Part shown: positions 1 through 64,000 of the stretch, piece after piece | How the letters are laid out: each line of letters begins with the position of its first letter | How positions within the stretch are numbered: the first letter of the stretch is position 1 | NCBI GenBank assembly: GCA_027488845.1 | Contig: JAIYBC010000063.1 | Location: forward strand, 1 to 64,000 | Reading direction: 5' to 3' | Source of the DNA: Verrucomicrobiales bacterium | GTDB lineage: Bacteria; Verrucomicrobiota; Verrucomicrobiia; Limisphaerales; UBA9464 | DNA: 64,000 bases | Translations under genes and position numbers: made by a program | Notes under the pieces: model-generated | Databases searched by the model: none | Seen by the model: only the letters and a program-made list of their open reading frames with translations | What the model was told of the DNA's origin: nothing

Positions 1-1
1 A

Positions 2-73
2 CGCTTCAACGCTTCAACGCTTCAACGCTTCAACGCTTCAACGCTTCAACGCTTCAACGCTTCAACGCTTCAA
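2..73. repeat. Tandem octamer repeat, nine copies of CGCTTCAA
   Basis: Nine perfect head-to-tail copies of CGCTTCAA run from the window edge to five bases before the ATG of the transporter gene. The array may continue beyond the window. The unit has no stop codon in the frame of the downstream gene, so an upstream-extended reading frame cannot be excluded from this window alone. Perfect short repeats of this kind can change length by slippage. Confidence 0.95.
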
Positions 74-78
74 CGCCG

Positions 79-1338
79 ATGCCCCCGACCCCGACCCCAC
101 GACGACCCTCCTGGCGATGGGTCGTCTGCGGGCTGCTGCTGTTGGCCTCGGCGGTGAACTACATGGACCGCCAGACCTTGGCGGGCGCGTCGGTCCGGAT
201 CAGCCGCGAGTTCTCCCTCACCCAGACCGCGTACGGGGAGGTCGAGGCGGCGTTCGGCTACGCCTTCGCGGCGGGTTCGCTGGTCTTCGGCTGGATGGCC
301 GACCGCTTCCCGGTCCGCTGGGTGTATGCCGGGGCCCTGGCCCTGTGGTCGCTGGCCGGCATCGCCACCGGCACCGCGCGCGACCATGGCGACCTCCTGT
401 TCTGGCGGGCCGTGCTGGGGTTCTTCGAGGCGGGCCATTGGCCCTGCGCCGTGCGGACCACGCGGATGATCCTCGATGAACGCCAGCGTTCCCTCGGAAA
501 CGGCCTGCTCCAGGGAGGCGCCACCCTCGGGGCCGTCGTCACGCCCCTCCTGCTGCCGTTGCTGATGCGCGACGGAGACGGCGGTTGGCGGCCGCCGTTC
601 CTGTTCCTCGGCCTCGCCGGATTGGCTTGGCTCGTCCCCTGGCTGCTCGTGGTCCGTTCCGGCGACCTCCCCGTCGAACGACCCGCGGAACCCGCCTCCG
701 GTCCCGGCCCAAGGGACGGGGAACCCTTCCTCCGCGTTCTGTTCAGCGGCCGGATGCTCGCGGTGCTGGCGGTCGTGGCCTGCATCAACACCACCTGGCA
801 GGTCCTGCGCGCCTGGTTGCCGAAGTTCCTGCAGGAGGGACGCGGCTACGACGAGACGGCGGCGCTCCGCTTCAACTCCGCCTGGTTCCTCGCAGCCGAC
901 GTCGGCTGCATCGCCGCCGGTGCGTTGGCAACCTGGCTGGCCGGACGCGGCCGGACGCCCCATTCCGCCCGGTTCGCGGTGTTCGCCGGCTGCGCCCTGG
1001 CCGCGTCCCTCACGGTCCTCGCCCCACGTCTTCCCGCCGGCGCCCCGCTGCTCGGCGTCCTGCTCCTCGTGGCCGCCGGTTCACTCGGGGTCTTCCCGCT
1101 CTACCACACCGTCACCCAGGACATCTCCGCCCGACACCAGGGCAAGGTGACCGGCATGGCTGGTGTCGCCGCCTGGCTGCTTCCCGCGCAGGCCCAACGG
1201 CTCTTCGGCGTCCTTGCCGACCGCAACGGCTCCATGGACGCCGGACTCGCGCTGGCCGGCCTGCTGCCGCTGCTCGCCCTGCTGCCGCTCTGGTGCCTGC
1301 GGCCACGGGCCGCCAGGCCCTCCCCCAACCCGCCATGA
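79..1338 (+). CDS. MFS transporter, anion:cation symporter (hexuronate/carboxylate) type
   Basis: A 419-residue inner-membrane carrier with about twelve hydrophobic segments. The N-terminus shows the ACS-family signature: first helix, then NYMDRQTLAGA, then a segment ending in the loop motif GWMADRFPVRW (the G-x3-D-R-x motif A of MFS proteins). ACS members of the ExuT type import hexuronates, galactonate or related carboxylates with protons. The substrate here is inferred only. The ATG at 79 gives a normal short cytoplasmic N-terminus. The frame is open back to the window edge through the octamer repeat, so an earlier start is possible though not needed. The last codon overlaps the next gene as ATGA, so the two are probably translated together. 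Confidence 0.85.
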   Translation: MPPTPTPRRPSWRWVVCGLLLLASAVNYMDRQTLAGASVRISREFSLTQTAYGEVEAAFGYAFAAGSLVFGWMADRFPVRWVYAGALALWSLAGIATGTARDHGDLLFWRAVLGFFEAGHWPCAVRTTRMILDERQRSLGNGLLQGGATLGAVVTPLLLPLLMRDGDGGWRPPFLFLGLAGLAWLVPWLLVVRSGDLPVERPAEPASGPGPRDGEPFLRVLFSGRMLAVLAVVACINTTWQVLRAWLPKFLQEGRGYDETAALRFNSAWFLAADVGCIAAGALATWLAGRGRTPHSARFAVFAGCALAASLTVLAPRLPAGAPLLGVLLLVAAGSLGVFPLYHTVTQDISARHQGKVTGMAGVAAWLLPAQAQRLFGVLADRNGSMDAGLALAGLLPLLALLPLWCLRPRAARPSPNPP

Positions 1339-2606
1339 ACCCCTCGACCTCCCGCCGCCGCTTCCTCGCGGCCGGTTCCGCCGCCTGGGCCGCCTTCGCC
1401 GCAGGTCCCTTCGTCCATGCCGCCCAGCGAATCCGCCAACGGAAGCGGATCGCCCTGATCGCGACCGAGGTGCGGCTCCATTCCCACGCGCAGCACTTCA
1501 TCGACCGCTTCCTCACCGGCTACGCCTGGGAGGGCGGCTGGCGCAGGCCGGAGGTGGACCTGGTGTCGCTGTACGTGGACCAGTTCCCGCAGAACGACCT
1601 CGCCCGCGGCACCGCGGCACGGCACGGCGTCCCGATCCACGACACCGTCCGCGCGGCCCTGACCCTCGGCGGACCCCGGCTCGCCGTGGACGGAGTCGTG
1701 GTCATCGGCGAACACGGCACCTACCCGAAGACCCCGCTCGGCCAGACCCGCTATCCACGACACCGGTTCTTCAAGGAGATCGTCCACGTGTTCGAGCAGT
1801 CCGGCCGTTCCGTCCCGGTCTTCAACGACAAGCACCTCTCCACCGACTGGGCCGAGTGCGTCGAGATGGTCGAGGACTCCCGGCGCCTCAAGTTCCCCTT
1901 CATGGCCGGCTCGTCGCTGCCGGTGACCCGCCGGATGCCGGCCCTCGAAATGCCCCACGGTGCCGACCTCGAGGAGAGCGTCTGCGTCGCCTACGGGGGC
2001 GCGGACAGCTACGACATCCACGGGCTGGAAACCGCGCAGTGCATGTCGGAACGGCGTCGCGGCGGGGAGGTCGGCATCCGACGGGTGCTGGCGCTGCGCG
2101 GGGAGGCTATGTGGAGCCACGCGGCGAAGTCCCCGGGGACCGTCCGGCTGCTCGAGGCCGCGCTGAGCCGCAGCCACAACCTCCCGGTGAGGGACGGCTT
2201 CCCGGACGCCCCGGTGGACCTCGCTTGGGCACGTCGGGTGTTCCCCGACGGATGGGCCTACTTCGTCGAACACCGGGACGGCTTCCGAACCACCCTCTTC
2301 ATGCTCGCCATCCGCGACTTCAACTACGCCGGACGCCTCGCCGGGGGCCGCATCCTCTCGTGCCAGATGTACCTGCCGATGCCGACCCACGGCTCTTCCA
2401 CCGCGGACTTCTTCAATCCCCAGATCCGACACATCGAGCGCATGGTGGTCGAGGGCCGGACTCCCTACCCGATCGAGCGGACCCTGCTCACCTCCGGGAT
2501 GACCCTGGCCGGCGTGGAGTCGCTGCACACGGGCAGCGTGCGCGAGACGCCCGAGATGTCGGTCCGCTACCGGACGCCGAGGGAATCGACGTTCTGGAGG
2601 GATTGA
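1335..2606 (+). CDS. Tat-exported protein of unrecognised family, coupled to the transporter
   Basis: 423 residues beginning at an ATG that overlaps the stop of the upstream transporter (ATGA). The N-terminus reads as a twin-arginine signal (SRRRFLAAGSAAWAAFAAG, residues 5-23), so the folded protein is probably exported. The mature part has an ordered alpha/beta look, with conserved-looking stretches such as VVIGEHGTYPKTP and FVEHRDGFRTTLFML. I do not recognise a named domain, and no cofactor or catalytic motif stands out. Its coupling to a carboxylate/sugar-acid carrier suggests a role in using the same substrate. That is inference from context only. Confidence 0.8.
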   Translation: MNPSTSRRRFLAAGSAAWAAFAAGPFVHAAQRIRQRKRIALIATEVRLHSHAQHFIDRFLTGYAWEGGWRRPEVDLVSLYVDQFPQNDLARGTAARHGVPIHDTVRAALTLGGPRLAVDGVVVIGEHGTYPKTPLGQTRYPRHRFFKEIVHVFEQSGRSVPVFNDKHLSTDWAECVEMVEDSRRLKFPFMAGSSLPVTRRMPALEMPHGADLEESVCVAYGGADSYDIHGLETAQCMSERRRGGEVGIRRVLALRGEAMWSHAAKSPGTVRLLEAALSRSHNLPVRDGFPDAPVDLAWARRVFPDGWAYFVEHRDGFRTTLFMLAIRDFNYAGRLAGGRILSCQMYLPMPTHGSSTADFFNPQIRHIERMVVEGRTPYPIERTLLTSGMTLAGVESLHTGSVRETPEMSVRYRTPRESTFWRD

Positions 2607-2739
2607 TGGGCGTTGGAACCGGATGCAAGGAGGACGCCGAGGGATTCCGTCCGTCGCGCCGGCGGAGGACATCCGCGGGAACCACCAATCCGCGGATCCG
2701 GGCTGGCACGGGCCGCGCCGGGTGATCCAATCTGTCCGC

Positions 2740-5700
2740 ATGTCCACCCGTTGGCTCGGTCAGGCCGCGTTCCGGTTGCTCGGGACGGCCCTCGCCGTCG
2801 GCTCGTTCGCCCGTGCGGCCACGCTCGACGACTTCCCGCCGGCCAAGAAGAAGGTCGCGTTCGACCGCGACATCGCACCGATCCTGGCCCGCTGCGCCGA
2901 CTGCCATGGCGCCAGGAAGCAGGAGTCCGGCCTCCGCCTCGACTCCCTCGGCGACATCCTCAAGGGCGGCGACCACGGCCCCGCGGTCGTGCCCGGCAAG
3001 GGCGCCGAAAGCGTGCTCGTCCAAGTCGTCGCCGGGGTCCATGCGGACATCGCGAGGATGCCCAAGAAGGGCGAGCCGCTTTCGCCGACGGACGTCGGGA
3101 TGCTCCGCGCCTGGGTCGACCAGGGTGCCCCATGGCCGGGTTCGCCGAAGCGTGCCGAGGCCGCGGGCGCCGACCACTGGGCTTTCCGTCCCGTGGTCCG
3201 GCCGAAGCCGCCCCAGAACCGTCCGGTCGGACTGAAGGACGGCAACACCCTCGACCGCTTCGTCGGCGCGCGCCTGGCCGCGGAGGGACTCAGGGCGTCG
3301 CCGGCCGCGGACCGCGCGACCCTTCTCCGGCGGGTCTCCCTCGACCTGACCGGCCTGCCGCCCACGCCCGCCGAGGTGGACGCCTTCGTCGCGGACCGTT
3401 CCGCGGACGCCTATGGGAAGGTGGTGGAACGCCTGCTGGCCTCGCCCCACCACGGGGAGAAGTGGGCCCGCTGGTGGCTGGACGCCGCGCGTTACGCGGA
3501 CTCGAACGGCTTCGAGAAGGACCGCACCCGTTCCATCTGGCCCTGGCGCGACTGGGTCATCCGCGCGTTCAACGAGGACAAGCCCTTCGACCGCTTCACC
3601 GTCGAGCAGCTCGCCGGCGACCTGCTCCCCGGCGCGGGACCCGACCAGCACATCGCCACCGGGTTCCTGCGGAACTCCATGATCAACATGGAAGGCGGCA
3701 TCGAGCCGGAGAAGTTCCGCACGGAGTCGATGATCGACCGCGTGGATGCCGTCGGCCGCACCTGGCTCGGGCTCACCATCGCCTGCGCCCAGTGCCATTC
3801 GCACAAGTACGACCCGATCTCGCAGTCCGAGTACTACGGCTTCTACGCCTTCCTGAACCAGGACGACGAACCGCGCATCGACGTCCCCAACGCCGACCAG
3901 CAGGCCCGACGTGCGGACATCCTCGCGAAGTCGCGCGCGCTGGAGGACCGACTGATGGCCGATCCGGCCGTGCGGGCGCGCTTCGACTCCTGGCTGGCCG
4001 GGCTCCGCGCGCCGGTGGCCGCTGAGGGACGCGAGACCGACGTGCTCGGACGCGAGTGGCAGGTGGTCGACGCCAAGGAATGGCATTCGACCCCGATGAA
4101 GTTCGAGAAGCAGGAGGACGGCTCGCTGCTGGGCAACGGCGACGTCTACAACTCGGGCGTCCTGCGGATCTGGGCCGACGTCACGACGACGAACATCACG
4201 GGCCTGCGGCTCGAGGCGTTGAACGACGGGAACCTCCCGTTCCGCGGTCCGGGCATCGACCAGAACGGCGACTTCCTGGTGAACGAGTTCACCGTGGAGG
4301 CGACCCCGTTGGCCGAACTGGCCTCGCCCGACGCCGGGTCCACCAACTTCGTGGCCACCACCAACCGGGTGGTCTTCCGCCGGGCCCGGGCGGACGTCGA
4401 GATCGAGGGCTTCGAGGCCGCGCGCATGATCGACGGCAACACCACCAACGCCCTCGGATGGTCCTCCGTCCAGGGAGCAGGACGCCGCAACGAGGAGCGC
4501 CGCGCCGTGTTCCAGGCCGCCCAGCCGTTCGGCTTCCCGGGCGGGTCGCGGCTCCTCATCTCGGTCAACTGCAAGCCCACCGGCGGACTCCAGGTCCCCG
4601 GCGGGAAGGTCTCCAACCACCTCATCGGACGCGCCCGCATCAGCCTCACCACCGGCGACGGCGAACTGGAGGCGGCCCCGCTCTCCGGTCGGCAGTCGGC
4701 CCTCCTCTCCATCCCCGCCGCCAACCGGACGCCGGAGCAGGTCCGGGAACTCTTCCACGTGTTCCTGTTCCGCGATCCCGGGCTCGCCGGAGAGGCGAAG
4801 GAATGGGACGCCCTCCGCGACGCCTGGCCGAAGGCCGAGAACACGACCCTCGCCCTCGCCCGCCGGCCGGTCCCGCGGAAGACGCGCCTCTTCAAGCGGG
4901 GCGACTGGACGCGCCCCACCACCGAGGTCGCCGCCAAGGTCCCCGCGGTGCTGAACCCGCTTCCGGCCGACGCGACGCCCGACCGCCTGGGGCTCGCCCG
5001 CTGGATCGTCGACACCCGCAACCCGCTCACCGCCCGCGTGATCGTGAACCGCGTCTGGCAGCAGTACTTCGGACAGGGGATCGTCACCACGCCCGAGGAC
5101 TTCGGGACCCGCGCCGACGCGCCGTCACATCCGGAGCTGCTCGACTGGCTGGCCGCGGAGTTCATGGCGCCCTCGGCCAAGGGCGTCGCTCCCTGGTCCC
5201 TGAAGCACCTGCACCGGCTCATCGTCGGCTCGGCCACCTACCGCCAGTCCAGCCGCGTCTCCCCGGCGCTCCTCGAGAAGGACCCCTACAACCGCCTGCT
5301 CGCCCGCGGCCCCCGTTTCCGCGTGGACGCCGAGGTGGTCCAGGACGCGGCGCTCAAGGCCGCCGGACTGCTTTCGCCCAAGGTCGGGGGACCCAGCGTG
5401 TTCCCGGTCCTGCCCGAGGGCGTCATGCAGCTCTCCTACGGACCCATCGCCTGGAACGTCAGCGAGGGCGAGGACCGCTACCGCCGGTCCCTCTACACGT
5501 TCTGGAAGCGGAGCGTGCCGTTCCCCGCGATGCTCACCTTCGACGCACCGGCCTCGGAACAGAGCTGCGTGCGCCGCCTGCGTTCGAACACCCCGCTCCA
5601 GGCCCTGGTGACGCTCAACGAGCCGACCCTCAACAACGCCGCCCGATGGCTCGGCTGGAACGCCCTGTGGAAGGGCGGCACCACCGACCCCGACCGCGCC

Positions 5701-5946
5701 GCGTTCGTCTTCCGACAGGTGCTGGCGCGCCGCCCAGAACCCGCCGAGGTCGAGGCCTTGACCGCACTGCTCGCCGACGCCCGACGGGACTTCGCCAACA
5801 AGCCCAGGGACGCCGCCGCCTTCGGCCTGGTGGACGCCAAGAACCCGCCGCCGTTGCCGCCCGGCTTCGGCATCCCGGATGTCGCCGCCTGGACCACCGT
5901 CGCCCGCGCGGTCCTCAACCTCGACGAAGCCGTCACCAAGGAGTGA
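2740..5946 (+). CDS. DUF1549/DUF1553 protein with N-terminal haem domain (PSCyt1), pair A
   Basis: 1068 residues in the order signal segment, PSCyt1, DUF1549 (PSCyt2), a long middle region, DUF1553 (PSD1). PSCyt1 carries CADCH at residues 52-56, a c-type haem site. DUF1549 contains the typical [11 protein letters not shown] run and a second CxxCH, CAQCHSHKYDP, from residue 349. DUF1553 begins near residue 760 with NPLTARVIVNRVWQQYF. The middle region has beta-rich, sugar-binding-like sequence shared with pair B. These proteins are abundant in Planctomycetota and Verrucomicrobiota. They are thought to work at the cell envelope, perhaps in polysaccharide metabolism, but no reaction is established. 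The ATG at 2740 is chosen because a signal peptide (TALAVGSFARA) follows it. An in-frame start at 2623 would add 39 unlikely residues. Its partner DUF1501 gene follows. Confidence 0.88.
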   Translation: MSTRWLGQAAFRLLGTALAVGSFARAATLDDFPPAKKKVAFDRDIAPILARCADCHGARKQESGLRLDSLGDILKGGDHGPAVVPGKGAESVLVQVVAGVHADIARMPKKGEPLSPTDVGMLRAWVDQGAPWPGSPKRAEAAGADHWAFRPVVRPKPPQNRPVGLKDGNTLDRFVGARLAAEGLRASPAADRATLLRRVSLDLTGLPPTPAEVDAFVADRSADAYGKVVERLLASPHHGEKWARWWLDAARYADSNGFEKDRTRSIWPWRDWVIRAFNEDKPFDRFTVEQLAGDLLPGAGPDQHIATGFLRNSMINMEGGIEPEKFRTESMIDRVDAVGRTWLGLTIACAQCHSHKYDPISQSEYYGFYAFLNQDDEPRIDVPNADQQARRADILAKSRALEDRLMADPAVRARFDSWLAGLRAPVAAEGRETDVLGREWQVVDAKEWHSTPMKFEKQEDGSLLGNGDVYNSGVLRIWADVTTTNITGLRLEALNDGNLPFRGPGIDQNGDFLVNEFTVEATPLAELASPDAGSTNFVATTNRVVFRRARADVEIEGFEAARMIDGNTTNALGWSSVQGAGRRNEERRAVFQAAQPFGFPGGSRLLISVNCKPTGGLQVPGGKVSNHLIGRARISLTTGDGELEAAPLSGRQSALLSIPAANRTPEQVRELFHVFLFRDPGLAGEAKEWDALRDAWPKAENTTLALARRPVPRKTRLFKRGDWTRPTTEVAAKVPAVLNPLPADATPDRLGLARWIVDTRNPLTARVIVNRVWQQYFGQGIVTTPEDFGTRADAPSHPELLDWLAAEFMAPSAKGVAPWSLKHLHRLIVGSATYRQSSRVSPALLEKDPYNRLLARGPRFRVDAEVVQDAALKAAGLLSPKVGGPSVFPVLPEGVMQLSYGPIAWNVSEGEDRYRRSLYTFWKRSVPFPAMLTFDAPASEQSCVRRLRSNTPLQALVTLNEPTLNNAARWLGWNALWKGGTTDPDRAAFVFRQVLARRPEPAEVEALTALLADARRDFANKPRDAAAFGLVDAKNPPPLPPGFGIPDVAAWTTVARAVLNLDEAVTKE

Positions 5947-6043
5947 GCCGGAAGACGTCATTCCCGATTCCTGATTCGCTCCCTGCTGCCTGCTCCCCGC
6001 TCCAGCCGCCGCCTGCCGCCCGACGCCTGAACCCGCTTCCCCG

Positions 6044-7501
6044 ATGAACCTCCTCCACGAACTCGCCGCCGAGCGCGCCCGCCACCTTTCGCGCCGCTGG
6101 TTCTTCCGCGACTGCACCCTCGGCCTGGGCTCCATCGCCCTCGCATCGCTCCTCGCGGAGGAAGGCCGTGCCGCAGCGTCGAACAACCGTCCACAGGCCG
6201 TGGATCCGCTGCTGCCGCGGAAGCCGCACCACACGCCCAAGGCCAAGTCGGTGATCTACCTCTTCATGGCCGGCGCCCCGAGCCAGCTGGAGCTGTTCGA
6301 ACACAAGCCGACCCTCGCCAAGTACAACGGACGCCCCGTGCCCAAGGACGTCCTCGGCGGCCAGACCTACGCCTTCATCAAGCCCGACTCCGCGATCTAC
6401 GCGCCGGAGTTCAAGTTCGCCCAGCACGGGAAGTCCGGCGCCTGGGTCTCCGAGGCGCTGCCCCACATCGCGGGTGTCGCCGACGACCTGACGATCATCC
6501 GCTCGATGAACACCGACGCGTTCAACCACGCGCCGGGGCAGATCTTCATGAACACGGGCTCCCAGCAGTTCGGGCGTCCGAGCATGGGGGCGTGGGCCAC
6601 CTACGGCCTCGGCAGCGAGTCGCGGGACCTCCCCGGCTTCGTCGTCATGAGCTCCGCGGGCGGCCTGAGCGGCGGCGCCGGCAACTTCGGCTCGGGCTTC
6701 CTCCCCTCCGTCTACCAGGGCGTCCCCTTCCGCAAGGGCGCCGACCCCGTCCTGTACCTCTCGAACCCGAACGGACTGAGCACCTCCCTCCAGCGCCGGA
6801 CGCTCGACACCGTGAAGGAGCTGAACGAACGCCGGCTCGGCCTCGTCGGCGACCCCGAGATCGCCACCCGCATCAACGCCTTCGAGCTCGCCTACCGCAT
6901 GCAGCAGAGCGCGCCGGAGCTGATGGACATCTCGAAGGAGTCCGCCGCCACGCTGGAGATGTACGGTGCCAAGCCCGGCGAGGCCTCCTTCGCCAACAAC
7001 TGCCTGCTCGCCCGCCGGCTCGTCGAACGCGGCGTCCGCTTCGTCCAGCTCTTCCACGAGGCGTGGGACCACCACAGCGACGTGAAGGGCGGCGTGAAGG
7101 ACCAGGCCGGCAAGACCGACAGGGCCTGCGCCGCGCTGATCAGGGACCTGAAGCAGCGCGGCCTGCTCGACTCGACCCTCGTCGTCTGGGGCGGCGAGTT
7201 CGGCCGCACCCCGCAGGTCGAGGCCAGCGCCGAGCTGGGTCGCTCCCTCGGGCGCGACCACCATCCCCAGGCGTTCACCTACTGGCTCGCGGGCGGCGGC
7301 ACCAAGCCGGGCGTCACCATCGGCGAGACCGACGACTTCGGGTTCAACATCGTGAAGGACAAGGTCCACGTGCACGACCTGCACGCCACGATCCTCCACC
7401 TGCTGGGGTTCGACCACGAGAAGCTCACCTTCCGCTTCCAGGGCCGCGACTACCGGCTCACCGACGTCCACGGCGAACTCGTGGAGAAGATCCTCGCCTG
7501 A
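6044..7501 (+). CDS. DUF1501 protein, Tat-exported, pair A
   Basis: 485 residues of the DUF1501 family, which has an alkaline-phosphatase/sulfatase-like fold in related proteins but no proven activity. The N-terminus has a twin-arginine-like signal ([16 protein letters not shown]). Family landmarks are [16 protein letters not shown], the strongly conserved [25 protein letters not shown] and a C-terminal [11 protein letters not shown]. It lies 97 bases after the DUF1549/1553 gene on the same strand and is very probably cotranscribed with it. The gap between them holds word-like repeated sequence also seen near 36.8 kb. Confidence 0.9.
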
Positions 7502-7642
7502 GGTTCCTGCCGGGTTCCTCCGCGGGCTCCGAGCCTCCGTGGGAAGACGAATCCATCGCCGGGTCTTCCACGTGGCGAAGCGGGGTCCGCGGAGAACGGA
7601 CGCCCGCACCGGGATGTTCGCGTGGATCTCGGGAACGTCCGC

Positions 7643-9904
7643 TCAGGACGCCTTCCTCGCGGAGAGGAACTTCTCCCGTGCCGCCAGGAACAGCAGTCCG
7701 ACCAGCACGGCGTACGGCAGGAGCGAGAGCAGGTCCGAGGAGGCGCCCTCGAACAGGGGGTTGTTCGCGGTCATCCACTTCTCGACCTTCTCGTTGAACT
7801 CGGTGGTCACGCCCTGGGAGATGGCCACGCCGATGCCCGCGATGCTGCCGCCGGCGATGTAGCCGCTCGCCATGAGCACGCCGGGCGACTTGTCGCCCTC
7901 GGCCTGGATCTGCTCCTCGTCCAGCCCCTTGGAAAGGAGCCGCGGACGGTTCACGCGGTCGACCAGCCACCGGATGCATCCGCCCACGAAGATGCCCAGC
8001 GAGGTGGAAAGCGGCAGGTACACACCGACCGCGAAGGCGAGCGACGGGATGCCGCTCAACTCGAGCACGAGGGCGATCATCGCGCCGATGAGCACCAGGT
8101 CCCAGGGCAGCTTGCGGTTGAGCACGCCCTTGATGATGTAGCTCACGAGCACGGTCTTGGGCGCGTCGTACTTGGTCACCGTGGATCCGCCCGGCAGCTT
8201 GGATTCCGTTCCGGTGATCGCCGGGTCCACGAGCCACACCGCCTTGCCCGCGTCGTCCACGAGCCACTTGCGGCTGTTGCCCTGGGCGTCGGTCTGGTGC
8301 CACGCGCGGTACTCGGCCGCATCCGCGCCGGACATCGGCCCCACGAGGTGTTCCCGCTTGGAGGCGGCCAACTCGGAGGCCGGGGCCACCAGGCCCGGGG
8401 CGACCGTCTCCGCCTTCACGTACACCGTCCCGGCGTTGTTCATGGCGAGCAGCACCCAGCCCATCAGCAGGGCCGAGGCGAACGCGCCGAAGAGGATGGC
8501 GATCTGCTGGTATCGCGGCGTGCCGCCCACGAGGAAGCCGGTCTTCAGGTCCTGCGACGTCGTGCCGCCGTTCGAGCAGGCGATGCAGACGATGCCGCCG
8601 ATGGACAGGGCGGTGACGTAGTGCTCCTTCCCGGTCCAACCCATCGCCACGAACGTCACGCAGGTCAGGAGCAGCGTGGCGATGGTCATGCCGGAGATCG
8701 GATTGGAACTCGAACCGACCTCGCCGGTGAGGCGGGAGGAGACGGTCACGAAGAAGAACCCGAGGACGAGGATCAGCACCGCACCCAGCCAGTTCATGTG
8801 CAGCGAGGGCGCGAGGGTGATCGCCGCCAGCAGGGCGAAGACGCCGCCGACCACGAACTTCATGGGGAGATCCCGGTCGCGCCGGTCGTCGCCGGACTGG
8901 GAGCCGCGGGCGCCGGCGAGGTCGGCGAGGCCGGCCCGCAGGCTGTGCCAGATCGTGGGCAGGGAGCGGATCAGGCTGACGAGTCCGCCCGCCGCCACGG
9001 CGCCGGCGCCGATGTAGAGGATGTAGCCGGACCGGATCCCGCCGGGGCCGAGGCTGGAGATGGTCTTCACGCCTGGAGCGAGCGGTTCGGCGAGGTTGTC
9101 GCCGAAGAACTTCACCAGCGGGATCAGCACGAGGTAGCTGAGCACGCCGCCGCCGGCCATGATGCCGGCGATGCGGGGCCCGATGATGTAGCCGACGCCG
9201 AGCATCTCCGGCGAGATCTCGCAGGAGACCGAACCGCCCTTGAGCGGCGCGCCGAACACCTTCTCGGGCGCCTCCTTCCAGAGCTTCAGGGCGGAATTGC
9301 CGAACTTGTAGAGCAGGCCGATGGCGAATCCGCCGAAGATGGTCTTCGCGTTGACCCCGGCGACGGCGGTCTCCTTGGCATAGGCGGGATCGGCGGCGGC
9401 ACGGGACTCGGCGTTCGCCCCGGCCTTCAGCACCTCGGCGCAGGCGGTTCCCTCCGGATACTTCAGCTCGCCGTGCTGCTGCACGATCAGCGGACGTCGC
9501 AGCGGGATCATCATGAGGATCCCCAGCAGGCCGCCCAAGGTGGCCACCAGCATCACGCGGCCGACTTCGAGGTCGAAGCCCAGGATGAGGATCGCCGGCA
9601 TCGTGACCGCGGCGCCGAACGCCAGCGACTCGCCGGCGGACCCGGCGGTCTGGGCGATGTTGTGCTCGAGGATCGAGGCGTCCTGTCCACCCATCTTCGA
9701 CCACAACCGGAACAGCGTGACCGAGATCACGGCGACCGGGATCGAGGCGCTGACGGTCAGGCCGACCTTGAGCGCCAGGTAGAGCGAGGAGGCGCCGAAG
9801 ATGATGCCGAGCAGCGAACCGACGAGCACCGATCGCAACGTGAACTCGCGGAGGCGGGTGGCGGCGGGGATGTAGGGGGCGAAGGGGACGCCTTTGTCGG
9901 CCAT
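7643..9904 (-). CDS. OPT-family oligopeptide transporter
   Basis: 753 residues with many hydrophobic helices. The N-terminal segment LREFTLRSVLVGSLLGIIF and the following GASSLYLALKVGLTVSAS are typical of bacterial OPT carriers. Family members import oligopeptides or metal-siderophore complexes by proton symport. The particular substrate is not readable from sequence. A hydrophilic stretch of about 100 residues in the second half, containing YRAWHQTDAQGN, is probably a periplasmic or cytoplasmic loop. It converges on pair A and is not in an obvious operon. The gene has its own upstream region after a perfect palindrome at 9973-9998. Confidence 0.9.
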   Translation of the reverse strand: MADKGVPFAPYIPAATRLREFTLRSVLVGSLLGIIFGASSLYLALKVGLTVSASIPVAVISVTLFRLWSKMGGQDASILEHNIAQTAGSAGESLAFGAAVTMPAILILGFDLEVGRVMLVATLGGLLGILMMIPLRRPLIVQQHGELKYPEGTACAEVLKAGANAESRAAADPAYAKETAVAGVNAKTIFGGFAIGLLYKFGNSALKLWKEAPEKVFGAPLKGGSVSCEISPEMLGVGYIIGPRIAGIMAGGGVLSYLVLIPLVKFFGDNLAEPLAPGVKTISSLGPGGIRSGYILYIGAGAVAAGGLVSLIRSLPTIWHSLRAGLADLAGARGSQSGDDRRDRDLPMKFVVGGVFALLAAITLAPSLHMNWLGAVLILVLGFFFVTVSSRLTGEVGSSSNPISGMTIATLLLTCVTFVAMGWTGKEHYVTALSIGGIVCIACSNGGTTSQDLKTGFLVGGTPRYQQIAILFGAFASALLMGWVLLAMNNAGTVYVKAETVAPGLVAPASELAASKREHLVGPMSGADAAEYRAWHQTDAQGNSRKWLVDDAGKAVWLVDPAITGTESKLPGGSTVTKYDAPKTVLVSYIIKGVLNRKLPWDLVLIGAMIALVLELSGIPSLAFAVGVYLPLSTSLGIFVGGCIRWLVDRVNRPRLLSKGLDEEQIQAEGDKSPGVLMASGYIAGGSIAGIGVAISQGVTTEFNEKVEKWMTANNPLFEGASSDLLSLLPYAVLVGLLFLAAREKFLSARKAS

Positions 9905-9972
9905 GGCCGGAGGCTAAACGCCGCCGGCGCCGGACAGAATCCGGAAATTGGGAATGTGACGGAAGCCGGACC

Positions 9973-9998
9973 GCCGAACCCGTGGCCACGGGTTCGGC
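9973..9998. terminator. 26-base perfect palindrome behind the cytochrome gene
   Basis: Two 13-base arms (GCCGAACCCGTGG and its exact reverse complement) meet with no loop. The element sits 34 bases past the stop of the cytochrome gene and about 70 bases before the OPT start, both on the minus strand. It may act as a transcription terminator, but no T-tract follows. A protein-binding site is an alternative. Confidence 0.45.
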
Positions 9999-10031
9999 AT
10001 CGCCAAGACAGGCGTTCCCGCCGCGGCCGGC

Positions 10032-12068
10032 TCACTCCGGCTTCGGCATCTTGTCGCCGAGCCGCAGGTATTCCCACACCGCGCGGATGGTCTTGGGACC
10101 GTCGCCTTCGAGGACGTCCGCCAACGCGCTCCGGCCTTCCTCGTCGAAGTAGGCGGGCATCTTGCTGTTGGAATCGATGGAGGGCGGGCTGCGCAGCCAA
10201 CGACGGAAGAAGTCCGGCTGAAGGCGCTCGTGGGAGTGGGCCAGGTTGATGCCCGGGGCCTCGAAGACCTGGGTGGCGCCGAAGTCGCCGACGCTATGGC
10301 AGGAAGTGCAGGCGAAGCCGCCGTTGGCGCTCACCAGCTTCACGCCGACCTTGGCCAACTCGGCGTCCGGGGCGACGTCCTCCGCGGTCTTCGGCCCGAA
10401 TCCGTGCGACGTGGCAAGGCCGACTCCCAGGTTCTGGGCGAAGGCCGGGAAGGCGGGCATCCGGGACTCCAGCCACGGACGCGGCTTCCAGGTCTCGGTT
10501 CCTGCGATGAACTTCACGGCCCACTCGGGCTTGAGCTTGCCCTGCAGCAGCTCCCAGGCGGGGAAGCCCTCGAACTTGCCATGGCATTCCCGGCAGTTCA
10601 GCGCGCGCGATTGGCGGTCGAGGAAGTCGGCCGCCGTGTGGCGGGCCAACGAGGCGCGGTCCGACGCGGCGAACGCCCGCAGGGCCTTCCGATCGTCCTC
10701 GTTGAACGCATAACGCGCGGCCTTGGAACCCTCGGCACGGGTGTCGGCGACGCATCCGGAAGTCCACGTCGCCGGAAGCCCCGAAAGCGGCTTGGCGGCG
10801 AACTGGTTCTGCGCCCCGGCGAGGCTGTGGCAGTTCAGGCATCCCGAGTTCTGCACCAGCGTCCGACCCTTCGTCACGATCGCCTCCTCGGCGGGCGCCG
10901 TCCGATCCGTCGGCTTGTCCGCCACCGACTCGAGGTAGGCCGCCAACTGGATCGCCTCCGCGTCCGACAGCTTGAAGTCCGGCATCCGGATCCACGCGTA
11001 GTGTTCGGACGGCTTCTTGAGGAAGGCCACCAGGGAACCCGGGGTGAACTTCGCGAGGACCTGCTTCTGGGAGACCTTCTTCGGGTCGGCTTCCGTGGCG
11101 TCCGGCGCGAGGTGGCAGGCGACGCAATGGAGCTTCTCGAACAGCCCCTTGCCGGCCTCGGCGGCGTCGGCCGGAACCGTCACCGCGGCGGGCTCGGCGG
11201 ACGCCTTCAGCGAGGCGAGGTAGGCGGCGACCGCTTCCGCGTCGGCCTTGGCCGTCGGGCCGTGGAGCACCGCGGGCATCGGCGTCCCGGGACGGACGGC
11301 CGCGGGGTCTTCCACCCAGCGCGCCAACCAATCGAACTTCCGGCGCGAACCGATCCCCGCGAAGGCCGGAGCGTCCGCCTTCAGCTCGGGCATCCGTCCG
11401 GTGGCCGTGTGACACGAGAAACAGCGGTGCTCGGTGAACAGTTCCCGACCGCGACGGACCTCCTCGGCCGCCGTGATCTGCGGCGTCACCGCGTGCCCGA
11501 GCGAGGTGACCGGGATCGGATTGAACGGCGTCTCCTTGCCCGACCAGTACACGCGCACGAAGGCGTCGCCGGATTCCGGCGGGGTGTACTCCACCTGGAT
11601 CCGGTTCGCCCCCTTGTTCATCCGCACCTTCTGGCCGTCGACGACCTCATCGCCCTTGCCGTCGGCGTCGAGCGAGACGGTGTCGTTCACCGTGATCTTG
11701 AGGTGGCCGGTGAAGGCGCCGTGGAAGACGTAGTCGGCCCGGAGATCGACCGAGACGTTGCCCGACCAGTTGGCGGAGAACTTCCCGGGAGGAACGAACG
11801 GCGACGCCGGTTGGCCCGAGGGCACATACAGACCGATGCCGTCGACCGACTGGGCGTCCGACTTGTCGCCCGCCACGAGGGTCAGGGCCAGTCCGGGGAC
11901 GTCTTCGGCGCGGGCCGGGCAGTGCGACACGGCGACGGCAACGACGGCGAACGTCGCCGCGACGAGCGCGGAACGGAAGCGGGGGAGCCAAGGGACGGCG
12001 ATCACGGCCGGGAGCGTACGGGCGAGCCGGCGAGGGTCAAGAAACGCGGCCACAACGGACCAGCGCAT
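10032..12068 (-). CDS. Multihaem c-type cytochrome with PA14-like domain
   Basis: 678 residues from the ATG at 12068. A GTG at 12005 would put the start directly before the signal peptide (FRSALVAATFAVVAVAVSHC) and is a good alternative. After the signal comes a beta-rich region (LRADYVFHGAFTGHLKIT, VRVYWSGKE) that looks like a PA14 carbohydrate-binding fold. Five c-type haem sites follow: CFSCH (from residue 216), CVACH (315), CLNCH (410), CRECH (492) and CTSCH (587). The layout fits a periplasmic electron carrier or the cytochrome part of a membrane-bound dehydrogenase, but no catalytic partner is adjacent. The upstream sequence belongs to a dispersed repeat, so longer starts are not convincing. 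Confidence 0.82.
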   Translation of the reverse strand: MRWSVVAAFLDPRRLARTLPAVIAVPWLPRFRSALVAATFAVVAVAVSHCPARAEDVPGLALTLVAGDKSDAQSVDGIGLYVPSGQPASPFVPPGKFSANWSGNVSVDLRADYVFHGAFTGHLKITVNDTVSLDADGKGDEVVDGQKVRMNKGANRIQVEYTPPESGDAFVRVYWSGKETPFNPIPVTSLGHAVTPQITAAEEVRRGRELFTEHRCFSCHTATGRMPELKADAPAFAGIGSRRKFDWLARWVEDPAAVRPGTPMPAVLHGPTAKADAEAVAAYLASLKASAEPAAVTVPADAAEAGKGLFEKLHCVACHLAPDATEADPKKVSQKQVLAKFTPGSLVAFLKKPSEHYAWIRMPDFKLSDAEAIQLAAYLESVADKPTDRTAPAEEAIVTKGRTLVQNSGCLNCHSLAGAQNQFAAKPLSGLPATWTSGCVADTRAEGSKAARYAFNEDDRKALRAFAASDRASLARHTAADFLDRQSRALNCRECHGKFEGFPAWELLQGKLKPEWAVKFIAGTETWKPRPWLESRMPAFPAFAQNLGVGLATSHGFGPKTAEDVAPDAELAKVGVKLVSANGGFACTSCHSVGDFGATQVFEAPGINLAHSHERLQPDFFRRWLRSPPSIDSNSKMPAYFDEEGRSALADVLEGDGPKTIRAVWEYLRLGDKMPKPE

Positions 12069-12089
12069 GCGACATGACGAAAACGGGGC

Positions 12090-12130
12090 GGAGGCTGACC
12101 TCACGCGAAAACGCCAAGTCGCCAAGATGA
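12090..12130 (-). repeat. Dispersed repeat fragment, GCGTGAGGTC family
   Basis: Read on the minus strand, this stretch (cttggcgttttcgcgtgagg then tcagcctccgcc) matches the end of the repeats at 21657-21777 and 21974-22094 and a fragment near 55100. It lies upstream of the cytochrome start. The similarity is by eye. Confidence 0.6.
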
Positions 12131-12339
12131 ATGCACCTGAAGGCGGGACCTGGCACTTCGGAGAAACCTCTCCGTATCCTTCTTGAAGAACGCCGCCCCC
12201 CTCTCTTCGCGAGACCGACCGATTCCGGCGTGGCCGAAACCTCCTCCCAACCCGCTTCCAATCCCAAGCCCCATGATTCGTGTCCTCTGCGCCTCCGTGG
12301 CCAACCTCCAACTCTTCCCCAATTCCGACTTGCCATAAG

Positions 12340-12353
12340 ACAGACTTGTCTGT
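12340..12353. promoter_or_regulatory. Inverted repeat, probable TetR operator in front of its own gene
   Basis: ACAGAC-TT-GTCTGT is a perfect 6+6 inverted repeat that ends 15 bases before the regulator's ATG. The same pattern occurs before the old-yellow-enzyme gene at 12973, which suggests one protein binds both. Confidence 0.65.
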
Positions 12354-12368
12354 TTATTGACTCCCGAG

Positions 12369-12929
12369 ATGTCCGAAGCCCGTCAGCGTATTTTGGAGAC
12401 GGCCGCCCGTTTGTTCGCCGAACGGGGCTACGAGGCCGTGGGCATCAACGAGCTCATCGAGAAGTCGGAGGTCTGCAAGGCGACCTTCTACCAGCAGTTC
12501 CGCAGCAAGGAGTCGCTGTGCGTGGAATGGCTGCGTCTGGAGGCGGCCGCGTCCGAGCAACAGGCGACGGCCCTGTTGGACCGCGATCTGCCGGCCGCGG
12601 AAAAGGTCGCCATCCGCTTCGACGGACTGCGCAACTTCCTCAAGGAGTCCGAGTTCCGAGGATGCCCGTTCTCCAATACCGCCACGGTGATCCCGCGCGA
12701 CAGCGACGCCGTCGGCGTGGTCCAGGAGTACAAGGCGAACTCACGCCTCTTCTGGCATTCCCTGGCCCTCCAGGTCCACCGGGAGCCTTCCGCGGCCCGG
12801 GCCCTCGGTGACGCTTGGTTCCTCCTCTTCTCCGGCGCCGTCACCGAAGCCCAGAACGCCAAGGCGCTTTGGCCCGTCGACTCCGCCAAGGCAGCCGCGC
12901 TCTCCCTCTGCGGTTCCTCCAAGCCCTGA
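12369..12929 (+). CDS. TetR/AcrR family regulator, NemR-like by context
   Basis: 186 residues. The N-terminal helix-turn-helix reads [20 protein letters not shown] with recognition-helix region [13 protein letters not shown], standard for TetR. The C-terminal ligand domain carries [14 protein letters not shown] with Cys99. The GCPF-type motif is common in this subgroup. In E. coli, NemR uses a reactive cysteine to sense electrophiles and represses nemA, an old yellow enzyme. Here the regulator is 79 bases upstream of an old yellow enzyme and both have look-alike operators, so a similar role is likely. The ATG at 12369 is preferred over an in-frame TTG four codons earlier. Confidence 0.85.
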
Positions 12930-12972
12930 CCGCCCAAGACCCCGTTTCGAAACCTCCTAGGCAACATAGTAG

Positions 12973-12986
12973 ACCGACCAGTCTGT
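12973..12986. promoter_or_regulatory. Second probable TetR operator, upstream of the OYE gene
   Basis: ACCGACCAGTCTGT matches 11 of 14 positions of the inverted repeat before the TetR gene. With flanks it reads tAGACcgaccaGTCTgt. It lies 22 bases before the ATG of the reductase gene, where a repressor would block transcription. Confidence 0.6.
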
Positions 12987-13008
12987 CACTTCTCGCCTTC
13001 CAAATCCC

Positions 13009-14100
13009 ATGAGCACTCCTGCAAACCTGTTCACCCCGATCCGCATCGGCGCCGTCGAGGCGCCCAACCGCATCTTCATGGCGCCGCTCACCCGCTGCCG
13101 GGCGGCTGCCGGAAATGTTCCCGTCGAACTGAATGCCCTCTACTACACCCAACGCGCCACGGCGGGCCTGATCATCACCGAGGCCACCTCCGTGTCCCCC
13201 CGCGGGTTCGGCTATCCCAACACCCCGGGCATCTTCACCGAGGCGCAGGTCGCCGGTTGGCGCACGGTCACGAACTCGGTCCATGCCGCCGGCGGACGCA
13301 TCTTCCTCCAGCTTTGGCATGTCGGACGCATTTCCCATCCTTCCTACCAACCCGACGGTGGCCTCCCGGTGGCTCCCTCCGCGATCACGCCGCGCGGCCA
13401 GATCTTCACCGGCACCGCGATGGCCGACTACGTCGCTCCGCGCGCGCTCGAACTGTCCGAGATCCCCGGCATCGTCGCCGAGTACGTCCATGGCGCGCAG
13501 CTGGCCAAGGCCGCCGGCTTCGACGGCGTGGAGATCCACAACGCCAACGGCTACCTGCTCGACCAGTTCCTGAGGGACGGCACGAACCACCGCACCGACC
13601 GCTACGGCGGCAGCGTCCAGAACCGGGCCCGCCTCACCCTCGAGGTCACCGAGGCCGTCGTCGGGGTCTGGGGCGCGGATCGCGTCGGCATCCGCTTCTC
13701 CCCGGGCGGCGTGTTCAACGACATGCGCGATTCCAATCCGCTGGAGACCTTCGGATACGTGCTCCAGGAGCTCTCGCCCCTGAACCTTGCGTACGCGCAC
13801 GTGACCGCCGTGACCGCCCAGGACATCGCCCACGGCGCCAAGGCCGGGGTCGGACCCCGCGAACTCCGTTCCAGCTATCGCGGGAACATCGTCACGGCCG
13901 GCGGATTCGACCTCGGGTCCGGCAACCAGGCCCTCGCCGAGGGCTGGGCGGACGCCGTGGCCTTCGGGGTGAAGTTCATCGCCAATCCCGATCTTCCGGC
14001 GCGCTTCCGTGCCGGGGCCGCGCTCAACGAGCCCGACGAGACCACGTTCTACGCCCCCGGCCCCAAGGGCTACACCGACTACACCGCCCTCGCGCGCTGA
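13009..14100 (+). CDS. nemA: Old yellow enzyme family alkene reductase (NemA-like)
   Basis: 363 residues, the usual length for NAD(P)H:flavin-dependent ene-reductases of the NemA/xenobiotic reductase group. The FMN barrel starts with [20 protein letters not shown]. Substrate-binding His177 and Asn180 lie in [14 protein letters not shown], and the phosphate-binding end region contains [22 protein letters not shown]. The enzyme reduces activated C=C bonds and nitro compounds in the cytoplasm and is usually linked to electrophile detoxification. It is preceded by a TetR gene and a matching operator and followed at 41 bases by a DUF5069 gene, probably in one transcript. Confidence 0.92.
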
Positions 14101-14141
14101 CCGGGACCGCCGCCATTCCACCGAAACCCACTTCCGAAAAC

Positions 14142-14606
14142 ATGAGCACCACCAACGAAATCCGAGCCCTCGACCTGACCCAACGCCCTCCGCGCAGCAT
14201 GCGCGTCCGCCTCGGCGGATACGCGATCCTGCCGCGGGTCCTCGACAAATGCCGCGCCGTCCTCGTCGGCAAGAACGGCGAGTACAAGTTCAACTGCCCG
14301 CTGGACCAGCACCTCTTCAACTTCGTCGGCATCGACGCCGAGGCCTTCAAGGCCGAGGTCGCGAAGGGCGTCGGCGACAGCGGGATGCTCGCGTGGGTGC
14401 AGGCCAACGCGAAGTTCCAGCGGTCGCCGTGGGAGATCCAGCAGTGGAGCGCCTACCATGACAACCGGGGACCCGACAGCGACGCCGAGACGCTCGCCTA
14501 CTTCGCCAACGCGGTGGCCAAGCTGAGCACCACGCGCGAGGACATCCGGGCGTGGGCCGACATGCTCGACCTCGACGACCACGTCAGCTACGGCGGCCAG
14601 CCGTGA
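14142..14606 (+). CDS. DUF5069 family protein
   Basis: 154 residues. The run [18 protein letters not shown] followed by [19 protein letters not shown] is characteristic of DUF5069, a small cytoplasmic family of unknown function that is frequent in Verrucomicrobiota. No catalytic residues are identifiable. The start is the ATG at 14142. It follows the old-yellow-enzyme gene by 41 bases and is probably cotranscribed and under the same TetR control. Confidence 0.85.
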
Positions 14607-14691
14607 GCCGGACGCCGGACGGAATGGGCACCCGATCCCCGATCGTGGATTCCCATTCCCGTCCGGCGTGGTTTCTGGAACAAGGGATCGG

Positions 14692-15258
14692 TTGAAGCGC
14701 TGGAGCTCCATCTGGGTTTTCGGGGTCGTCGCCGTGGCCGTCGCGGCCGCCATGGCCTACTGGTGGCGGCTCCGCTCGGAGAACCGCTACGACACGGAGA
14801 TCCGGGCCGGCGCCGCGAGGTACGGATTGCCACCGGCGCTGGTGAAGGCGGTGATCTGGAAGGAAAGCCGCTTCAACGCCGACGCCCGCGGGAAGGCGGG
14901 CGAGATCGGCCTCATGCAGATCACCGAGGACGCCGCGCAGGAATGGGCCGACAGCCTGCGCCTGACCCACTACGTCCACGAGCACACCCTGGACCCGGCG
15001 ACGAACGTCTTCGCGGGGTCCCACTACCTGTCGAAGGTCCTCCGCCGCTACGGCGCGACGGACAACCCGCTGGCCTACGCGTTGGCCGACTACAATGCCG
15101 GCCGCGGGAACGTGTTGCGCTGGATGAACTCCACCAACGCCCCGGCGGCGCGCACCAACAGCCGCGTCTTCCTCTCGGCCATGACCTTCCCGGGGACCCG
15201 GCAGTACGTGTTGGGGATCCTCGAACGGCGGAACCACTACGAGGGGCAGTTCCGGTGA
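14692..15258 (+). CDS. Membrane-anchored lytic murein transglycosylase (SLT domain)
   Basis: 188 residues from a TTG preceded at good spacing by AAGGGA. A GTG at 14668 would add eight residues. One N-terminal transmembrane segment (IWVFGVVAVAVAAAMAYWW) is followed by a goose-lysozyme-like SLT domain. It has the catalytic glutamate in IWKESRFNADARGKAGEIG (Glu58 in this numbering), then GLMQIT and ALADYNAGRGN. Such enzymes cleave the MurNAc-GlcNAc bond of peptidoglycan in the periplasm. It stands alone, converging on pair B across a repeat-filled gap. Confidence 0.88.
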   Translation: MKRWSSIWVFGVVAVAVAAAMAYWWRLRSENRYDTEIRAGAARYGLPPALVKAVIWKESRFNADARGKAGEIGLMQITEDAAQEWADSLRLTHYVHEHTLDPATNVFAGSHYLSKVLRRYGATDNPLAYALADYNAGRGNVLRWMNSTNAPAARTNSRVFLSAMTFPGTRQYVLGILERRNHYEGQFR

Positions 15259-15322
15259 AGCCGGGGTTCCTCCGCCACCCTGCGGAGGAACGGTTGGGAG
15301 CGGAGAGAGGTCCACGCGGAGG

Positions 15323-15445
15323 CGCGGAGACGCGGAGGGGAACCGCCTCCGGTGACTTTGTGGGCGAGGCCGAGATTCACAGCCGGTCCGAGGCCGGGAT
15401 CGGGGTTCACAACCAAGGGCGCCAAGGGTGCCAAGAGGACACCTC
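15323..15445. repeat. Dispersed repeat, copy 1
   Basis: This 123-base stretch recurs at 15582-15695 with about 85-90% identity by eye and one 9-base difference. It ends in an AAGGG-rich stretch (gttcacaaccaagggcgcca, then agggtgccaagaggacacctc). Part of this end also occurs, inverted, at about 21829-21853. Confidence 0.8.
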
Positions 15446-15528
15446 CGAGGTTTTTGGACACTGACTTCAGTTGGCATCCTGTGACCTCGGCGCCATGTCC
15501 CGGGGTCTCTCCCAACTCCCTCTGCGTG

Positions 15529-15596
15529 CTCCGCGCCTCTGCGGGAGAACGAATCCCTCTCAGATCTTTCTCCCGCGGAGACGCAGAGACGCGGAG
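15529..15596. repeat. Inverted repeat inside the 15.3-15.8 kb gap
   Basis: The left arm (15529-15549, ctccgcgcctctgcgggaga) pairs with the right arm (15568-15596, beginning ttctcccgcggaga and ending gacgcggag) over most of its length. It would form a stem-loop in the middle of the intergenic region between two converging genes. Confidence 0.6.
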
Positions 15597-15695
15597 TGGG
15601 ACTGCCTCAGGCGAGTTTGCGGACGAGGCCGCGATTCACAGCCAGTCCGAGACCGGGATCGGGGTTCACGACCAAGGGTGCCAAGAGGACACCTC
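15582..15695. repeat. Dispersed repeat, copy 2
   Basis: Second direct copy of 15323-15445. Together the two copies and the inverted repeat account for most of the 513-base gap 15259-15771, in which I see no gene. Confidence 0.8.
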
Positions 15696-15771
15696 TCAGT
15701 TTCGGAGTCCTGAATTCAGGCGACTCCGCGGGCTCCGCGCCTCCGCGTGGAACTCCGTCCCGCCTCCACCG

Positions 15772-17226
15772 CTACGCCAACAGCTTCGAGACGACCTCGC
15801 CGTGGACGTCGGTGAGCCGGAAGTCGCGGCCCTGGAAGCGGTAGGTCAGCTTCTCGTGGTTGAATCCCAGCAGGTGCAGCATGGTGGCGTGGAAGTCGTG
15901 GACGTGGACCTTGTCGGTGGTGGCGTTGAAGCCGAAGTCGTCGGAATCGCCCAGGGTCAACCCCGGCCGGATGCCGCCGCCGGCGAACCACATGGAGAAG
16001 CAGTTCGGGTGGTGGTCGCGCCCGTCGTTGCCGCCCTGGACCATCGGCGTACGGCCGAACTCGCCGCCCCAGATCACCAGCGTGTCGTCGAGCAGTCCCC
16101 GCTCCTTGAGGTCCCGCACCAAGGCCGCGTTGGCCCGGTCGGTGTCGGCGCAGTTCTTCTTCAGGTCGCCGACGAGGTTGCCGTGCTGGTCCCACGCCTC
16201 GTGGAAGACCTGCACGAACCGGACGCCCCGCTCGACCATCCGCCGCGCGAGCAGGCAAGCGGAGGCGTAGGTGGTCTTGCCGGGGGTCGCGCCGTACATC
16301 TCCAGCGTCTTCGGTGACTCGCGGGTGAGGTCCATCAGCTCCGGCGCGCTGGACTGCATCCGGTAGGCCATCTCGAAGGCGCTGATGCGCGTGGCGATCT
16401 CCGGATCGCCGACCACGCCGAGACGCTCGCGGTTGAGTTCGCGGATGGCGTCGAGGGTGTCGCGCTGCATGACGCGGTCCACGCCCTTCGGGTTGGAGAG
16501 GTACAGCACCGGGTCGCCGCCGCTGCGGAAGAGCACGCCGTTGTGCACGCTGGGCAGGAAGCCCGCGCCCCAGTTCGAGGCGCCGCCGCTGGTGCCCTTG
16601 CTGCCGGTGGAGAAGACGACGTAGGCCGGCAGGTCGCTGCTCTCGGAGCCGAGTCCGTAGGTGGTCCACGCGCCGAAGCTCGGCCGGCCGAACTGCTGCG
16701 AACCGGTGTTCATCATGATCTGCGCCGGCGCATGGTTGAAGGCGTCGGTGTGCATCGACTTCACGATGGCGATGTCGTCGGCGACCGTCGCCAGGTGCGG
16801 CATCAGCTCCGAGATCTCCGCGCCGGAACGGCCGTGTCGGGCGAACTTGAACTTCGGCCCGAGCAGCGTGGAGTTGGGGTTGATGAACGCCGCGCGGTAG
16901 CCCTTGAGCAGCTCCGCCGGCGGCAGCTTGCCATCCCACTTGGCCAGCTCCGGCTTGTGGTCGAGCAGCTCCAGGTGGCTCGGCGCCCCCGCCTGGAAGA
17001 GGTAGATGACGCGCTTGGCCTTCGCCGGAAGGGGCGGACGCCGCGGGGCCATGGGATTGGCGGCGCCGGCGGGACCGGATGCCGCGGCGGCCACGGCGCG
17101 GTCGGCGAGCAGGCCCTGGAGCGCGGCCATGCCGAGGCCGACGCCGCATTCCTTGAAGAACCAGCGACGGGTGCGTGCGGAACGGGCCTCGGACACGGCC
17201 TGTTCGAGATGGGTGAGGCGGTTCAT
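15772..17226 (-). CDS. DUF1501 protein, Tat-exported, pair B
   Basis: 484 residues. A Tat-type N-terminus ([20 protein letters not shown]) is followed by [48 protein letters not shown] and [12 protein letters not shown], the family landmarks. The ATG lies only four bases past the stop of the upstream DUF1549/1553 gene, so the two are translated from one message. Its sequence is closest by eye to the pair A member. Confidence 0.9.
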
Positions 17227-17230
17227 GGCG

Positions 17231-20200
17231 TCATTCCTTGGTGATGGCTTCGTCGAGGTTCAACAGCGCGCGGGCGACCGCGGTGTAGGCCGCGAGCGTG
17301 GTCGGGGTGACCCCGGACGGCAGGTCCGACGGCACGTCCCGTCCGCCCGTCGCCAACTCCGAGGCGCTGACCCAGCCCTCGGCCACGTGGGCCTTCTGGC
17401 GGGCGAGCAGGTCGAGCAGCACGCGGGATTCCTTCGCCGTCGGAGGACGGCTGAGCACGCGGCGGAAGGCGTAGCGGATGCGCTGTTCGTCGGTGCGGCC
17501 GCCGTCGCGGACCGTGCGCAGGGCCAACGCCTGCGCGGCCTCCAGGAACTGGGGCTCGTTCAGCGAGATCAACGCCTGCAACGGGGTGTTCGAACGCAGC
17601 CGGCGCACGCAGGAGAAGTCGCCGTTCGGGGCGTCGAAGGTCTGGAGCACCGGGTACGGGATGCTGCGGAACCGGAAGGCGTAGATCGAACGCCGATAGC
17701 GTTCGGGGCCGGTCTCCTCCTTCCAGGTCTTCGGGCCGTAGCTCGCGGGCGGCTGGAACAGGAACTCGGGCGCCGGCGGGTAGACCGGCCGGCCGCCGAG
17801 GGCGGGGTTGAGCAGGCCGGACGCGGCCAAGGCGACGTCCCGGACGATCTCGCCCTCCACCCGCAGCCGCGCCCCGCGGGCCAACAGGCGGTTGAACGGA
17901 TCCTTCTCCAGCAGCGCGGGCGTCACCCGGCTCGACTGGCGGTAGGCCGCGGACCGGACGACGAGGCGGTGCAGGTGCTTCATCGACCACGGCGCGACGC
18001 CCGGTTCGGAGGGCCGCATGAACTCGACGGCGAGCCAGTCGAGCAGTTCCGGATGGGACGCCTTCGGCGACTGGGTGCCGAGGTCCTCCGGGGTCTCCAC
18101 CAGGCCGGTGCCGAAGTACTGCTGCCAAAGCCGGTTCACGGCGACGCGCGCGGTGGTGGGCGAAGCCGGGTCCGTGAGCCAGCGGGCCAGCGTCAGACGC
18201 GAGTCGTCGGCGCCGGGCGGCAGCGGATGCAGGAACGCCGGGGTGCCGAAGTCGACCTCCTTGCCCGGCTTCAGCCAGTCGCCGCGCTTGAACATCCGCG
18301 TCGCCTGACGGGCCTCGCCGGGCCCTTCCCCGGTGCGCCGCGCGAACACCAGTGACGGTGCGCCCTCGGGCCAGCGCCTCCACAGCGCCTCGATGCGCTC
18401 GTTGGCCTCGCGGAACTCCGGGCGCGTGGTGCGCCAGTAGGCGAACACCGCGGCGGTCTGGGCGGGCGTGCGGCGTTCCCGCGGGACACGGCCCACGATC
18501 TCGCGGACCGCGGCGGGCAGCGGGTCGGCCACGGCGTTGGTCGCGGTGGCGACCGAGAGGCGGAAGCGCCCGAGGTTGTGGGTCTGGAGATCGTCGGAGT
18601 TGAACCCGCCGTGGTTCTGGGCGAGCTCGAACTTCAGCCGCGTGCCGCCGGCGAAGCCGAACGGCTTCTCCGCCACGAACACCGCCTTGCGCGCCTGGTT
18701 GCGGCGGCCGGGTCCCGCGTCGATGCCCCAGGCGGTGTCGCCGTTGCCGTCGATCGCATGGGCCACGGGACCGTAGGTGCGCTTCTTCCCGGAGCGGTTG
18801 TCGAACTCCGCCTCGAGCGGCTTCTCCGCGTTCTCGAAGTCCGCGGTGGCGCGGACGAACTTCACCGTCACCCGGTTCGTCGGGTTCGCGATCTCCTCGG
18901 CCACGAGCCGGAACTCGCTCAACGCCGCCATGCCGTGGACCGAACGGCCGGGCCCGTTGCAGGGGAGGTTCGGGTCGGTGAGCTGCTCCAGGCGCACCGC
19001 GGCGATCCCGGTCGACGTGTTGGTCCCGTGGAAATGCGCGGTCCATTGCGTCGGCGCATAGCTGGCGGCGCGGATCGAGCCGTCCTCGTACTGGTAGAAC
19101 CGCTCGCCGTTGTCCCCGGCGTTGGCGCACCGCACGACCTGCCAGTCCGGCTGGTCGCCTCGGACCGATTCCTCCCACGCGGCCATCTTCTCCTCCCATC
19201 CCGAAGCGGTGTGGCGCAGCGCCTCCTCGGCCTCGCGGATCTCCCGCGCCACGGTGTCACGCTGGAGCTGCTGCGACGGCGTGTAGGCCACCATCGAGGA
19301 TTCGTGGTCGTTGTTCAGGAAGGCGAACAGCCGGTAGTATTGCTCCTGCGAGACCGGGTCGAACTTGTGGTTGTGGCACTGCGCGCACTGGATGGTGATC
19401 CCCAGCACGGCCTTGCCGATGCAGTCCATGCGGTCGATCAGGCCGTCGATGCGGAACTGCTCCGGATCCGCGCCGCCTTCCTCGTTGAGCATGGCGTTCC
19501 GCAGGAAGCCGGTGGCGATCCGCTGCGACTCGGTGGCTCCCGGAAGCTGGTCCCCGGCGACCTGCTCCAGCACGAAGCGGTCGTACGGCAGGTCGCGGTT
19601 GATGGCGTCGACCACCCAGTCGCGGTAGGCCCAGACGAAACGCGGCTTGTCCTTCTCGAAGCCGTCGGAATCCGCGTACCGCGCGGCGTCGAGCCAGTGG
19701 CGTCCCCACCGTTCGCCGAAGTGGGGCGACGCCAGGAGTTCCTCCACCTTGCGGTCCCACGCGTCCGCCGAACGGTCCGCGAGGAAGCGGTCCACCTCCT
19801 CCGGCGTCGGCGGCAGCCCCGTCAGGTCGAAGTGCAGACGTCGCAGCAGCGTCGTGCGGCCCGCCTCGGACGAAGGCCTCAGTCCCGCCGCCTCCAACCG
19901 CTCCAACACGAAACGGTCGATCGGCGTCCGCGCCCATTTCGCGTCCCGCACCCGCGGCACGGGCGGACGCACCGGCGCCGTCCAGGCCCAATGCCCGCCG
20001 GCCGGCACGTCCTTCGCCGCCACCGCGGGCCAATCGGCGCCACGGTCGATCCAGGCGCGGAGACGTCCGATCTCCCCGGCGTCGAGCGGCTCTCCCTTCC
20101 TGGGCATGCGCGCCAGTTCGGGATGCGTCCCGGCCACGGCCTGGATGAGGATCGAGTCCGCGCTCCGGCCTGGGATCCACGCCGGCCCATGTTCGCCGCC

Positions 20201-20449
20201 CTTGAGCGCCGCCTCGCGGGAATCCAGTCGGAGACCCGATTCCGAGCGCTTCGGGCCATGGCAGGAAATGCAGCGGTCGGCGAACAGCGGCGCGATGTCG
20301 CGGGAGAACTCCACCGCGGCGGACGCCGGCGCGGGCAAGGCGCCCGGGACGACGTCGGCGGCCTGGAGCAGTCCGCCGCGGACCATGGCCGCGGCGAGGA
20401 CGACCCACCGGCGCACGCCGGAGGACGAGTGGGACGGACGGGGGTTCAC
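17231..20449 (-). CDS. DUF1549/DUF1553 protein with N-terminal haem domain (PSCyt1), pair B
   Basis: 1072 residues from a GTG at 20449, which places a short basic N-terminus before the signal segment ([20 protein letters not shown]). The longer open frame to 20587 crosses the divergent promoter region and is unlikely. PSCyt1 has CISCH at residues 60-64. DUF1549 contains [19 protein letters not shown] and [11 protein letters not shown] from residue 355. DUF1553 begins with [17 protein letters not shown]. The middle region ([29 protein letters not shown]) is shared with pair A and resembles a discoidin-like binding module. The order heme domain, DUF1549, insert, DUF1553 is identical to pair A, so these two are probably recent paralogues. 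Confidence 0.88.
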
Positions 20450-20560
20450 GGCACCCCGAGTGTGTCGCGGAACACGGCGGGGTCCATGCCGATTTGGCGG
20501 AAAGCCCCGCGGCGATCCGTCCACCTCGACCCGGGGACCGCGGGATGGCACCCTCCTCCC

Positions 20561-21610
20561 ATGGATCCCCGTCGACCTGAGTCCCAAGCCACACGCATTC
20601 CCTGGGTTGTGCTCGCCACTGTCGTGCTGGTGGCCGCGGGAACCTTCTTCGTGTGGAAGCGTTCGGCCGCCCGTTCCGTCCCAACGACAGCCACCAACGG
20701 AACACCATCGGGAACCGGGCCGCTGGCGTCGGGTCCGTCTGCGAAGCCCGCTTCCGCCGAACCGGCTACCGCAACCGCCCCGTCACCGCAGACGCAGACG
20801 CCGGCGCCGAACTCGGCTGGAACCGCTTCTTCGGGCGCGGCGGGATCCGATGCGGCAAACCGGCCTTCTCCGACGTCGGCCACCGGCGTTTCCGTCGCCT
20901 CGGGGATCAGGGACTCCGTCCCGACATCGGTCACGGTCGGCGGCGCGGCCGTTTCCGGACCCGGGCTGTTGCACGGAGTCGTGCGCCTGGAAGGCACGCC
21001 TCCGGCGGAACGCGAGATCACCCCGATCCGGGCGGACCGTCTCTGCGGAGCCCTGCACACGAATGCGGTCCTGACCCGGAGGTACGTGCTGGGCAAGGAA
21101 CGCGGACTCGCCAACGTCGTCGTCTCCTTGGTCGCCGTTCCTCCCGGGCTCGTGTTCCAGCCAGCGACGGAGAAGCCGCTGCTGGACCAGGTCGGATGCG
21201 TGTACGAGCCGCCGGTGATCACCCTCACGACCCAGCAGGTGGTCCGGATCCGCAACTCGGACCCCTTCCTGCACAACGTCAACGCCCAGGCCCGGGCGAA
21301 CCGGGGCTTCAACTTCGCCCAGGCGACGGCGGGACAGGTCAACGAGAAGTCCTTCGCCGAGCCCGAGTCCGGGATCCGTCTCATCTGCAATGTCCATCCG
21401 TGGATGGCCGCCAGCGTCTCCGTGTTCCCGCATCCCTTCCATGCGGTGACCGATCAGGACGGCCGGTGGCGCTTCAGCCAACCCCTGCCCGCGGGACGCC
21501 ATGAACTGGAATTCAACCATCGCACCGCGGGCACCCGTCGGGTGGTGGTCGAGGTCGGTGCCACCGAAGCCGCCCCGCTGGAGGTCTCTCTCGAGGTGCC
21601 GCAGTCCTGA
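20561..21610 (+). CDS. Membrane-anchored cupredoxin-like protein
   Basis: 349 residues from the ATG at 20561, divergent from pair B. Residues 12-30 form a transmembrane or uncleaved signal segment (IPWVVLATVVLVAAGTFFV). A Pro/Ala/Ser/Thr-rich linker follows to about residue 128. The C-terminal domain has plastocyanin-type copper ligands: His238 (FLHNV), then Cys276, His279 and Met282 in LICNVHPWMAA. After these comes a short carboxypeptidase-regulatory-like beta domain (HAVTDQDGRWRF). It may carry one copper and shuttle electrons at the cell surface, perhaps with the haem proteins nearby. That link is inferred from position. A much longer upstream open frame is an artefact of GC content. Confidence 0.75.
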   Translation: MDPRRPESQATRIPWVVLATVVLVAAGTFFVWKRSAARSVPTTATNGTPSGTGPLASGPSAKPASAEPATATAPSPQTQTPAPNSAGTASSGAAGSDAANRPSPTSATGVSVASGIRDSVPTSVTVGGAAVSGPGLLHGVVRLEGTPPAEREITPIRADRLCGALHTNAVLTRRYVLGKERGLANVVVSLVAVPPGLVFQPATEKPLLDQVGCVYEPPVITLTTQQVVRIRNSDPFLHNVNAQARANRGFNFAQATAGQVNEKSFAEPESGIRLICNVHPWMAASVSVFPHPFHAVTDQDGRWRFSQPLPAGRHELEFNHRTAGTRRVVVEVGATEAAPLEVSLEVPQS

Positions 21611-21656
21611 GACGGACCGATGCGGATGGGATCGGCACGCCAAGCCGCGAAGCCGT

Positions 21657-21777
21657 CGGAGGATCCACGCGGAGCCGCGGGGTTCGCGGGGGAATCGCCC
21701 TTTCGTTCCCGGCATGGGTGTCCTCTCGGCGTCTTGGCGTTTTTGCGTGAGGTCCGTCTTCGCCCCGACGGAATCGT
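21657..21777. repeat. 121-base dispersed repeat, copy 1
   Basis: Nearly identical to 21974-22094 at an offset of 317 bases. It ends with gcgtgaggtccgtcttcgcc, seen in part at 12090 (inverted) and near 55100. No gene is visible in the 551-base gap 21611-22161, which consists of these two copies and the sequence between them. Confidence 0.9.
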
Positions 21778-21828
21778 CACGGAGCGAGCATCGAGGAAGG
21801 CCGGGACTTCGTACGGCAGGGATTCTTG

Positions 21829-21853
21829 GCACCCTTCGCACCCTTCGTTGTGA
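21829..21853 (-). repeat. AAGGGTGC-core repeat, inverted relative to 15.4 kb
   Basis: On the minus strand it begins gttcacaacgaagggtgcga and continues agggtgccaaga, matching the end of the 15.3 kb repeat with few differences. It links the two repeat clusters into one dispersed family. Confidence 0.65.
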
Positions 21854-21973
21854 ACTCCGATTCGAAGTCACAGCCGTATTCTTGCGACCACTTGATCCGC
21901 ACGCTTCTCCGCGAGAGAACAACTCCCTCCTCCTTCCGGGACCCCGCACTTGGCCAACAGCTCGGCAGGCCGC

Positions 21974-22094
21974 CGGAGGACCCACGCGGAGCCGCGGGGT
22001 TCGCGGGGGAATCGCGCTTTCGTTCCCGGCATGGGTGTCCTCTCGGCGTCTTGGCGTTTTTGCGTGAGGTCCGTCTTCGCCCTGACGGAATCGT
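21974..22094. repeat. 121-base dispersed repeat, copy 2
   Basis: Second direct copy of the 21657 element with only a few substitutions. It ends 67 bases before the AraC regulator's start codon and may hold or disturb its promoter. Confidence 0.9.
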
Positions 22095-22161
22095 TCCGGA
22101 CAGGCGCCTTGCCTGACGCCCTTGTTGACGTCGGTTTCGGGGGCTAGGTTCGCCGCCGCAG

Positions 22162-23130
22162 ATGGGAGCACGCCGACAACCGGATCCGAACGCCTTCGAG
22201 GGCGAGGCCGCGGCGTGGCGTGCGGTCGGGGCCGGTTGGCGACAGCTGTCGGGCAACTTCACCGACCTCGGCTTCAGCTTCGAGTGGCACGACTTCAACT
22301 CCACACAGCCGCCCGACTGGGCCCGCAGCTTCCATCCGGGAAGCCTGGAACTCTGCCTCAACCTCTCGGGCAACGGCGAGGTGCGGAACGGCGACGCCCG
22401 CGCCGCCTTCGCGCCCCGCACTGCCGGCTTCTACCTGCAGGGCGCCGATCCGCTCAGCGCGGCCCGCACCCCGGGGGAAACCCACCAGTTCATCACCGTC
22501 GAGTTCCGCCCGGACTTCCTCGTCCGCCATCTCGGAGGGGTCCGTGAAGGCCTGCATCCGCTGGTGCGCCACGTCGCCTCTGGCGGTGCCGTGGAGTCCG
22601 GCGTCTCCGCACCTTCCGCCCTGACCACGCGTCAGCGCGAACTGGTCGCCACGCTGCGTCAGCCGCCGGTGCTCGCGGGCGCCCAGACGCTCTGGTACGG
22701 CGCCAAGGCCGTCGAGCTGATGAGCGAGTTCTTCTTCGAGCCGCCGGCCGACGCCGAGCTGTTCTGCCACCGCCAACAGCGGGTGGCGGCCGGCCGGGTC
22801 GAGGCCGTGGTCGCGATGCTCAAGAAGGACCTGGTGAACCCGCCGTCGCTCGAGCAGATCTCGCGCGAGGTCGCCTGCAGTCCGTTCTACCTGAGCCGGA
22901 CCTTCTCCAAGGAGATGGGCCAGACCATCCCCCAGTACGTGCGCCAGCTGCGGATGGAGAAGGCCGCGGAGCTGCTGAAGTCGGGCGAATACAACGTGAC
23001 CGAGGTCGCGTTCGAGGTCGGATACAACAGCCTCAGCCACTTCAGCGCGGCGTTCCACCAGACCTTCGGATGCTGCCCCGGCCTCTACCCGATGTCCACG
23101 CCCACACAGAAGGCGGGACGCGGGAAGTGA
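22162..23130 (+). CDS. AraC family transcriptional regulator
   Basis: 322 residues. The C-terminal 100 residues form the double helix-turn-helix of AraC/XylS proteins (SLEQISREVACSPFYLSRTF, then YNVTEVAFEVGYNSLSHFSA). The N-terminal 190 residues are an effector-binding cupin-like domain (PGETHQFITVEFRPDFLV). Such regulators usually activate nearby catabolic genes. The lone DUF1501 gene starts 147 bases downstream on the same strand, and the next large genes after it are pair C, so either could be a target. The ligand is unknown. Confidence 0.88.
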   Translation: MGARRQPDPNAFEGEAAAWRAVGAGWRQLSGNFTDLGFSFEWHDFNSTQPPDWARSFHPGSLELCLNLSGNGEVRNGDARAAFAPRTAGFYLQGADPLSAARTPGETHQFITVEFRPDFLVRHLGGVREGLHPLVRHVASGGAVESGVSAPSALTTRQRELVATLRQPPVLAGAQTLWYGAKAVELMSEFFFEPPADAELFCHRQQRVAAGRVEAVVAMLKKDLVNPPSLEQISREVACSPFYLSRTFSKEMGQTIPQYVRQLRMEKAAELLKSGEYNVTEVAFEVGYNSLSHFSAAFHQTFGCCPGLYPMSTPTQKAGRGK

Positions 23131-23277
23131 CCCCTTCAACCGCCTCAACGACGACGGACCGGCCGGAGTCCAAAGCGGGGCCGATTCCGCCCAAGAAACA
23201 GCCGGGGTTTGGAATGGCCCGAACCCCGGGTCCCCCGCCATAGTGCGCGGGTCCAATCCCGGTTCCCGAGCCTTCCC

Positions 23278-24723
<1,446 letters not shown>

Positions 24724-24959
24724 CCCGTGGTTCGACACGGATTCCACGGATCCGGAGTCCATCCGCAGATCGGACAGAGGCACGCAGATGCCGGCGGGTG
24801 AAACCAACCGGATCCGGCAAGCCGCCCGCCACTGGCCACTGGCAACGGACAACAAACCACAAACAACGGCCACTCCGTGAAATCCGTTTCCTCCCCATCC
24901 ATTCCCGGATTTTAGCCTGACTCCCTTCGCACGGGACGGAACTGTTCGCACGTTCCCCG

Positions 24960-27900
24960 ATGGAGCCCAGGCCCACATCCCGTACCGGTTTCCGCGCGTC
25001 CCTCCGCCGCGGCGCCGGCCTTGGCGGAGTTCTGCTTGGGCTCCTGACCGGAACGCACCGGGGGAACGGAGCGGAACCGCATTGGGCCTTCCAACCCATC
25101 CGCGACACGGCGTCGCCGGCGGTGAAGGACCCCGGCTGGTGCCGGACCTCCCTCGACCGGTTCATCCTCGCCCGCCTCGAGGAATCCGGTCGCCGCCCGG
25201 CGCCCGAGGCGGACCGACGTACCCTGATCCGGCGGCTCGCCTACGACCTCACCGGGCTGCCGCCCACTGCGGAGGAGGTCGACGCCTTCGAGCGGGATCC
25301 GGCATCCGACGCCTACGAACGGCTCGTGGACCGGCTGCTGGCCTCGCCGCGGTACGGGGAACAGTGGGGACGTCGCTGGCTCGACGTGGTGCGCTATGCC
25401 GACACCGCGGGGGAGACCGCCGACTACCCGGTGCCCACGGCGTGGCGCTATCGGAACTACGTCGTCGACGCCCTCAACGCGGACATGCCGTACGACCGGT
25501 TCCTCCGGGAACAGGTCGCCGGGGACATCCTCGCCCGCGAGCAACCCGCGGACGGCTACGCACGCAAGGTCGCCGCCACCGGCTTCATCACCATCTCCCG
25601 GCGCTTCGGCTTCGACTCCGAGAACTACCACCACCTCACCGTGCAGGACACGATCGACACGGTGGGCCAGGCGGTCCTCGGCCTGACGCTCGGCTGCGCG
25701 CGGTGCCATCCGCACAAGTACGACCCGGTCTCGTCGGCCGACTACTACGGGCTCTACGGCATCTTCGAGAGCACGCGCTACAGCTTCCCCGGATCCGAAC
25801 AGAAGCAGCGGCACCGCGCGCTCGTGCCGATGGTGCCGCCGTCGGAGTCGCACGCCGCCTGGCAGGTCCACGAGGAACGTCTGGCGGCGTTGGCGGCGCG
25901 GCTCGAGGCCCTTGGGAAGTCCGGGCCGGGCGGGACGCTGCGGTCGCTTGACGAGACCGACGGCGACTTCGAGATGCAGGCGCCGGCCGCGGGCGGCAGC
26001 AAGGGCGTGCTGGTTCCGCCGTGGGTCTACGACGGGCCGATCGCGGTGGCCGGCGAGGCCCAGAGCCCGTTCCGCAACGTGCATCCCTCCGGGAAGGTCG
26101 GCGCCTCCGTTCCCGCCGGGACCAACGCCTATCGGCTCGGCCAGGCGCTCCTGGCCGCACCCGTCGACGGATCGGCGACGCTGCACGGCAACCTGGACTT
26201 CCGCTTCGCCCCCGTGGACGCCGCCAAGTCCTCGCCCGCGCCGCATCGGTTCTGGATCGGCGAGTCGCCGGAGCATCCGCGGGTCTCCGTGGAACTCACC
26301 TCCCACAAGGCCCTGCTCCGCACCGCGGCGGGAACGTTCCCGATCCGCGACCTGAAGCCGGGCGAATGGCAGAGCCTGCGCGTGTCGGCGGATCCCAAGG
26401 CGGGAACGGTCTCGGGGCACCTGGGGAATCCCGGGGACGACGTCGCGTTCGGCCCGTTCCCGTTGGGTCCCGAAGCCGGTGCGCCGCGGCTGCTCGAGTT
26501 CGGACTCGCGGCCACACCGGCCGCCGGGGCGTCGATCGACGCCATCGCGTTCGACCACCTCGAGGTGCGGGACCGTCCGTTCGCGCCGGTCTCGCGTACG
26601 GCCCGCTCCTTCCCCGACCTCGCCGCACGGCCCGACCCGGCCGCAACGCGTCGGGAACTGGCCACGCTCACCGAGGACGACGGCGGCTTCGAACTCGGCA
26701 CGGATGGCGAGCCGCCCTCGGCGCCGTGGAATCCCGGGCCGAACGCCGCGGTCCGCATCCAGGCTTCGGCCCAGAGCCCGTTCACGGACGTGGCCCAAGT
26801 CGGAGAACTCGGACTGCATCTCGGCAACCTCGGCGTGTACGACGGCTTCGGACGCACGCTGCCCAAGCTCTGGACCGCCGAATCGGCTCCGGAGATCCAC
26901 GTCGGCTTCGATTTCCGGGCGACGGACGTGGCGGCCGGCGGCGACGGCTCCTGGCGGTTCCACATCGGGCACGGACCCGGGCCTTCACCGGCGGTGGAGC
27001 TGTTCTTCAACGGCCGGGAGTTCTTCCGCCGCAGCGGTGACGCCCGCGACGCGGTGGGTCCGATCGCGGTGGGGACCTGGTACCAGGTCCGCGTCGCCCT
27101 GGACCTGAAGGCCCGGGCCTGGCGCGGCACCCTGACCGCTTTCCCGGCAGGCGGGGAACGTCAATTCGACGGGCGCTTCGCCGAGGGCTGGGACGGCTGG
27201 ATCGACTACACCTTCATCGACAGCTACGGGCATCGCGGCGGCGTCCGGCCGGCCATCGACGTGGACAACTTCTTCGTGCGTCCCACGCCGCTGCCGTCCT
27301 TGACGGCCGTTGCCGCCGCGGAATCCGCCGGTGTCCGGGAGGAGCGCCGACGCAAGGTCGCGGCGTTGCGGGGACGCATGGCGGACTTCGATCGCGAGGC
27401 GACGGAGCTGAGGCAGGAGATGGAGCGCCTGCTGGTCGACGGTCCGTTCCCGATGGCCTACGCCGTCACCGAGGGCACGCCGCGGGACGCCCGCATCCAG
27501 CTGCGGGGCGAACCGGACCGTCCGGGAGGGACCGCTCCCCGCTCGTTGCTGCCGGCGGCCGGCGGCGGGGCGCTCCCGGAGGGGCTCCGTGGCAGCGGAC
27601 GCCGCGAGCTGGCCGAATGGCTTGCCTCGTCGGCGAATCCGCTCACCGCCCGGGTCATGGCGAATCGGCTGTGGCTCGGCCACTTCGGGACCGGCCTCGT
27701 GCGGACGCCGAACGACTTCGGGACGCGCGGACAGCGGCCGAGCCACCCGGAACTGCTCGACCACCTGGCGACGGAGTTCCGGCGGAACGGCTGGTCCATG
27801 AAGGCGCTGCACCGGCTGATCGTGAACAGCGCGACCTACCGTCAGCGCAGCGCGGCGACCTCGGGGTCGGAAGCCGCACCGTCCCGGTCCTCGGGTCCGG

Positions 27901-28529
27901 AATGCCCCGCCTGCGCACCGGCCGGGCCGGAGTCCGCGCCCACGTTCGTGGCGGTGGCCGCCGCGGAGAGCTTCTCCCCGTTCCCACGTCGGCGCCTGAC
28001 CGCGGAGGAGGTCCGCGACGCGGTGCTGTTGACCGCGGGACGCCTCGACGAGAGCCCGGGCACGGGGCATCCGTTCCCGTCGCCGACAACTTGGGGCTAC
28101 ACCCAGCACGGACCGTATCTCGGCCAGTACGAGCACACGCGGCGGAGCCTCTACCTGATGACGCAGCGGATCCGGCGACATGGGTTCCTCGCCCTGTTCG
28201 ACGGGGCGGACCCGAACGGCAGCACGCCGGAGCGGCGGACCAGCACGGTGCCCACGCAGGCGCTGTTCTTCCTGAACGACCCGTTCGTCCACGACAACGC
28301 CGCCGCCCTCGCTGCACGGATTCACGTGGCGGACGGCGACCCGTTGGTGGGCCTCTTCCGTGCGGTCCTGGGACGGGATCCGTCGGACGACGAGGCACGG
28401 CGGGCGGCGGCGTTCATGGACGGCTACCGTCGGCGGCTGGCCGCAGGGACCCCGGAACCCGCACGGGAAGCCCTCGCCGCCTGGGCCCGGGTGCTGTACG
28501 GCGCGAACGAGTTCCTCACCGTGGACTGA
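24960..28529 (+). CDS. DUF1549/DUF1553 protein lacking PSCyt1, with two LamG-like modules, pair C
   Basis: 1189 residues. No CxxCH haem domain precedes DUF1549. The chain goes from a weak signal segment (GAGLGGVLLGLLTG) straight to DRFILARLEESGRRPAPEAD and LTGLPPTAEEV. The internal CARCHPHKYDP is present from residue 246. Two related beta-sandwich segments follow, about residues 330-543 and 573-778. Each starts with a D-x-FE run, has an A-x-SPF motif, a W/F-x-IG strand and a GxWxxxRV strand. They look like duplicated LamG/concanavalin-type sugar-binding modules. DUF1553 starts near residue 880 (NPLTARVMANRLWLGHFGTG). Around residue 980 an unusual Ser/Pro/Ala insert containing CPAC interrupts it. 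Pair C's DUF1501 gene follows 19 bases later. Confidence 0.87.
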   Translation: MEPRPTSRTGFRASLRRGAGLGGVLLGLLTGTHRGNGAEPHWAFQPIRDTASPAVKDPGWCRTSLDRFILARLEESGRRPAPEADRRTLIRRLAYDLTGLPPTAEEVDAFERDPASDAYERLVDRLLASPRYGEQWGRRWLDVVRYADTAGETADYPVPTAWRYRNYVVDALNADMPYDRFLREQVAGDILAREQPADGYARKVAATGFITISRRFGFDSENYHHLTVQDTIDTVGQAVLGLTLGCARCHPHKYDPVSSADYYGLYGIFESTRYSFPGSEQKQRHRALVPMVPPSESHAAWQVHEERLAALAARLEALGKSGPGGTLRSLDETDGDFEMQAPAAGGSKGVLVPPWVYDGPIAVAGEAQSPFRNVHPSGKVGASVPAGTNAYRLGQALLAAPVDGSATLHGNLDFRFAPVDAAKSSPAPHRFWIGESPEHPRVSVELTSHKALLRTAAGTFPIRDLKPGEWQSLRVSADPKAGTVSGHLGNPGDDVAFGPFPLGPEAGAPRLLEFGLAATPAAGASIDAIAFDHLEVRDRPFAPVSRTARSFPDLAARPDPAATRRELATLTEDDGGFELGTDGEPPSAPWNPGPNAAVRIQASAQSPFTDVAQVGELGLHLGNLGVYDGFGRTLPKLWTAESAPEIHVGFDFRATDVAAGGDGSWRFHIGHGPGPSPAVELFFNGREFFRRSGDARDAVGPIAVGTWYQVRVALDLKARAWRGTLTAFPAGGERQFDGRFAEGWDGWIDYTFIDSYGHRGGVRPAIDVDNFFVRPTPLPSLTAVAAAESAGVREERRRKVAALRGRMADFDREATELRQEMERLLVDGPFPMAYAVTEGTPRDARIQLRGEPDRPGGTAPRSLLPAAGGGALPEGLRGSGRRELAEWLASSANPLTARVMANRLWLGHFGTGLVRTPNDFGTRGQRPSHPELLDHLATEFRRNGWSMKALHRLIVNSATYRQRSAATSGSEAAPSRSSGPECPACAPAGPESAPTFVAVAAAESFSPFPRRRLTAEEVRDAVLLTAGRLDESPGTGHPFPSPTTWGYTQHGPYLGQYEHTRRSLYLMTQRIRRHGFLALFDGADPNGSTPERRTSTVPTQALFFLNDPFVHDNAAALAARIHVADGDPLVGLFRAVLGRDPSDDEARRAAAFMDGYRRRLAAGTPEPAREALAAWARVLYGANEFLTVD

Positions 28530-28548
28530 GAAGGGGAGACACCGGGAA

Positions 28549-29955
28549 ATGACACGCAACCACAGGGCCTTCGATCCGGGACGCCGTTCCTTCGTCCGCT
28601 CCCTCGTCGCCGGATCGTCGCTGTTCCCCGGCGTCGTCTCGCAGCTGATGGCCGAGGACGGTCCGCGCGATCCGCTGCAACCGCGGGCCGCGCACCACAC
28701 GCCGAAGGCGAAGCGGGTGATCTTCCTCTACATGAGCGGCGGCGTGTCGCACGTGGACGCGTGGGATCCGAAGCCGCGGCTGTTCGCGGACGCGGGCAAG
28801 ACCGTTTCGGTGGACGAGTTCCAGGGCCGGAAGGGCGACTTCCGGATGTTCGTGAAGCGGCCGCAGTGGGAGTTCGCACGCCATGGGCGGTGCGGGACGG
28901 AGGTCAGCTCGCTGTTCCCGCACATGGCGGGCTGCGTGGACGACCTCTGCCTGATCCGGTCGATGACCTCGGACCACACGAACCACTACGAGGCGACGCT
29001 GGGCATCCACACCGGCTCGTTCACGTTCGCGCGTCCGAGCATCGGCTCCTGGGTGAGCTACGGGCTCGGCTCGGAGAACCGGAACCTCCCGTCGTTCGTG
29101 GTGATCGCGCCGAAGTCGCCGTACGCGGGCAGCCAGGTCTGGGGAAGCGACTTCCTGCCGGGATCGCACCAGGGAACCCTCGTTATGCCGGGGGCCGAGC
29201 CGGTGGCGAACCTGCGCCGGCGTTCGGCCTCGGAGGAACTCCAGCGGATGGAGCTGGAGGCGATGGCCGAGATGAACCGGACGCACCTGGCGCCGCGGGA
29301 TTCCGATCCGCTGCTCCAGGCGCGGATGCGCTCCTTCGAGACCGCGTTCGGCATGCAGATGGAAATGCCAGAGCTGTTCGACCTCTCGAAGGAGAGCGAC
29401 GGGACGCTGGAGATGTACGGTCTGGAGCGCGGGAGCACGCAGGGCTTCGCCTGGCAGTGCCTCGTGGCCCGCAGGCTGGCCGAGCGCGGGGTGCGGTTCG
29501 TCGAGCTGATCGACGTGGGATCCTCCGACAACTGGGACGCCCACGGCGACATGCTGACCCACACCCCGCTGGCGCGGAACGTCGACCGGCCGATCGCGGG
29601 ACTGCTCCGGGACCTGAAGCGCCGCGGGATGCTGGACGACACGCTGGTGGTGTGGACCACGGAGTTCGGAAGGACACCGTTCAACGCCGCCGCGGACGCC
29701 AAGGGCCGGGAACACCACCATTGGGTCTTCTCCAGCTGGCTGGCCGGCGCCGGCATACGGCCGGGAACGGTGTACGGGGAATCCGACGAACACGGCATCC
29801 GCGTGGCGAAGGACGGCGTCCACGTCCACGACTTCCACGCCACCATCCTGCACCTGATGGGGCTGGACCACGAACGCCTCACCTACCGCCATGCCGGCCG
29901 CGACTTCCGTCTCACCGACGTGGCCGGGAACGTGGTGAAGGGCGTCCTGGCCTGA
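28549..29955 (+). CDS. DUF1501 protein, Tat-exported, pair C
   Basis: 468 residues from an ATG 19 bases after the pair C large gene, with the purine-rich GAAGGGGAG in between as ribosome-binding site. The signal is RRSFVRSLVAGSSLFPG. Landmarks are YMSGGVSHVDAWDPKP, VVWTTEFGRTPFNAA and [14 protein letters not shown]. It has TTEFGRTP where the pair A and B proteins have GGEFGRTP, which marks a distinct subgroup. The C-terminus reads DVAGNVVKGVLA instead of the usual DVHGE. The gene end is 24 bases from the converging thioredoxin gene. Confidence 0.9.
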   Translation: MTRNHRAFDPGRRSFVRSLVAGSSLFPGVVSQLMAEDGPRDPLQPRAAHHTPKAKRVIFLYMSGGVSHVDAWDPKPRLFADAGKTVSVDEFQGRKGDFRMFVKRPQWEFARHGRCGTEVSSLFPHMAGCVDDLCLIRSMTSDHTNHYEATLGIHTGSFTFARPSIGSWVSYGLGSENRNLPSFVVIAPKSPYAGSQVWGSDFLPGSHQGTLVMPGAEPVANLRRRSASEELQRMELEAMAEMNRTHLAPRDSDPLLQARMRSFETAFGMQMEMPELFDLSKESDGTLEMYGLERGSTQGFAWQCLVARRLAERGVRFVELIDVGSSDNWDAHGDMLTHTPLARNVDRPIAGLLRDLKRRGMLDDTLVVWTTEFGRTPFNAAADAKGREHHHWVFSSWLAGAGIRPGTVYGESDEHGIRVAKDGVHVHDFHATILHLMGLDHERLTYRHAGRDFRLTDVAGNVVKGVLA

Positions 29956-29979
29956 ATCCCCGTCGGGCTGCCATGGCCG

Positions 29980-31200
29980 CTACTTCTCGGCGAGCAGGTC
30001 CTCGACCTTCTTGGCCATGCCGGGATGCGCATCGAGGTCGCGCAGGATCCCCTTTCGGTCCACCAGCCACATGGTCGGATACTGGACGATGCCGAGCTCC
30101 TCGAGCATGCGGCTCTCGCGTCCGGCCGGATCGAAGTACTGGGGCCACGTCATGCCGGCCCGCTTCACGAAGGACTTCAGCTCGCCCTGCTCCTCGTCGG
30201 CGCTGATCCCGACGATCTCGAATCCCTGGGGCTGGAGGCGTCGATGCAGGGCGACGAGTTCGGGGACCGAGGCGACGCAGGGCGGGCACCAGGTCGCCCA
30301 GAAGTCGACCAGCACCACCTTGCCGCGGAGGTCGGAGACCTTGACCTTGCGCCCGTCGAGCGCCGTGAACTCGAGGTCGAAGGGCTTGTCGAGCCGGTCG
30401 AAACGCGACTTGGCCATCTTGGCCTGCAACCGGAGGACCGGATGCGCGTTGGTGGCCCGAAGGACCTCCTCGACGAGGGGCCGTGCGCGTTTCGGCGAGC
30501 CCAGCCGCACGATCTCCATCATGGCCGCCAACACGGACGGCTCCTCGGGATGTTCCTTCCGGATCAGCCGCAGCTCCGCCTCGAAGGTGTCGAGCACGCT
30601 GTCGAGTCCCTTGGACTGCATGGACTGCGCCTTGGCGACCGCCGCCTGCATCTTCAGTTCGAAGGCGCTCGGCTCAGGGGCGAGCACGGGGTTGGCCTCC
30701 TCGGGACCGAGTCCCTCCAGTTCCGCGACGCGGTCCTCGGCACCGAGCTGGATCGCGGCCTTGAGCAGCTCACGGTGGATCGACTTCGCGAACTTCGCGT
30801 TGCGATGGGACGGGAACCGCAGGGCGAACTCCTTCGCCTTGTCCGCGGCCTTGCCCGCGGCGACGGACAAGGACTTCCGGAACTCCTTCCGCTGCTCTTC
30901 GGTGGGCGGCGTGGTGTTCCATTCCGCCGGGGCGGCGGGCACGCGGTTGGCCTTGTCCAGTTCGTCGTAGGCCTTCTCCGCGTCGTCGGGCAGCAACCAG
31001 CCTCCGGCCGGCGGCACCAGGGCCACGGCATTGGTCAGGACCAACGCCACCGGGGCGGAGGTCGCCAGGGAAACCGCAGGGACCGCAGGGACCGCAGGGG
31101 CCGGGGCCGCCGGCTTCGGCGGGATCGTGTCCTCGGCCCGACCCGGCGACGGGAGGAGGATGAGGAGCGCGGCGACGGGGCCGAGGAGTTTGGACGACAT
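29980..31200 (-). CDS. TlpA-like thioredoxin-fold protein, exported
   Basis: 406 residues from the ATG at 31200, which is followed by a signal peptide (LLGPVAALLILLPSPGRA). Residues 20-60 are Pro/Ala-rich. A helical middle region with repeated-looking segments (about 80-260) may be a TPR-like scaffold. The C-terminal 130 residues are a TlpA/ResA thioredoxin domain with VVLVDFWATWCPPC (Cys305, Cys308) and the cis-proline region QYPTMWLVDR. Such proteins reduce disulfides in the periplasm, often for cytochrome c maturation, which would suit this haem-rich neighbourhood. No specific partner can be named. The in-frame ATG at 31236 is less likely. Confidence 0.85.
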   Translation of the reverse strand: MSSKLLGPVAALLILLPSPGRAEDTIPPKPAAPAPAVPAVPAVSLATSAPVALVLTNAVALVPPAGGWLLPDDAEKAYDELDKANRVPAAPAEWNTTPPTEEQRKEFRKSLSVAAGKAADKAKEFALRFPSHRNAKFAKSIHRELLKAAIQLGAEDRVAELEGLGPEEANPVLAPEPSAFELKMQAAVAKAQSMQSKGLDSVLDTFEAELRLIRKEHPEEPSVLAAMMEIVRLGSPKRARPLVEEVLRATNAHPVLRLQAKMAKSRFDRLDKPFDLEFTALDGRKVKVSDLRGKVVLVDFWATWCPPCVASVPELVALHRRLQPQGFEIVGISADEEQGELKSFVKRAGMTWPQYFDPAGRESRMLEELGIVQYPTMWLVDRKGILRDLDAHPGMAKKVEDLLAEK

Positions 31201-31263
31201 GTGATTCAAAGGTGGCGACGCTTGGGAGCGGGGCAAATTCGATTCCGGTCACCAACCGCGGGA

Positions 31264-32175
31264 CTACTTCTGCGGCTGGCCGGGTTCGGGACGGCCGTTG
31301 GTGGTCAGGATCTGGAAGGAATGCACGCCCGCGGCGGCGGGATGGTCGCTCGTCCACACGGTCTTCTTCTCCGGGTCCACCTCGACCATCGAGACGCCCT
31401 TCATGGCGGCATGGCTGCCGACGACGGTGTTGCCGTTGGCAAGACGCTGTGCACCGCAGGGATCCTGGAACAGCCCGCCGACCTCCGCGTTGGTCACCTT
31501 CCAGACCACGGTGCCGGCCCCGTCGAACTCCACCACCTGGTTCCCGTGGGTCAGCGAGACGACCGTGTGGCCGTCGTCGAGCCGGATGGCCGTGAACGGC
31601 CAGTTCTCCGCCGCGCGGCCGCCGAGCCCGGGCAGGTCGGTCCGCAACGTCCGGACCACGCGCCCCTCGGGCGTGTACTCCTTCACCGCGAACGCCAGCA
31701 GGTGCGGGACGAGGAGGTTCCCGTTGCGCAGCTGGCGCGCCATCCGGGTCTGCATGTGCGCGTTGTCGGTCTCCGGCTGGAGCGCCGTGGACGCCACCAC
31801 GGCTCCCTTCGCGTCGACCCGCAGCAGGCGCGGCGACTTCCCGAGTTCCGTGACGAGCGTGGTGCCGTCGTACAGGCGTTGCGTGGTGCCGATCTCGGCG
31901 TTCTCCGGGCTGCGGACGTACGAGAACACCACCTGCTTCGCCGGCGTGACCTCCTCCACCCGGTCGGACCAGGCGACCAGGACGTTGCCGCCGGGCAGCA
32001 CGAAGCCGTCGCGGGAACCGCCCTTGTACTCCCAGGAGACCGAGCCGTCCTCGGCGACGATCGCGGTCCGTCCCCCGAGGACGAGGTAGGAGTGCCGGAT
32101 CGCCGCTTCGGCGGCGCGAAGCGGGGCCAAGGTGCCGAGGACGGCGCCGATCAGGAGGAGCGCGGGGTGTTTCAT
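31264..32175 (-). CDS. Exported beta-propeller protein
   Basis: 303 residues with a clear signal peptide (HPALLLIGAVLGTLAPLRAAEA). The rest is a series of similar beta-blade units (GGRTAIVAEDGSVSWEYK, RLLRVDAKGAVVAST, QVVEFDGAGTVVWKVTNAE, MVEVDPEKKTVWT), each with the pattern hydrophobic strand, D-x-x-G, W or V. This is typical of PQQ-like or NHL-type propellers. No catalytic signature is visible, so it is probably a binding protein or a degenerate enzyme. It lies 63 bases upstream of the TlpA-like gene on the same strand and the two may form an operon. Confidence 0.75.
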   Translation of the reverse strand: MKHPALLLIGAVLGTLAPLRAAEAAIRHSYLVLGGRTAIVAEDGSVSWEYKGGSRDGFVLPGGNVLVAWSDRVEEVTPAKQVVFSYVRSPENAEIGTTQRLYDGTTLVTELGKSPRLLRVDAKGAVVASTALQPETDNAHMQTRMARQLRNGNLLVPHLLAFAVKEYTPEGRVVRTLRTDLPGLGGRAAENWPFTAIRLDDGHTVVSLTHGNQVVEFDGAGTVVWKVTNAEVGGLFQDPCGAQRLANGNTVVGSHAAMKGVSMVEVDPEKKTVWTSDHPAAAGVHSFQILTTNGRPEPGQPQK

Positions 32176-32333
32176 GGGAAGGAAGGAGGCGGGATCCTCC
32201 GCCCAAGACGATCCGGCCCCAAGGAAATTGAAGGCCGGAGGCGCATCGGAGGCGACGGAGGCGTTTTCTCACACCGTCCTGAAGGGAAACGGCTTCCCCG
32301 ACGTCGGTCTGCGGCGCATCGTTTTCGTGTCCC

Positions 32334-35297
32334 ATGAACCGACCCGGCCATCCTCTTTTCCGCACCGTGGCGGCGGTGTCGATGGCGTGGGCGCTCGGGG
32401 CGGCGGCGGAGACCCGTCCGGCCTTCGACCTGGAGTCCCGCAAGCAGGCCCAGGCTTGGCTGTGGCAGGCGCCGGAACGGCCGGAGATCCCGTCCGTCCG
32501 TGACGCGGCGTGGTCCGGCAATCCCATCGACCGCTTCCTGCGTCGGCGACAGGAGGAGGCGGGGCTCGAAGCGGCACCGGTCGTCGACGACCGCACGTGG
32601 TTGCGGCGCGTTTCCTTCGTCCTGACGGGTCTGCCTCCGACCCGCGACGAGATCCGGGCCTTCGTCGAGGACACCGCACCCGGGGCCCGGGATCGGGTGG
32701 TGGACCGCCTGCTCGCCTCGCCGCACTTCGGCGAACGCTGGGCCCGCCACTGGATGGACCTCATGCGCTACGCCGAGACGCGGGGCCATGAGAGCGACTA
32801 CCCGATCGCCAACGCCTGGCACTACCGCGACTACCTCGTCCGCGCCTTCAACGCCGACCTGCCCTACGACCGCTTCCTCGTGGAACACCTGGCCGGCGAC
32901 CTCCTGCCGCGGCCACGGTTCCGGCCCGGCACCGACGTCGACGAGTCGGTCCTCGCCACCGGCTGGGCCTTCCTCGGCGAGGAGAACCATTCGCCGGTCG
33001 ACATCCGCCAGGACGAGTGCGAACGCATCGACAACAAGGTCGACGTCTTCTCCAAGTCCTTCCTCGGCCTGACCGTCTCCTGCGCCCGCTGCCACGACCA
33101 CAAGTTCGATCCGATCCGGACCGACGACTACTACGGCGTGGTCGGCTACTTCCTCAGCTCGAGTTTCCGCCAGGTCCGGTTCGAGGCCTCCGAGAACAAC
33201 CGTCTCGCCGGCATCGAACTGGCCACGCTCCGCCGCGAACACCTGCCGCAGGCGGCCCGCCAGCTCGGCGAGGCCCTGCAGCCGGGGATCCACGGCCTTG
33301 CGGAAGCCCTCCTCCGCGGCACGCCGACGGGGAAGACGAACCGCTGGGCCGAACGGCTCGCCGCCGCTGCGCAGTCCACGAACCGCACGCACGCGGCCGC
33401 GGATCCCCTGCGCGTCTTCCTCGGCCTGCGCGACGGCACCGCGTCTCCAGCCGTTCCGGCGACTCCCACACTTCCCGGCTCGAGGATCGTCGCGGACTTC
33501 ACGCGGGAAGGTCTCCAGCCGTGGAAGGCCGACGGAGAGGCCTTCGGACATGGCCCGGTGAACGTCGGTTCCCCGCTGCCGTCGGCAGACGGCCGCGGCG
33601 GGCTGGGCGGCATCGCCACGCACGGGGCGGCACGGCGGGATCCCTTCTGGAACCGGCTGCGGAACACCGCGGGCAACGAGGACGACGCCGGCCGGCTCGG
33701 CGCGACCGGGCGTGCGGGACGGATGCTGCGGACGCCGACCTTCACGCTGGCGGGCGGCCGTCTCCACTACCTGATCCGGGGACGGACCAAGGTCTACGCG
33801 GCGGTCGATTCCCACATCATGCTGGAGGGCCCGCTGCACGGCGTGCTCACGCGGTCCTACGACACCGGCCCGGCGGATGCGCCGGCCTGGGTCACCCACG
33901 ATCTCACCCCGTATTCGGGACACCGCGTCCACATCGAGTTCGGACCCGATGGCGAGGCGCCGCTGGAGATCCTGCAGGTGATGGAATCCGAGACGGCGCC
34001 GGCCGCCGCACCGGTGGATCCGCTTCCCGAGGCCTTGGCCAAGGCGCGCACCGCGAAGGAATTCGCCGAGGCGCTGGAGGCGGAGGCCTCCAAGGCCGCC
34101 CGCTGGCTGGCCCAAGGGGCGCCGCTGCCGACGGAGGCAGGCGTGGCGACCGTGGCCGACTGGCTGGTCCGCAACGCCGGCGCCTTCGGGATCGAACCGG
34201 CAGGGCTTCCCGCCTCGCGTGCCCTGGCGGCCGCGGAGACCGCGCTCGCGTCCCGCGTCCGCTGGGAATCGCGCACCGCGGTGGCCCTGTACGACGGCAC
34301 CGGCGTCGACGAGTTCGTCCTGGTCCGCGGCAAGCCGTCCAAGCCCGGCGCCCCGGCGCCGCGCGGACTGCCGTCGGCGTTCCCCGACGCCGACCGCATC
34401 CGGCCCGCGGACGGCAGCGGCCGGCTCGAACTGGCGCGACGGCTCGCCTCGCCCGACTCGCCGCTCACCGCGCGCGTCATGGTCAACCGCGTCTGGCACC
34501 ACGTCTTCGGACGCGGCCTCGTCCCGACCGTCGACAACTTCGGCGCGCTCGGCGAGGCGCCGACCCATCCGGAACTGCTCGACCACCTGGCGTACCGCTT
34601 CTCACACGAGGACGCCTGGTCGGTGAAGCGCCTGCTGCGGAGCCTCGTGCTGACGCGCGCCTTTTCGCTCGCGGCGGGCCCGGCTGATCCGAAGGCCGTG
34701 GAGAAGGATCCCGCCAACGCGCTCTGGACGCGCCGGCCGGTCCGCAGGCTTGAGGCCGAAGCAATTCGCGACTCGTTGCTGGTGGTGTCCGGCCGGTTCA
34801 ACCCGGCGCTCGGCGGCCCTCCGGTGCCGGTGTACCTCGACGAGTTCGTGGTGGGACGGGGACGTCCCGACAAGGGCGGTCCGCTGGACGGGGACGGCCG
34901 ACGCAGCCTCTACACCGCGGTGCGCCGGAACTTCCTGCCGCCGACCCAGCTCGCCTTCGACGGGCCCACGCCGTTCAGCACCGTCGGCCGTCGGAACGTG
35001 ACCAACGTGCCCGCACAGGCGTTGGCGCGGATGAACGACCCGTTCTTCCGCCAGCAGGCGCGCGTCTGGGCCGAACGGCTGCTGCGGGAACGGCCGCAGG
35101 CGGGACGGCGCGAGCGGATCGCGTGGCTCTTCGAATGCGCCTTCGGACGCCGGCCCGCCGACGCCGAGGTCGCGGAGTGCACGGTGGCGCTGGACGAGTT
35201 CAACGCCTTCCATCCGGGCGGGACCGACGGCGTCGGGACCTGGGCCGACCTGGGACACGTGCTGCTCAACGCCAACGAGTTCATCTACATCCCGTGA
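32334..35297 (+). CDS. DUF1549/DUF1553 protein lacking PSCyt1, pair D
   Basis: 987 residues beginning with a signal segment (LFRTVAAVSMAWALGAAAE). As in pair C there is no N-terminal haem domain. DUF1549 starts with IDRFLRRRQEEAGLEAAP and LTGLPPTRDEI and contains CARCHDHKFDP from residue 250. A beta-rich insert (about 385-560; GGRLHYLIRGRTKVYAAVDS) looks like a carbohydrate-binding or LamG-type module. DUF1553 starts with SPLTARVMVNRVWHHVFGRG. The TGA overlaps the GTG of the following DUF1501 gene (GTGA), so the pair is translationally coupled. Confidence 0.87.
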   Translation: MNRPGHPLFRTVAAVSMAWALGAAAETRPAFDLESRKQAQAWLWQAPERPEIPSVRDAAWSGNPIDRFLRRRQEEAGLEAAPVVDDRTWLRRVSFVLTGLPPTRDEIRAFVEDTAPGARDRVVDRLLASPHFGERWARHWMDLMRYAETRGHESDYPIANAWHYRDYLVRAFNADLPYDRFLVEHLAGDLLPRPRFRPGTDVDESVLATGWAFLGEENHSPVDIRQDECERIDNKVDVFSKSFLGLTVSCARCHDHKFDPIRTDDYYGVVGYFLSSSFRQVRFEASENNRLAGIELATLRREHLPQAARQLGEALQPGIHGLAEALLRGTPTGKTNRWAERLAAAAQSTNRTHAAADPLRVFLGLRDGTASPAVPATPTLPGSRIVADFTREGLQPWKADGEAFGHGPVNVGSPLPSADGRGGLGGIATHGAARRDPFWNRLRNTAGNEDDAGRLGATGRAGRMLRTPTFTLAGGRLHYLIRGRTKVYAAVDSHIMLEGPLHGVLTRSYDTGPADAPAWVTHDLTPYSGHRVHIEFGPDGEAPLEILQVMESETAPAAAPVDPLPEALAKARTAKEFAEALEAEASKAARWLAQGAPLPTEAGVATVADWLVRNAGAFGIEPAGLPASRALAAAETALASRVRWESRTAVALYDGTGVDEFVLVRGKPSKPGAPAPRGLPSAFPDADRIRPADGSGRLELARRLASPDSPLTARVMVNRVWHHVFGRGLVPTVDNFGALGEAPTHPELLDHLAYRFSHEDAWSVKRLLRSLVLTRAFSLAAGPADPKAVEKDPANALWTRRPVRRLEAEAIRDSLLVVSGRFNPALGGPPVPVYLDEFVVGRGRPDKGGPLDGDGRRSLYTAVRRNFLPPTQLAFDGPTPFSTVGRRNVTNVPAQALARMNDPFFRQQARVWAERLLRERPQAGRRERIAWLFECAFGRRPADAEVAECTVALDEFNAFHPGGTDGVGTWADLGHVLLNANEFIYIP

Positions 35298-36742
35298 AGC
35301 CCGGCGCCCGCAATCCCCTGTTCCTCGACCCGCGCATCGACCGCCGCGAGATGCTCCGGCGGGCCTCGAACGGATTCGGGACCTTGGCCCTCGCCTCGCT
35401 GCTCGGAGGACCCGGCGCGCTGCTGGGCGCACCGGCCCCGGCGACGCGTCCGCGTCCGGCGATGTTCCGTCCGCGCGCCCGGAACGTGATCTTCCTCTTC
35501 ATGGAGGGCGCCGTCTCGCAGGTCGACTCCTTCGACCACAAGCCCCTGCTCGCGCGCCACCATGGCGAGGATCCGCGCAAGGCGATCGGCCGCCTCGAGA
35601 AGACCCAGTTCGAGAACGTGGGCACGGTGATGAAGTCGCCGTGGGAATTCGGCCGGCACGGCTCGAGCGGCCTGTGGGTCAGCGGTCTTTTCCCGCACGT
35701 GGCGCGGCATGCGGACGACCTCTGCGTGATCCGCTCGATGACCTCGGCGTTCCCCGAGCACACGAGCGCGAACTACTTCCTCCACAGCGGCACGGGCCTC
35801 CAGGGCCGGCCGAGCCTCGGCGCGTGGGTCACCTACGGGCTCGGCAGCCCGAACGACGACCTCCCGGGCTACGTGGTGCTCAACGGCGGACAGATCCCGT
35901 CGGGCGGCCTCGACAACTTCGGCAGCGGGTTCCTGCCCGCGAACTACCAGGGCTCGCTGCTGAACGCCCTGGGGACCCCGCTGGCGAACGTCGAGCCCGG
36001 CGACGACAATCCCGCGCTGCAGGAGGCCAAACGCCGGCTCGTCCGCCGGCTGAACGCCCGCGGACTCGAGGCTTCCGGGGGCGACGGGGCGCTGGAGTCC
36101 GCCATCGCCAACCACGAGCTCGCCGCGCGCATGCAGACGACCGTGCCCGAACTGCTGGAGATCCGCGGGGAATCCGAGGCCACGCGGCGGCTCTACGGCC
36201 TCGACGCGCCGTTCGAGCACACCCGCACCTACGGCCGGCAGTGCCTCCTGGCCCGCCGCATGGTCGAGCGCGGCGTGCGCTTCGTGGAACTCACGGTCCC
36301 GATGGTGGACGGCTACAGCCGCTGGGACGCCCACGGCGGCCTGGTGAAGAACCACGGGCAGAACGCCCTCGCCGTGGACCAGCCCATCGCCGGGCTTCTC
36401 ACCGACCTCAAGTCGCGCGGCCTGCTCGACGAGACGCTGGTCCTCTGGGCGGGCGAGTTCGGACGCACGCCGTTCGCGCAGGGCAGCGACGGACGCGACC
36501 ACAACGAGTACGCGTTCACCGTCTGGATGGCCGGCGGCGGCGTGAAGGGCGGCATGGCCTACGGCGCCACCGACGACTGGGGCTACAAGGCGGTGGAGAA
36601 CCGCCTCGAGATGCACGACCTGCACGCCACGGTGCTCCACCTGATGGGCATCGACCACGAACGCCTCACGTACCGCTTCGGCGGCCGCGACATCCGCCTC
36701 ACCGACGTCCGCGGCGAGGTGGTGAAGGAGATCTTGGCGTGA
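35294..36742 (+). CDS. DUF1501 protein, Tat-type signal, pair D
   Basis: 482 residues from a GTG that overlaps the preceding stop codon. The N-terminus has RREMLRRASNGFGTLALASL as a Tat-like signal. Landmarks are LFMEGAVSQVDSFDHKP, VLWAGEFGRTPFAQG, MHDLHATVLHLMG and DVRGEVVKEIL. It has AGEFGRTP where the pair C protein has TTEFGRTP, yet the two share MEGAVSQ/MSGGVSH-type N-terminal segments, so they may form one subgroup. The Gfo/Idh/MocA gene follows 93 bases later and may be cotranscribed. Confidence 0.9.
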   Translation: MKPGARNPLFLDPRIDRREMLRRASNGFGTLALASLLGGPGALLGAPAPATRPRPAMFRPRARNVIFLFMEGAVSQVDSFDHKPLLARHHGEDPRKAIGRLEKTQFENVGTVMKSPWEFGRHGSSGLWVSGLFPHVARHADDLCVIRSMTSAFPEHTSANYFLHSGTGLQGRPSLGAWVTYGLGSPNDDLPGYVVLNGGQIPSGGLDNFGSGFLPANYQGSLLNALGTPLANVEPGDDNPALQEAKRRLVRRLNARGLEASGGDGALESAIANHELAARMQTTVPELLEIRGESEATRRLYGLDAPFEHTRTYGRQCLLARRMVERGVRFVELTVPMVDGYSRWDAHGGLVKNHGQNALAVDQPIAGLLTDLKSRGLLDETLVLWAGEFGRTPFAQGSDGRDHNEYAFTVWMAGGGVKGGMAYGATDDWGYKAVENRLEMHDLHATVLHLMGIDHERLTYRFGGRDIRLTDVRGEVVKEILA

Positions 36743-36835
36743 GATTCCCGATTCCGGATTCGCGATTCCTGATTGGCTCCCCGCTCCCTGCTTTCCTCCT
36801 GACGCCCGACGCCTGAAACCAGAAACCCGTATTCC

Positions 36836-38119
36836 ATGAACACCCACAATCCGTTGACCCGTCGTTCATTCCTCAAGGGCTCCATCGCCGCCATGGCCAC
36901 GGTCGCCATCGTCCCGCGCCACGTCCTCGGCGGTCCGGGGCACACGCCTCCCAGCGAGATCCTCACCCGCGCCGTGATCGGCACCGGCGGGATGGGCATG
37001 GGACACGTGAAGTCCATCAACACCGCCTGCAAGCTGCTCGCGGTCTGTGACGTCGACGCCAAGCACCTGGCCGACGCCGTCGCCGCGGGCGGTCCCGATT
37101 GCAGGGGCTACAGGGACTTCCGCGACGTCCTCGCCCGGAAGGACATCGACATCGTCCACATCCCCACGCCGCCGCACTGGCACGCGATCATCTCCATCGC
37201 CGCGGCGAAGGCCGGGAAGGACATCTGGTGCGAGAAGCCGATGACGCGGACCATCGCGGAAGGCGAGGCCGTCGTCGCCGCGGTGAAGAAGCACAAGCGG
37301 ATCTTCCGCCTGAACACCTGGTTCCGGTTCCAGGACAACTTCTACGGCATGGGCGTCCCGGTGAAGGACATCCGCAAGGCGGTGATGCACGGGATGCTGG
37401 GCGACGGTCCGCTGAAGGTGACCCTGAACGCCTCGACCGGCTTCGACTGGAAGTTCTACTGGGTCGGCCGCACCGACCTGAAGGTGCAGCCGGCGCCGCC
37501 GGAGCTGGACTACGACATGTGGCTCGGGCCGGCCCCGCTGAAGCCGTACCATCCCCACCGCGTGCACGGCACCTTCCGCGGCTACTGGGACTACGACGGA
37601 GGCGGGCTCGGCGACATGGGACAGCACTACCTGGATCCCGTGCAGTACGTCCTGGGCAAGGACGACGAGAGCCCGGTCGAGATCGAGTCGGACGCGCCGC
37701 CGCAGGACAAGGACGCCGTCGGCACCTTCCGCTACATCCGGATGAAGTACCGGGACGGCACCGAGATCATCCTGGACGGCGAGAACCGCGACAAGGAGGC
37801 GGCCTTCATCGCGGGCTCGAAGGGGCGGATCATGAAGGGCATGAAGACCGACATCCCCGACTTCCAGCGCAAGGTCGCGGCGCTGGCGGATCCGGAGCCG
37901 ATGGTGACCGACTTCGTGCAGGCGGTGCGCACCCGCAGCCGGTTCGCCCTGAACGAGGTCAACGGCCACCGTTCCTGCACGTTGATCAACCTCGCCAAGA
38001 TCTCCCTCCAGACCGGGCGCCCGCTGCGGTTCGACCCGAGGAAGCAGCGCTTCGTGGACGACAAGGAGGCGAACTCCTACATCAGCCAGCCGATGCGCGG
38101 AAACTGGAAGCTGAGCTGA
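36836..38119 (+). CDS. Gfo/Idh/MocA family oxidoreductase, Tat-exported
   Basis: 427 residues. A Tat signal (LTRRSFLKGSIAAMATVAIV) precedes a Rossmann domain with AVIGTGGMGMGHV, LLAVCDVDAKHL and the family motif CEKPMTRTIAEG. The C-terminal Gfo/Idh domain contains the segment YWDYDGGGLGDMGQHYLDP, which supplies catalytic aspartate/histidine residues in this family. Exported members bind NAD(P) tightly and act on sugars or glycosides in the periplasm. The substrate is unknown. Its position after pair D suggests a shared carbohydrate pathway. Confidence 0.9.
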   Translation: MNTHNPLTRRSFLKGSIAAMATVAIVPRHVLGGPGHTPPSEILTRAVIGTGGMGMGHVKSINTACKLLAVCDVDAKHLADAVAAGGPDCRGYRDFRDVLARKDIDIVHIPTPPHWHAIISIAAAKAGKDIWCEKPMTRTIAEGEAVVAAVKKHKRIFRLNTWFRFQDNFYGMGVPVKDIRKAVMHGMLGDGPLKVTLNASTGFDWKFYWVGRTDLKVQPAPPELDYDMWLGPAPLKPYHPHRVHGTFRGYWDYDGGGLGDMGQHYLDPVQYVLGKDDESPVEIESDAPPQDKDAVGTFRYIRMKYRDGTEIILDGENRDKEAAFIAGSKGRIMKGMKTDIPDFQRKVAALADPEPMVTDFVQAVRTRSRFALNEVNGHRSCTLINLAKISLQTGRPLRFDPRKQRFVDDKEANSYISQPMRGNWKLS

Positions 38120-38364
38120 GGCGGTCCCATGCGGAGGGGAAGGCACCGTGGGACCGCAGCCGCCACGGTCTGCCACGAGGTGATCGGCCGGCTCTCCCTC
38201 CCGGGGTCACATCACCGTGGCTCCCCGCGCCTCCGCGTGGACCACTCCCCGTCCCAAGGCCCGGTTCCAGCTCCGGGCCTGCGTCGATCCGCGACATCTG
38301 CGGATGTCCGGGATGCCGCCCTTCCGTGGACCGATCCTGCGTCCCAACACAACGGACCGGCGGC

Positions 38365-39258
38365 TCAGGGGCGGCGTGGCTCGGTCATCCGGCGGACCAG
38401 TTCTCCGACGAGGGGATTCGGGAAGCGTCGGCTCGGCGTCACCGCGTAGAAGGTCTCGCGGACCTGCGGGATGCGATGCGTCTCAACCAGCGTGCCCTCC
38501 TTGATCTCCGCCTGGACCACCACCGGCGGGACCAGCGCGAGGGCGTGTCCCTCGCGGGCGAGCAGGCGGATCATCGCCATGTCGTCCACCTCGGCGACGA
38601 TGCGGGGCCGCACGCCGGCCGAGGCCAGCAGCAGGTCGAAGCCCGCCCGGGTGTTGCTCTCCTGGCTCGGCAGGATCACCGGGACGTCCTTCATCCCGCC
38701 GGGGAAGCGCAGACGCCGCTTCTTCCACGCCGGCGTCCCCACCAGGCCGACCGGCTGTTCCGCGAGCAGATGGCTGTGCCAGTGGGTCTCGGCGTCGCGG
38801 CGGGCCGGCCGGTTGGAAAGCACCAGGTCCACCTGGTGGGAGTGCAGCAGCACGAGCAGCTCCGGGAACCCGCCGGACCGCAGGACCACCTCGACGTCGT
38901 CGCGGCGCAGCATCGGGGCGAGGAACTCGAGCTGGAAGTTGCGGGAGAGCGTCGCCACGGCCCCGATACGCAGGACCTGCCGTCCGCCGCTCGGACGGTG
39001 CTGCATCACGTCCAGCAGCTCCTCGCCGGTCCGCCCGATGGATTCCGCGTAGTCGAGCGCGATGCGACCGGCCTCCGTGAGCACAAGCCCCGTCCGCCGC
39101 CGCTCGAAGAGCCGGTGCCCCAGGCTCTCCTCGAGCCGCTTCAGCTGGAGGCTCAACGCCGGGGCCGACAGGTTCAGCTTCCGCGCGGCCTGGGTCAGGT
39201 TCATCTCCCGCGCGATCAGGCGGAAGTAGCGCAGGTGGTGGTAGTTCAGGAAGGGCAT
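38365..39258 (-). CDS. LysR family regulator, divergent from dabBA
   Basis: 297 residues. The N-terminal winged helix-turn-helix reads LNYHHLRYFRLIAREMNLTQ then AARKLNLSAPALSLQLKRLE, with the HHLRYF start seen in NhaR-like LysR proteins. The rest is the periplasmic-binding-protein-like effector domain (VLRIGAVATLSRNFQLEFL). It is transcribed away from dabB across a 78-base gap that holds an inverted repeat. LysR-type regulators are often found next to dab operons and CO2-response genes, so control of dabBA by inorganic carbon status is likely but inferred. Confidence 0.88.
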   Translation of the reverse strand: MPFLNYHHLRYFRLIAREMNLTQAARKLNLSAPALSLQLKRLEESLGHRLFERRRTGLVLTEAGRIALDYAESIGRTGEELLDVMQHRPSGGRQVLRIGAVATLSRNFQLEFLAPMLRRDDVEVVLRSGGFPELLVLLHSHQVDLVLSNRPARRDAETHWHSHLLAEQPVGLVGTPAWKKRRLRFPGGMKDVPVILPSQESNTRAGFDLLLASAGVRPRIVAEVDDMAMIRLLAREGHALALVPPVVVQAEIKEGTLVETHRIPQVRETFYAVTPSRRFPNPLVGELVRRMTEPRRP

Positions 39259-39272
39259 CGCGGCGTTGAGTT

Positions 39273-39295
39273 TAATCTAACGCCAAGTTTGATTA
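39273..39295. promoter_or_regulatory. Inverted repeat in the lysR-dabB gap, probable LysR binding site
   Basis: TAATC-N13-GATTA lies in an AT-rich stretch between the divergent regulator and dabB. LysR proteins bind imperfect dyads of the T-N11-A type. The repeat's A/T content stands out against the GC-rich surroundings. Confidence 0.5.
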
Positions 39296-39336
39296 GGTGT
39301 AGTCGTCTAAAACAACCGGCAATCCATGCTGGGGCC

Positions 39337-40857
39337 ATGGAATCGGATCTCGGACCCCTGCTGCCGGCGGTGCCGCTGCTGCCCCTCCTCGCCGGCCTGC
39401 TCTGCTTCCGGTGCTCGCCCCGGGAGGCGTCGCTGCTTTCGGTCGTCGCCTCGGCAGGATCGCTCGTGGTTTCCCTGGCGCTCGGCGGCGCCCTCGTCGC
39501 GGGCGGGACGCCCTCGGTCCCCCTCCTCCCGGGGGCGGCCGAGCCCTTGTCGCTGCGGATGGACGTCGTGGCCGGCGTCATGGCGCTGCTGGTCTCGTTC
39601 CTCGGCCTGACGGTCCTCGCCTTCTCGAAGCAGTACCTCGCCGGGGACCCGCGGCAGCCCCGGTTCCACGCCTGGATGTGCCTCACGCTCGCCGCCGTCC
39701 TCGCGTTGGTCCTGTCGGGAAACCTCCTTCTGGTCTGGGTCGCCTGGGTGGCCATGAGCCTCTGCCTCCACCAGCTGCTGCTCCACTTCCCCGGACGCCC
39801 CGGCGCGGTCTTCTCCGCGCGGAAGAAGTTCGTCGTCAGCCGGCTCGGCGACGCCTGCCTCCTCGCCGCGGTCATCCTGGTGTATCGGAGGTTCGGCACC
39901 TGCGAATTGGAAGCCGTCTTCCGGGCCATCGGGTCCGGCCGGGCCGGCGACCTCACCCCGATCGGTTCCCTGCTGGTGGCCTGCGCCTGCCTCAAGTCCG
40001 CGCAGTTCCCCTTCCACAGCTGGCTGCCCGACACCATGGAGACGCCGACTCCGGTGTCCGCCTTCATGCACGCCGGGATCATCAACGCCGGCGGCTTCCT
40101 CCTGGTGCGGTTGGCCCCCGTCTTCGAACGGGATCCCGGACCTCTCCGCGTCCTGGCCGTGGTCGGTTCGCTCACCGCCGCCTTCGCCGCGGTGGTCATG
40201 CTCGCCCAACCCACCGTCAAACGCGCCCTCGCCTTCTCCACCATCGCCCAGATGGGATTCATGATGCTCCAGTGCGGCCTCGGCGCCTTCGGAGCCGCAC
40301 TCGTCCACATCGTCGCCCATTCCCTCTACAAGGCCCACGCCTTCCTCCATGCCGGATCCGGCATCGGCGCGGGCCCCCGGACGGCCGTGCCCCTGCGGAC
40401 CGCGGGCCTGCTGACGGGCGGCATCGTCGCCGTGACGCTCGTCGGAGGCGGCTTCGCGCTGTTGCCGGAACACGCCCATCCCCCGGTCCTCCTCGCCCTG
40501 CCCCTCGGCCTGGCCCTCGCCTATGGCGTGGCCCGCCTCTGGTCCGGCGCCGGCGTCCGGCAGGCCTGCGTCCACGGCATCCCCGTGGCCGCAGGCATCG
40601 CCGCCATCGCCTTCGCGCTGCATGCGGTCTCCCTCCGCCTGCCGAACGGAAGCCTCCCGAATCCGGTTCCCACCGCCGTCGGCGCGGTCGTGTGCGCCGT
40701 CTTCATCGGCCTCTTCCTCTTCCAGGTGCTGCTGTGGCGGTTCCGCGACCTGCCCTTCGGAAGACGCCTGCATGTGCACGCCCTGAACGGCTTCTACGTC
40801 GCCACCTACGCCAACCGCGCGCTGTCCCGCCTCTGGCCGAGGTCGCAGGTCCCCTGA
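39337..40857 (+). CDS. dabB: DabB, membrane subunit of the inorganic carbon pump
   Basis: 506 residues, a NuoL/MrpA-type proton-translocating membrane protein. Around fourteen hydrophobic segments are present. Family landmarks are a lysine-bearing helix (LKSAQFPFHSWLPDTMETPT), VSAFMHAGIINAGGFLLVRL and KRALAFSTIAQMGFMMLQCG. DabB pairs with DabA to accumulate bicarbonate energised by the cation gradient, as shown in Halothiobacillus and other bacteria. The ATG at 39337 is the only sensible start. Its stop overlaps the dabA start (TGATG). Confidence 0.93.
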   Translation: MESDLGPLLPAVPLLPLLAGLLCFRCSPREASLLSVVASAGSLVVSLALGGALVAGGTPSVPLLPGAAEPLSLRMDVVAGVMALLVSFLGLTVLAFSKQYLAGDPRQPRFHAWMCLTLAAVLALVLSGNLLLVWVAWVAMSLCLHQLLLHFPGRPGAVFSARKKFVVSRLGDACLLAAVILVYRRFGTCELEAVFRAIGSGRAGDLTPIGSLLVACACLKSAQFPFHSWLPDTMETPTPVSAFMHAGIINAGGFLLVRLAPVFERDPGPLRVLAVVGSLTAAFAAVVMLAQPTVKRALAFSTIAQMGFMMLQCGLGAFGAALVHIVAHSLYKAHAFLHAGSGIGAGPRTAVPLRTAGLLTGGIVAVTLVGGGFALLPEHAHPPVLLALPLGLALAYGVARLWSGAGVRQACVHGIPVAAGIAAIAFALHAVSLRLPNGSLPNPVPTAVGAVVCAVFIGLFLFQVLLWRFRDLPFGRRLHVHALNGFYVATYANRALSRLWPRSQVP

Positions 40858-43256
40858 TGCGCCCTCCCACGAACCCGTTCCCGGCAACCGCTTCCCCCAT
40901 GATCCCAGCCCCTGAACCCATCCGGCACGCCGTCGTCTCCGAGGAAACGATCCAGGAGGCCCTGGACCGCATCCCACCGCTGTGGCCGCTGGCGCACTTC
41001 GTCGCGGTGAACCCCTTCGTGGGCCTAGCCCAACGGCCCTTCGCCGAGGGCTGTGAGACCCACCGCCGCGCAACCGGTTCCCTGCCGCTGCTCTCCGCCC
41101 ACGCCTACCGGCAGCTGTGGTTGGACGGAGCGATCACCCCGGCCGACCTCGACCAGGTGTGCGACACCCGTTGGACCCGGGAGCACCTGCTGGACTCCAT
41201 CTCCCGGGGCGATCCTCGGACCGGGCCGGCGTCCCCGACCTTCGCCGACTTCCTCGACGCGCATCAGTCCCGGTCGCACTGGGGCGTCCTGGTGGTCGAG
41301 GAGATCTCCAAGTGGTGCGCCGTGGCCTTCGACCGGAACCAGACCATCTGGGGCGCTTCCCCGGGCGGATCCGGGTTCTACCCGGATTGGAAGGCGGCCG
41401 CCGCCATGGACCGGAATCCCGAGGCCTTCGGGCTGCGGGGCTTCCGGCGGTTCGTCGCCGCCCTGCCCGGCGATTCCCTCGCGTGCATCCGCACCTGCCT
41501 GGCGACGCTCTCGCCGCAGGGGGATCCCGCCGACTTCCTGCACCGCTCGCTCTCCACGGTCTCGGGTTGGGCGGGACACCTCCAGTACCGGGTGCGTGAG
41601 GATGCGATGCGGGGACGCCGCAACGACCTGCTCCGCGACCTCCTGGCCGTGCGGCTCGCGTTCGACGCGGCCTTGAAGGCGGCCTTCGGAACGGAGCCCG
41701 GGATCGCCCTGGAATGGGCTGCGACGGTCCCGACGTCGTGTCCCACGGACCTCCTCGGGGCGTTGATCCGCTGGCAGCGGGCCTACGAGCACGGATACCA
41801 GAGGACGCTGGCCGGGATCCTCGCCGCGCCCCTCGTCGCCGCGGAACCTGGAAGGCCGTCCTTCCAGGCGGTGTTCTGCATCGACGTGCGTTCGGAGGTG
41901 TTCCGGCGGCATCTCGAGGCGGCCTTGCCCGGGATCCGCACCGTCGGGTTCGCCGGGTTCTTCGGATTCCCGGTCGCCCACAGGCCGGTCGTCGGCGAGC
42001 CCGGGTCCCGGTGCCCGGTGCTGCTCGTGCCGCCGGTGGAGTCCCAAGACGCCGCGGGCGAGGATGAAGTCCACGCCGCACGGCTCGGCAGGGCCGAATC
42101 CGAGGCCTGGAGGGCGACCCAGTATTCCGCCGCGTCCTGCTTCTCGTTCGTCGAGACCGTCGGACTGGGATTCATCGGGACCCTGAACCGGCCGGCCGGC
42201 CGATCCGCACCCGCCTGCGGCCCCGGCCGGCCCGTGCTGGGGCCGGGCGATGCCGCTTCGGTGGAGGCGCGGGCGACGATGGCCGAGGGCGCCCTGCGGA
42301 ACATGGGCCTGACGCGCGACTTCGCCCGTCTCGTGCTGGTCTGCGGACACGGCAGCCGCAGCGCCAACAACCCCTACGCCTCGGGGCTGGACTGCGGCGC
42401 CTGCGGCGGCCATGCCGGCGACGTCAACGCCCGCCTCGCCGCCGACGCGCTGAACGACCCCGGCGTCCGGGCGGCGCTCGGGGCCAAGGGAATCCGGATC
42501 CCCATGGACACATGGTTCGTCGCAGGACTGCACAACACGACCATCGACACGGTCACGCTCTTCGAGGACGCGACGGCTCCGGACTCCCACATCGGCGACC
42601 TGCTGCGTCTGCGGACCGCGCTCACTCAGGCGGGCATGGCGACACGCCGGGAGCGGGCCGGGTCCCTCGGCATCGGCGCCCAGACCGATGAAGGCCTTTG
42701 GAAGGCCTTCTCCAGGCGCGCGGAGGACATCTCGGAGGTGCGGCCGGAGTGGGGCCTGGCGAACAACGCCGCGTTCGTGGCCGCACCCCGCCGGCGGACC
42801 GCAGGCCACAACCTCCAGGGCCGCGTTTTCCTCCACGACTACGACCCGGCGTCGGATCCCGACGACCGGATCCTCAACCTGATCCTCTGCGCCCCGGTGG
42901 TCGTCGCGAGCTGGATCAACCTCCAGTACTACGGTTCCCGCGTGGACCCCGAACGCCTCGGAAGCGGCAACAAGGTCCTGCACAACGTCGTCGGCGGCGT
43001 CGGGGTCGTCGAAGGCAACGGCGGGGACCTGCGCGTGGGGCTGCCGCTCCAATCGATCCATGACGGCGCGAAGTTCATCCACGAACCCAGGCGCCTGTCG
43101 GTGTTCATCGAGGCGGAGACCTCGCGGATCGGGCGGGTCCTCGACGCCAATCCCGCCGTGCGCCGCCTCTTCGCGAACGGCTGGATCCACCTCTTCGCCA
43201 TCGCCGACGGGGGCTGTCACCGGTTCTCGGCCGAGGGCTGGTCCCGGTTCGCGTGA
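40857..43256 (+). CDS. dabA: DabA, zinc-dependent carbonic anhydrase-like subunit (DUF2309)
   Basis: 799 residues, full length for DUF2309. The zinc site characterised in Halothiobacillus DabA2 (Cys351, Asp353, His524, Cys539) is matched by Cys341 and Asp343 in VFCIDVRSEVF, His498 in VCGHGSRSANNPYAS and Cys513 in LDCGACGGHAGD, with identical spacing. DabA sits on the cytoplasmic face of DabB and converts CO2 to bicarbonate in a one-way coupled reaction. The start is the ATG that overlaps the dabB stop. The second ATG near 40900 is possible. In a probable heterotroph the pump would supply bicarbonate for carboxylations. Confidence 0.95.
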   Translation: MRPPTNPFPATASPMIPAPEPIRHAVVSEETIQEALDRIPPLWPLAHFVAVNPFVGLAQRPFAEGCETHRRATGSLPLLSAHAYRQLWLDGAITPADLDQVCDTRWTREHLLDSISRGDPRTGPASPTFADFLDAHQSRSHWGVLVVEEISKWCAVAFDRNQTIWGASPGGSGFYPDWKAAAAMDRNPEAFGLRGFRRFVAALPGDSLACIRTCLATLSPQGDPADFLHRSLSTVSGWAGHLQYRVREDAMRGRRNDLLRDLLAVRLAFDAALKAAFGTEPGIALEWAATVPTSCPTDLLGALIRWQRAYEHGYQRTLAGILAAPLVAAEPGRPSFQAVFCIDVRSEVFRRHLEAALPGIRTVGFAGFFGFPVAHRPVVGEPGSRCPVLLVPPVESQDAAGEDEVHAARLGRAESEAWRATQYSAASCFSFVETVGLGFIGTLNRPAGRSAPACGPGRPVLGPGDAASVEARATMAEGALRNMGLTRDFARLVLVCGHGSRSANNPYASGLDCGACGGHAGDVNARLAADALNDPGVRAALGAKGIRIPMDTWFVAGLHNTTIDTVTLFEDATAPDSHIGDLLRLRTALTQAGMATRRERAGSLGIGAQTDEGLWKAFSRRAEDISEVRPEWGLANNAAFVAAPRRRTAGHNLQGRVFLHDYDPASDPDDRILNLILCAPVVVASWINLQYYGSRVDPERLGSGNKVLHNVVGGVGVVEGNGGDLRVGLPLQSIHDGAKFIHEPRRLSVFIEAETSRIGRVLDANPAVRRLFANGWIHLFAIADGGCHRFSAEGWSRFA

Positions 43257-43292
43257 GACGACCTCGCCTTGGAAGGCTCCTTGGTCCGGCGG

Positions 43293-43308
43293 GCCGGCAA
43301 CCGCCGGC
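43293..43308. terminator. GC hairpin between converging genes
   Basis: GCCGGC-AACC-GCCGGC forms a six-base-pair stem with a four-base loop, 36 bases past dabA and just beyond the end of the converging epimerase gene. A shared terminator is plausible, though there is no clear T-tract. Confidence 0.4.
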
Positions 43309-43313
43309 TAGGC

Positions 43314-44264
43314 CTAGGCACCGGCGCCGCTGCGGTACCAACCCAACGTCCGCTCCAGGCCTTCCTTCCATCCAACCCGCGGCTCCCAACCGACCGCCGC
43401 ACGCAACGCGGAGACGTCGGCGAGCGAGTGACGGACATCACCGACCCGATCCGGCTCGTGGCGGGGTCGGACCTGGAGGCCGGTGAGGGCATTCAGGTCG
43501 TCCACCAGCCGCAACAGCGTGATGCGTTCACCGCAGGCGACGTTGAAGAAGCGCCCGGCAACCTGTTCCCCGGGCGCAGTTGCGGCGGCGAGGTTCGCGT
43601 CCACGACGTTGGCCACGTAGGTGAAGTCCCGGGACTGCCGGCCGTCGCCGAAGATCACCGGCGTCCCGCCCTCGAGGAACTGCGTGCAGAACTTCGCGAT
43701 GACGCCGGAGTACGGGGAGTTGAACGCCTGGCGGGGACCGAAGACGTTGAAGTAGCGGAGGCTGACGGTCGGCAGCCCGTAGAACCGGTGGAACATCCGG
43801 GCGTAGGTCTCGGCCGCGTACTTCTGGAGCGCATAGGGCGAAAGCGGGTTGGGCGGAAGGCCCTCGTGCTTGGACGGCGCGTCGTTGTCGCCGTAGACCG
43901 AGGACGACGACGCGAAGAGGAACCGCTTCACCCGGGCGGCCTTGGCGGCCTCGAGCAGGTTCAGCGTGGCGGTGAGGTTGTGGGCGTTCGAGGCCAGGGG
44001 TTCGGCCACCGACCGCGGCACGCTGGGCAGGGCCGCCTCGTGGAACACCCAGTCGGTGCCGGGCACCAACCGCGACAGCAGGGCGGGATCCCCGGCGTCG
44101 CCCTCGACCACCTCCAAGGCGTCGCCGGGCCGGACCCAGGCCAGGTTGCCGCGGGAGCCGAGGGAGAAGTTGTCGAGGACGGTGACGGAATGGCCGGCGC
44201 GGACGAGCGCCTCGGCGATGTGGGATCCGATGAATCCGGCACCGCCGGTGACAAGGGCTTTCAT
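43314..44264 (-). CDS. NAD-dependent UDP-sugar 4-epimerase
   Basis: 316 residues of the extended short-chain dehydrogenase family. The N-terminal NAD motif is TGGAGFIGSH (residues 6-15). The active site is the Ser cluster near 119-122 with Tyr144 and Lys148 (SPYALQKYAAE). RYFNVFGPRQ is typical of GalE/WbpP-type epimerases. With the next gene, a UDP-sugar dehydrogenase, it resembles the TviB/TviC or WbpO/WbpP pair that makes UDP-N-acetylgalactosaminuronic acid for surface polysaccharides. The exact substrate is inferred. The 84-base gap to the dehydrogenase suggests one transcript. Confidence 0.87.
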   Translation of the reverse strand: MKALVTGGAGFIGSHIAEALVRAGHSVTVLDNFSLGSRGNLAWVRPGDALEVVEGDAGDPALLSRLVPGTDWVFHEAALPSVPRSVAEPLASNAHNLTATLNLLEAAKAARVKRFLFASSSSVYGDNDAPSKHEGLPPNPLSPYALQKYAAETYARMFHRFYGLPTVSLRYFNVFGPRQAFNSPYSGVIAKFCTQFLEGGTPVIFGDGRQSRDFTYVANVVDANLAAATAPGEQVAGRFFNVACGERITLLRLVDDLNALTGLQVRPRHEPDRVGDVRHSLADVSALRAAVGWEPRVGWKEGLERTLGWYRSGAGA

Positions 44265-44348
44265 GGCAGGAAACGGACCGGGCCGGACCGGCCCCCCAAA
44301 GGGACACCGGATGGCCTGAGGTCCAGTGAAGGGATCGGCAGGCCGGGG

Positions 44349-45674
44349 TCAGGCCTTGACCCAGCGTTCCGGGGGCAGCCCGAAGGCGGCGAAGGCGTTG
44401 CGGGTGTCCACGATCAGCCGCGCCGCCTCGGCGACCGGCTCCAGGTCCATCGCGGCATGGCGGGTGAGCAGCAGCACCGCGTCGAAGCCGGCCACCGTCG
44501 CCGGATCCAGCGCCACGCTGCGGCGGCCGGCGAAGTGCCCGTGCTCACGGCTGGGGCGGATCACCGGGATGTGGGGATCGTGGTACTCCACCGTGGCCCC
44601 GGCCTCCTCCAGCCGTTCCCAGAAGACGTAGCCGGGACTCTCACGGTCGTCGTCGACGTCGGACTTGTACGCGATTCCGAGCAGCAGCAAACGGGCGCCG
44701 GCAAGGGGCCTTCCACGGGCCGCGAGGGCCGCCTCGAGACGGCCGAGCACGTAGGACGGCATGGCGGTGTTGACCTCGCCGGCCAGTTCGATGAAGCGCG
44801 TCTGCTGGCCGTACTGCCGGGCCTTCCAGGTCAGGTAGAACGGGTCGATGGGGATGCAATGGCCGCCGAGGCCGGGCCCCGGGTAGAACGGCATGAAGCC
44901 GAACGGCTTCGTCTTGGCCGCCTCGATCACCGACCACACGTCGATGCCCATCGCGTCGTAGACCACCTTCAGCTCGTTCACCATGGCGATGTTGACCGCG
45001 CGGAAGATGTTCTCGGTGAGCTTCACCGCCTCGGCGACGCGGCAGTCGGCCACCGGGACCAGCCGGCGGACGACGCGGCCGTAGACGTCGAGGGCGCGGT
45101 CGCGGCAGGCGGGGGTGAGGCCGCCGACGACCTTGGGGATCTCGGCGACGCGGCTGGCGGGATTGCCCGGATCCTCGCGTTCCGGGGAGAAGGCGAGATG
45201 GAAGTCGACGCCCGCACGCAGCCCGGAACCGGACTCGAGGACCTCGCGCAGTTCGGTATCCGTGGTGCCGGGATAGGTCGTGGACTCGAGCACGACGAGC
45301 ATGCCGCGGCGCAGGTTCGGGGCGATGGAACGTCCGGTGCCGATGACATACGAGAGGTCCGGCGAACGCCCTTCGCCGAGCGGCGTGGGCACGCAGATGA
45401 GCACCGCCTCGCACTCGGCGACACGGGCGAAGTCCGTGGTGGCCTCGAAGCGTCCGTCGGCACGACGCTCGGCGACGGACGCCGTCGGGATGTGGCCGAT
45501 GTAGCTCTCCCCGGCGTTGAGGCGCGCGACCTTCGCCGGGTCGTTGTCGAATCCGAGCACCGGACCGACCCGGCTGAACAGCAGCGCCAAGGGAAGCCCG
45601 ACATAGCCGAGTCCGACGATCCCAACCTTGCGGCCGGACAGGTCTGCGGAGCGGATGCTGGAGGATTCAGGCAT
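44349..45674 (-). CDS. Nucleotide-sugar 6-dehydrogenase (UDP-GlcNAc/UDP-ManNAc type)
   Basis: 441 residues. The NAD-binding loop is VGIVGLGYVGLPLALLFS (residues 17-34). The catalytic cysteine is Cys273 in PGPGLGGHCIPIDPFYLTWK, and LTENIFRAVNIAMVNELK is the usual dimer helix. Such enzymes oxidise C6 of a UDP-hexosamine to the uronate in two NAD-dependent steps. The neighbouring epimerase favours a TviB/WbpO-like role in capsule or O-antigen precursor synthesis, but no glycosyltransferases are in the window. Confidence 0.9.
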   Translation of the reverse strand: MPESSSIRSADLSGRKVGIVGLGYVGLPLALLFSRVGPVLGFDNDPAKVARLNAGESYIGHIPTASVAERRADGRFEATTDFARVAECEAVLICVPTPLGEGRSPDLSYVIGTGRSIAPNLRRGMLVVLESTTYPGTTDTELREVLESGSGLRAGVDFHLAFSPEREDPGNPASRVAEIPKVVGGLTPACRDRALDVYGRVVRRLVPVADCRVAEAVKLTENIFRAVNIAMVNELKVVYDAMGIDVWSVIEAAKTKPFGFMPFYPGPGLGGHCIPIDPFYLTWKARQYGQQTRFIELAGEVNTAMPSYVLGRLEAALAARGRPLAGARLLLLGIAYKSDVDDDRESPGYVFWERLEEAGATVEYHDPHIPVIRPSREHGHFAGRRSVALDPATVAGFDAVLLLTRHAAMDLEPVAEAARLIVDTRNAFAAFGLPPERWVKA

Positions 45675-45733
45675 GGGAAAAGCGGGGCGGGATTCGGGCG
45701 TCAGGCGTCAGGCGTGGGGTTTCGGGCCCCGGG

Positions 45734-46780
45734 TCACTGGAGTTCCTTGGCGGAGATGCGCCACTGGGTGCCGAACTTCTTCGCCTTGATGTCGCCCGAC
45801 TCGATCGCCTTGTACACATCCAGCTCGGTGATCTTGAGGACCTTGGCCGCCTCGGCCGGTGTGAGCCAGTCGCTCTCGGCGGATTTGGGAGCGGGGGCCG
45901 GCGCCGGAGCGGGAGTCGGCACCACGACGGGAGCCGGCGTGGGCGTGGGCGTGGGCGTGGGCGTGGGAGCCGGAGCCGGAGCCGGGACAGGGGCAGCGGG
46001 AGCGGTCTTCGCCGGGGCCGTGGTCGCGTTGGCGCCGGCGGCTGCATTGAGCGCGTCGGCCGTCTTCTGCAGGTCCGACTTCTCTGTGGCGGCTCCCGGG
46101 TTGGCGCCGGAGTTCGCGGCCTGCGCCGCGGCCCCGATTCCCTTGGCGATCCCGCCGAGGATGGAGTTGAAGGCCGCCGCATTGCGCTCGGCCTTCTCCT
46201 TGGCGGCAGTCACCGCGGCCACCTGGGCGGCGAGATGCTTCTCCTCGCCTTCCAGCGGGAGGTTCTGCTTCTCGCTGCGGAGATAGCCGACCGCCTCCAA
46301 CGACAGCTCCTTGATCGGTCCGAAGGTGCCGTTGGCGCGCTGGTTGAAGGTGTCGCGCACGCTCAGCGTGTCGCCCTTGGCATACCGTGGGTAAAGGAAC
46401 TGTGTGGCCACGCCCGAACCCTGCATCGACTTGAGCAGGTCCGCCGCCACGGGTCGTCCACCCGACTGCAAGGCACGAACCAGGAACCGCGGTTCGTCGC
46501 ATTCCAACTCGAGGGTGAAGTCGATGGACTTCACGCCCTTGGAGGCCCGGATCTTGAGTTCCGGGTCCTTCAACGGCGACAGCCCCTTGGGAGTGCTTTC
46601 CAGGATGTGCTTCTTCGCCCCGGCCAGCAGTTCGGCATCCGCCTCCGCGGGATCCTCCGCCCGCGCCAACAACGCGGCGGTCGCCAACAGCAGCGGCAAC
46701 GAGGCCCGCCGGATCCGTTCGAAACAGCGGTTGGCAGCGGACACGCCGGAGCCTTCGGGAGAGGTGCGGATGGGATTCAT
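45734..46780 (-). CDS. Exported or membrane-anchored protein ending in an excisionase-like HTH
   Basis: 348 residues, one uninterrupted frame. A hydrophobic segment at about residues 27-41 (RRASLPLLLATAALLARAED) looks like a signal peptide. A soluble domain to about 200 is unrecognised. A small-residue helical stretch and a Pro/Thr/Ala linker (about 253-302) follow. The last 46 residues (from 303) read WLTPAEAAKVLKITELDVYK with WRISAKEL at the end, the pattern of a MerR/excisionase-type DNA-binding domain (HTH_17). A DNA-binding fold on an exported chain is contradictory. It could be a membrane-tethered regulator with the HTH on the cytoplasmic side, or the domain may bind something else. The gene follows the polysaccharide-precursor genes' strand but has its own upstream region. 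Confidence 0.75.
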   Translation of the reverse strand: MNPIRTSPEGSGVSAANRCFERIRRASLPLLLATAALLARAEDPAEADAELLAGAKKHILESTPKGLSPLKDPELKIRASKGVKSIDFTLELECDEPRFLVRALQSGGRPVAADLLKSMQGSGVATQFLYPRYAKGDTLSVRDTFNQRANGTFGPIKELSLEAVGYLRSEKQNLPLEGEEKHLAAQVAAVTAAKEKAERNAAAFNSILGGIAKGIGAAAQAANSGANPGAATEKSDLQKTADALNAAAGANATTAPAKTAPAAPVPAPAPAPTPTPTPTPTPAPVVVPTPAPAPAPAPKSAESDWLTPAEAAKVLKITELDVYKAIESGDIKAKKFGTQWRISAKELQ

Positions 46781-47059
46781 GGATGGTTCCGACGCCCGGG
46801 GGAACGTCGGATCCTCAGGATTTACGCCCGCCCCGGCCCCGAGGCCACGGGAAACTTCTCTCCGGCCGGAAGGATTTCAACGTCCCCGGCGGAACGATGG
46901 AGACGGGACCGGCAAGCCGAGCCGCCAAGGCGCCGGGGAGCGGGGTGGAAACCGCCGGTTTCCCGTGGCGGAAACTGGAACCAAACGGCGGTCGCGTCCT
47001 CGCTTCCGAAGCCGGCGTCCCGGCGTGGGACCCGCCTTCGCTTCGATCGGATCGCCGGC

Positions 47060-47989
47060 TCAACGGCCCGGGACGGCGACGGAGTTGGTCGTGAAGCGCA
47101 CCTGCGCGAAGCACTCCGGGATGTGCGAGTCCCAGATCCCGTGCGGGTTCAACGCCCAGCCGCCGGAGTCCTTCGCCGGCGCCGGCTCCTTGGCCGTGTT
47201 GAAGCGCGAGAAGTCCATCCGCCACTCGTCGCCCTCCTTCGCGGGGATCGACCGTCCGCCGGACGGGAACAACCGCCGGATCCCGTCCCAGGGCAACGCC
47301 AGCTCCACGGTCCACCCACGGTCGGTGTCGGTGTCGTCGTTGAGCGTTCCCTCCACGTGCACCGCCGTCCGCAGGCCCGGGAACGCCCAGTCGAAGTGGC
47401 CCAGGCGCCGTCCGCGCGGATGATGCACGAAGCCCACGCCGTTGAAGTCCTTCAGGTTCGTCCGGGCGAACTCGGGGAGACGCGCGAAGCCGGCCTTCTC
47501 GTAGGACGCCTCCCAGATGAAGAAGACCTCGTAGACCGTGTTGCGGGCGTTGATCTCGAACTCGTAGTAGGCGTCGTCGCCGGCGATGAAGAACTCGACG
47601 TCGTTCTCGGTGTAGATGGGGTCGTTGCGCCGCGTCAGCTTCGCCCGCACCCGCGGCTCCTCGATCCGGTACGCCACGTAGAGGTTCACGTCGTCCCAGA
47701 GCAGCTTCACCCGCGTGTCGCGGAAGGTCGGCGTGCCGGCGATGAGGTCGACGAAGCGCGCGGACTCCTCCGCGCCGGACCAGGCCATGTCGTCGAGCCG
47801 TCCGTCGACGACCACCGGACCCGACGCGCGACGGGCGGTCAGCACCCGGGCCGCGCCGGAATCGCACGGGATCTTCGAACGTTCCGCCGCGGTGGGTTCC
47901 GCTCCCCGCACCAGCAGGGAACACAGACCGGCGCCGAGGAGGAGCCGGAGGACGCGGCCGGCGTGGGATCGGAAGGGCGAACGTGCCAT
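47060..47989 (-). CDS. CBM9-like carbohydrate-binding protein, exported
   Basis: 309 residues from the ATG at 47989, preceded by GGGGAGGA and followed by a signal peptide (RVLRLLLGAGLCSLLVRGAE). The whole mature part is a family-9-like binding fold: VVVDGRLDDMAWSGAE, VKLLWDDVNLYVAYRIEEP, NDVEFFIAGDDAYYEFEINA and RGWTVELALPWDGI. Such domains bind sugars or act as stand-alone surface proteins. It is divergent from pair E (120 bases between starts), so the two may share regulation and a substrate. An in-frame ATG at 48049 lies too far upstream of the signal. Confidence 0.87.
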   Translation of the reverse strand: MARSPFRSHAGRVLRLLLGAGLCSLLVRGAEPTAAERSKIPCDSGAARVLTARRASGPVVVDGRLDDMAWSGAEESARFVDLIAGTPTFRDTRVKLLWDDVNLYVAYRIEEPRVRAKLTRRNDPIYTENDVEFFIAGDDAYYEFEINARNTVYEVFFIWEASYEKAGFARLPEFARTNLKDFNGVGFVHHPRGRRLGHFDWAFPGLRTAVHVEGTLNDDTDTDRGWTVELALPWDGIRRLFPSGGRSIPAKEGDEWRMDFSRFNTAKEPAPAKDSGGWALNPHGIWDSHIPECFAQVRFTTNSVAVPGR

Positions 47990-48109
47990 GTGCGTGGGAT
48001 CCTCCCCTGCAACCGGCGCCGCAGGCAAGGAGGCGGGGAGGCGATGCACCGGCTCGCGCGTTGATGAAGAACCGCATCGGTGGTTACGTCACCCCATCCC
48101 GCCGAGCCC

Positions 48110-50659
48110 ATGTCCCGGAATCCCCTCCCCCAGCACCCCGTCGCACCCCGCGCCCGGAACCCGTTCCGCGCGCCGCTCGCGGCGGCCATCTCGCTGGCCC
48201 TCGGCTTCGGCGGCGCGGCGGCGGACGTCTCCCGGGAAGTCCGGTTCTCCCGCGACATCCTCCCGCTGCTCTCCGACCACTGCTTCGCCTGCCACGGCCC
48301 CGACGAGAAGGGCCGCAAGGGCGGCCTGCGCCTGGACACCCGGGAAGGGGCCCTCGGCCGCGGGAAGAGCGGCGAGACGGCCGTGCTGGCCGGCCAGCCG
48401 GAACGGAGCGAATTGGTCCGGCGCATCACCGCCACGGACCCCGACGACCTGATGCCGCCGGCGAAGTCGAACCACCGGCTCACCGCGGACCAGGTCGCGC
48501 TCTTCCGCCGCTGGATCGCGGAGGGCGCGGAATGGGGACGCCACTGGTCCTACGAACCGCCCGTGCGGCCGACGGTGCCGCAGGTCCCGGGCGAGGCCGA
48601 CCTCGGTCCGGTCGACGCCTTCCTCCGGTCACGCCTGCGACGCGAGGGTCTGGAGCCGTCGCCCGAGGCGTCGCGGTCGGATTGGATCCGCCGGGTGACG
48701 CTCGATCTCACGGGCCTGCCGCCGTCGCCCGCCGAGGTGGAGGCCTTCCGGAACGATGCCGCGCCCGGGGCCCACGGACGGGTGGTGGACCGCCTGCTCG
48801 CCTCACCGCGCTACGGGGAACGGATGGCCTGGGACTGGCTCGAGGCCGCCCGCTACGCCGATTCCAACGGCTACCAGGGCGACAGCGAGCGGACCATGTG
48901 GCCGTGGCGGGACTGGGTGGTGGACGCCTTCAACCGCAACCTGCCCTACGACCTGTTCACCGTGTGGCAGCTCGCCGGCGACCGGCTTCCCGCACCCACC
49001 CACGAACAGCGTCTCGCGACCGGTTTCCTGCGGAACCACATGATCAACGGCGAGGGCGGACGCATCGCCGAGGAGAACCGCATCGACTACCTCTTCGACC
49101 AGACGGAGACCGTCGCCACGGTCTGGATGGGGGCCACCTTCAACTGCACCCGTTGCCACGACCACAAGTACGACCCGCACACCCGTCGCGACTACTTCAG
49201 CCTCCTCGCCTTCTTCGACCGCACCGTCGTGGACGGCGGCGGCGGCAACCCGCAGAACCCGCCCAACCTCGCCGTGCCTTCCCCGGAGCAGTCGCGCCGG
49301 GCCGTGGAGACCGAGCGGGCGCTCGACGAGGCGGCGCGCGCGGTGGCGGCGCTGGAGGCGGAACGTTTCCCACGACCCGACGGGAAGCCGGCCTCCGAAT
49401 CCCCCGCCGCCCGGGAGCTTCCCAAGGAACTGCAGGAAACCCTGAAGACCGCGCCGCGCGACCGGGATCCGGGTCGCATCGGGACGCTGGCCGCGCACTG
49501 GAAGTCCTCCGCGCCGTCCTACCACGGGGCACTGGAGGCGCTCCGGGGGGCCCGCGACCGCCGCAACGCCGCCGCCTGGGCGATCCCGTACGTGATGGTG
49601 ATGGACGACGGCGCCCCGGGCCGGGTCACCCGGATGCTCGAACGCGGCAACTACCTCAAGCCCGGCGAGTCCGTGCCCATGGCCCTGCCCGCCGCGGTCG
49701 CCGGGAACCGCGCGGTTTCGCGGACCAACCGGCTCGACCTCGCGGAATGGCTGGTCTCCCGCGACAACCCGCTCACCGCCCGGGTCACGGTGAACCGGTT
49801 CTGGCAGTCCCTCTTCGGCGTCGGCCTGGTGAAGACCTCCGAGGACTTCGGTCTCCAAGGCGAACGGCCCGTCCACCCGGAGCTGCTCGACTGGCTGGCC
49901 GTCGAGTTCATGGAATCGGGTTGGGACGTGAAGCGCCTGGTCCGCCTGATGGCCACCAGCGCCGCGTACCGGCAGTCGTCCCGCGTCACGCCGACGCTGG
50001 CGGAACGGGATCCGGAGAACCGCCTCCTCGCCCGCGGTCCCCGCTTCCGAATGCCTTCCTGGATGATCCGCGACACCGCACTGGCCGCCGCCGGCCTGCT
50101 GTCCGACGCCGTCGGCGGGGCGCCCGTGAAGCCCTACCAGCCGTCGGGCGTCTGGGAGGAGGCGACGTTCGGGACGAAGCGCTACGAACAGGACCACGGC
50201 GAGTCCCTCTACCGTCGCAGCCTCTACGTGTTCTGGCGCCGCATCGTCGGGCCGACCTTCTTCTTCGACACCGCCAGCCGGCAGACCTGCACGGTCCGCA
50301 CCCCGCGCACGAACGTCCCCCTGCACGCGCTCCTCACCCTGAACGACACCGCCTACGTCGAGGCGGCCCGAGCGCTCGCGGCCCGCGTGCTGGCGTCCGC
50401 GCCCGACGACGTCCGCCGCCTGGACGCCCTCGGACTGTCGGTGCTCGGACGCCCGTTCTCGGAGGACGAGCGGACGGTCCTTTCACGCGGACTCGACCGG
50501 CATCGCCGTCGGTTCCTCGCCGAACCATCCGCGGCGGACGCGCTGCTGCACGTGGGCGAGAGCCCGGCGACACCCGGCATCGCGCCGACGGAACACGCCG
50601 CCTGGACGCTCGTGGCGGGCACGGTGCTGAACCTCGACGAGGCCTTGTCCCAGGAATGA
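48110..50659 (+). CDS. DUF1549/DUF1553 protein with N-terminal haem domain (PSCyt1), pair E
   Basis: 849 residues, the shortest of the five. Signal segment APLAAAISLALGFGGAAAD is followed by PSCyt1 with CFACH at residues 58-62. DUF1549 contains LTGLPPSPAEVEAF and CTRCHDHKYDP from residue 346. DUF1553 begins with NPLTARVTVNRFWQSLFGVG. The middle insert present in pairs A-D is missing, and only a short helical segment links the two domains. The start at 48110 is preferred over a GTG ten codons earlier. The DUF1501 partner starts ten bases after the stop. Confidence 0.88.
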   Translation: MSRNPLPQHPVAPRARNPFRAPLAAAISLALGFGGAAADVSREVRFSRDILPLLSDHCFACHGPDEKGRKGGLRLDTREGALGRGKSGETAVLAGQPERSELVRRITATDPDDLMPPAKSNHRLTADQVALFRRWIAEGAEWGRHWSYEPPVRPTVPQVPGEADLGPVDAFLRSRLRREGLEPSPEASRSDWIRRVTLDLTGLPPSPAEVEAFRNDAAPGAHGRVVDRLLASPRYGERMAWDWLEAARYADSNGYQGDSERTMWPWRDWVVDAFNRNLPYDLFTVWQLAGDRLPAPTHEQRLATGFLRNHMINGEGGRIAEENRIDYLFDQTETVATVWMGATFNCTRCHDHKYDPHTRRDYFSLLAFFDRTVVDGGGGNPQNPPNLAVPSPEQSRRAVETERALDEAARAVAALEAERFPRPDGKPASESPAARELPKELQETLKTAPRDRDPGRIGTLAAHWKSSAPSYHGALEALRGARDRRNAAAWAIPYVMVMDDGAPGRVTRMLERGNYLKPGESVPMALPAAVAGNRAVSRTNRLDLAEWLVSRDNPLTARVTVNRFWQSLFGVGLVKTSEDFGLQGERPVHPELLDWLAVEFMESGWDVKRLVRLMATSAAYRQSSRVTPTLAERDPENRLLARGPRFRMPSWMIRDTALAAAGLLSDAVGGAPVKPYQPSGVWEEATFGTKRYEQDHGESLYRRSLYVFWRRIVGPTFFFDTASRQTCTVRTPRTNVPLHALLTLNDTAYVEAARALAARVLASAPDDVRRLDALGLSVLGRPFSEDERTVLSRGLDRHRRRFLAEPSAADALLHVGESPATPGIAPTEHAAWTLVAGTVLNLDEALSQE

Positions 50660-50669
50660 TCCCGCAGCC

Positions 50670-52145
50670 ATGAACCCGATCCAGGACCACCGCCAGCTCC
50701 TCACCCGCCGGACCTTCCTCGGCCGGTCCGGCACCGGACTCGGGCTCGCCGCGTTGTCCGGACTCCTGGGAAGGGCCGAATCGACGCCGGCGCCGACGGC
50801 CCCGCCGACCGGCGCGCCGCCGCGCCTTCCCGGGCTGCCCCACCACGCGCCGCGGGCGAAGCACGCCATCTACCTCTTCCAGAACGGGGCGCCGACCCAC
50901 GTCGACCTCTTCGACTACAAGCCGCGCCTGCGGGAACTGCACGGCAAGCCCGTGCCCGAGGGCTACCTCGGCGGGAAGCGGTTCAGCACCATGACCGGCA
51001 AGGCGGACGGCAAGCTGCTCCTGGCCCCGATCGAGCCGTTCCACCGGCGCGGACAGTCCGGTGCCTGGGTCAGCGAGCTGATGCCCCACACGGCGGGGAT
51101 CGCGGACGACCTCTGCTTCGTGAAGGGGCTGCACACCGGCTCGGTGAACCACGCGCCGGGCATCTCGATGCTGCTGAGCGGGGCGGAGATCCCGGGTCGC
51201 CCGACGCTCGGCGCCTGGCTCACCTACGGGCTCGGGAGCGAATGCGAGAACCTGCCCGCCTTCGTGGTGATGACCTCCGTCAGCAAGGGGACCTCCTGCG
51301 GGCAGATCTTCTACGACTTCTACTGGGGCTCCGGGTTCCTGCCCTCGCGCTACCAGGGGGTGAAGCTCCGCGGCGGCGGGGAACCCGTGCTCTACCTCGG
51401 CGACCCGGCGGGAATCGACCGCGCCACGCGCCGCGCCATGCTGGACGACCTCGCCGAGCTGAACTCGATCAAGCTGCGCGAGCATGGGGATCCCGAGATC
51501 GCCACACGCATCGGCCAATACGAGATGGCCTTCCGGATGCAGGCTTCCGTGCCGGAGCTGGCGGACATCTCGGGCGAACCGAAGTCCGTTCTCGACCTCT
51601 ATGGTCCATCGGTGCGGGAACAGGGCACCTTCGCCTACAACTGCCTCATGGCCCGACGCCTCATCGAGCGCGGCGTTCGGACGGTGCAGGTGATGCACGC
51701 CGGCTGGGACCAGCACAACAGCCTCACCACCGAGCTCTACACCCAATGCCGCGACACCGACCAGCCGTCCGCCGGCCTCGTGGCGGACCTAAAGCAGCGC
51801 GGGTTGCTCGACGAGACCCTCGTGGTCTGGGGCGGCGAGTTCGGACGGACGCCCTTCATCCAGGGCAACCTCGACGACCGCAAACGCTGGGGACGCGACC
51901 ACCATCCCTACGCCTTCACCAGCTGGATGGCCGGCGGCGGCGTGAAGGCCGGCCTGACCTACGGCGAGACCGACGACCTCGGCATGAACGTGGTCAAGGA
52001 CCCCGTCCACGTTCACGACCTGCAGGCCACGATCCTGCACCTCATGGGCGTCGACCACGAGCGGCTCACCTACCGGTTCCAAGGCCGCGACTTCCGCCTG
52101 ACCGACATCCACGGCGAGGTGGTCAAAGGGGTGATCGCTTCCTGA
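50670..52145 (+). CDS. DUF1501 protein, pair E
   Basis: 491 residues, ten bases behind the pair E large gene. The N-terminal LTRRTFLGRSGTGLGLAALS is a twin-arginine signal. Landmarks are [47 protein letters not shown] (Gln in place of the usual His) and DIHGEVVKGVI. The gene is followed by a sialidase-like gene on the opposite strand. Confidence 0.9.
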   Translation: MNPIQDHRQLLTRRTFLGRSGTGLGLAALSGLLGRAESTPAPTAPPTGAPPRLPGLPHHAPRAKHAIYLFQNGAPTHVDLFDYKPRLRELHGKPVPEGYLGGKRFSTMTGKADGKLLLAPIEPFHRRGQSGAWVSELMPHTAGIADDLCFVKGLHTGSVNHAPGISMLLSGAEIPGRPTLGAWLTYGLGSECENLPAFVVMTSVSKGTSCGQIFYDFYWGSGFLPSRYQGVKLRGGGEPVLYLGDPAGIDRATRRAMLDDLAELNSIKLREHGDPEIATRIGQYEMAFRMQASVPELADISGEPKSVLDLYGPSVREQGTFAYNCLMARRLIERGVRTVQVMHAGWDQHNSLTTELYTQCRDTDQPSAGLVADLKQRGLLDETLVVWGGEFGRTPFIQGNLDDRKRWGRDHHPYAFTSWMAGGGVKAGLTYGETDDLGMNVVKDPVHVHDLQATILHLMGVDHERLTYRFQGRDFRLTDIHGEVVKGVIAS

Positions 52146-52230
52146 TTCACGGGTCGGACCGGCAGCCGGGCCCGCCAGGGCACGGTATCCCCGCTGCCCT
52201 GATTCACGGTCTCGTCTCCGCGGACGCTCC

Positions 52231-53370
52231 TCACTTCCCGCGGGAACGCAGCGCCTCGATCTCGGCGAGGGTGAAACGCACGCTCACCACGTAGGGCGGC
52301 TGTCCCTTGTCCCAGTGGCCGTAGGTCGTCGCGACGAACGTCCCGTCCGGCAGCACTTCCACACCGGGATAGGCGCAGTCCCAGGCATGCTGGTTGTCGC
52401 CCAAGCGGATCCGGCACCAGCCTTCGCGGCCGGCCTCGATGTCCGCGAACTCCCCGACCCAAGCCACCCAGTCGCCCGCCGTCGGCGAACCCTTCGCGGT
52501 GTCCCGGAACGAGATCACCAGCCGCCCGTCGGGCGCGTACTTCGCGGTGTGACGATCCCCGGTCAGGGTCCGCGGAAGTTCCCGCGGCTCGCTCCAGGTG
52601 CGGCCTTCGTCGCGGGAGAAGACCACGTGCGATTCCTTCACCCGGCGGTTCTCCCGCAGCAGCAACGCCAGGGTCTTCCCGTCCGGCGAACGCACCGAAC
52701 CCGGTTCGCACAGATGCATCGCGGCCGAGGACTGCAGTTCGCGGGGCTGGCCCCAGGTCAACCCGCCGTCGTCGGACGCCACCTGGTAGAGGTGGAACAC
52801 CGGCGGCTTGGAAGCCTTCGCGTCCTTGCGGAAGAACCGTTCGTCGTCGTGGAACCACGCCAGATACCGGCCCGGCACGCCGCGGACCGGCTCCACCGAC
52901 CCCATCACCACGATGCCGCCCCAGTCGCCGGCCGCGGCCAACGGCGACCAACTCGCGCCGTCGTCCTCGGACACCGACAGCCGGGCCGGGAACAGTCCCG
53001 ACCAGAGGATGAGCCGCTTCTTGCCGGCGGCGTCCACGACCCGGTGGATCGTGGGAGTCTCCAGGGAGGTCGCCCAGTTCTCCGGCACCGGCAGACGTCC
53101 GCTCCAGGTTCGGCCCCCGTCGGTGCTCCGCTGGAGTTGGATGGCGCCCTTGCCATGGCCACGCGGATAGACGCACAGGATCGTCCGGCCGTCCTCAAGC
53201 AGGACGGTCGTCGGATGGCCGAGGTATTGACCCGGCTCGCGGTCCACCACCACCCGCCGCGCCGAGTCGCCGGAGAGGTCGACCATCGGGATCTCCGCGT
53301 GGAGCCAGGCGGGAAGGAGCCACGCCGCGGCGGCGAGCACGCGCAGGGAAACCGGGAAGAGCGGACGCAT
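52231..53370 (-). CDS. Exported sialidase-like (BNR/Asp-box) protein
   Basis: 379 residues with a signal peptide (LRVLAAAAWLLPAWLHAE). Four Asp-box repeats are visible: STDGGRTW, SEDDGASW, SDDGGLTW and SRDEGRTW, the signature of six-bladed sialidase propellers. Candidate arginine-triad and nucleophile positions were not assigned, so the substrate may be sialic acid or another sugar acid. It converges on pair E. Confidence 0.85.
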   Translation of the reverse strand: MRPLFPVSLRVLAAAAWLLPAWLHAEIPMVDLSGDSARRVVVDREPGQYLGHPTTVLLEDGRTILCVYPRGHGKGAIQLQRSTDGGRTWSGRLPVPENWATSLETPTIHRVVDAAGKKRLILWSGLFPARLSVSEDDGASWSPLAAAGDWGGIVVMGSVEPVRGVPGRYLAWFHDDERFFRKDAKASKPPVFHLYQVASDDGGLTWGQPRELQSSAAMHLCEPGSVRSPDGKTLALLLRENRRVKESHVVFSRDEGRTWSEPRELPRTLTGDRHTAKYAPDGRLVISFRDTAKGSPTAGDWVAWVGEFADIEAGREGWCRIRLGDNQHAWDCAYPGVEVLPDGTFVATTYGHWDKGQPPYVVSVRFTLAEIEALRSRGK

Positions 53371-53494
53371 GGGAGAAGGTTGGGACCCCGCTCAACGAAC
53401 GTGAAGCCCGGACGCGGGTACCTGGGAAGATGCTGAGCGCAGCGGACAACCAATGCCTTCATGGGTGACCAACCCCAGGGACAATTCAGGGAAC

Positions 53495-53597
53495 GGAGTC
53501 CCGGCTTCAGCCGGCGGAAATCGTCCCGGTCCACACACCTCGGAATTCCCGCGACCGACCGTCGTTCAAGACCCACACCGGCTAAAGCCGGGACTCC
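53495..53597. repeat. Palindromic dispersed element, copy 1
   Basis: 103 bases with near-inverted ends: ggagtcccggcttcagccgg at the left and ccggctaaagccgggactcc at the right, about 60 bases apart. The same element recurs at 53767-53869 and 54803-54905. The size and layout are those of a bacterial interspersed repetitive (REP/MITE-like) element without coding sequence. No gene is seen in the gap 53371-53914. Confidence 0.9.
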
Positions 53598-53874
53598 ATA
53601 CCCCGGACGTGTGCTGCGACGGCCTGTCTCGCTGAGTCAGGTGACCCCAACCGATTCACCGGGCCGCAAGACCACGAGACGACAGTCCAGGTTGTCCCGG
53701 AGCCTCCTCAGCTCAGCGACATGGCGCACGACCGGCACCCGATTCCCGAGGGAGTCTTCAGGGTACGGAGTCCCGGCTTCAGCCGGCGGAAACCTTCCCG
53801 GTCCACACACCTCGGAATTCCCGCGACCGACCGTCGTTCAAGACCCACACCGGCTAAAGCCGGGACTCCATACC
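53568..53874. repeat. 307-base duplicated segment, copy 1
   Basis: This segment recurs at 54604-54910 with an exact offset of 1036 bases, no length change and only a few substitutions. It runs from the right end of one palindromic element, across a unique-looking core (gacggcctgtctcgctgagt, then caggtgaccccaaccgattc), through a complete second element. The core is partly present a third time near 54924-55013. Confidence 0.9.
53767..53869. repeat. Palindromic dispersed element, copy 2
   Basis: Same length as copy 1 and over 95% identical by eye. It forms the downstream end of the 307-base duplicated segment. Confidence 0.9.
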
Positions 53875-53914
53875 CTGGACGTGGATCCTAGTCCTCTGTC
53901 CCAGTGAGCGAACA

Positions 53915-54415
53915 TCATTCCCGTCGGTAAGTGGTTCGTGACCCAGAAGCATCCAACGTGACGATCTTCCGGGGAGACAGGTGCTTGAGGGTAAACACAA
54001 AGTTGGTCGATCCTTTCGATCGGAGCTTCTTCATTCCTTCACTTTCTATAAATCGCCGGGACAGTGCGTCCATCGGTTCAACTTTCTCTGAAGCCCGAGA
54101 CGTTCGGAGTTGTTGACCGTCGATCCACCAACCTCCGTAAACTACTGCACGATAGGACACGGGCAATTCGCCTTCTGGCACGGTAATCGTCATGAGAGAA
54201 TCAGTCTCAAACACGAAGGTACCATCATCGTTGAAGGTGGCCCTCCCCTGAGACCTTATTCGTATATGGGTATCAGGTGAGGTCGACTCAAACGAAGTCG
54301 ACGTCTTCCAAGGTCCGAGAAAGAGCGCTTTCACCTCCCTATCCGAATACGAACGCTGACCGCAGGACGTGAGTGAGATGAGCACCAGCAGGATGGCAGT
54401 TGGACAGGACTTCAT
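53915..54415 (-). CDS. Small putative lipoprotein
   Basis: 166 residues with a lipoprotein signal (AILLVLISLTSC, cysteine 18 as the lipid-modified residue). The mature part is beta-rich (GRATFNDDGTFVFETD, AVVYGGWWIDGQQL) and resembles small lipocalin-like or META-like extracytoplasmic domains, but I do not recognise a named family. The gene is distinctly AT-richer than the flanking chromosome. Its ATG directly follows a CGCCTTGGG-type element (54421) and overlaps the stop of a short upstream frame (ATGA). This suggests it was acquired with that element. Confidence 0.7.
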   Translation of the reverse strand: MKSCPTAILLVLISLTSCGQRSYSDREVKALFLGPWKTSTSFESTSPDTHIRIRSQGRATFNDDGTFVFETDSLMTITVPEGELPVSYRAVVYGGWWIDGQQLRTSRASEKVEPMDALSRRFIESEGMKKLRSKGSTNFVFTLKHLSPRKIVTLDASGSRTTYRRE

Positions 54416-54420
54416 AACTC

Positions 54421-54453
54421 AGGGACTCCCAGGGACGTGTTCCCAAGGCGGTT
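54421..54453 (-). repeat. Cassette-boundary element, site 1
   Basis: On the minus strand: CGCCTTGGGAACACGTCC then CTGGGAGTCC, seven bases before the lipoprotein ATG. It is one of five similar elements in this island (also 54537, 55551, 55988, 56827). Confidence 0.75.
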
Positions 54454-54536
54454 TAGTATCTCTTTGAGTTCCGATTCGACGGCCATATTTGCATTTCGTG
54501 TCAGGGCGATGTCCAGTGAGCTAGCGCAAATTCGGA

Positions 54537-54562
54537 CGCCGAAGGACGTGTCCCCAAGGCGA
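54537..54562 (-). repeat. Cassette-boundary element, site 2
   Basis: On the minus strand: CGCCTTGGGGACACGTCC then TTCGGCGTCC. It is 84 bases upstream (minus strand) of site 1. Only a tiny open frame lies between them. Confidence 0.7.
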
Positions 54563-54570
54563 TTCTCACG

Positions 54571-54633
54571 CACACCTCGAGATTCCCCGGCGGCCCGTCG
54601 CTGAAGACCCACACCGGCTGAAGCCGGGACTCC
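54571..54633. repeat. Partial palindromic element
   Basis: The right half of the 53495 element (cacacctcgagattccccgg through gccgggactcc) abuts site 2 and lacks its left arm. It is either a truncated insertion or a recombination scar. Confidence 0.75.
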
Positions 54634-54910
54634 ATACCCCAGACGTGTGCTGCGACGGCCTGTCTCGCGGAGTCAGGTGACCCCAACCGATTCACCGGGC
54701 CGCAGGACCACGAGACGACAGTCCGTGTTGTCCCGGAGCCTCCTCAGCTCAGCGACATGGCGCACGACCGGCACCCGATTCCCGAGGGAGTCCTCAGGGT
54801 ACGGAGTCCCGGCTTCAGCCGGCGGAAACCTTCCCGGTCCACACACCTCGGAATTCCCGCGACCGCCCGTCGTTCAAGACCCACACCGGCTGAAGCCGGG
54901 ACTCCATACC
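54604..54910. repeat. 307-base duplicated segment, copy 2
   Basis: Partner of 53568-53874. The two copies flank the lipoprotein gene and sites 1 and 2, so homologous recombination between them would delete or duplicate that gene. Confidence 0.9.
54803..54905. repeat. Palindromic dispersed element, copy 3
   Basis: Complete copy of the 103-base element within the second duplicated segment. Confidence 0.9.
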
Positions 54911-54923
54911 CCAGACGTGAAAC

Positions 54924-55013
54924 GCGACGGCCTGTCTCGCGGAGTCAGGTGACCCCAACCGATTCACCAGGCCGCATGGCCGCGAGACGACCCTCCGTGT
55001 TGTCCCGGGAGCC
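54924..55013. repeat. Third partial copy of the duplicated core
   Basis: From gacggcctgtctcgcggagt through tgttgtcccggga this matches 53620-53703 and 54656-54739 with more changes, and then diverges. The rest of the gap up to the next gene (about 55014-55143) contains a fragment of the gcgtgaggtc repeat near 55100 and no gene. Confidence 0.75.
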
Positions 55014-55143
55014 GCCGAGGCGAGGGGAGAGGGCCGATGGATTGCCGTCGCTACACCGGACACCGAATGGCGACCCAACTTTCAAACCGGAATCCCGCGC
55101 TCTGTTGGCGTCTTTGCGTTTCTGCGTGAGGTCGGTCTTCGCT

Positions 55144-55548
55144 TCATCTGGATCGTTTCGACTCAGGGCGGGCATGGCTTTGCGAGCGCTGCTGCAGAAT
55201 GCCTTCCTTGGTGTGGCGCCACTCACCGGACATGTGGACCGTGAGGCTACCAAGGCGACACCAGCGAAAACGATGAAGCGGTGACCGCAGACGACAAAGG
55301 ATACGGCTCTGAAGCCATTCAAGGTCGAAGCCCGCCCATTCGCCGGCGACGCTAAAGAGGTTGGAGCGGCAGACCGGATAAACCTCGTCCACGAGAATTC
55401 CTTGAAGCTCGTCGATGGAATAGGGAGACGCCGCGAGGATGCCGACGCGCCACGTGCGTGCGAGCGACGTGTCGGTATCGAGGAACAGGCTGGAAAGGGC
55501 CTCCCAAACCGGTTGGCGATGTTCCAGGTCTTCCTGTGCGGCCTTCAT
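55144..55548 (-). CDS. DUF7079-like small protein
   Basis: 134 residues. The run VWEALSSLFLDTDTSLARTW followed by ASPYSIDELQGILVDEVYPV and LFSVAGEWAGFDLEWL matches my recollection of the DUF7079 family, small cytoplasmic proteins of unknown function that often occur in accessory islands and may be immunity-type. The C-terminal 35 residues look unrelated and may come from a dispersed repeat read through, so the natural end could be shorter. The ATG overlaps the stop of the upstream gene (ATGA) and follows boundary site 3 directly. Confidence 0.65.
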   Translation of the reverse strand: MKAAQEDLEHRQPVWEALSSLFLDTDTSLARTWRVGILAASPYSIDELQGILVDEVYPVCRSNLFSVAGEWAGFDLEWLQSRILCRLRSPLHRFRWCRLGSLTVHMSGEWRHTKEGILQQRSQSHARPESKRSR

Positions 55549-55979
55549 GCGTTGGGGACTCCAAGGGACGTGTCCCCTAGGCCACGTAAGTCTAGAATCG
55601 GATTTGAGATGATGCGTTCAATCTGGGAATCAATCATCTTGCGCAACTCGTGTGGCAGGACTTGGATTGTATTATAATCTTGCGCCAGAATGTTCTCTAC
55701 GTTGTTGGAACGGTCTCGCCCGGCGTCGATATTTCGCAAGACGATTCCGATACACGCGGCAAACTCTCGCTGATGTCCCTCGTGCATAGAGTTCTTGCCC
55801 AACTCAATGACCTCATAAGGATACCAGAAGCCCTGCGCGCCAAAATCAACCTCCCCATGCTGCTCAATCACAACATCCAATGCCGCACGATGCCGCGCCC
55901 GATCAAGCCCATAGTCCAAGTTCGCGATGAAGTCCCGTTCGTCATCGGATAAAGAGTGGAGCAGTTGCGAGAGAGTCAT
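55545..55979 (-). CDS. Conserved small protein of unknown function
   Basis: 144 residues from the ATG at 55979. A TTG two codons earlier is an alternative. It contains LSDDERDFIANLDYGLDRAR and FWYPYEVIELGKNSM followed by EFAACIGIVLRNI, a compact helical protein without signal peptide. I have no family name for it. The last eleven or so residues (GLGDTSLGVPNA) are encoded by the boundary element at 55551, so they are probably not part of the original fold. The gene is AT-richer than the chromosome and fills the whole interval between two boundary elements. Confidence 0.7.
   Translation of the reverse strand: MTLSQLLHSLSDDERDFIANLDYGLDRARHRAALDVVIEQHGEVDFGAQGFWYPYEVIELGKNSMHEGHQREFAACIGIVLRNIDAGRDRSNNVENILAQDYNTIQVLPHELRKMIDSQIERIISNPILDLRGLGDTSLGVPNA
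55551..55583 (-). repeat. Cassette-boundary element, site 3
   Basis: On the minus strand: GGCCTAGGGGACACGTCC then CTTGGAGTCC. It encodes the C-terminal tail of the 144-residue protein and ends just before the next gene's ATG. Confidence 0.75.
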
Positions 55980-55987
55980 GCGCAATA

Positions 55988-56017
55988 TCCTAATGCCCTA
56001 GGACGTGCCCCGAAGCG
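55988..56017 (-). repeat. Cassette-boundary element, site 4
   Basis: On the minus strand: CGCTTCGGGGCACGTCC then TAGGGCATTAGG, a more diverged copy, eight bases before the ATG of the 144-residue protein. The next 100 bases toward vapC contain the ccgtgtctctgtggccaa-type dispersed word also seen at about 12290 and 60060. Confidence 0.6.
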
Positions 56018-56123
56018 GTCGATGGCGTCAGGCATCGGGCGAAAACCAAAGCGTTCCTCCGTGTCCTCCGTGTCTCTGTGGCCAATCAAGGGTCGCGGCT
56101 GACGCCAAGCGCCACAACGCGGT

Positions 56124-56531
56124 TTACTGTGTCCGTTTTATCACCAGATTGAGCGGGTAGTGAGCATCGATGAACGGATAATCACGATCATTTTCCAGTA
56201 GCGATACGCCATGCTGAATTACAGTCGCCGCAATGAGACAATCAATGGAACTCCTGATCGTTATCCCTTGCTTCCGGAGATTTCGATGTATCGTAGCACC
56301 CAATTCGAATGTCGACTTGTCTTCACCTAGATAAATGAGATTGTCGAATTGCTGCCTGGTAGCTACATAATCCCGCTCCTCTCGAATTCCCTGAAGAACC
56401 TCAGTGAGTATGAAACCGCAAACGCAAAGATCCTCGCGATCGCGGATCAGCTCCATCAGTTTCTCAGTCTGCGGAGTACTTTTGTTTCTGAGGAAATCGA
56501 TCCATACCGTGGAATCCACGAGAACCCTCAT
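56124..56531 (-). CDS. vapC: VapC-like PIN-domain toxin
   Basis: 135 residues. The PIN-domain acidic residues are Asp6 (LVDSTVWIDFL), Glu44 (ILTEVLQGI), Asp97 (SSIDCLIAATVI) and Asp115 (LLENDRDYPFI), all present, so the ribonuclease should be active. VapC toxins cleave tRNA or rRNA when not bound by the antitoxin. The start codon overlaps the antitoxin's stop as ATGA, the usual order antitoxin then toxin. Low GC relative to the chromosome suggests acquisition. Confidence 0.92.
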   Translation of the reverse strand: MRVLVDSTVWIDFLRNKSTPQTEKLMELIRDREDLCVCGFILTEVLQGIREERDYVATRQQFDNLIYLGEDKSTFELGATIHRNLRKQGITIRSSIDCLIAATVIQHGVSLLENDRDYPFIDAHYPLNLVIKRTQ

Positions 56532-56731
56532 GAAGACCTTCCCTTCCTCATCTGTTCAAGGTCGCCTTCCCAATTCACATTCCCCCTCAGCTTCAGGAGT
56601 CCCAATTGCGACTCTCGCCTAACCAATTGAACGAGGGCATGGTGGACAAGTTCCTTCTGGGTTTTTAGTCCCGTCAACTTGAGACCTTGGCTGACTAGGT
56701 CATTATCAATGACAATGTTTGTGCGTTTCAT
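56528..56731 (-). CDS. vapB: VapB-like antitoxin
   Basis: 67 residues from the ATG at 56731. The sequence KRTNIVIDNDLVSQGLKLTG followed by LKTQKELVHHALVQLVRR is the ribbon-helix-helix type seen with PIN toxins. The tail LRGNVNWEGDLEQMR is the part that typically wraps around the toxin. It binds DNA to autorepress the operon. A longer in-frame start at 56971 runs through intergenic sequence and is rejected. Confidence 0.9.
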   Translation of the reverse strand: MKRTNIVIDNDLVSQGLKLTGLKTQKELVHHALVQLVRRESQLGLLKLRGNVNWEGDLEQMRKGRSS

Positions 56732-56733
56732 TT

Positions 56734-56764
56734 TATACACACGATAGCCACAAATGAGGTGTAT
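56734..56764. promoter_or_regulatory. Inverted repeat before vapBC, probable autorepression site
   Basis: TATACAC and GTGTATG flank 17 bases immediately upstream of the vapB start. This AT-rich dyad is where a VapBC complex would bind. Confidence 0.5.
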
Positions 56765-56826
56765 GCAAGTGGAATTCCAGGCAGCGGAGGTCGGGCTCAG
56801 GAGGTCTTGCACAAAATTGTGAAGGC

Positions 56827-56854
56827 CTAAATGCACCTTGGGACGCGTCCCCAT
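56827..56854 (-). repeat. Cassette-boundary element, site 5
   Basis: On the minus strand: GGAATGGGGACGCGTCC then CAAGGTGC. It marks the outer edge of the island. The radical SAM gene with normal chromosomal composition begins about 90 bases beyond it. Confidence 0.6.
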
Positions 56855-56942
56855 TCCGCAATGTTCCCTGCTCCATGGCTGCCTGCTCCATCCGTTGACG
56901 CCCGCTCTGGCTGCGGCGGGCTTCGTGCCGTACCGTCCCGTC

Positions 56943-57824
56943 GTGGCAGAACAACCGATCGCCATCCGCAACTCCTGGAACGCCGTGCGCGACCACGCAC
57001 GGACCTACCAGGACTTCACCTACGTCTACCCGGTCATCTCGCGGCGTTCGCGCGGCCTTTCCATCGGTGTCAACCTGAACCCGGACAAGGTCTGCAACTT
57101 CGACTGCGTCTACTGCGAGGTGGACCGCAAGACCCCGGGAAAGGCCCGCACCGTCGACCTCGCCCAGGTGCGCGACGAGCTGCTGTGGTTGATCGACCAT
57201 GCGCAATCGGGAGGCTTGGCGCGTGAGGCGAAGTTCGCCGACGCCCCGCCCGAGGTGAGCCGCGAGGTGCGCGACATCGCCTTCAGCGGCGACGGCGAGC
57301 CGACCATGGTCCATGACTTCGACGCCTGCGTGCGTTGCGTCGTGGACGTCCTGCACGAGCGCGGCCTCGACCGGACCAAGATCGTGTTGATCACCGACGC
57401 CGCCGGGCTCGACAAGGCCTCGGTGAAGCGCGGCCTGGAGCTGATGGACGCGAACCGTGGCGAGATCTGGGGCAAGCTCGACGCCGGAACGGAGCCGTAC
57501 TTCCGCCTCGTGAACCGTTCGGCGGTGAAGTTCGAGCGCATCCTCTCGAACCTGCGGGAGACCGCGTCGGCCCGTCCGATCGTGATCCAGAGCCTCTTCC
57601 TCCGGACGCACGGCGAGATCATGCCGGCGGCGGAGCTCCGCGAGTATTGCGCGCGGTTGAACGGGATCGTGGCGGCCGGCGGGCGGATCTCCGAGGTCCA
57701 CGCCTACACGGTCGCCCGTCCGGTGCCCGAACCCTGGGCCACGCGCCTCGAGCCCGCCGAGCTGCACACCCTCGCCGAAACCATCCGGGCCTCCACCGGC
57801 CTGCGGGTGGAGGAGTTTCCCTGA
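56943..57824 (+). CDS. Radical SAM protein
   Basis: 293 residues from a GTG at 56943. The ATG at 56838 lies inside boundary site 5 and is unlikely. The iron-sulfur cluster motif CNFDCVYC uses Cys51, Cys55 and Cys58, followed by the SAM-binding GDGEPTM motif and LITDAAGL. This wyosine/elongator-like subgroup (similar to radical SAM proteins with GVNLNPDKVCNFDCVYC) has no assigned reaction. No partner gene is adjacent. Confidence 0.88.
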   Translation: MAEQPIAIRNSWNAVRDHARTYQDFTYVYPVISRRSRGLSIGVNLNPDKVCNFDCVYCEVDRKTPGKARTVDLAQVRDELLWLIDHAQSGGLAREAKFADAPPEVSREVRDIAFSGDGEPTMVHDFDACVRCVVDVLHERGLDRTKIVLITDAAGLDKASVKRGLELMDANRGEIWGKLDAGTEPYFRLVNRSAVKFERILSNLRETASARPIVIQSLFLRTHGEIMPAAELREYCARLNGIVAAGGRISEVHAYTVARPVPEPWATRLEPAELHTLAETIRASTGLRVEEFP

Positions 57825-57865
57825 TCCGATTCGCCACGGAGACACGTTGGGCACGAAGACGGGGC

Positions 57866-57950
57866 TGACACGGATCTCACGGATTCTTCCCGGAGCTTTT
57901 GCCGGCGAGGCTCCGGAGGTACCTCCGTGGAATCCGCGCAATCCGTGTCA
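57866..57950. repeat. Imperfect palindrome with perfect inner palindrome
   Basis: Outer arms tgacacggatctcacggatt and the near-complement ending aatccgcgcaatccgtgtca pair in about 18 of 21 positions. Inside lies the perfect 14-base palindrome CGGAGGTACCTCCG (57914-57927). It resembles a mobile interspersed repeat. A half copy occurs at about 58676-58700. Confidence 0.75.
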
Positions 57951-58058
57951 CGTCCCCTGTCCGGCGGCATGTCAATTGGGACCAGCGGAGAGGCCCATGT
58001 GTCCGCCATCGAACTCCGGATTCCATTTTCGGTTGCTGCTCCATGATGACGCCACATG

Positions 58059-58068
58059 ATGACGTCAT
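58059..58068. promoter_or_regulatory. ATGACGTCAT palindrome at the antitoxin start
   Basis: A perfect 10-base palindrome overlaps the ATG at 58067. The unit CATGATGACG occurs twice just upstream. Together they make a plausible operator for autorepression by the antitoxin-toxin complex. Confidence 0.45.
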
Positions 58069-58291
58069 GCGAACCATCATCGACCTGCCCGAGGAGCAGT
58101 TGGCTGGACTGGCACGGCTTTGCGATGCCCACCGGATTTCCCGGGCGGAGGCGGTGCGGCGTGCGGTGGACCACTTCCTGAAGGAACACCGACCGGAGGG
58201 GAACGACGTCGGATTCGGTGTCTGGAAGGGCCGGAAGCGGAACGCCCGGAAGCACGTGGACACCCTCCGGGACGAGTGGGGCGGGCGATGA
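58067..58291 (+). CDS. Ribbon-helix-helix antitoxin of a second PIN module
   Basis: 74 residues from the ATG at 58067. An in-frame ATG at 58046 would add seven residues. RTIIDLPEEQLAGLARLCDA then HRISRAEAVRRAVDHFLKEH is a CopG/ribbon-helix-helix DNA-binding fold. The C-terminal tail (GFGVWKGRKRNARKHVDTLR) is the likely toxin-binding part. The stop overlaps the toxin start as ATGA. Confidence 0.85.
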   Translation: MRTIIDLPEEQLAGLARLCDAHRISRAEAVRRAVDHFLKEHRPEGNDVGFGVWKGRKRNARKHVDTLRDEWGGR

Positions 58292-58656
58292 GGGCGATCA
58301 TCGACAGCGACGTGCTGATCGACTACCTGCAGGGCGTCGAGAAGGCCCGGGTCGAATTGGACCGGTATCCGAAGCGGGAGATCAGCATCCTTTCGTGGAT
58401 GGAGGTCTTGGCCGGGGCGGACACCGCAATGGAGGATCGGGAGTGCCGCCGTTTCCTCGCCACCTTCACGATCCATCCGCTGTCCGAGGAGGTTGCGGCG
58501 GAGGCCGTGAAATTGCGCCGCCAGTTCCGGCTTCGACTTCCGGACGCCATCATCTGGGCCACGGCCAAGACCCAAGCCTGCCTCCTGGTGACCCGAAACA
58601 CGAGGGACTTCCCATCCCGCGAACCCGGCGTCCGCGTGCCCTACAAGCTGGACTGA
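58288..58656 (+). CDS. vapC: VapC-like PIN-domain toxin, second module
   Basis: 122 residues. PIN residues are Asp6 (IIDSDVLIDYL), Glu39 (SWMEVLAG), Asp86 (RLPDAIIWATA) and Asp107 (TRNTRDFPS). It is coupled to the ribbon-helix-helix antitoxin. Its GC content is like the chromosome, unlike the AT-rich vapBC at 56.1 kb. The two modules are therefore of different origin although only 1.5 kb apart. Confidence 0.9.
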   Translation: MRAIIDSDVLIDYLQGVEKARVELDRYPKREISILSWMEVLAGADTAMEDRECRRFLATFTIHPLSEEVAAEAVKLRRQFRLRLPDAIIWATAKTQACLLVTRNTRDFPSREPGVRVPYKLD

Positions 58657-58675
58657 AGATTCCAGCGGGGCGACT

Positions 58676-58700
58676 CCACGGAATCCGTGCAATCCGTGTC
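58676..58700. repeat. Half copy of the 57866 element
   Basis: cacggaatccgtgcaatccg then tgtcgca repeats the right arm of the palindrome at 57866-57950. The toxin-antitoxin module lies between the two. Confidence 0.65.
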
Positions 58701-58742
58701 GCATCTCCCTCCGTGGACCCGGTGTCTCCGTGGCAGAACTCC

Positions 58743-59663
58743 CTAGAGCGGTTGCCAGCCGGGCCCACGGTGTCGGGGCGGGAAGAGGGTGGGATGGAGC
58801 ATCTCGGCCATCGACTCCAGGGAATCGACCAGCCGGGGTCCCGGGCGGTTGAAGAGGGCGTTGCCGTCGGTCACGAAGACACGGCCGTTGCGCACCGCCC
58901 GCAGCGTTTTCCAGCCGGGCAGGCCGACGAGCGACGCGGCCTCGGAACGCGTCCGGGCAAGGTCGAATCCGCACGGCAGCAACACCAACACCTCCGGGTC
59001 CTCCTTCCTCACCGACTCCCAGTCGATCCATGGGGAATGCTTGCCCGCCTGGGCCAGTACCGACGTTCCGCCGGCCAACTCGACCATCTCGGGCAGCCAG
59101 TTGCCGCCGGACATCAACGGGTCGAGCCATTCGAGCGCGAGCACCTTCGGACGACGCGTCACACCGCTGGCGACCCGGGTGATGACCTCGGCGACGCGTT
59201 CCTTGTGGGGGACGATCCATTCGCGTCCGAGGTCCGGGAGACGCAACGCCTCGGCCACCGCGGTGAAGTCCTTCCAAAGGTCGGCGAAGCGCGAGGGGTT
59301 CAGCGCCACGACCTGCGGAGGCGTTCCCGGCCACTCCGCGAGCACCGCGTCGAGTTCCGCACGGCTCACCGCACACACGGCACACTGGGCCTGGGTGAGG
59401 ATGACGTCCGGCCGGAGCTCCCGCAGCGCGGCCGCGTCGATGCGGAACAGCGGACGTCCCGCGGCCACGGCGGCACGGACCTGGGCGTCGATGGCCGCGC
59501 TGCTCGCCGCGGGATCGACTTCGGGCGCGGTCAGCGCCGGAAGATGTCGGATCGTGTCCGGGAAGTCGCACTCGTGGCTGCGTCCGACGAGGGAACCGCG
59601 CGCACCGAGGGCACAGACGAGTTCGGTGGCACCGGGAAGGAGCGAGACGATGCGGGGCTTCAT
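58743..59663 (-). CDS. BtuF-like cobalamin/iron-complex binding protein without signal peptide
   Basis: 306 residues from the ATG at 59663. An ATG at 59681 would add six residues. The fold begins KPRIVSLLPGATELVCALGA, the start of class III periplasmic binding domains of the BtuF/FhuD type, and continues with LRPDVILTQAQCAVCAVSRA. No signal peptide or lipobox is visible, unlike true transport proteins, so it is probably a cytoplasmic cobalamin-binding protein of the kind found without an ABC transporter. The motif QAQCAVCAVS with two cysteines is characteristic of that subgroup. The gene is followed on the plus strand side by no partner in the window. Confidence 0.8.
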   Translation of the reverse strand: MKPRIVSLLPGATELVCALGARGSLVGRSHECDFPDTIRHLPALTAPEVDPAASSAAIDAQVRAAVAAGRPLFRIDAAALRELRPDVILTQAQCAVCAVSRAELDAVLAEWPGTPPQVVALNPSRFADLWKDFTAVAEALRLPDLGREWIVPHKERVAEVITRVASGVTRRPKVLALEWLDPLMSGGNWLPEMVELAGGTSVLAQAGKHSPWIDWESVRKEDPEVLVLLPCGFDLARTRSEAASLVGLPGWKTLRAVRNGRVFVTDGNALFNRPGPRLVDSLESMAEMLHPTLFPPRHRGPGWQPL

Positions 59664-59706
59664 CAAGGGAGAGGACGGCAAGGATGGGGAACCGGCACCG
59701 TGGAAG

Positions 59707-59925
59707 TCAGCGCTGGAAGAACCGGCTGATGACGGTGAGCAGGACGCTCACGACGATGCAGGTGACGATCGGGAAATGCAGGCTGAAGCCGCCGCGTCGG
59801 AAGCTGATGTCCCCCGGCAACAGTCCGCCACCGGCGCCGAGGCGTGGACCGAGCCACCAGACCAAGGCGCCGAACGCGGCCATCGAAAGCCCGACCACGA
59901 CGAGAATCCTTCCCAGACCCTGCAT
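59707..59925 (-). CDS. DUF2905 small membrane protein
   Basis: 72 residues from the ATG at 59925, with two transmembrane helices (ILVVVGLSMAAFGALVWWL and FPIVTCIVVSVLLTVISRFF). Between them LPGDISFRRGGFSLHFPI is the family signature. Function is unknown. It lies upstream of the binding-protein gene on the same strand by 43 bases and may be cotranscribed with it. Confidence 0.87.
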   Translation of the reverse strand: MQGLGRILVVVGLSMAAFGALVWWLGPRLGAGGGLLPGDISFRRGGFSLHFPIVTCIVVSVLLTVISRFFQR

Positions 59926-60105
59926 TTCGGAAACCGTGTCCCCGCCACACCTCAGGCGCAATCGCCCATCCTCCGGCGGGGGTTGGGCTGAGACAGCTGA
60001 CGTCGTCTCCTACAGGTGCTCGCGGCGGGGGCCTAGACTTCTCACTCCGGTGTCAGCCACTCCGTGTCTCCGTGGCCAAACTCAGTATGCGGCACCCCCA
60101 CGGGT

Positions 60106-60969
60106 TCAGCGCCGGAGTTCCCCGACCTTCAACTCGCGGAAGTAGGCCTGCAGGGCGTCGAGCATCGGGGCCTCGTAGTGGGTGAATCCGGGCATGCGGG
60201 AGGCGGGCTGGATCGACTTCGGCTTCACGACGTACCGACGGAAGTAGTTGGTGTTCGACGACCAGGTCTTGAGCAGGAGCCACGGACGCCCGGACATCGT
60301 GCCGCCGAAGTCGGCGTGCCCATGGCAAGCCAGGCAGTCGCGCACGGCGATGACCCCGCCCTGCTTTGCCAAGGTCGAAGCCGTCCCAGGAAGCCGGAGC
60401 CGGTCCACGGTGGAGGCCGCGGTGCGGAATTCGATTCGGACCACGCCGTATGGGAAGTGCAGGTCCTCCGGCAGGCCGAGCACGTTCTGGTCGGGACGCG
60501 GCGCGAAGTCGGCGGCGTTGATGTAGTACGGAGCCATCTCCAGGCCGGTCAGCTTGCTCCGGCCCCAGGACTCGGGTCCGGTGCCGTTGATCTCGAGGAT
60601 GAGCAGCGATTGGAACGCGTTCAGGTAGTCGGTTTCGAAGGCCTTGGAATAGCCGTCGCTGCAGACGACGAAGAGGGTGTCGGCCCGTCCGTCGAGGCCG
60701 AGCAGCGAACGCAGCTGGAGGAGCGGGATCCCACGGTAGACGGCCCGCGACTTCACCGCGGTGTCCATGGCGTTGGTGGCCAGCGTGGGAGGCAACGCGA
60801 GCAGCTGGTCGCGGGTGAGGAAGCCGTTGGTGCGTCCACCGGGGAAGGGGCCGGACACCTCGAGGTCGGTCGGCGCGGTCCGAGTGGGCCGCAAAACGAG
60901 TTCGGCCCGGAGCGGGCCGAAGGCGAGGCCGAGGCCGGCGGCGAGGAGCAGGAGGCCAAGGCGTCTCAT
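60106..60969 (-). CDS. Exported monohaem cytochrome c with molybdopterin-oxidoreductase-like front domain
   Basis: 287 residues with a signal peptide (RRLGLLLLAAGLGLAFGPLRA). The first 190 residues include YRGIPLLQLRSLLGL and LFVVCSDGYSKAFE, a pattern like the sulfite-oxidase-type molybdopterin-binding fold. I do not see the conserved cofactor cysteine, so it may be a cofactor-free relative. A single haem site CLACH follows in VRDCLACHGHADFGG. The ATG overlaps the stop of the upstream DUF2165 gene. It is the last gene of a four-gene operon. Confidence 0.8.
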   Translation of the reverse strand: MRRLGLLLLAAGLGLAFGPLRAELVLRPTRTAPTDLEVSGPFPGGRTNGFLTRDQLLALPPTLATNAMDTAVKSRAVYRGIPLLQLRSLLGLDGRADTLFVVCSDGYSKAFETDYLNAFQSLLILEINGTGPESWGRSKLTGLEMAPYYINAADFAPRPDQNVLGLPEDLHFPYGVVRIEFRTAASTVDRLRLPGTASTLAKQGGVIAVRDCLACHGHADFGGTMSGRPWLLLKTWSSNTNYFRRYVVKPKSIQPASRMPGFTHYEAPMLDALQAYFRELKVGELRR

Positions 60970-61478
60970 GGGGCGGGCGGACGCGGGGTGTCGGTGTCGG
61001 TGTCGGGCGTCTTGAGGAAGAGCAGGATGATCCCGATGCAGGTGAACATGCGGAAGGCGGCATTCTGGCCGTTCCAGGTCTGCGACTGCCACATCACGAA
61101 CCATTCCCCGCCGACGGTGAGGAAGGCGAAGAACCAGAGGCCGAGGTTGGCGGTGATGGCGCCGATGGCGAGCGGCTTGGCGGCGGTGAAGGCGGCGGCC
61201 GAATGGCGGGCCTTCCACAGCCTCCAGGCACCGAGGGAAACGGCGAAGAAGGTGGCCGCCTCCCAGAGGATGATCGACGCGTAGAAGAGGTGGTGGACCA
61301 CCGGCGAGGTCATCGAGCGGTACATCAGGCGGTTGCCCGGGAACGTGGTGTCCATGGCGAGGACATGCTTCACGAACTCGAAGTTCGACCCGTAGTCGGT
61401 GAGGTTGTTGAAGGTGGCGAGTCCCAACACCACGGCGACAAGGGCGACCAGGAAGGTCTTGGAGAGGCGTTCGATCAT
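60966..61478 (-). CDS. DUF2165 family membrane protein
   Basis: 170 residues with four predicted transmembrane helices (TFLVALVAVVLGLATFNNLT and VVHHLFYASIILWEAATFF among them). FVKHVLAMDTTFPGNRLMYR is the family signature. Family function is unknown. Its start overlaps the stop of the upstream binding-protein gene (ATGA), and its stop overlaps the cytochrome start (ATGA). A membrane anchor or quinone-interacting partner for that cytochrome is possible but speculative. Confidence 0.87.
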   Translation of the reverse strand: MIERLSKTFLVALVAVVLGLATFNNLTDYGSNFEFVKHVLAMDTTFPGNRLMYRSMTSPVVHHLFYASIILWEAATFFAVSLGAWRLWKARHSAAAFTAAKPLAIGAITANLGLWFFAFLTVGGEWFVMWQSQTWNGQNAAFRMFTCIGIILLFLKTPDTDTDTPRPPAP

Positions 61479-62473
61479 GGTTTCGGGGGTTCGACGAACC
61501 GGTCGGTCCAGGCGGATTCCAAGGGGCTTCGGCCACGGATCACGCCGAGGTCGCGGAGGGTGTCGTACTGGAACCGCCAGCGCGCCGCGACCATGCGGCC
61601 GGCGGCCTCGCCCTTGGAAGCGTCTCCGGTGACAAACAAGCCGTCCTTCAGCGCCTTGAGGCTGTAGTCCATCTTCTCCGGGGTGAGCTCCGGGTTCCGG
61701 CGGCGGATCTCCGCGTGCACGGCGGCGGGGTCCTCGAGGTACGATTTCCATCCGCGGATGCTGGCCTGCACGAAGGCCTTCACCATCTCCGGCTTCTCGC
61801 GGACCAGCTCGGCGCGGGTGAAGAAGACGCGGTACGGGTCGTAGCCGGACTCCTGGATGAGGAGCACGCGGGTCTTCACGCCGGCCTGGGCGGCGAAGAA
61901 GGGCTCGCTGGTGACGAAGCACTGCTGGAGGGCGTTGGTGTCGCGGATGAACGGGCCGACGCTGTAGGGATGGGCGACCTCGCGGACCTTCTTCAGGCCG
62001 TACTTCTTCACGAGGTAGGGAAACCACGCGGTGCCCGGGGTCAGTGCCAGGGTGCGGCCCTCGAGGTCGGGGAAGCCGCGGACCGCGGAACCCTCGTGGA
62101 TGAGGATGCCCTGCGGGTCGTGCTGCATGGTGGCCCCGACGGCGACCATCGGGATGCCACGCTCGTTGGCGAGGATGACGTCGTCGGTGCTGCCCATGCC
62201 GAAGTCGCCGGCCTTGGTGGCCACGCGTTGGATGGCGAAGGCGTTGGGGCCGCCGGGGACGATCTCGACGTCGAGGCCGGCCTCGCGGTACCAGCCCTTC
62301 AGCAGGGCCTGGTAGAAGCCGCCGTGTTCCGGCTGTGGATACCAGTCGGTCATCAGTCGCACCTTCACCGGCTCCGCCGCGAACAACGGCAGCACCGTGC
62401 AGAGGAACGCGAGCAGGACCCGGGGTATCCGGACGGCCGGGAACGGATTCGTGATCGGGGTTCGCGTGGGCAT
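61475..62473 (-). CDS. NMT1/ThiY-type substrate-binding protein
   Basis: 332 residues with a signal peptide (RIPRVLLAFLCTVLPLFAAE). VRLMTDWYPQPEHGGFYQAL and GWYREAGLDVEIVPGG are the family starts, and NAFAIQRVATKAGDFGMGST is the ligand region. ThiY-like proteins bind formylaminopyrimidine or related pyrimidines, and NMT1-type proteins bind other nitrogenous or sulfonate compounds. No ABC permease or ATPase gene is in the operon, which is unusual. It lies eleven bases after the deaminase gene and is translationally coupled to DUF2165. Confidence 0.87.
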   Translation of the reverse strand: MPTRTPITNPFPAVRIPRVLLAFLCTVLPLFAAEPVKVRLMTDWYPQPEHGGFYQALLKGWYREAGLDVEIVPGGPNAFAIQRVATKAGDFGMGSTDDVILANERGIPMVAVGATMQHDPQGILIHEGSAVRGFPDLEGRTLALTPGTAWFPYLVKKYGLKKVREVAHPYSVGPFIRDTNALQQCFVTSEPFFAAQAGVKTRVLLIQESGYDPYRVFFTRAELVREKPEMVKAFVQASIRGWKSYLEDPAAVHAEIRRRNPELTPEKMDYSLKALKDGLFVTGDASKGEAAGRMVAARWRFQYDTLRDLGVIRGRSPLESAWTDRFVEPPKP

Positions 62474-62484
62474 GGGAGGCGGGT

Positions 62485-63882
62485 TCACTTGGCGCGACGG
62501 AGCCGGTCGTGGAACCGACGGGCCGTGCGGCGGTGTCTTTCGAGGAGCTTCGGCAGCTCGACCCCGGTCGGCTGGCCGTCCCGGACGCGGACCTTCCCGT
62601 GGACGAGCACGGTCTCGGCGTTGCGCGGATGGCAGAGCACGAGCCCGTGGACGACGTCGTCGGCACCGTTGCTGAAGAGGTCCTCGGCCGGGAAGACGGC
62701 GAGGTCCGCGCACTTGCCGGGCTCGAGCGAACCGAGGTCGGCGGACCGGCCGAGGTTGCGGGCCCCCTCGAGCGTGGCCATCTCGAGAGCCTGTTCCGGG
62801 GTCATCGCCCCGGCGCCGTGGACGACGCGGGTGAGCAGGAGCGCGAGCCGGGCCTCGTTGAGCATGTGGCCCGAGTCGTTCGAGGCCGAGCCGTCGACGC
62901 CGAGGCTGACGGGACTGCCGCCGCTGCGGAGGTCGTTGACGCGGCAGACGCCCGACCCGAGGCGCATGTTGGAGCAGGGGCAGTGGGCGATGCCGGTGCG
63001 GGTGCGGGTGAGGTGGCCGACCTCGCGGTCGTTGAAGTGGATGCCGTGGGCGAGCCAGACGTCGTCGCCTTCCCAGCCGAGCTTCGACATGTAGGCGAAC
63101 GGCCGGGCGCCGAGCATCTTCAGGGCATCGGCGTTCTCGGGGATCGTCTCGCCGCAGTGGGTGTGGAGGCGGACCTTGAGCGAGCGGGCGAGGCGGGCGG
63201 TCTCGCGGTAGAGGTCGCCGGAGCAGCCGAACACGGTGCAGGGCGCGAAGGCGACGTGGGACATGGCGCCGGGACCGGACCGGTGGTACGCGTCGAACAG
63301 GCGCTGGCAGTCGGCGAGGATGGTGTCGGTGTCCTGGCAGGACCATTCCGGCATGATGTCGCTCGGGATGTTCACCGAGCCGCGGCAGCCGACGTAGCGG
63401 ATCCCGAGCGCCGCCGCCGCCTCGAATCCGGCGTCGAGCATCCGGTCGGAGCCGTCCCGCGGGAAGAGGTAGTGGTGGTCGCTGGTCATCGTGCACCCGC
63501 TGAGGAGGAGCTCGGCGCAGGCGACCTGGGTGGCGACGTCGAGGTCGTCGGGCGTGAAGTTCCGCCAGAGCGGCATGTGGCCGGCGAGCCAGGGCAGCAG
63601 CGGGAGGTTCGAGACCGGGCCGAACGCGCGGGCCAGGTTCTGGAACATGTGGTGGTGGGTGTTGATCATGCCCGGCAGCACGATGCCGCCGCGGGCGTCC
63701 ACCAACTCGACCTCCGAACCGGCACCCCGGATCCGCGGCGCCGCACCGGTGCCCAACGACCGGATGAAACCGTCCTCCGCCAGCAACCACGCCCCCCGCA
63801 GGACGCGTCGGTCCGCGTCCATCGTCACCAGGTGGCCGATGTTGCGGACCAGCGTCTTCGTCTTGGGTGCGGCTTGGGGCAT
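62485..63882 (-). CDS. Amidohydrolase, 8-oxoguanine deaminase / AtzB-like
   Basis: 465 residues from the ATG at 63882, preceded by GGCGGAGGAAC as ribosome-binding site. The metal-dependent hydrolase signature is complete: INTHHHMFQNLARAFG (His76-78), HTHCGET, WLAHGIHFND and GVDGSASNDSGHML. The triple histidine and SASND segment fit 8-oxoguanine deaminases and related triazine hydrolases. These remove an amino group from a purine-like ring in the cytoplasm. It is the first gene of the operon with the ThiY-like binding protein, which suggests salvage of an exogenous N-heterocycle. Confidence 0.88.
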   Translation of the reverse strand: MPQAAPKTKTLVRNIGHLVTMDADRRVLRGAWLLAEDGFIRSLGTGAAPRIRGAGSEVELVDARGGIVLPGMINTHHHMFQNLARAFGPVSNLPLLPWLAGHMPLWRNFTPDDLDVATQVACAELLLSGCTMTSDHHYLFPRDGSDRMLDAGFEAAAALGIRYVGCRGSVNIPSDIMPEWSCQDTDTILADCQRLFDAYHRSGPGAMSHVAFAPCTVFGCSGDLYRETARLARSLKVRLHTHCGETIPENADALKMLGARPFAYMSKLGWEGDDVWLAHGIHFNDREVGHLTRTRTGIAHCPCSNMRLGSGVCRVNDLRSGGSPVSLGVDGSASNDSGHMLNEARLALLLTRVVHGAGAMTPEQALEMATLEGARNLGRSADLGSLEPGKCADLAVFPAEDLFSNGADDVVHGLVLCHPRNAETVLVHGKVRVRDGQPTGVELPKLLERHRRTARRFHDRLRRAK

Positions 63883-63940
63883 GTCGGAAGTTCCTCCGCC
63901 CCGGATGCGGGGCAACCGGGGACGACGTCCTAGGGTGTCC

Positions 63941-63960
63941 CGCCCCGTTCGACCGGGGCG
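63941..63960. other. GC-rich stem-loop upstream of the deaminase
   Basis: CGCCCCG-TTCGAC-CGGGGCG forms a seven-base-pair stem in the 118 bases between the deaminase start and the window edge. It could be the terminator of a gene outside the window or a regulatory hairpin. No T-tract is seen. Confidence 0.35.
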
Positions 63961-64000
63961 TTCGTCCAGAACGGCGCGGGCAAGGTCGGATCCAGCTTCA

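Follow-up and report, generated by a model that had tools for sequence, protein, structure and literature searches.

An HTH_17-type winged helix with replaced DNA-contact residues at the C-terminus of an apparently exported Verrucomicrobiota protein

Regulators of the ToxR/CadC type carry an N-terminal cytosolic winged helix-turn-helix (wHTH) domain, followed by a transmembrane helix. In the protein considered here, which is encoded within a 64,000-nucleotide stretch of Verrucomicrobiota DNA (hereafter the window), the arrangement is the opposite, with the hydrophobic segment at the N-terminus and the wHTH at the C-terminus. Winged helices of the excisionase class include BldC, which assembles head to tail on DNA (PMC5859096), and RdfS, which has the same fold as BldC and oligomerises independently of DNA (PMC11963761). 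The window protein shares the wHTH fold of BldC, RdfS and Xis, and matches the corresponding profiles above their curated cut-offs, but differs from all three in that its winged helix forms the C-terminus of a long, apparently exported protein.

The nearest relatives of this module are found on a second group of proteins, the SPFH/Band_7_1 (PF13421) proteins of the YdjI kind, in which the same module subfamily stands behind a low-complexity linker, as it does in the window protein, although the latter has no SPFH domain. Bacillus subtilis YdjI is needed for bringing PspA to the membrane and carries a zinc finger close to its C-terminal end (PMC8581546). Zinc ribbons, GYF_2 and SHOCT domains are, like the HTH module, short C-terminal modules of Band_7_1 proteins, but they belong to different families; for SHOCT, a test of oligomerisation was negative (PMC3581485).

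Coding frame, distribution and surroundings

Stop-free, full-length homologues with 85-90% identity are present in three members of the same genus (G012, G005 and G013), and stop-free homologues with 42-44% identity in G035 and G031, which represent two further genera of the family; the alignments of these two to the window protein start at residues 28 and 46, and their open frames run further. The gene compared with its three genus relatives gives a dN/dS of 0.17-0.19 (dN 0.057-0.086, dS 0.32-0.48), and the dN of the HTH segment (the C-terminal 45 residues) is 0-0.0096 between genus members. The 348-residue frame is under purifying selection and its joined architecture is real; the homologues and the dN/dS of 0.17-0.19 rule out a chance frame. 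An earlier note on this DNA had described one frame joining an export signal, an uncharacterised domain, a linker and an HTH_17-like domain, and had allowed that the frame might be broken in relatives. It is intact in all five genomes named above, and the frame, domain, linker and HTH_17 module are indeed joined, while the export signal is deduced from a pattern. A profile of the middle domain recovers the gene from 6 of the 50 family genomes searched; among 286 genomes sampled across the class it has hits in two, each of which is a member of the family. The coordinates of all features are collected in Table 1.

Table 1. Features of the window gene and its neighbours, and of the SPFH/Band_7_1 loci used for comparison. 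Window positions refer to the 64,000-nucleotide stretch; the Band_7_1 loci L196-L203 and L205 come from G344, G372, G387, G377, G349, G129, G339 and G359.
Feature	Position	Strand	Basis
Complete coding sequence, 348 aa + stop	45734..46780	(-)	ORF starting ATG; homologues; dN/dS
Residues 1-41, Sec-like signal peptide (putative)	46658..46780	(-)	Basic n-region, core 26-39, ARA|ED; pattern test
Residues 42-166, lineage-specific alpha/beta domain with invariant LECDEPR	46283..46657	(-)	Alignment; weak NTF2-like fold matches
Residues 179-223, predicted long helix, possible coiled coil	46112..46246	(-)	Predicted secondary structure, pLDDT about 41-56
Residues 251-303, Pro/Ala/Thr linker	45872..46030	(-)	Composition; length varies between homologues
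Residues 305-348, HTH_17-fold module with acidic recognition helix and basic wing	45737..45868	(-)	Pfam, TIGR01764, AF2, VIA
UDP-glucose/GDP-mannose dehydrogenase (UGDH), downstream neighbour	44352..45674	(-)	Same gene order in L032/G012
CBM9-like protein with signal-like N-terminus, upstream neighbour	47060..48049	(-)	Domain scan and N-terminal pattern
PSCyt1/PSCyt2/PSD1 (DUF1549/DUF1553) protein, adjoins CBM9-like gene	48080-50659	(+)	Domain scan
Band_7_1 C-termini, GYF_2	L196, L197		
Band_7_1 C-termini, one to several zinc ribbons	L198-L202, L205		
Band_7_1 C-terminus, sub-cut-off SHOCT	L203		
Small protein upstream of SPFH-HTH gene	L168:10389-10991, L169:8089-8757, L170:9359-9958		Loci read at this width

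Four flanking genes were scanned, namely an epimerase, UGDH, the CBM9-like gene and the PSCyt/PSD1 gene. The downstream UGDH and the upstream CBM9-like and PSCyt genes are common to L031-L033; the surroundings of the gene in G035 and G031 yielded none of the three. In three genus-mates that do not have the gene (G007, G016 and G015), the CBM9-like gene is 68-74% identical in its best segment, and no match to UGDH or the epimerase was found within 9-18 kb around it. With flanks that are shared within the genus and not in the other two genera, the neighbourhood is uninformative on function. A plasmid search returned no relative of the window protein, and of 41 stretches of viral contigs that matched the middle-domain pattern none is a relative; as such, an origin in a mobile element is unsupported. 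The plus-strand open frames at 43269-46286 (1005 aa) and 46235-48064 (609 aa), which oppose the named genes, look like GC-rich shadow frames, and these are a trap for any reading of the window by eye.

No Pfam family matched residues 42-166, and a search of this domain against PDB sequences gave no match of note (the best, at E 0.25, being ribosomal S13). Two AlphaFold models built from four-row alignments are of low confidence overall (mean pLDDT 49.9 and 55.5), the second reaching a pLDDT of 74-83 over residues 42-91 with most of the remainder lower. Structural comparison by VIA-align ranks NTF2-like domains high for both of these low-confidence middle-domain models, with 3ub1 aligning over 77 residues in each case at Z 7.1 (rmsd 2.9) and Z 5.8 (rmsd 3.8), values which at no more than 7.1 fall in the range that the program flags as possible chance. 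The NTF2-like envelope domains to which the models align (TcpC-like 3ub1, PBP5 6g0k, DotI 3wz4 and VirB8 4kz1) have no sequence match of note to the window domain, and we regard a possible NTF2-like fold as a lead only. A TonB_N match in the linker is sub-threshold (19.6 bits against a cut-off of 33), and as the protein's three Pfam matches do not include a TonB C-terminal domain, identification as TonB was rejected. The Band_7 domain is absent from the protein in a Pfam scan at E <= 1.

The C-terminal winged helix and its DNA-contact positions

The C-terminus is readily recognised by profile, with Pfam HTH_17 (PF12728) matching residues 305-347 at E 2.5e-9 (37.7 bits against a cut-off of 27) and the TIGR01764 'excise' model at E 8.7e-10 (38.8 bits against 28.8). 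The AF2 model places helices at residues 308-315 and 319-328 and strands at 333-336 and 339-343 (pLDDT 67-79), and by VIA this winged helix superposes on BldC 6ama (Z 7.4, rmsd 1.8, 49 residues aligned) and on Xis 4j2n (Z 7.0, rmsd 1.0, 46 residues), with 8dgl also aligning (Z 6.3, rmsd 4.4, 54 residues). A phmmer search of the PDB with the HTH sequence alone returned nothing at E <= 10, and a profile of the module found Xis 4j2n at E 0.011. A protein of 348 residues is not small, and no integrase was found among the four flanking genes scanned; an excisionase in the sense of a recombination directionality factor was therefore discarded.

The residues of the module were compared with those of other HTH_17 domains from the family. 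A search of 50 family genomes gave 112 matches, of which 90 loci were read; one best domain was kept per locus, as chosen by a mixed profile, and identical domains were merged, which left 37 different sequences of 40 on SPFH proteins and 46 of 47 elsewhere, with the earlier loci L001 and L037 added. The comparison sets are thus five different exported sequences, 37 SPFH C-termini (L104 and L127 being assigned to this set by the module's own motif) and 46 others; the sequences are related, and the residue counts given below are accordingly not counts of independent events.

In BldC, the recognition helix contacts DNA through Lys26, Thr27, Thr29, Arg30, Trp31 and Lys33 (PMC5859096), and not one of these residues is retained across the 42 modules of the exported and SPFH sets. 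The phosphate-contacting Thr27 is replaced by Asp in 42/42, and this position is acidic in 0/46 of the other HTH_17 domains. Position 26 is basic in 0/42 of the subfamily compared with 25/46 of the others, position 33 in 0/42 compared with 12/46, and position 30 in 3/42 compared with 25/46, the three being Lys in three of the five exported modules, with no SPFH module basic there. His46 and Arg47 of BldC are likewise replaced throughout the subfamily, but the loss of these two, and of Thr29 and Trp31, says little because other HTH_17 domains vary at these positions and often lack the same residues. The charge of the recognition helix separates the sets, with means of -2.8 in the exported modules and -3.1 in the SPFH modules against +2.0 in the others, and ranges of -2 to -4 in the subfamily against -1 to +5. 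On the wing, Arg48, which contacts DNA in BldC, is Arg in 42/42 modules, and the wing charge is +4 in all 42 against a mean of 2.8 in 33 others.

A further 26 HTH_17 domains from the phylum, picked by their similarity to the module and thus not a random sample, have Asp at position 27 in none and Glu in one, a basic residue at position 26 in 20/26, and helix charges of -1 to +3. An acidic residue stands at BldC position 25 in 42/42 of the subfamily and in 4/46 of the others, but it was dismissed as a diagnostic because 19 of these 26 domains have Glu there, and we therefore rely upon position 27, position 26 and the helix charge. At the level of residues, the premise of an ordinary excisionase-type HTH fails, the BldC recognition-helix contacts being replaced; the module has probably lost DNA binding, although the retention of wing Arg48 in all 42 speaks against a full loss. 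The contradiction that the earlier note had seen in a DNA-binding domain outside the membrane is correspondingly weaker, although an HTH fold on an apparently exported protein is indeed what the gene encodes.

The oligomer interface of BldC is kept only in part. The position of its Glu16 is acidic in 42/42 modules, and also in 23/43 others, and that of its Gly44 is Gly in 42/42, and also in 29/34 others, with the window module keeping both the acidic residue 16 and Gly44. The Glu16-Arg22 pair of BldC is Glu/Lys in the five exported modules, and the Arg22 partner position is basic in no SPFH module, while two further interface residues are replaced, Ile40 (by Lys throughout the 42) and Trp31.

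SPFH carriers and the origin of the module

In the window's own genome (G000), an SPFH/Band_7_1 protein carries the other copy of the module at its C-terminus (282.6 bits to PF13421 and 31 bits to HTH_17). A search of the order at E <= 1e-8 found 58 matches to the subfamily, in 55 of 146 genomes, two of these matches being exported proteins, from G000 and G035; 40 of the order's loci were read, representing 38 different places, of which 37 encode SPFH proteins and one is truncated by a contig end. A survey of 145 phylum genomes at E <= 1e-6 gave 34 matches in 30 loci. The four strong matches besides the window protein all belong to SPFH proteins; judged by eye, the 26 weaker ones that were read resemble ordinary HTH proteins. 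The usual carrier of the subfamily is the C-terminus of an SPFH scaffold and not a regulator, and among the loci read no further carrier was seen besides the exported protein.

With a profile of the 37 SPFH modules, the five exported modules score 43.5-51.2 bits and the best of the 46 others 17.5. On a profile of the other HTH_17 domains the exported modules score 32-36 bits, and they are for this reason intermediate and less derived than the SPFH modules. A tree of 50 columns, from which domains shorter than 40 aa were left out, groups the exported and SPFH modules at 89/74 and the exported modules alone at 88/77, both values being below the 95/80 mark. An origin of the exported protein by one transfer of the SPFH module is favoured by these comparisons but unproven.

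The position that the module occupies on SPFH proteins is filled by other domains elsewhere in the phylum. Of the 12 Band_7_1 loci found in 79 phylum genomes, two end in HTH_17, two in GYF_2, six in zinc ribbons and one in a sub-cut-off SHOCT, with no module recognised in the last; as the HTH module fills the slot of GYF_2, zinc ribbons and SHOCT-like motifs, this slot takes exchangeable C-terminal modules. By analogy with YdjI, the SPFH carriers are probably cytosolic, and the one SPFH protein that was put through the N-terminal pattern test described below is without a signal pattern.

Some observations on individual SPFH loci may be added. In 3/3 loci of two genera, the gene immediately upstream of the SPFH-HTH gene, on the same strand, encodes a small protein that has low-complexity stretches and an N-terminus resembling a signal, with no Pfam match in the two that were scanned, and SPFH scaffold and exported partner may form an operon. 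In an SPFH protein at G310:C3:77500-80000 (L237) the HTH matches only profile positions 15-43 and is possibly truncated or decaying, and in L104 (G327) and L127 (G005) the module is out of frame with the SPFH part, wholly or to some extent, as a result of either assembly errors or broken genes.

Apparent export and the proposed role of the module

Export was judged by a crude, non-specific pattern. An uncharged core of 14-21 residues followed by small residues at -3/-1 is present in 6/6 homologues, and a basic stretch stands right before the core in 5/6 of these (G035 having a net charge of 0). Of the four segments of the protein, residues 1-41 show the highest dN in two comparisons out of three and rank third in the remaining one, and the N-terminal sequence of the homologues varies freely while the core and the -3/-1 residues persist. 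One of three cytosolic controls passes the test too, UDP-glucose dehydrogenase (hydropathy 1.98 vs 2.07, uncharged run of 18, +2, -3/-1 sites), while the other two are lower in mean hydropathy (SPFH 0.80, epimerase 1.30). Because the dehydrogenase control passes the same pattern, we infer rather than assert that the N-terminus is a signal peptide and the protein exported.

On balance, we would give roughly even credence to the gene product being an exported envelope scaffold or adaptor in which the module is a protein-interaction tether, of whichever kind. The N-terminus would direct the protein through the Sec system, so that the mature N-terminal domain and the helix come to lie in the periplasm or against the inner membrane on its outer side; the Pro-rich linker would keep the C-terminal module at a distance; and the module, an HTH_17/excisionase-derived winged helix with its DNA contacts lost, would act as the tether, having been acquired once from the C-terminal module of the SPFH/Band_7_1 proteins of the same order or sharing a common ancestor with it. 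Among the options raised in the earlier note, the data favour the reuse of the fold as a peptide- or protein-binding module, given that the DNA contacts are replaced and that the same subfamily ends SPFH scaffolds. The note's inverted-topology membrane regulator is unsupported, as a basic-then-hydrophobic N-terminus that precedes the HTH predicts that the C-terminus lies outside.

How such a tether would work is a separate matter. A module that serves in two compartments would most simply bring its own partner by self-association, and one could envisage a head-to-tail arrangement in which the acidic recognition helix of one copy packs against the basic wing of the next in the geometry of the BldC and RdfS filaments. 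We consider head-to-tail self-association unlikely, if worth stating, and an acidic helix and basic wing that pair within one molecule, or an unknown ligand, would also explain the charges. Alternatively, the same envelope tether could employ the module as a monovalent ligand-binding domain with a specific envelope partner, a possibility which takes its share of the credence given to the tether and which by itself we regard as clearly less likely than not. The Band_7_1 slot in which the module sits also holds GYF_2, which binds peptides, as well as zinc ribbons and a SHOCT-like motif; SHOCT was negative for oligomerisation (PMC3581485), and the incomplete retention of the BldC interface points the same way. 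A specific partner, however, would have to exist in both compartments or have changed between them, and the charged positions of the module are nearly invariant in exported and SPFH contexts alike.

If the N-terminus is instead no export signal, the protein would be cytosolic or membrane-bound, with the module inside and either tethering or still regulating. The behaviour of the dehydrogenase control speaks for this, as does the likely cytosolic location of the SPFH carriers by analogy with YdjI (PMC8581546), but the hydrophobic core and small -3/-1 residues have been kept in 6/6 homologues from three genera despite free sequence change, and we hold this alternative to be rather unlikely. Very improbable, in our estimation, is the binding or capture of DNA outside the cytoplasm in a competence-like manner, as the earlier note had also offered. 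Contacts would then be made through the basic wing, whose +4 charge and Arg48 are constant in 42/42, and the HTH_17 and excisionase profile scores are still above their cut-offs; against this, position 27 is Asp throughout, the recognition helix carries a charge of -2 to -4, no competence or integrase gene was found among the four flanking genes scanned, and identical residues are replaced in the SPFH proteins. It is the acidity of the recognition helix in particular that leaves DNA capture poorly supported, basic wing or no.

In the open-licence literature, as covered by titles and the starts of abstracts, we found no description of the present architecture, whether among papers on SPFH with HTH domains, on HTH_17/excisionase domains with a signal peptide, or on winged helices that do not bind DNA. 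The NCBI model TIGR01764 names the C-terminus an excisionase-family DNA-binding protein, a name which here covers a subfamily whose DNA contacts are replaced and whose carriers are membrane scaffolds and an apparently exported protein; some annotated regulators in these genomes may therefore not be regulators. It is conceivable, though we think it doubtful, that across one order an excisionase/BldC-type winged helix has been converted into a portable, DNA-free homotypic polymerisation module, its head-to-tail contacts having formerly served to build filaments on DNA. Such a module would cluster SPFH scaffolds inside the cell and, after a single domain transfer and the gain of an export signal, an unrelated scaffold outside the inner membrane. 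If the module does self-associate, it would show a DNA-filament fold turning into a DNA-free assembly module, for the study of which a protein of about 45 residues would suffice.
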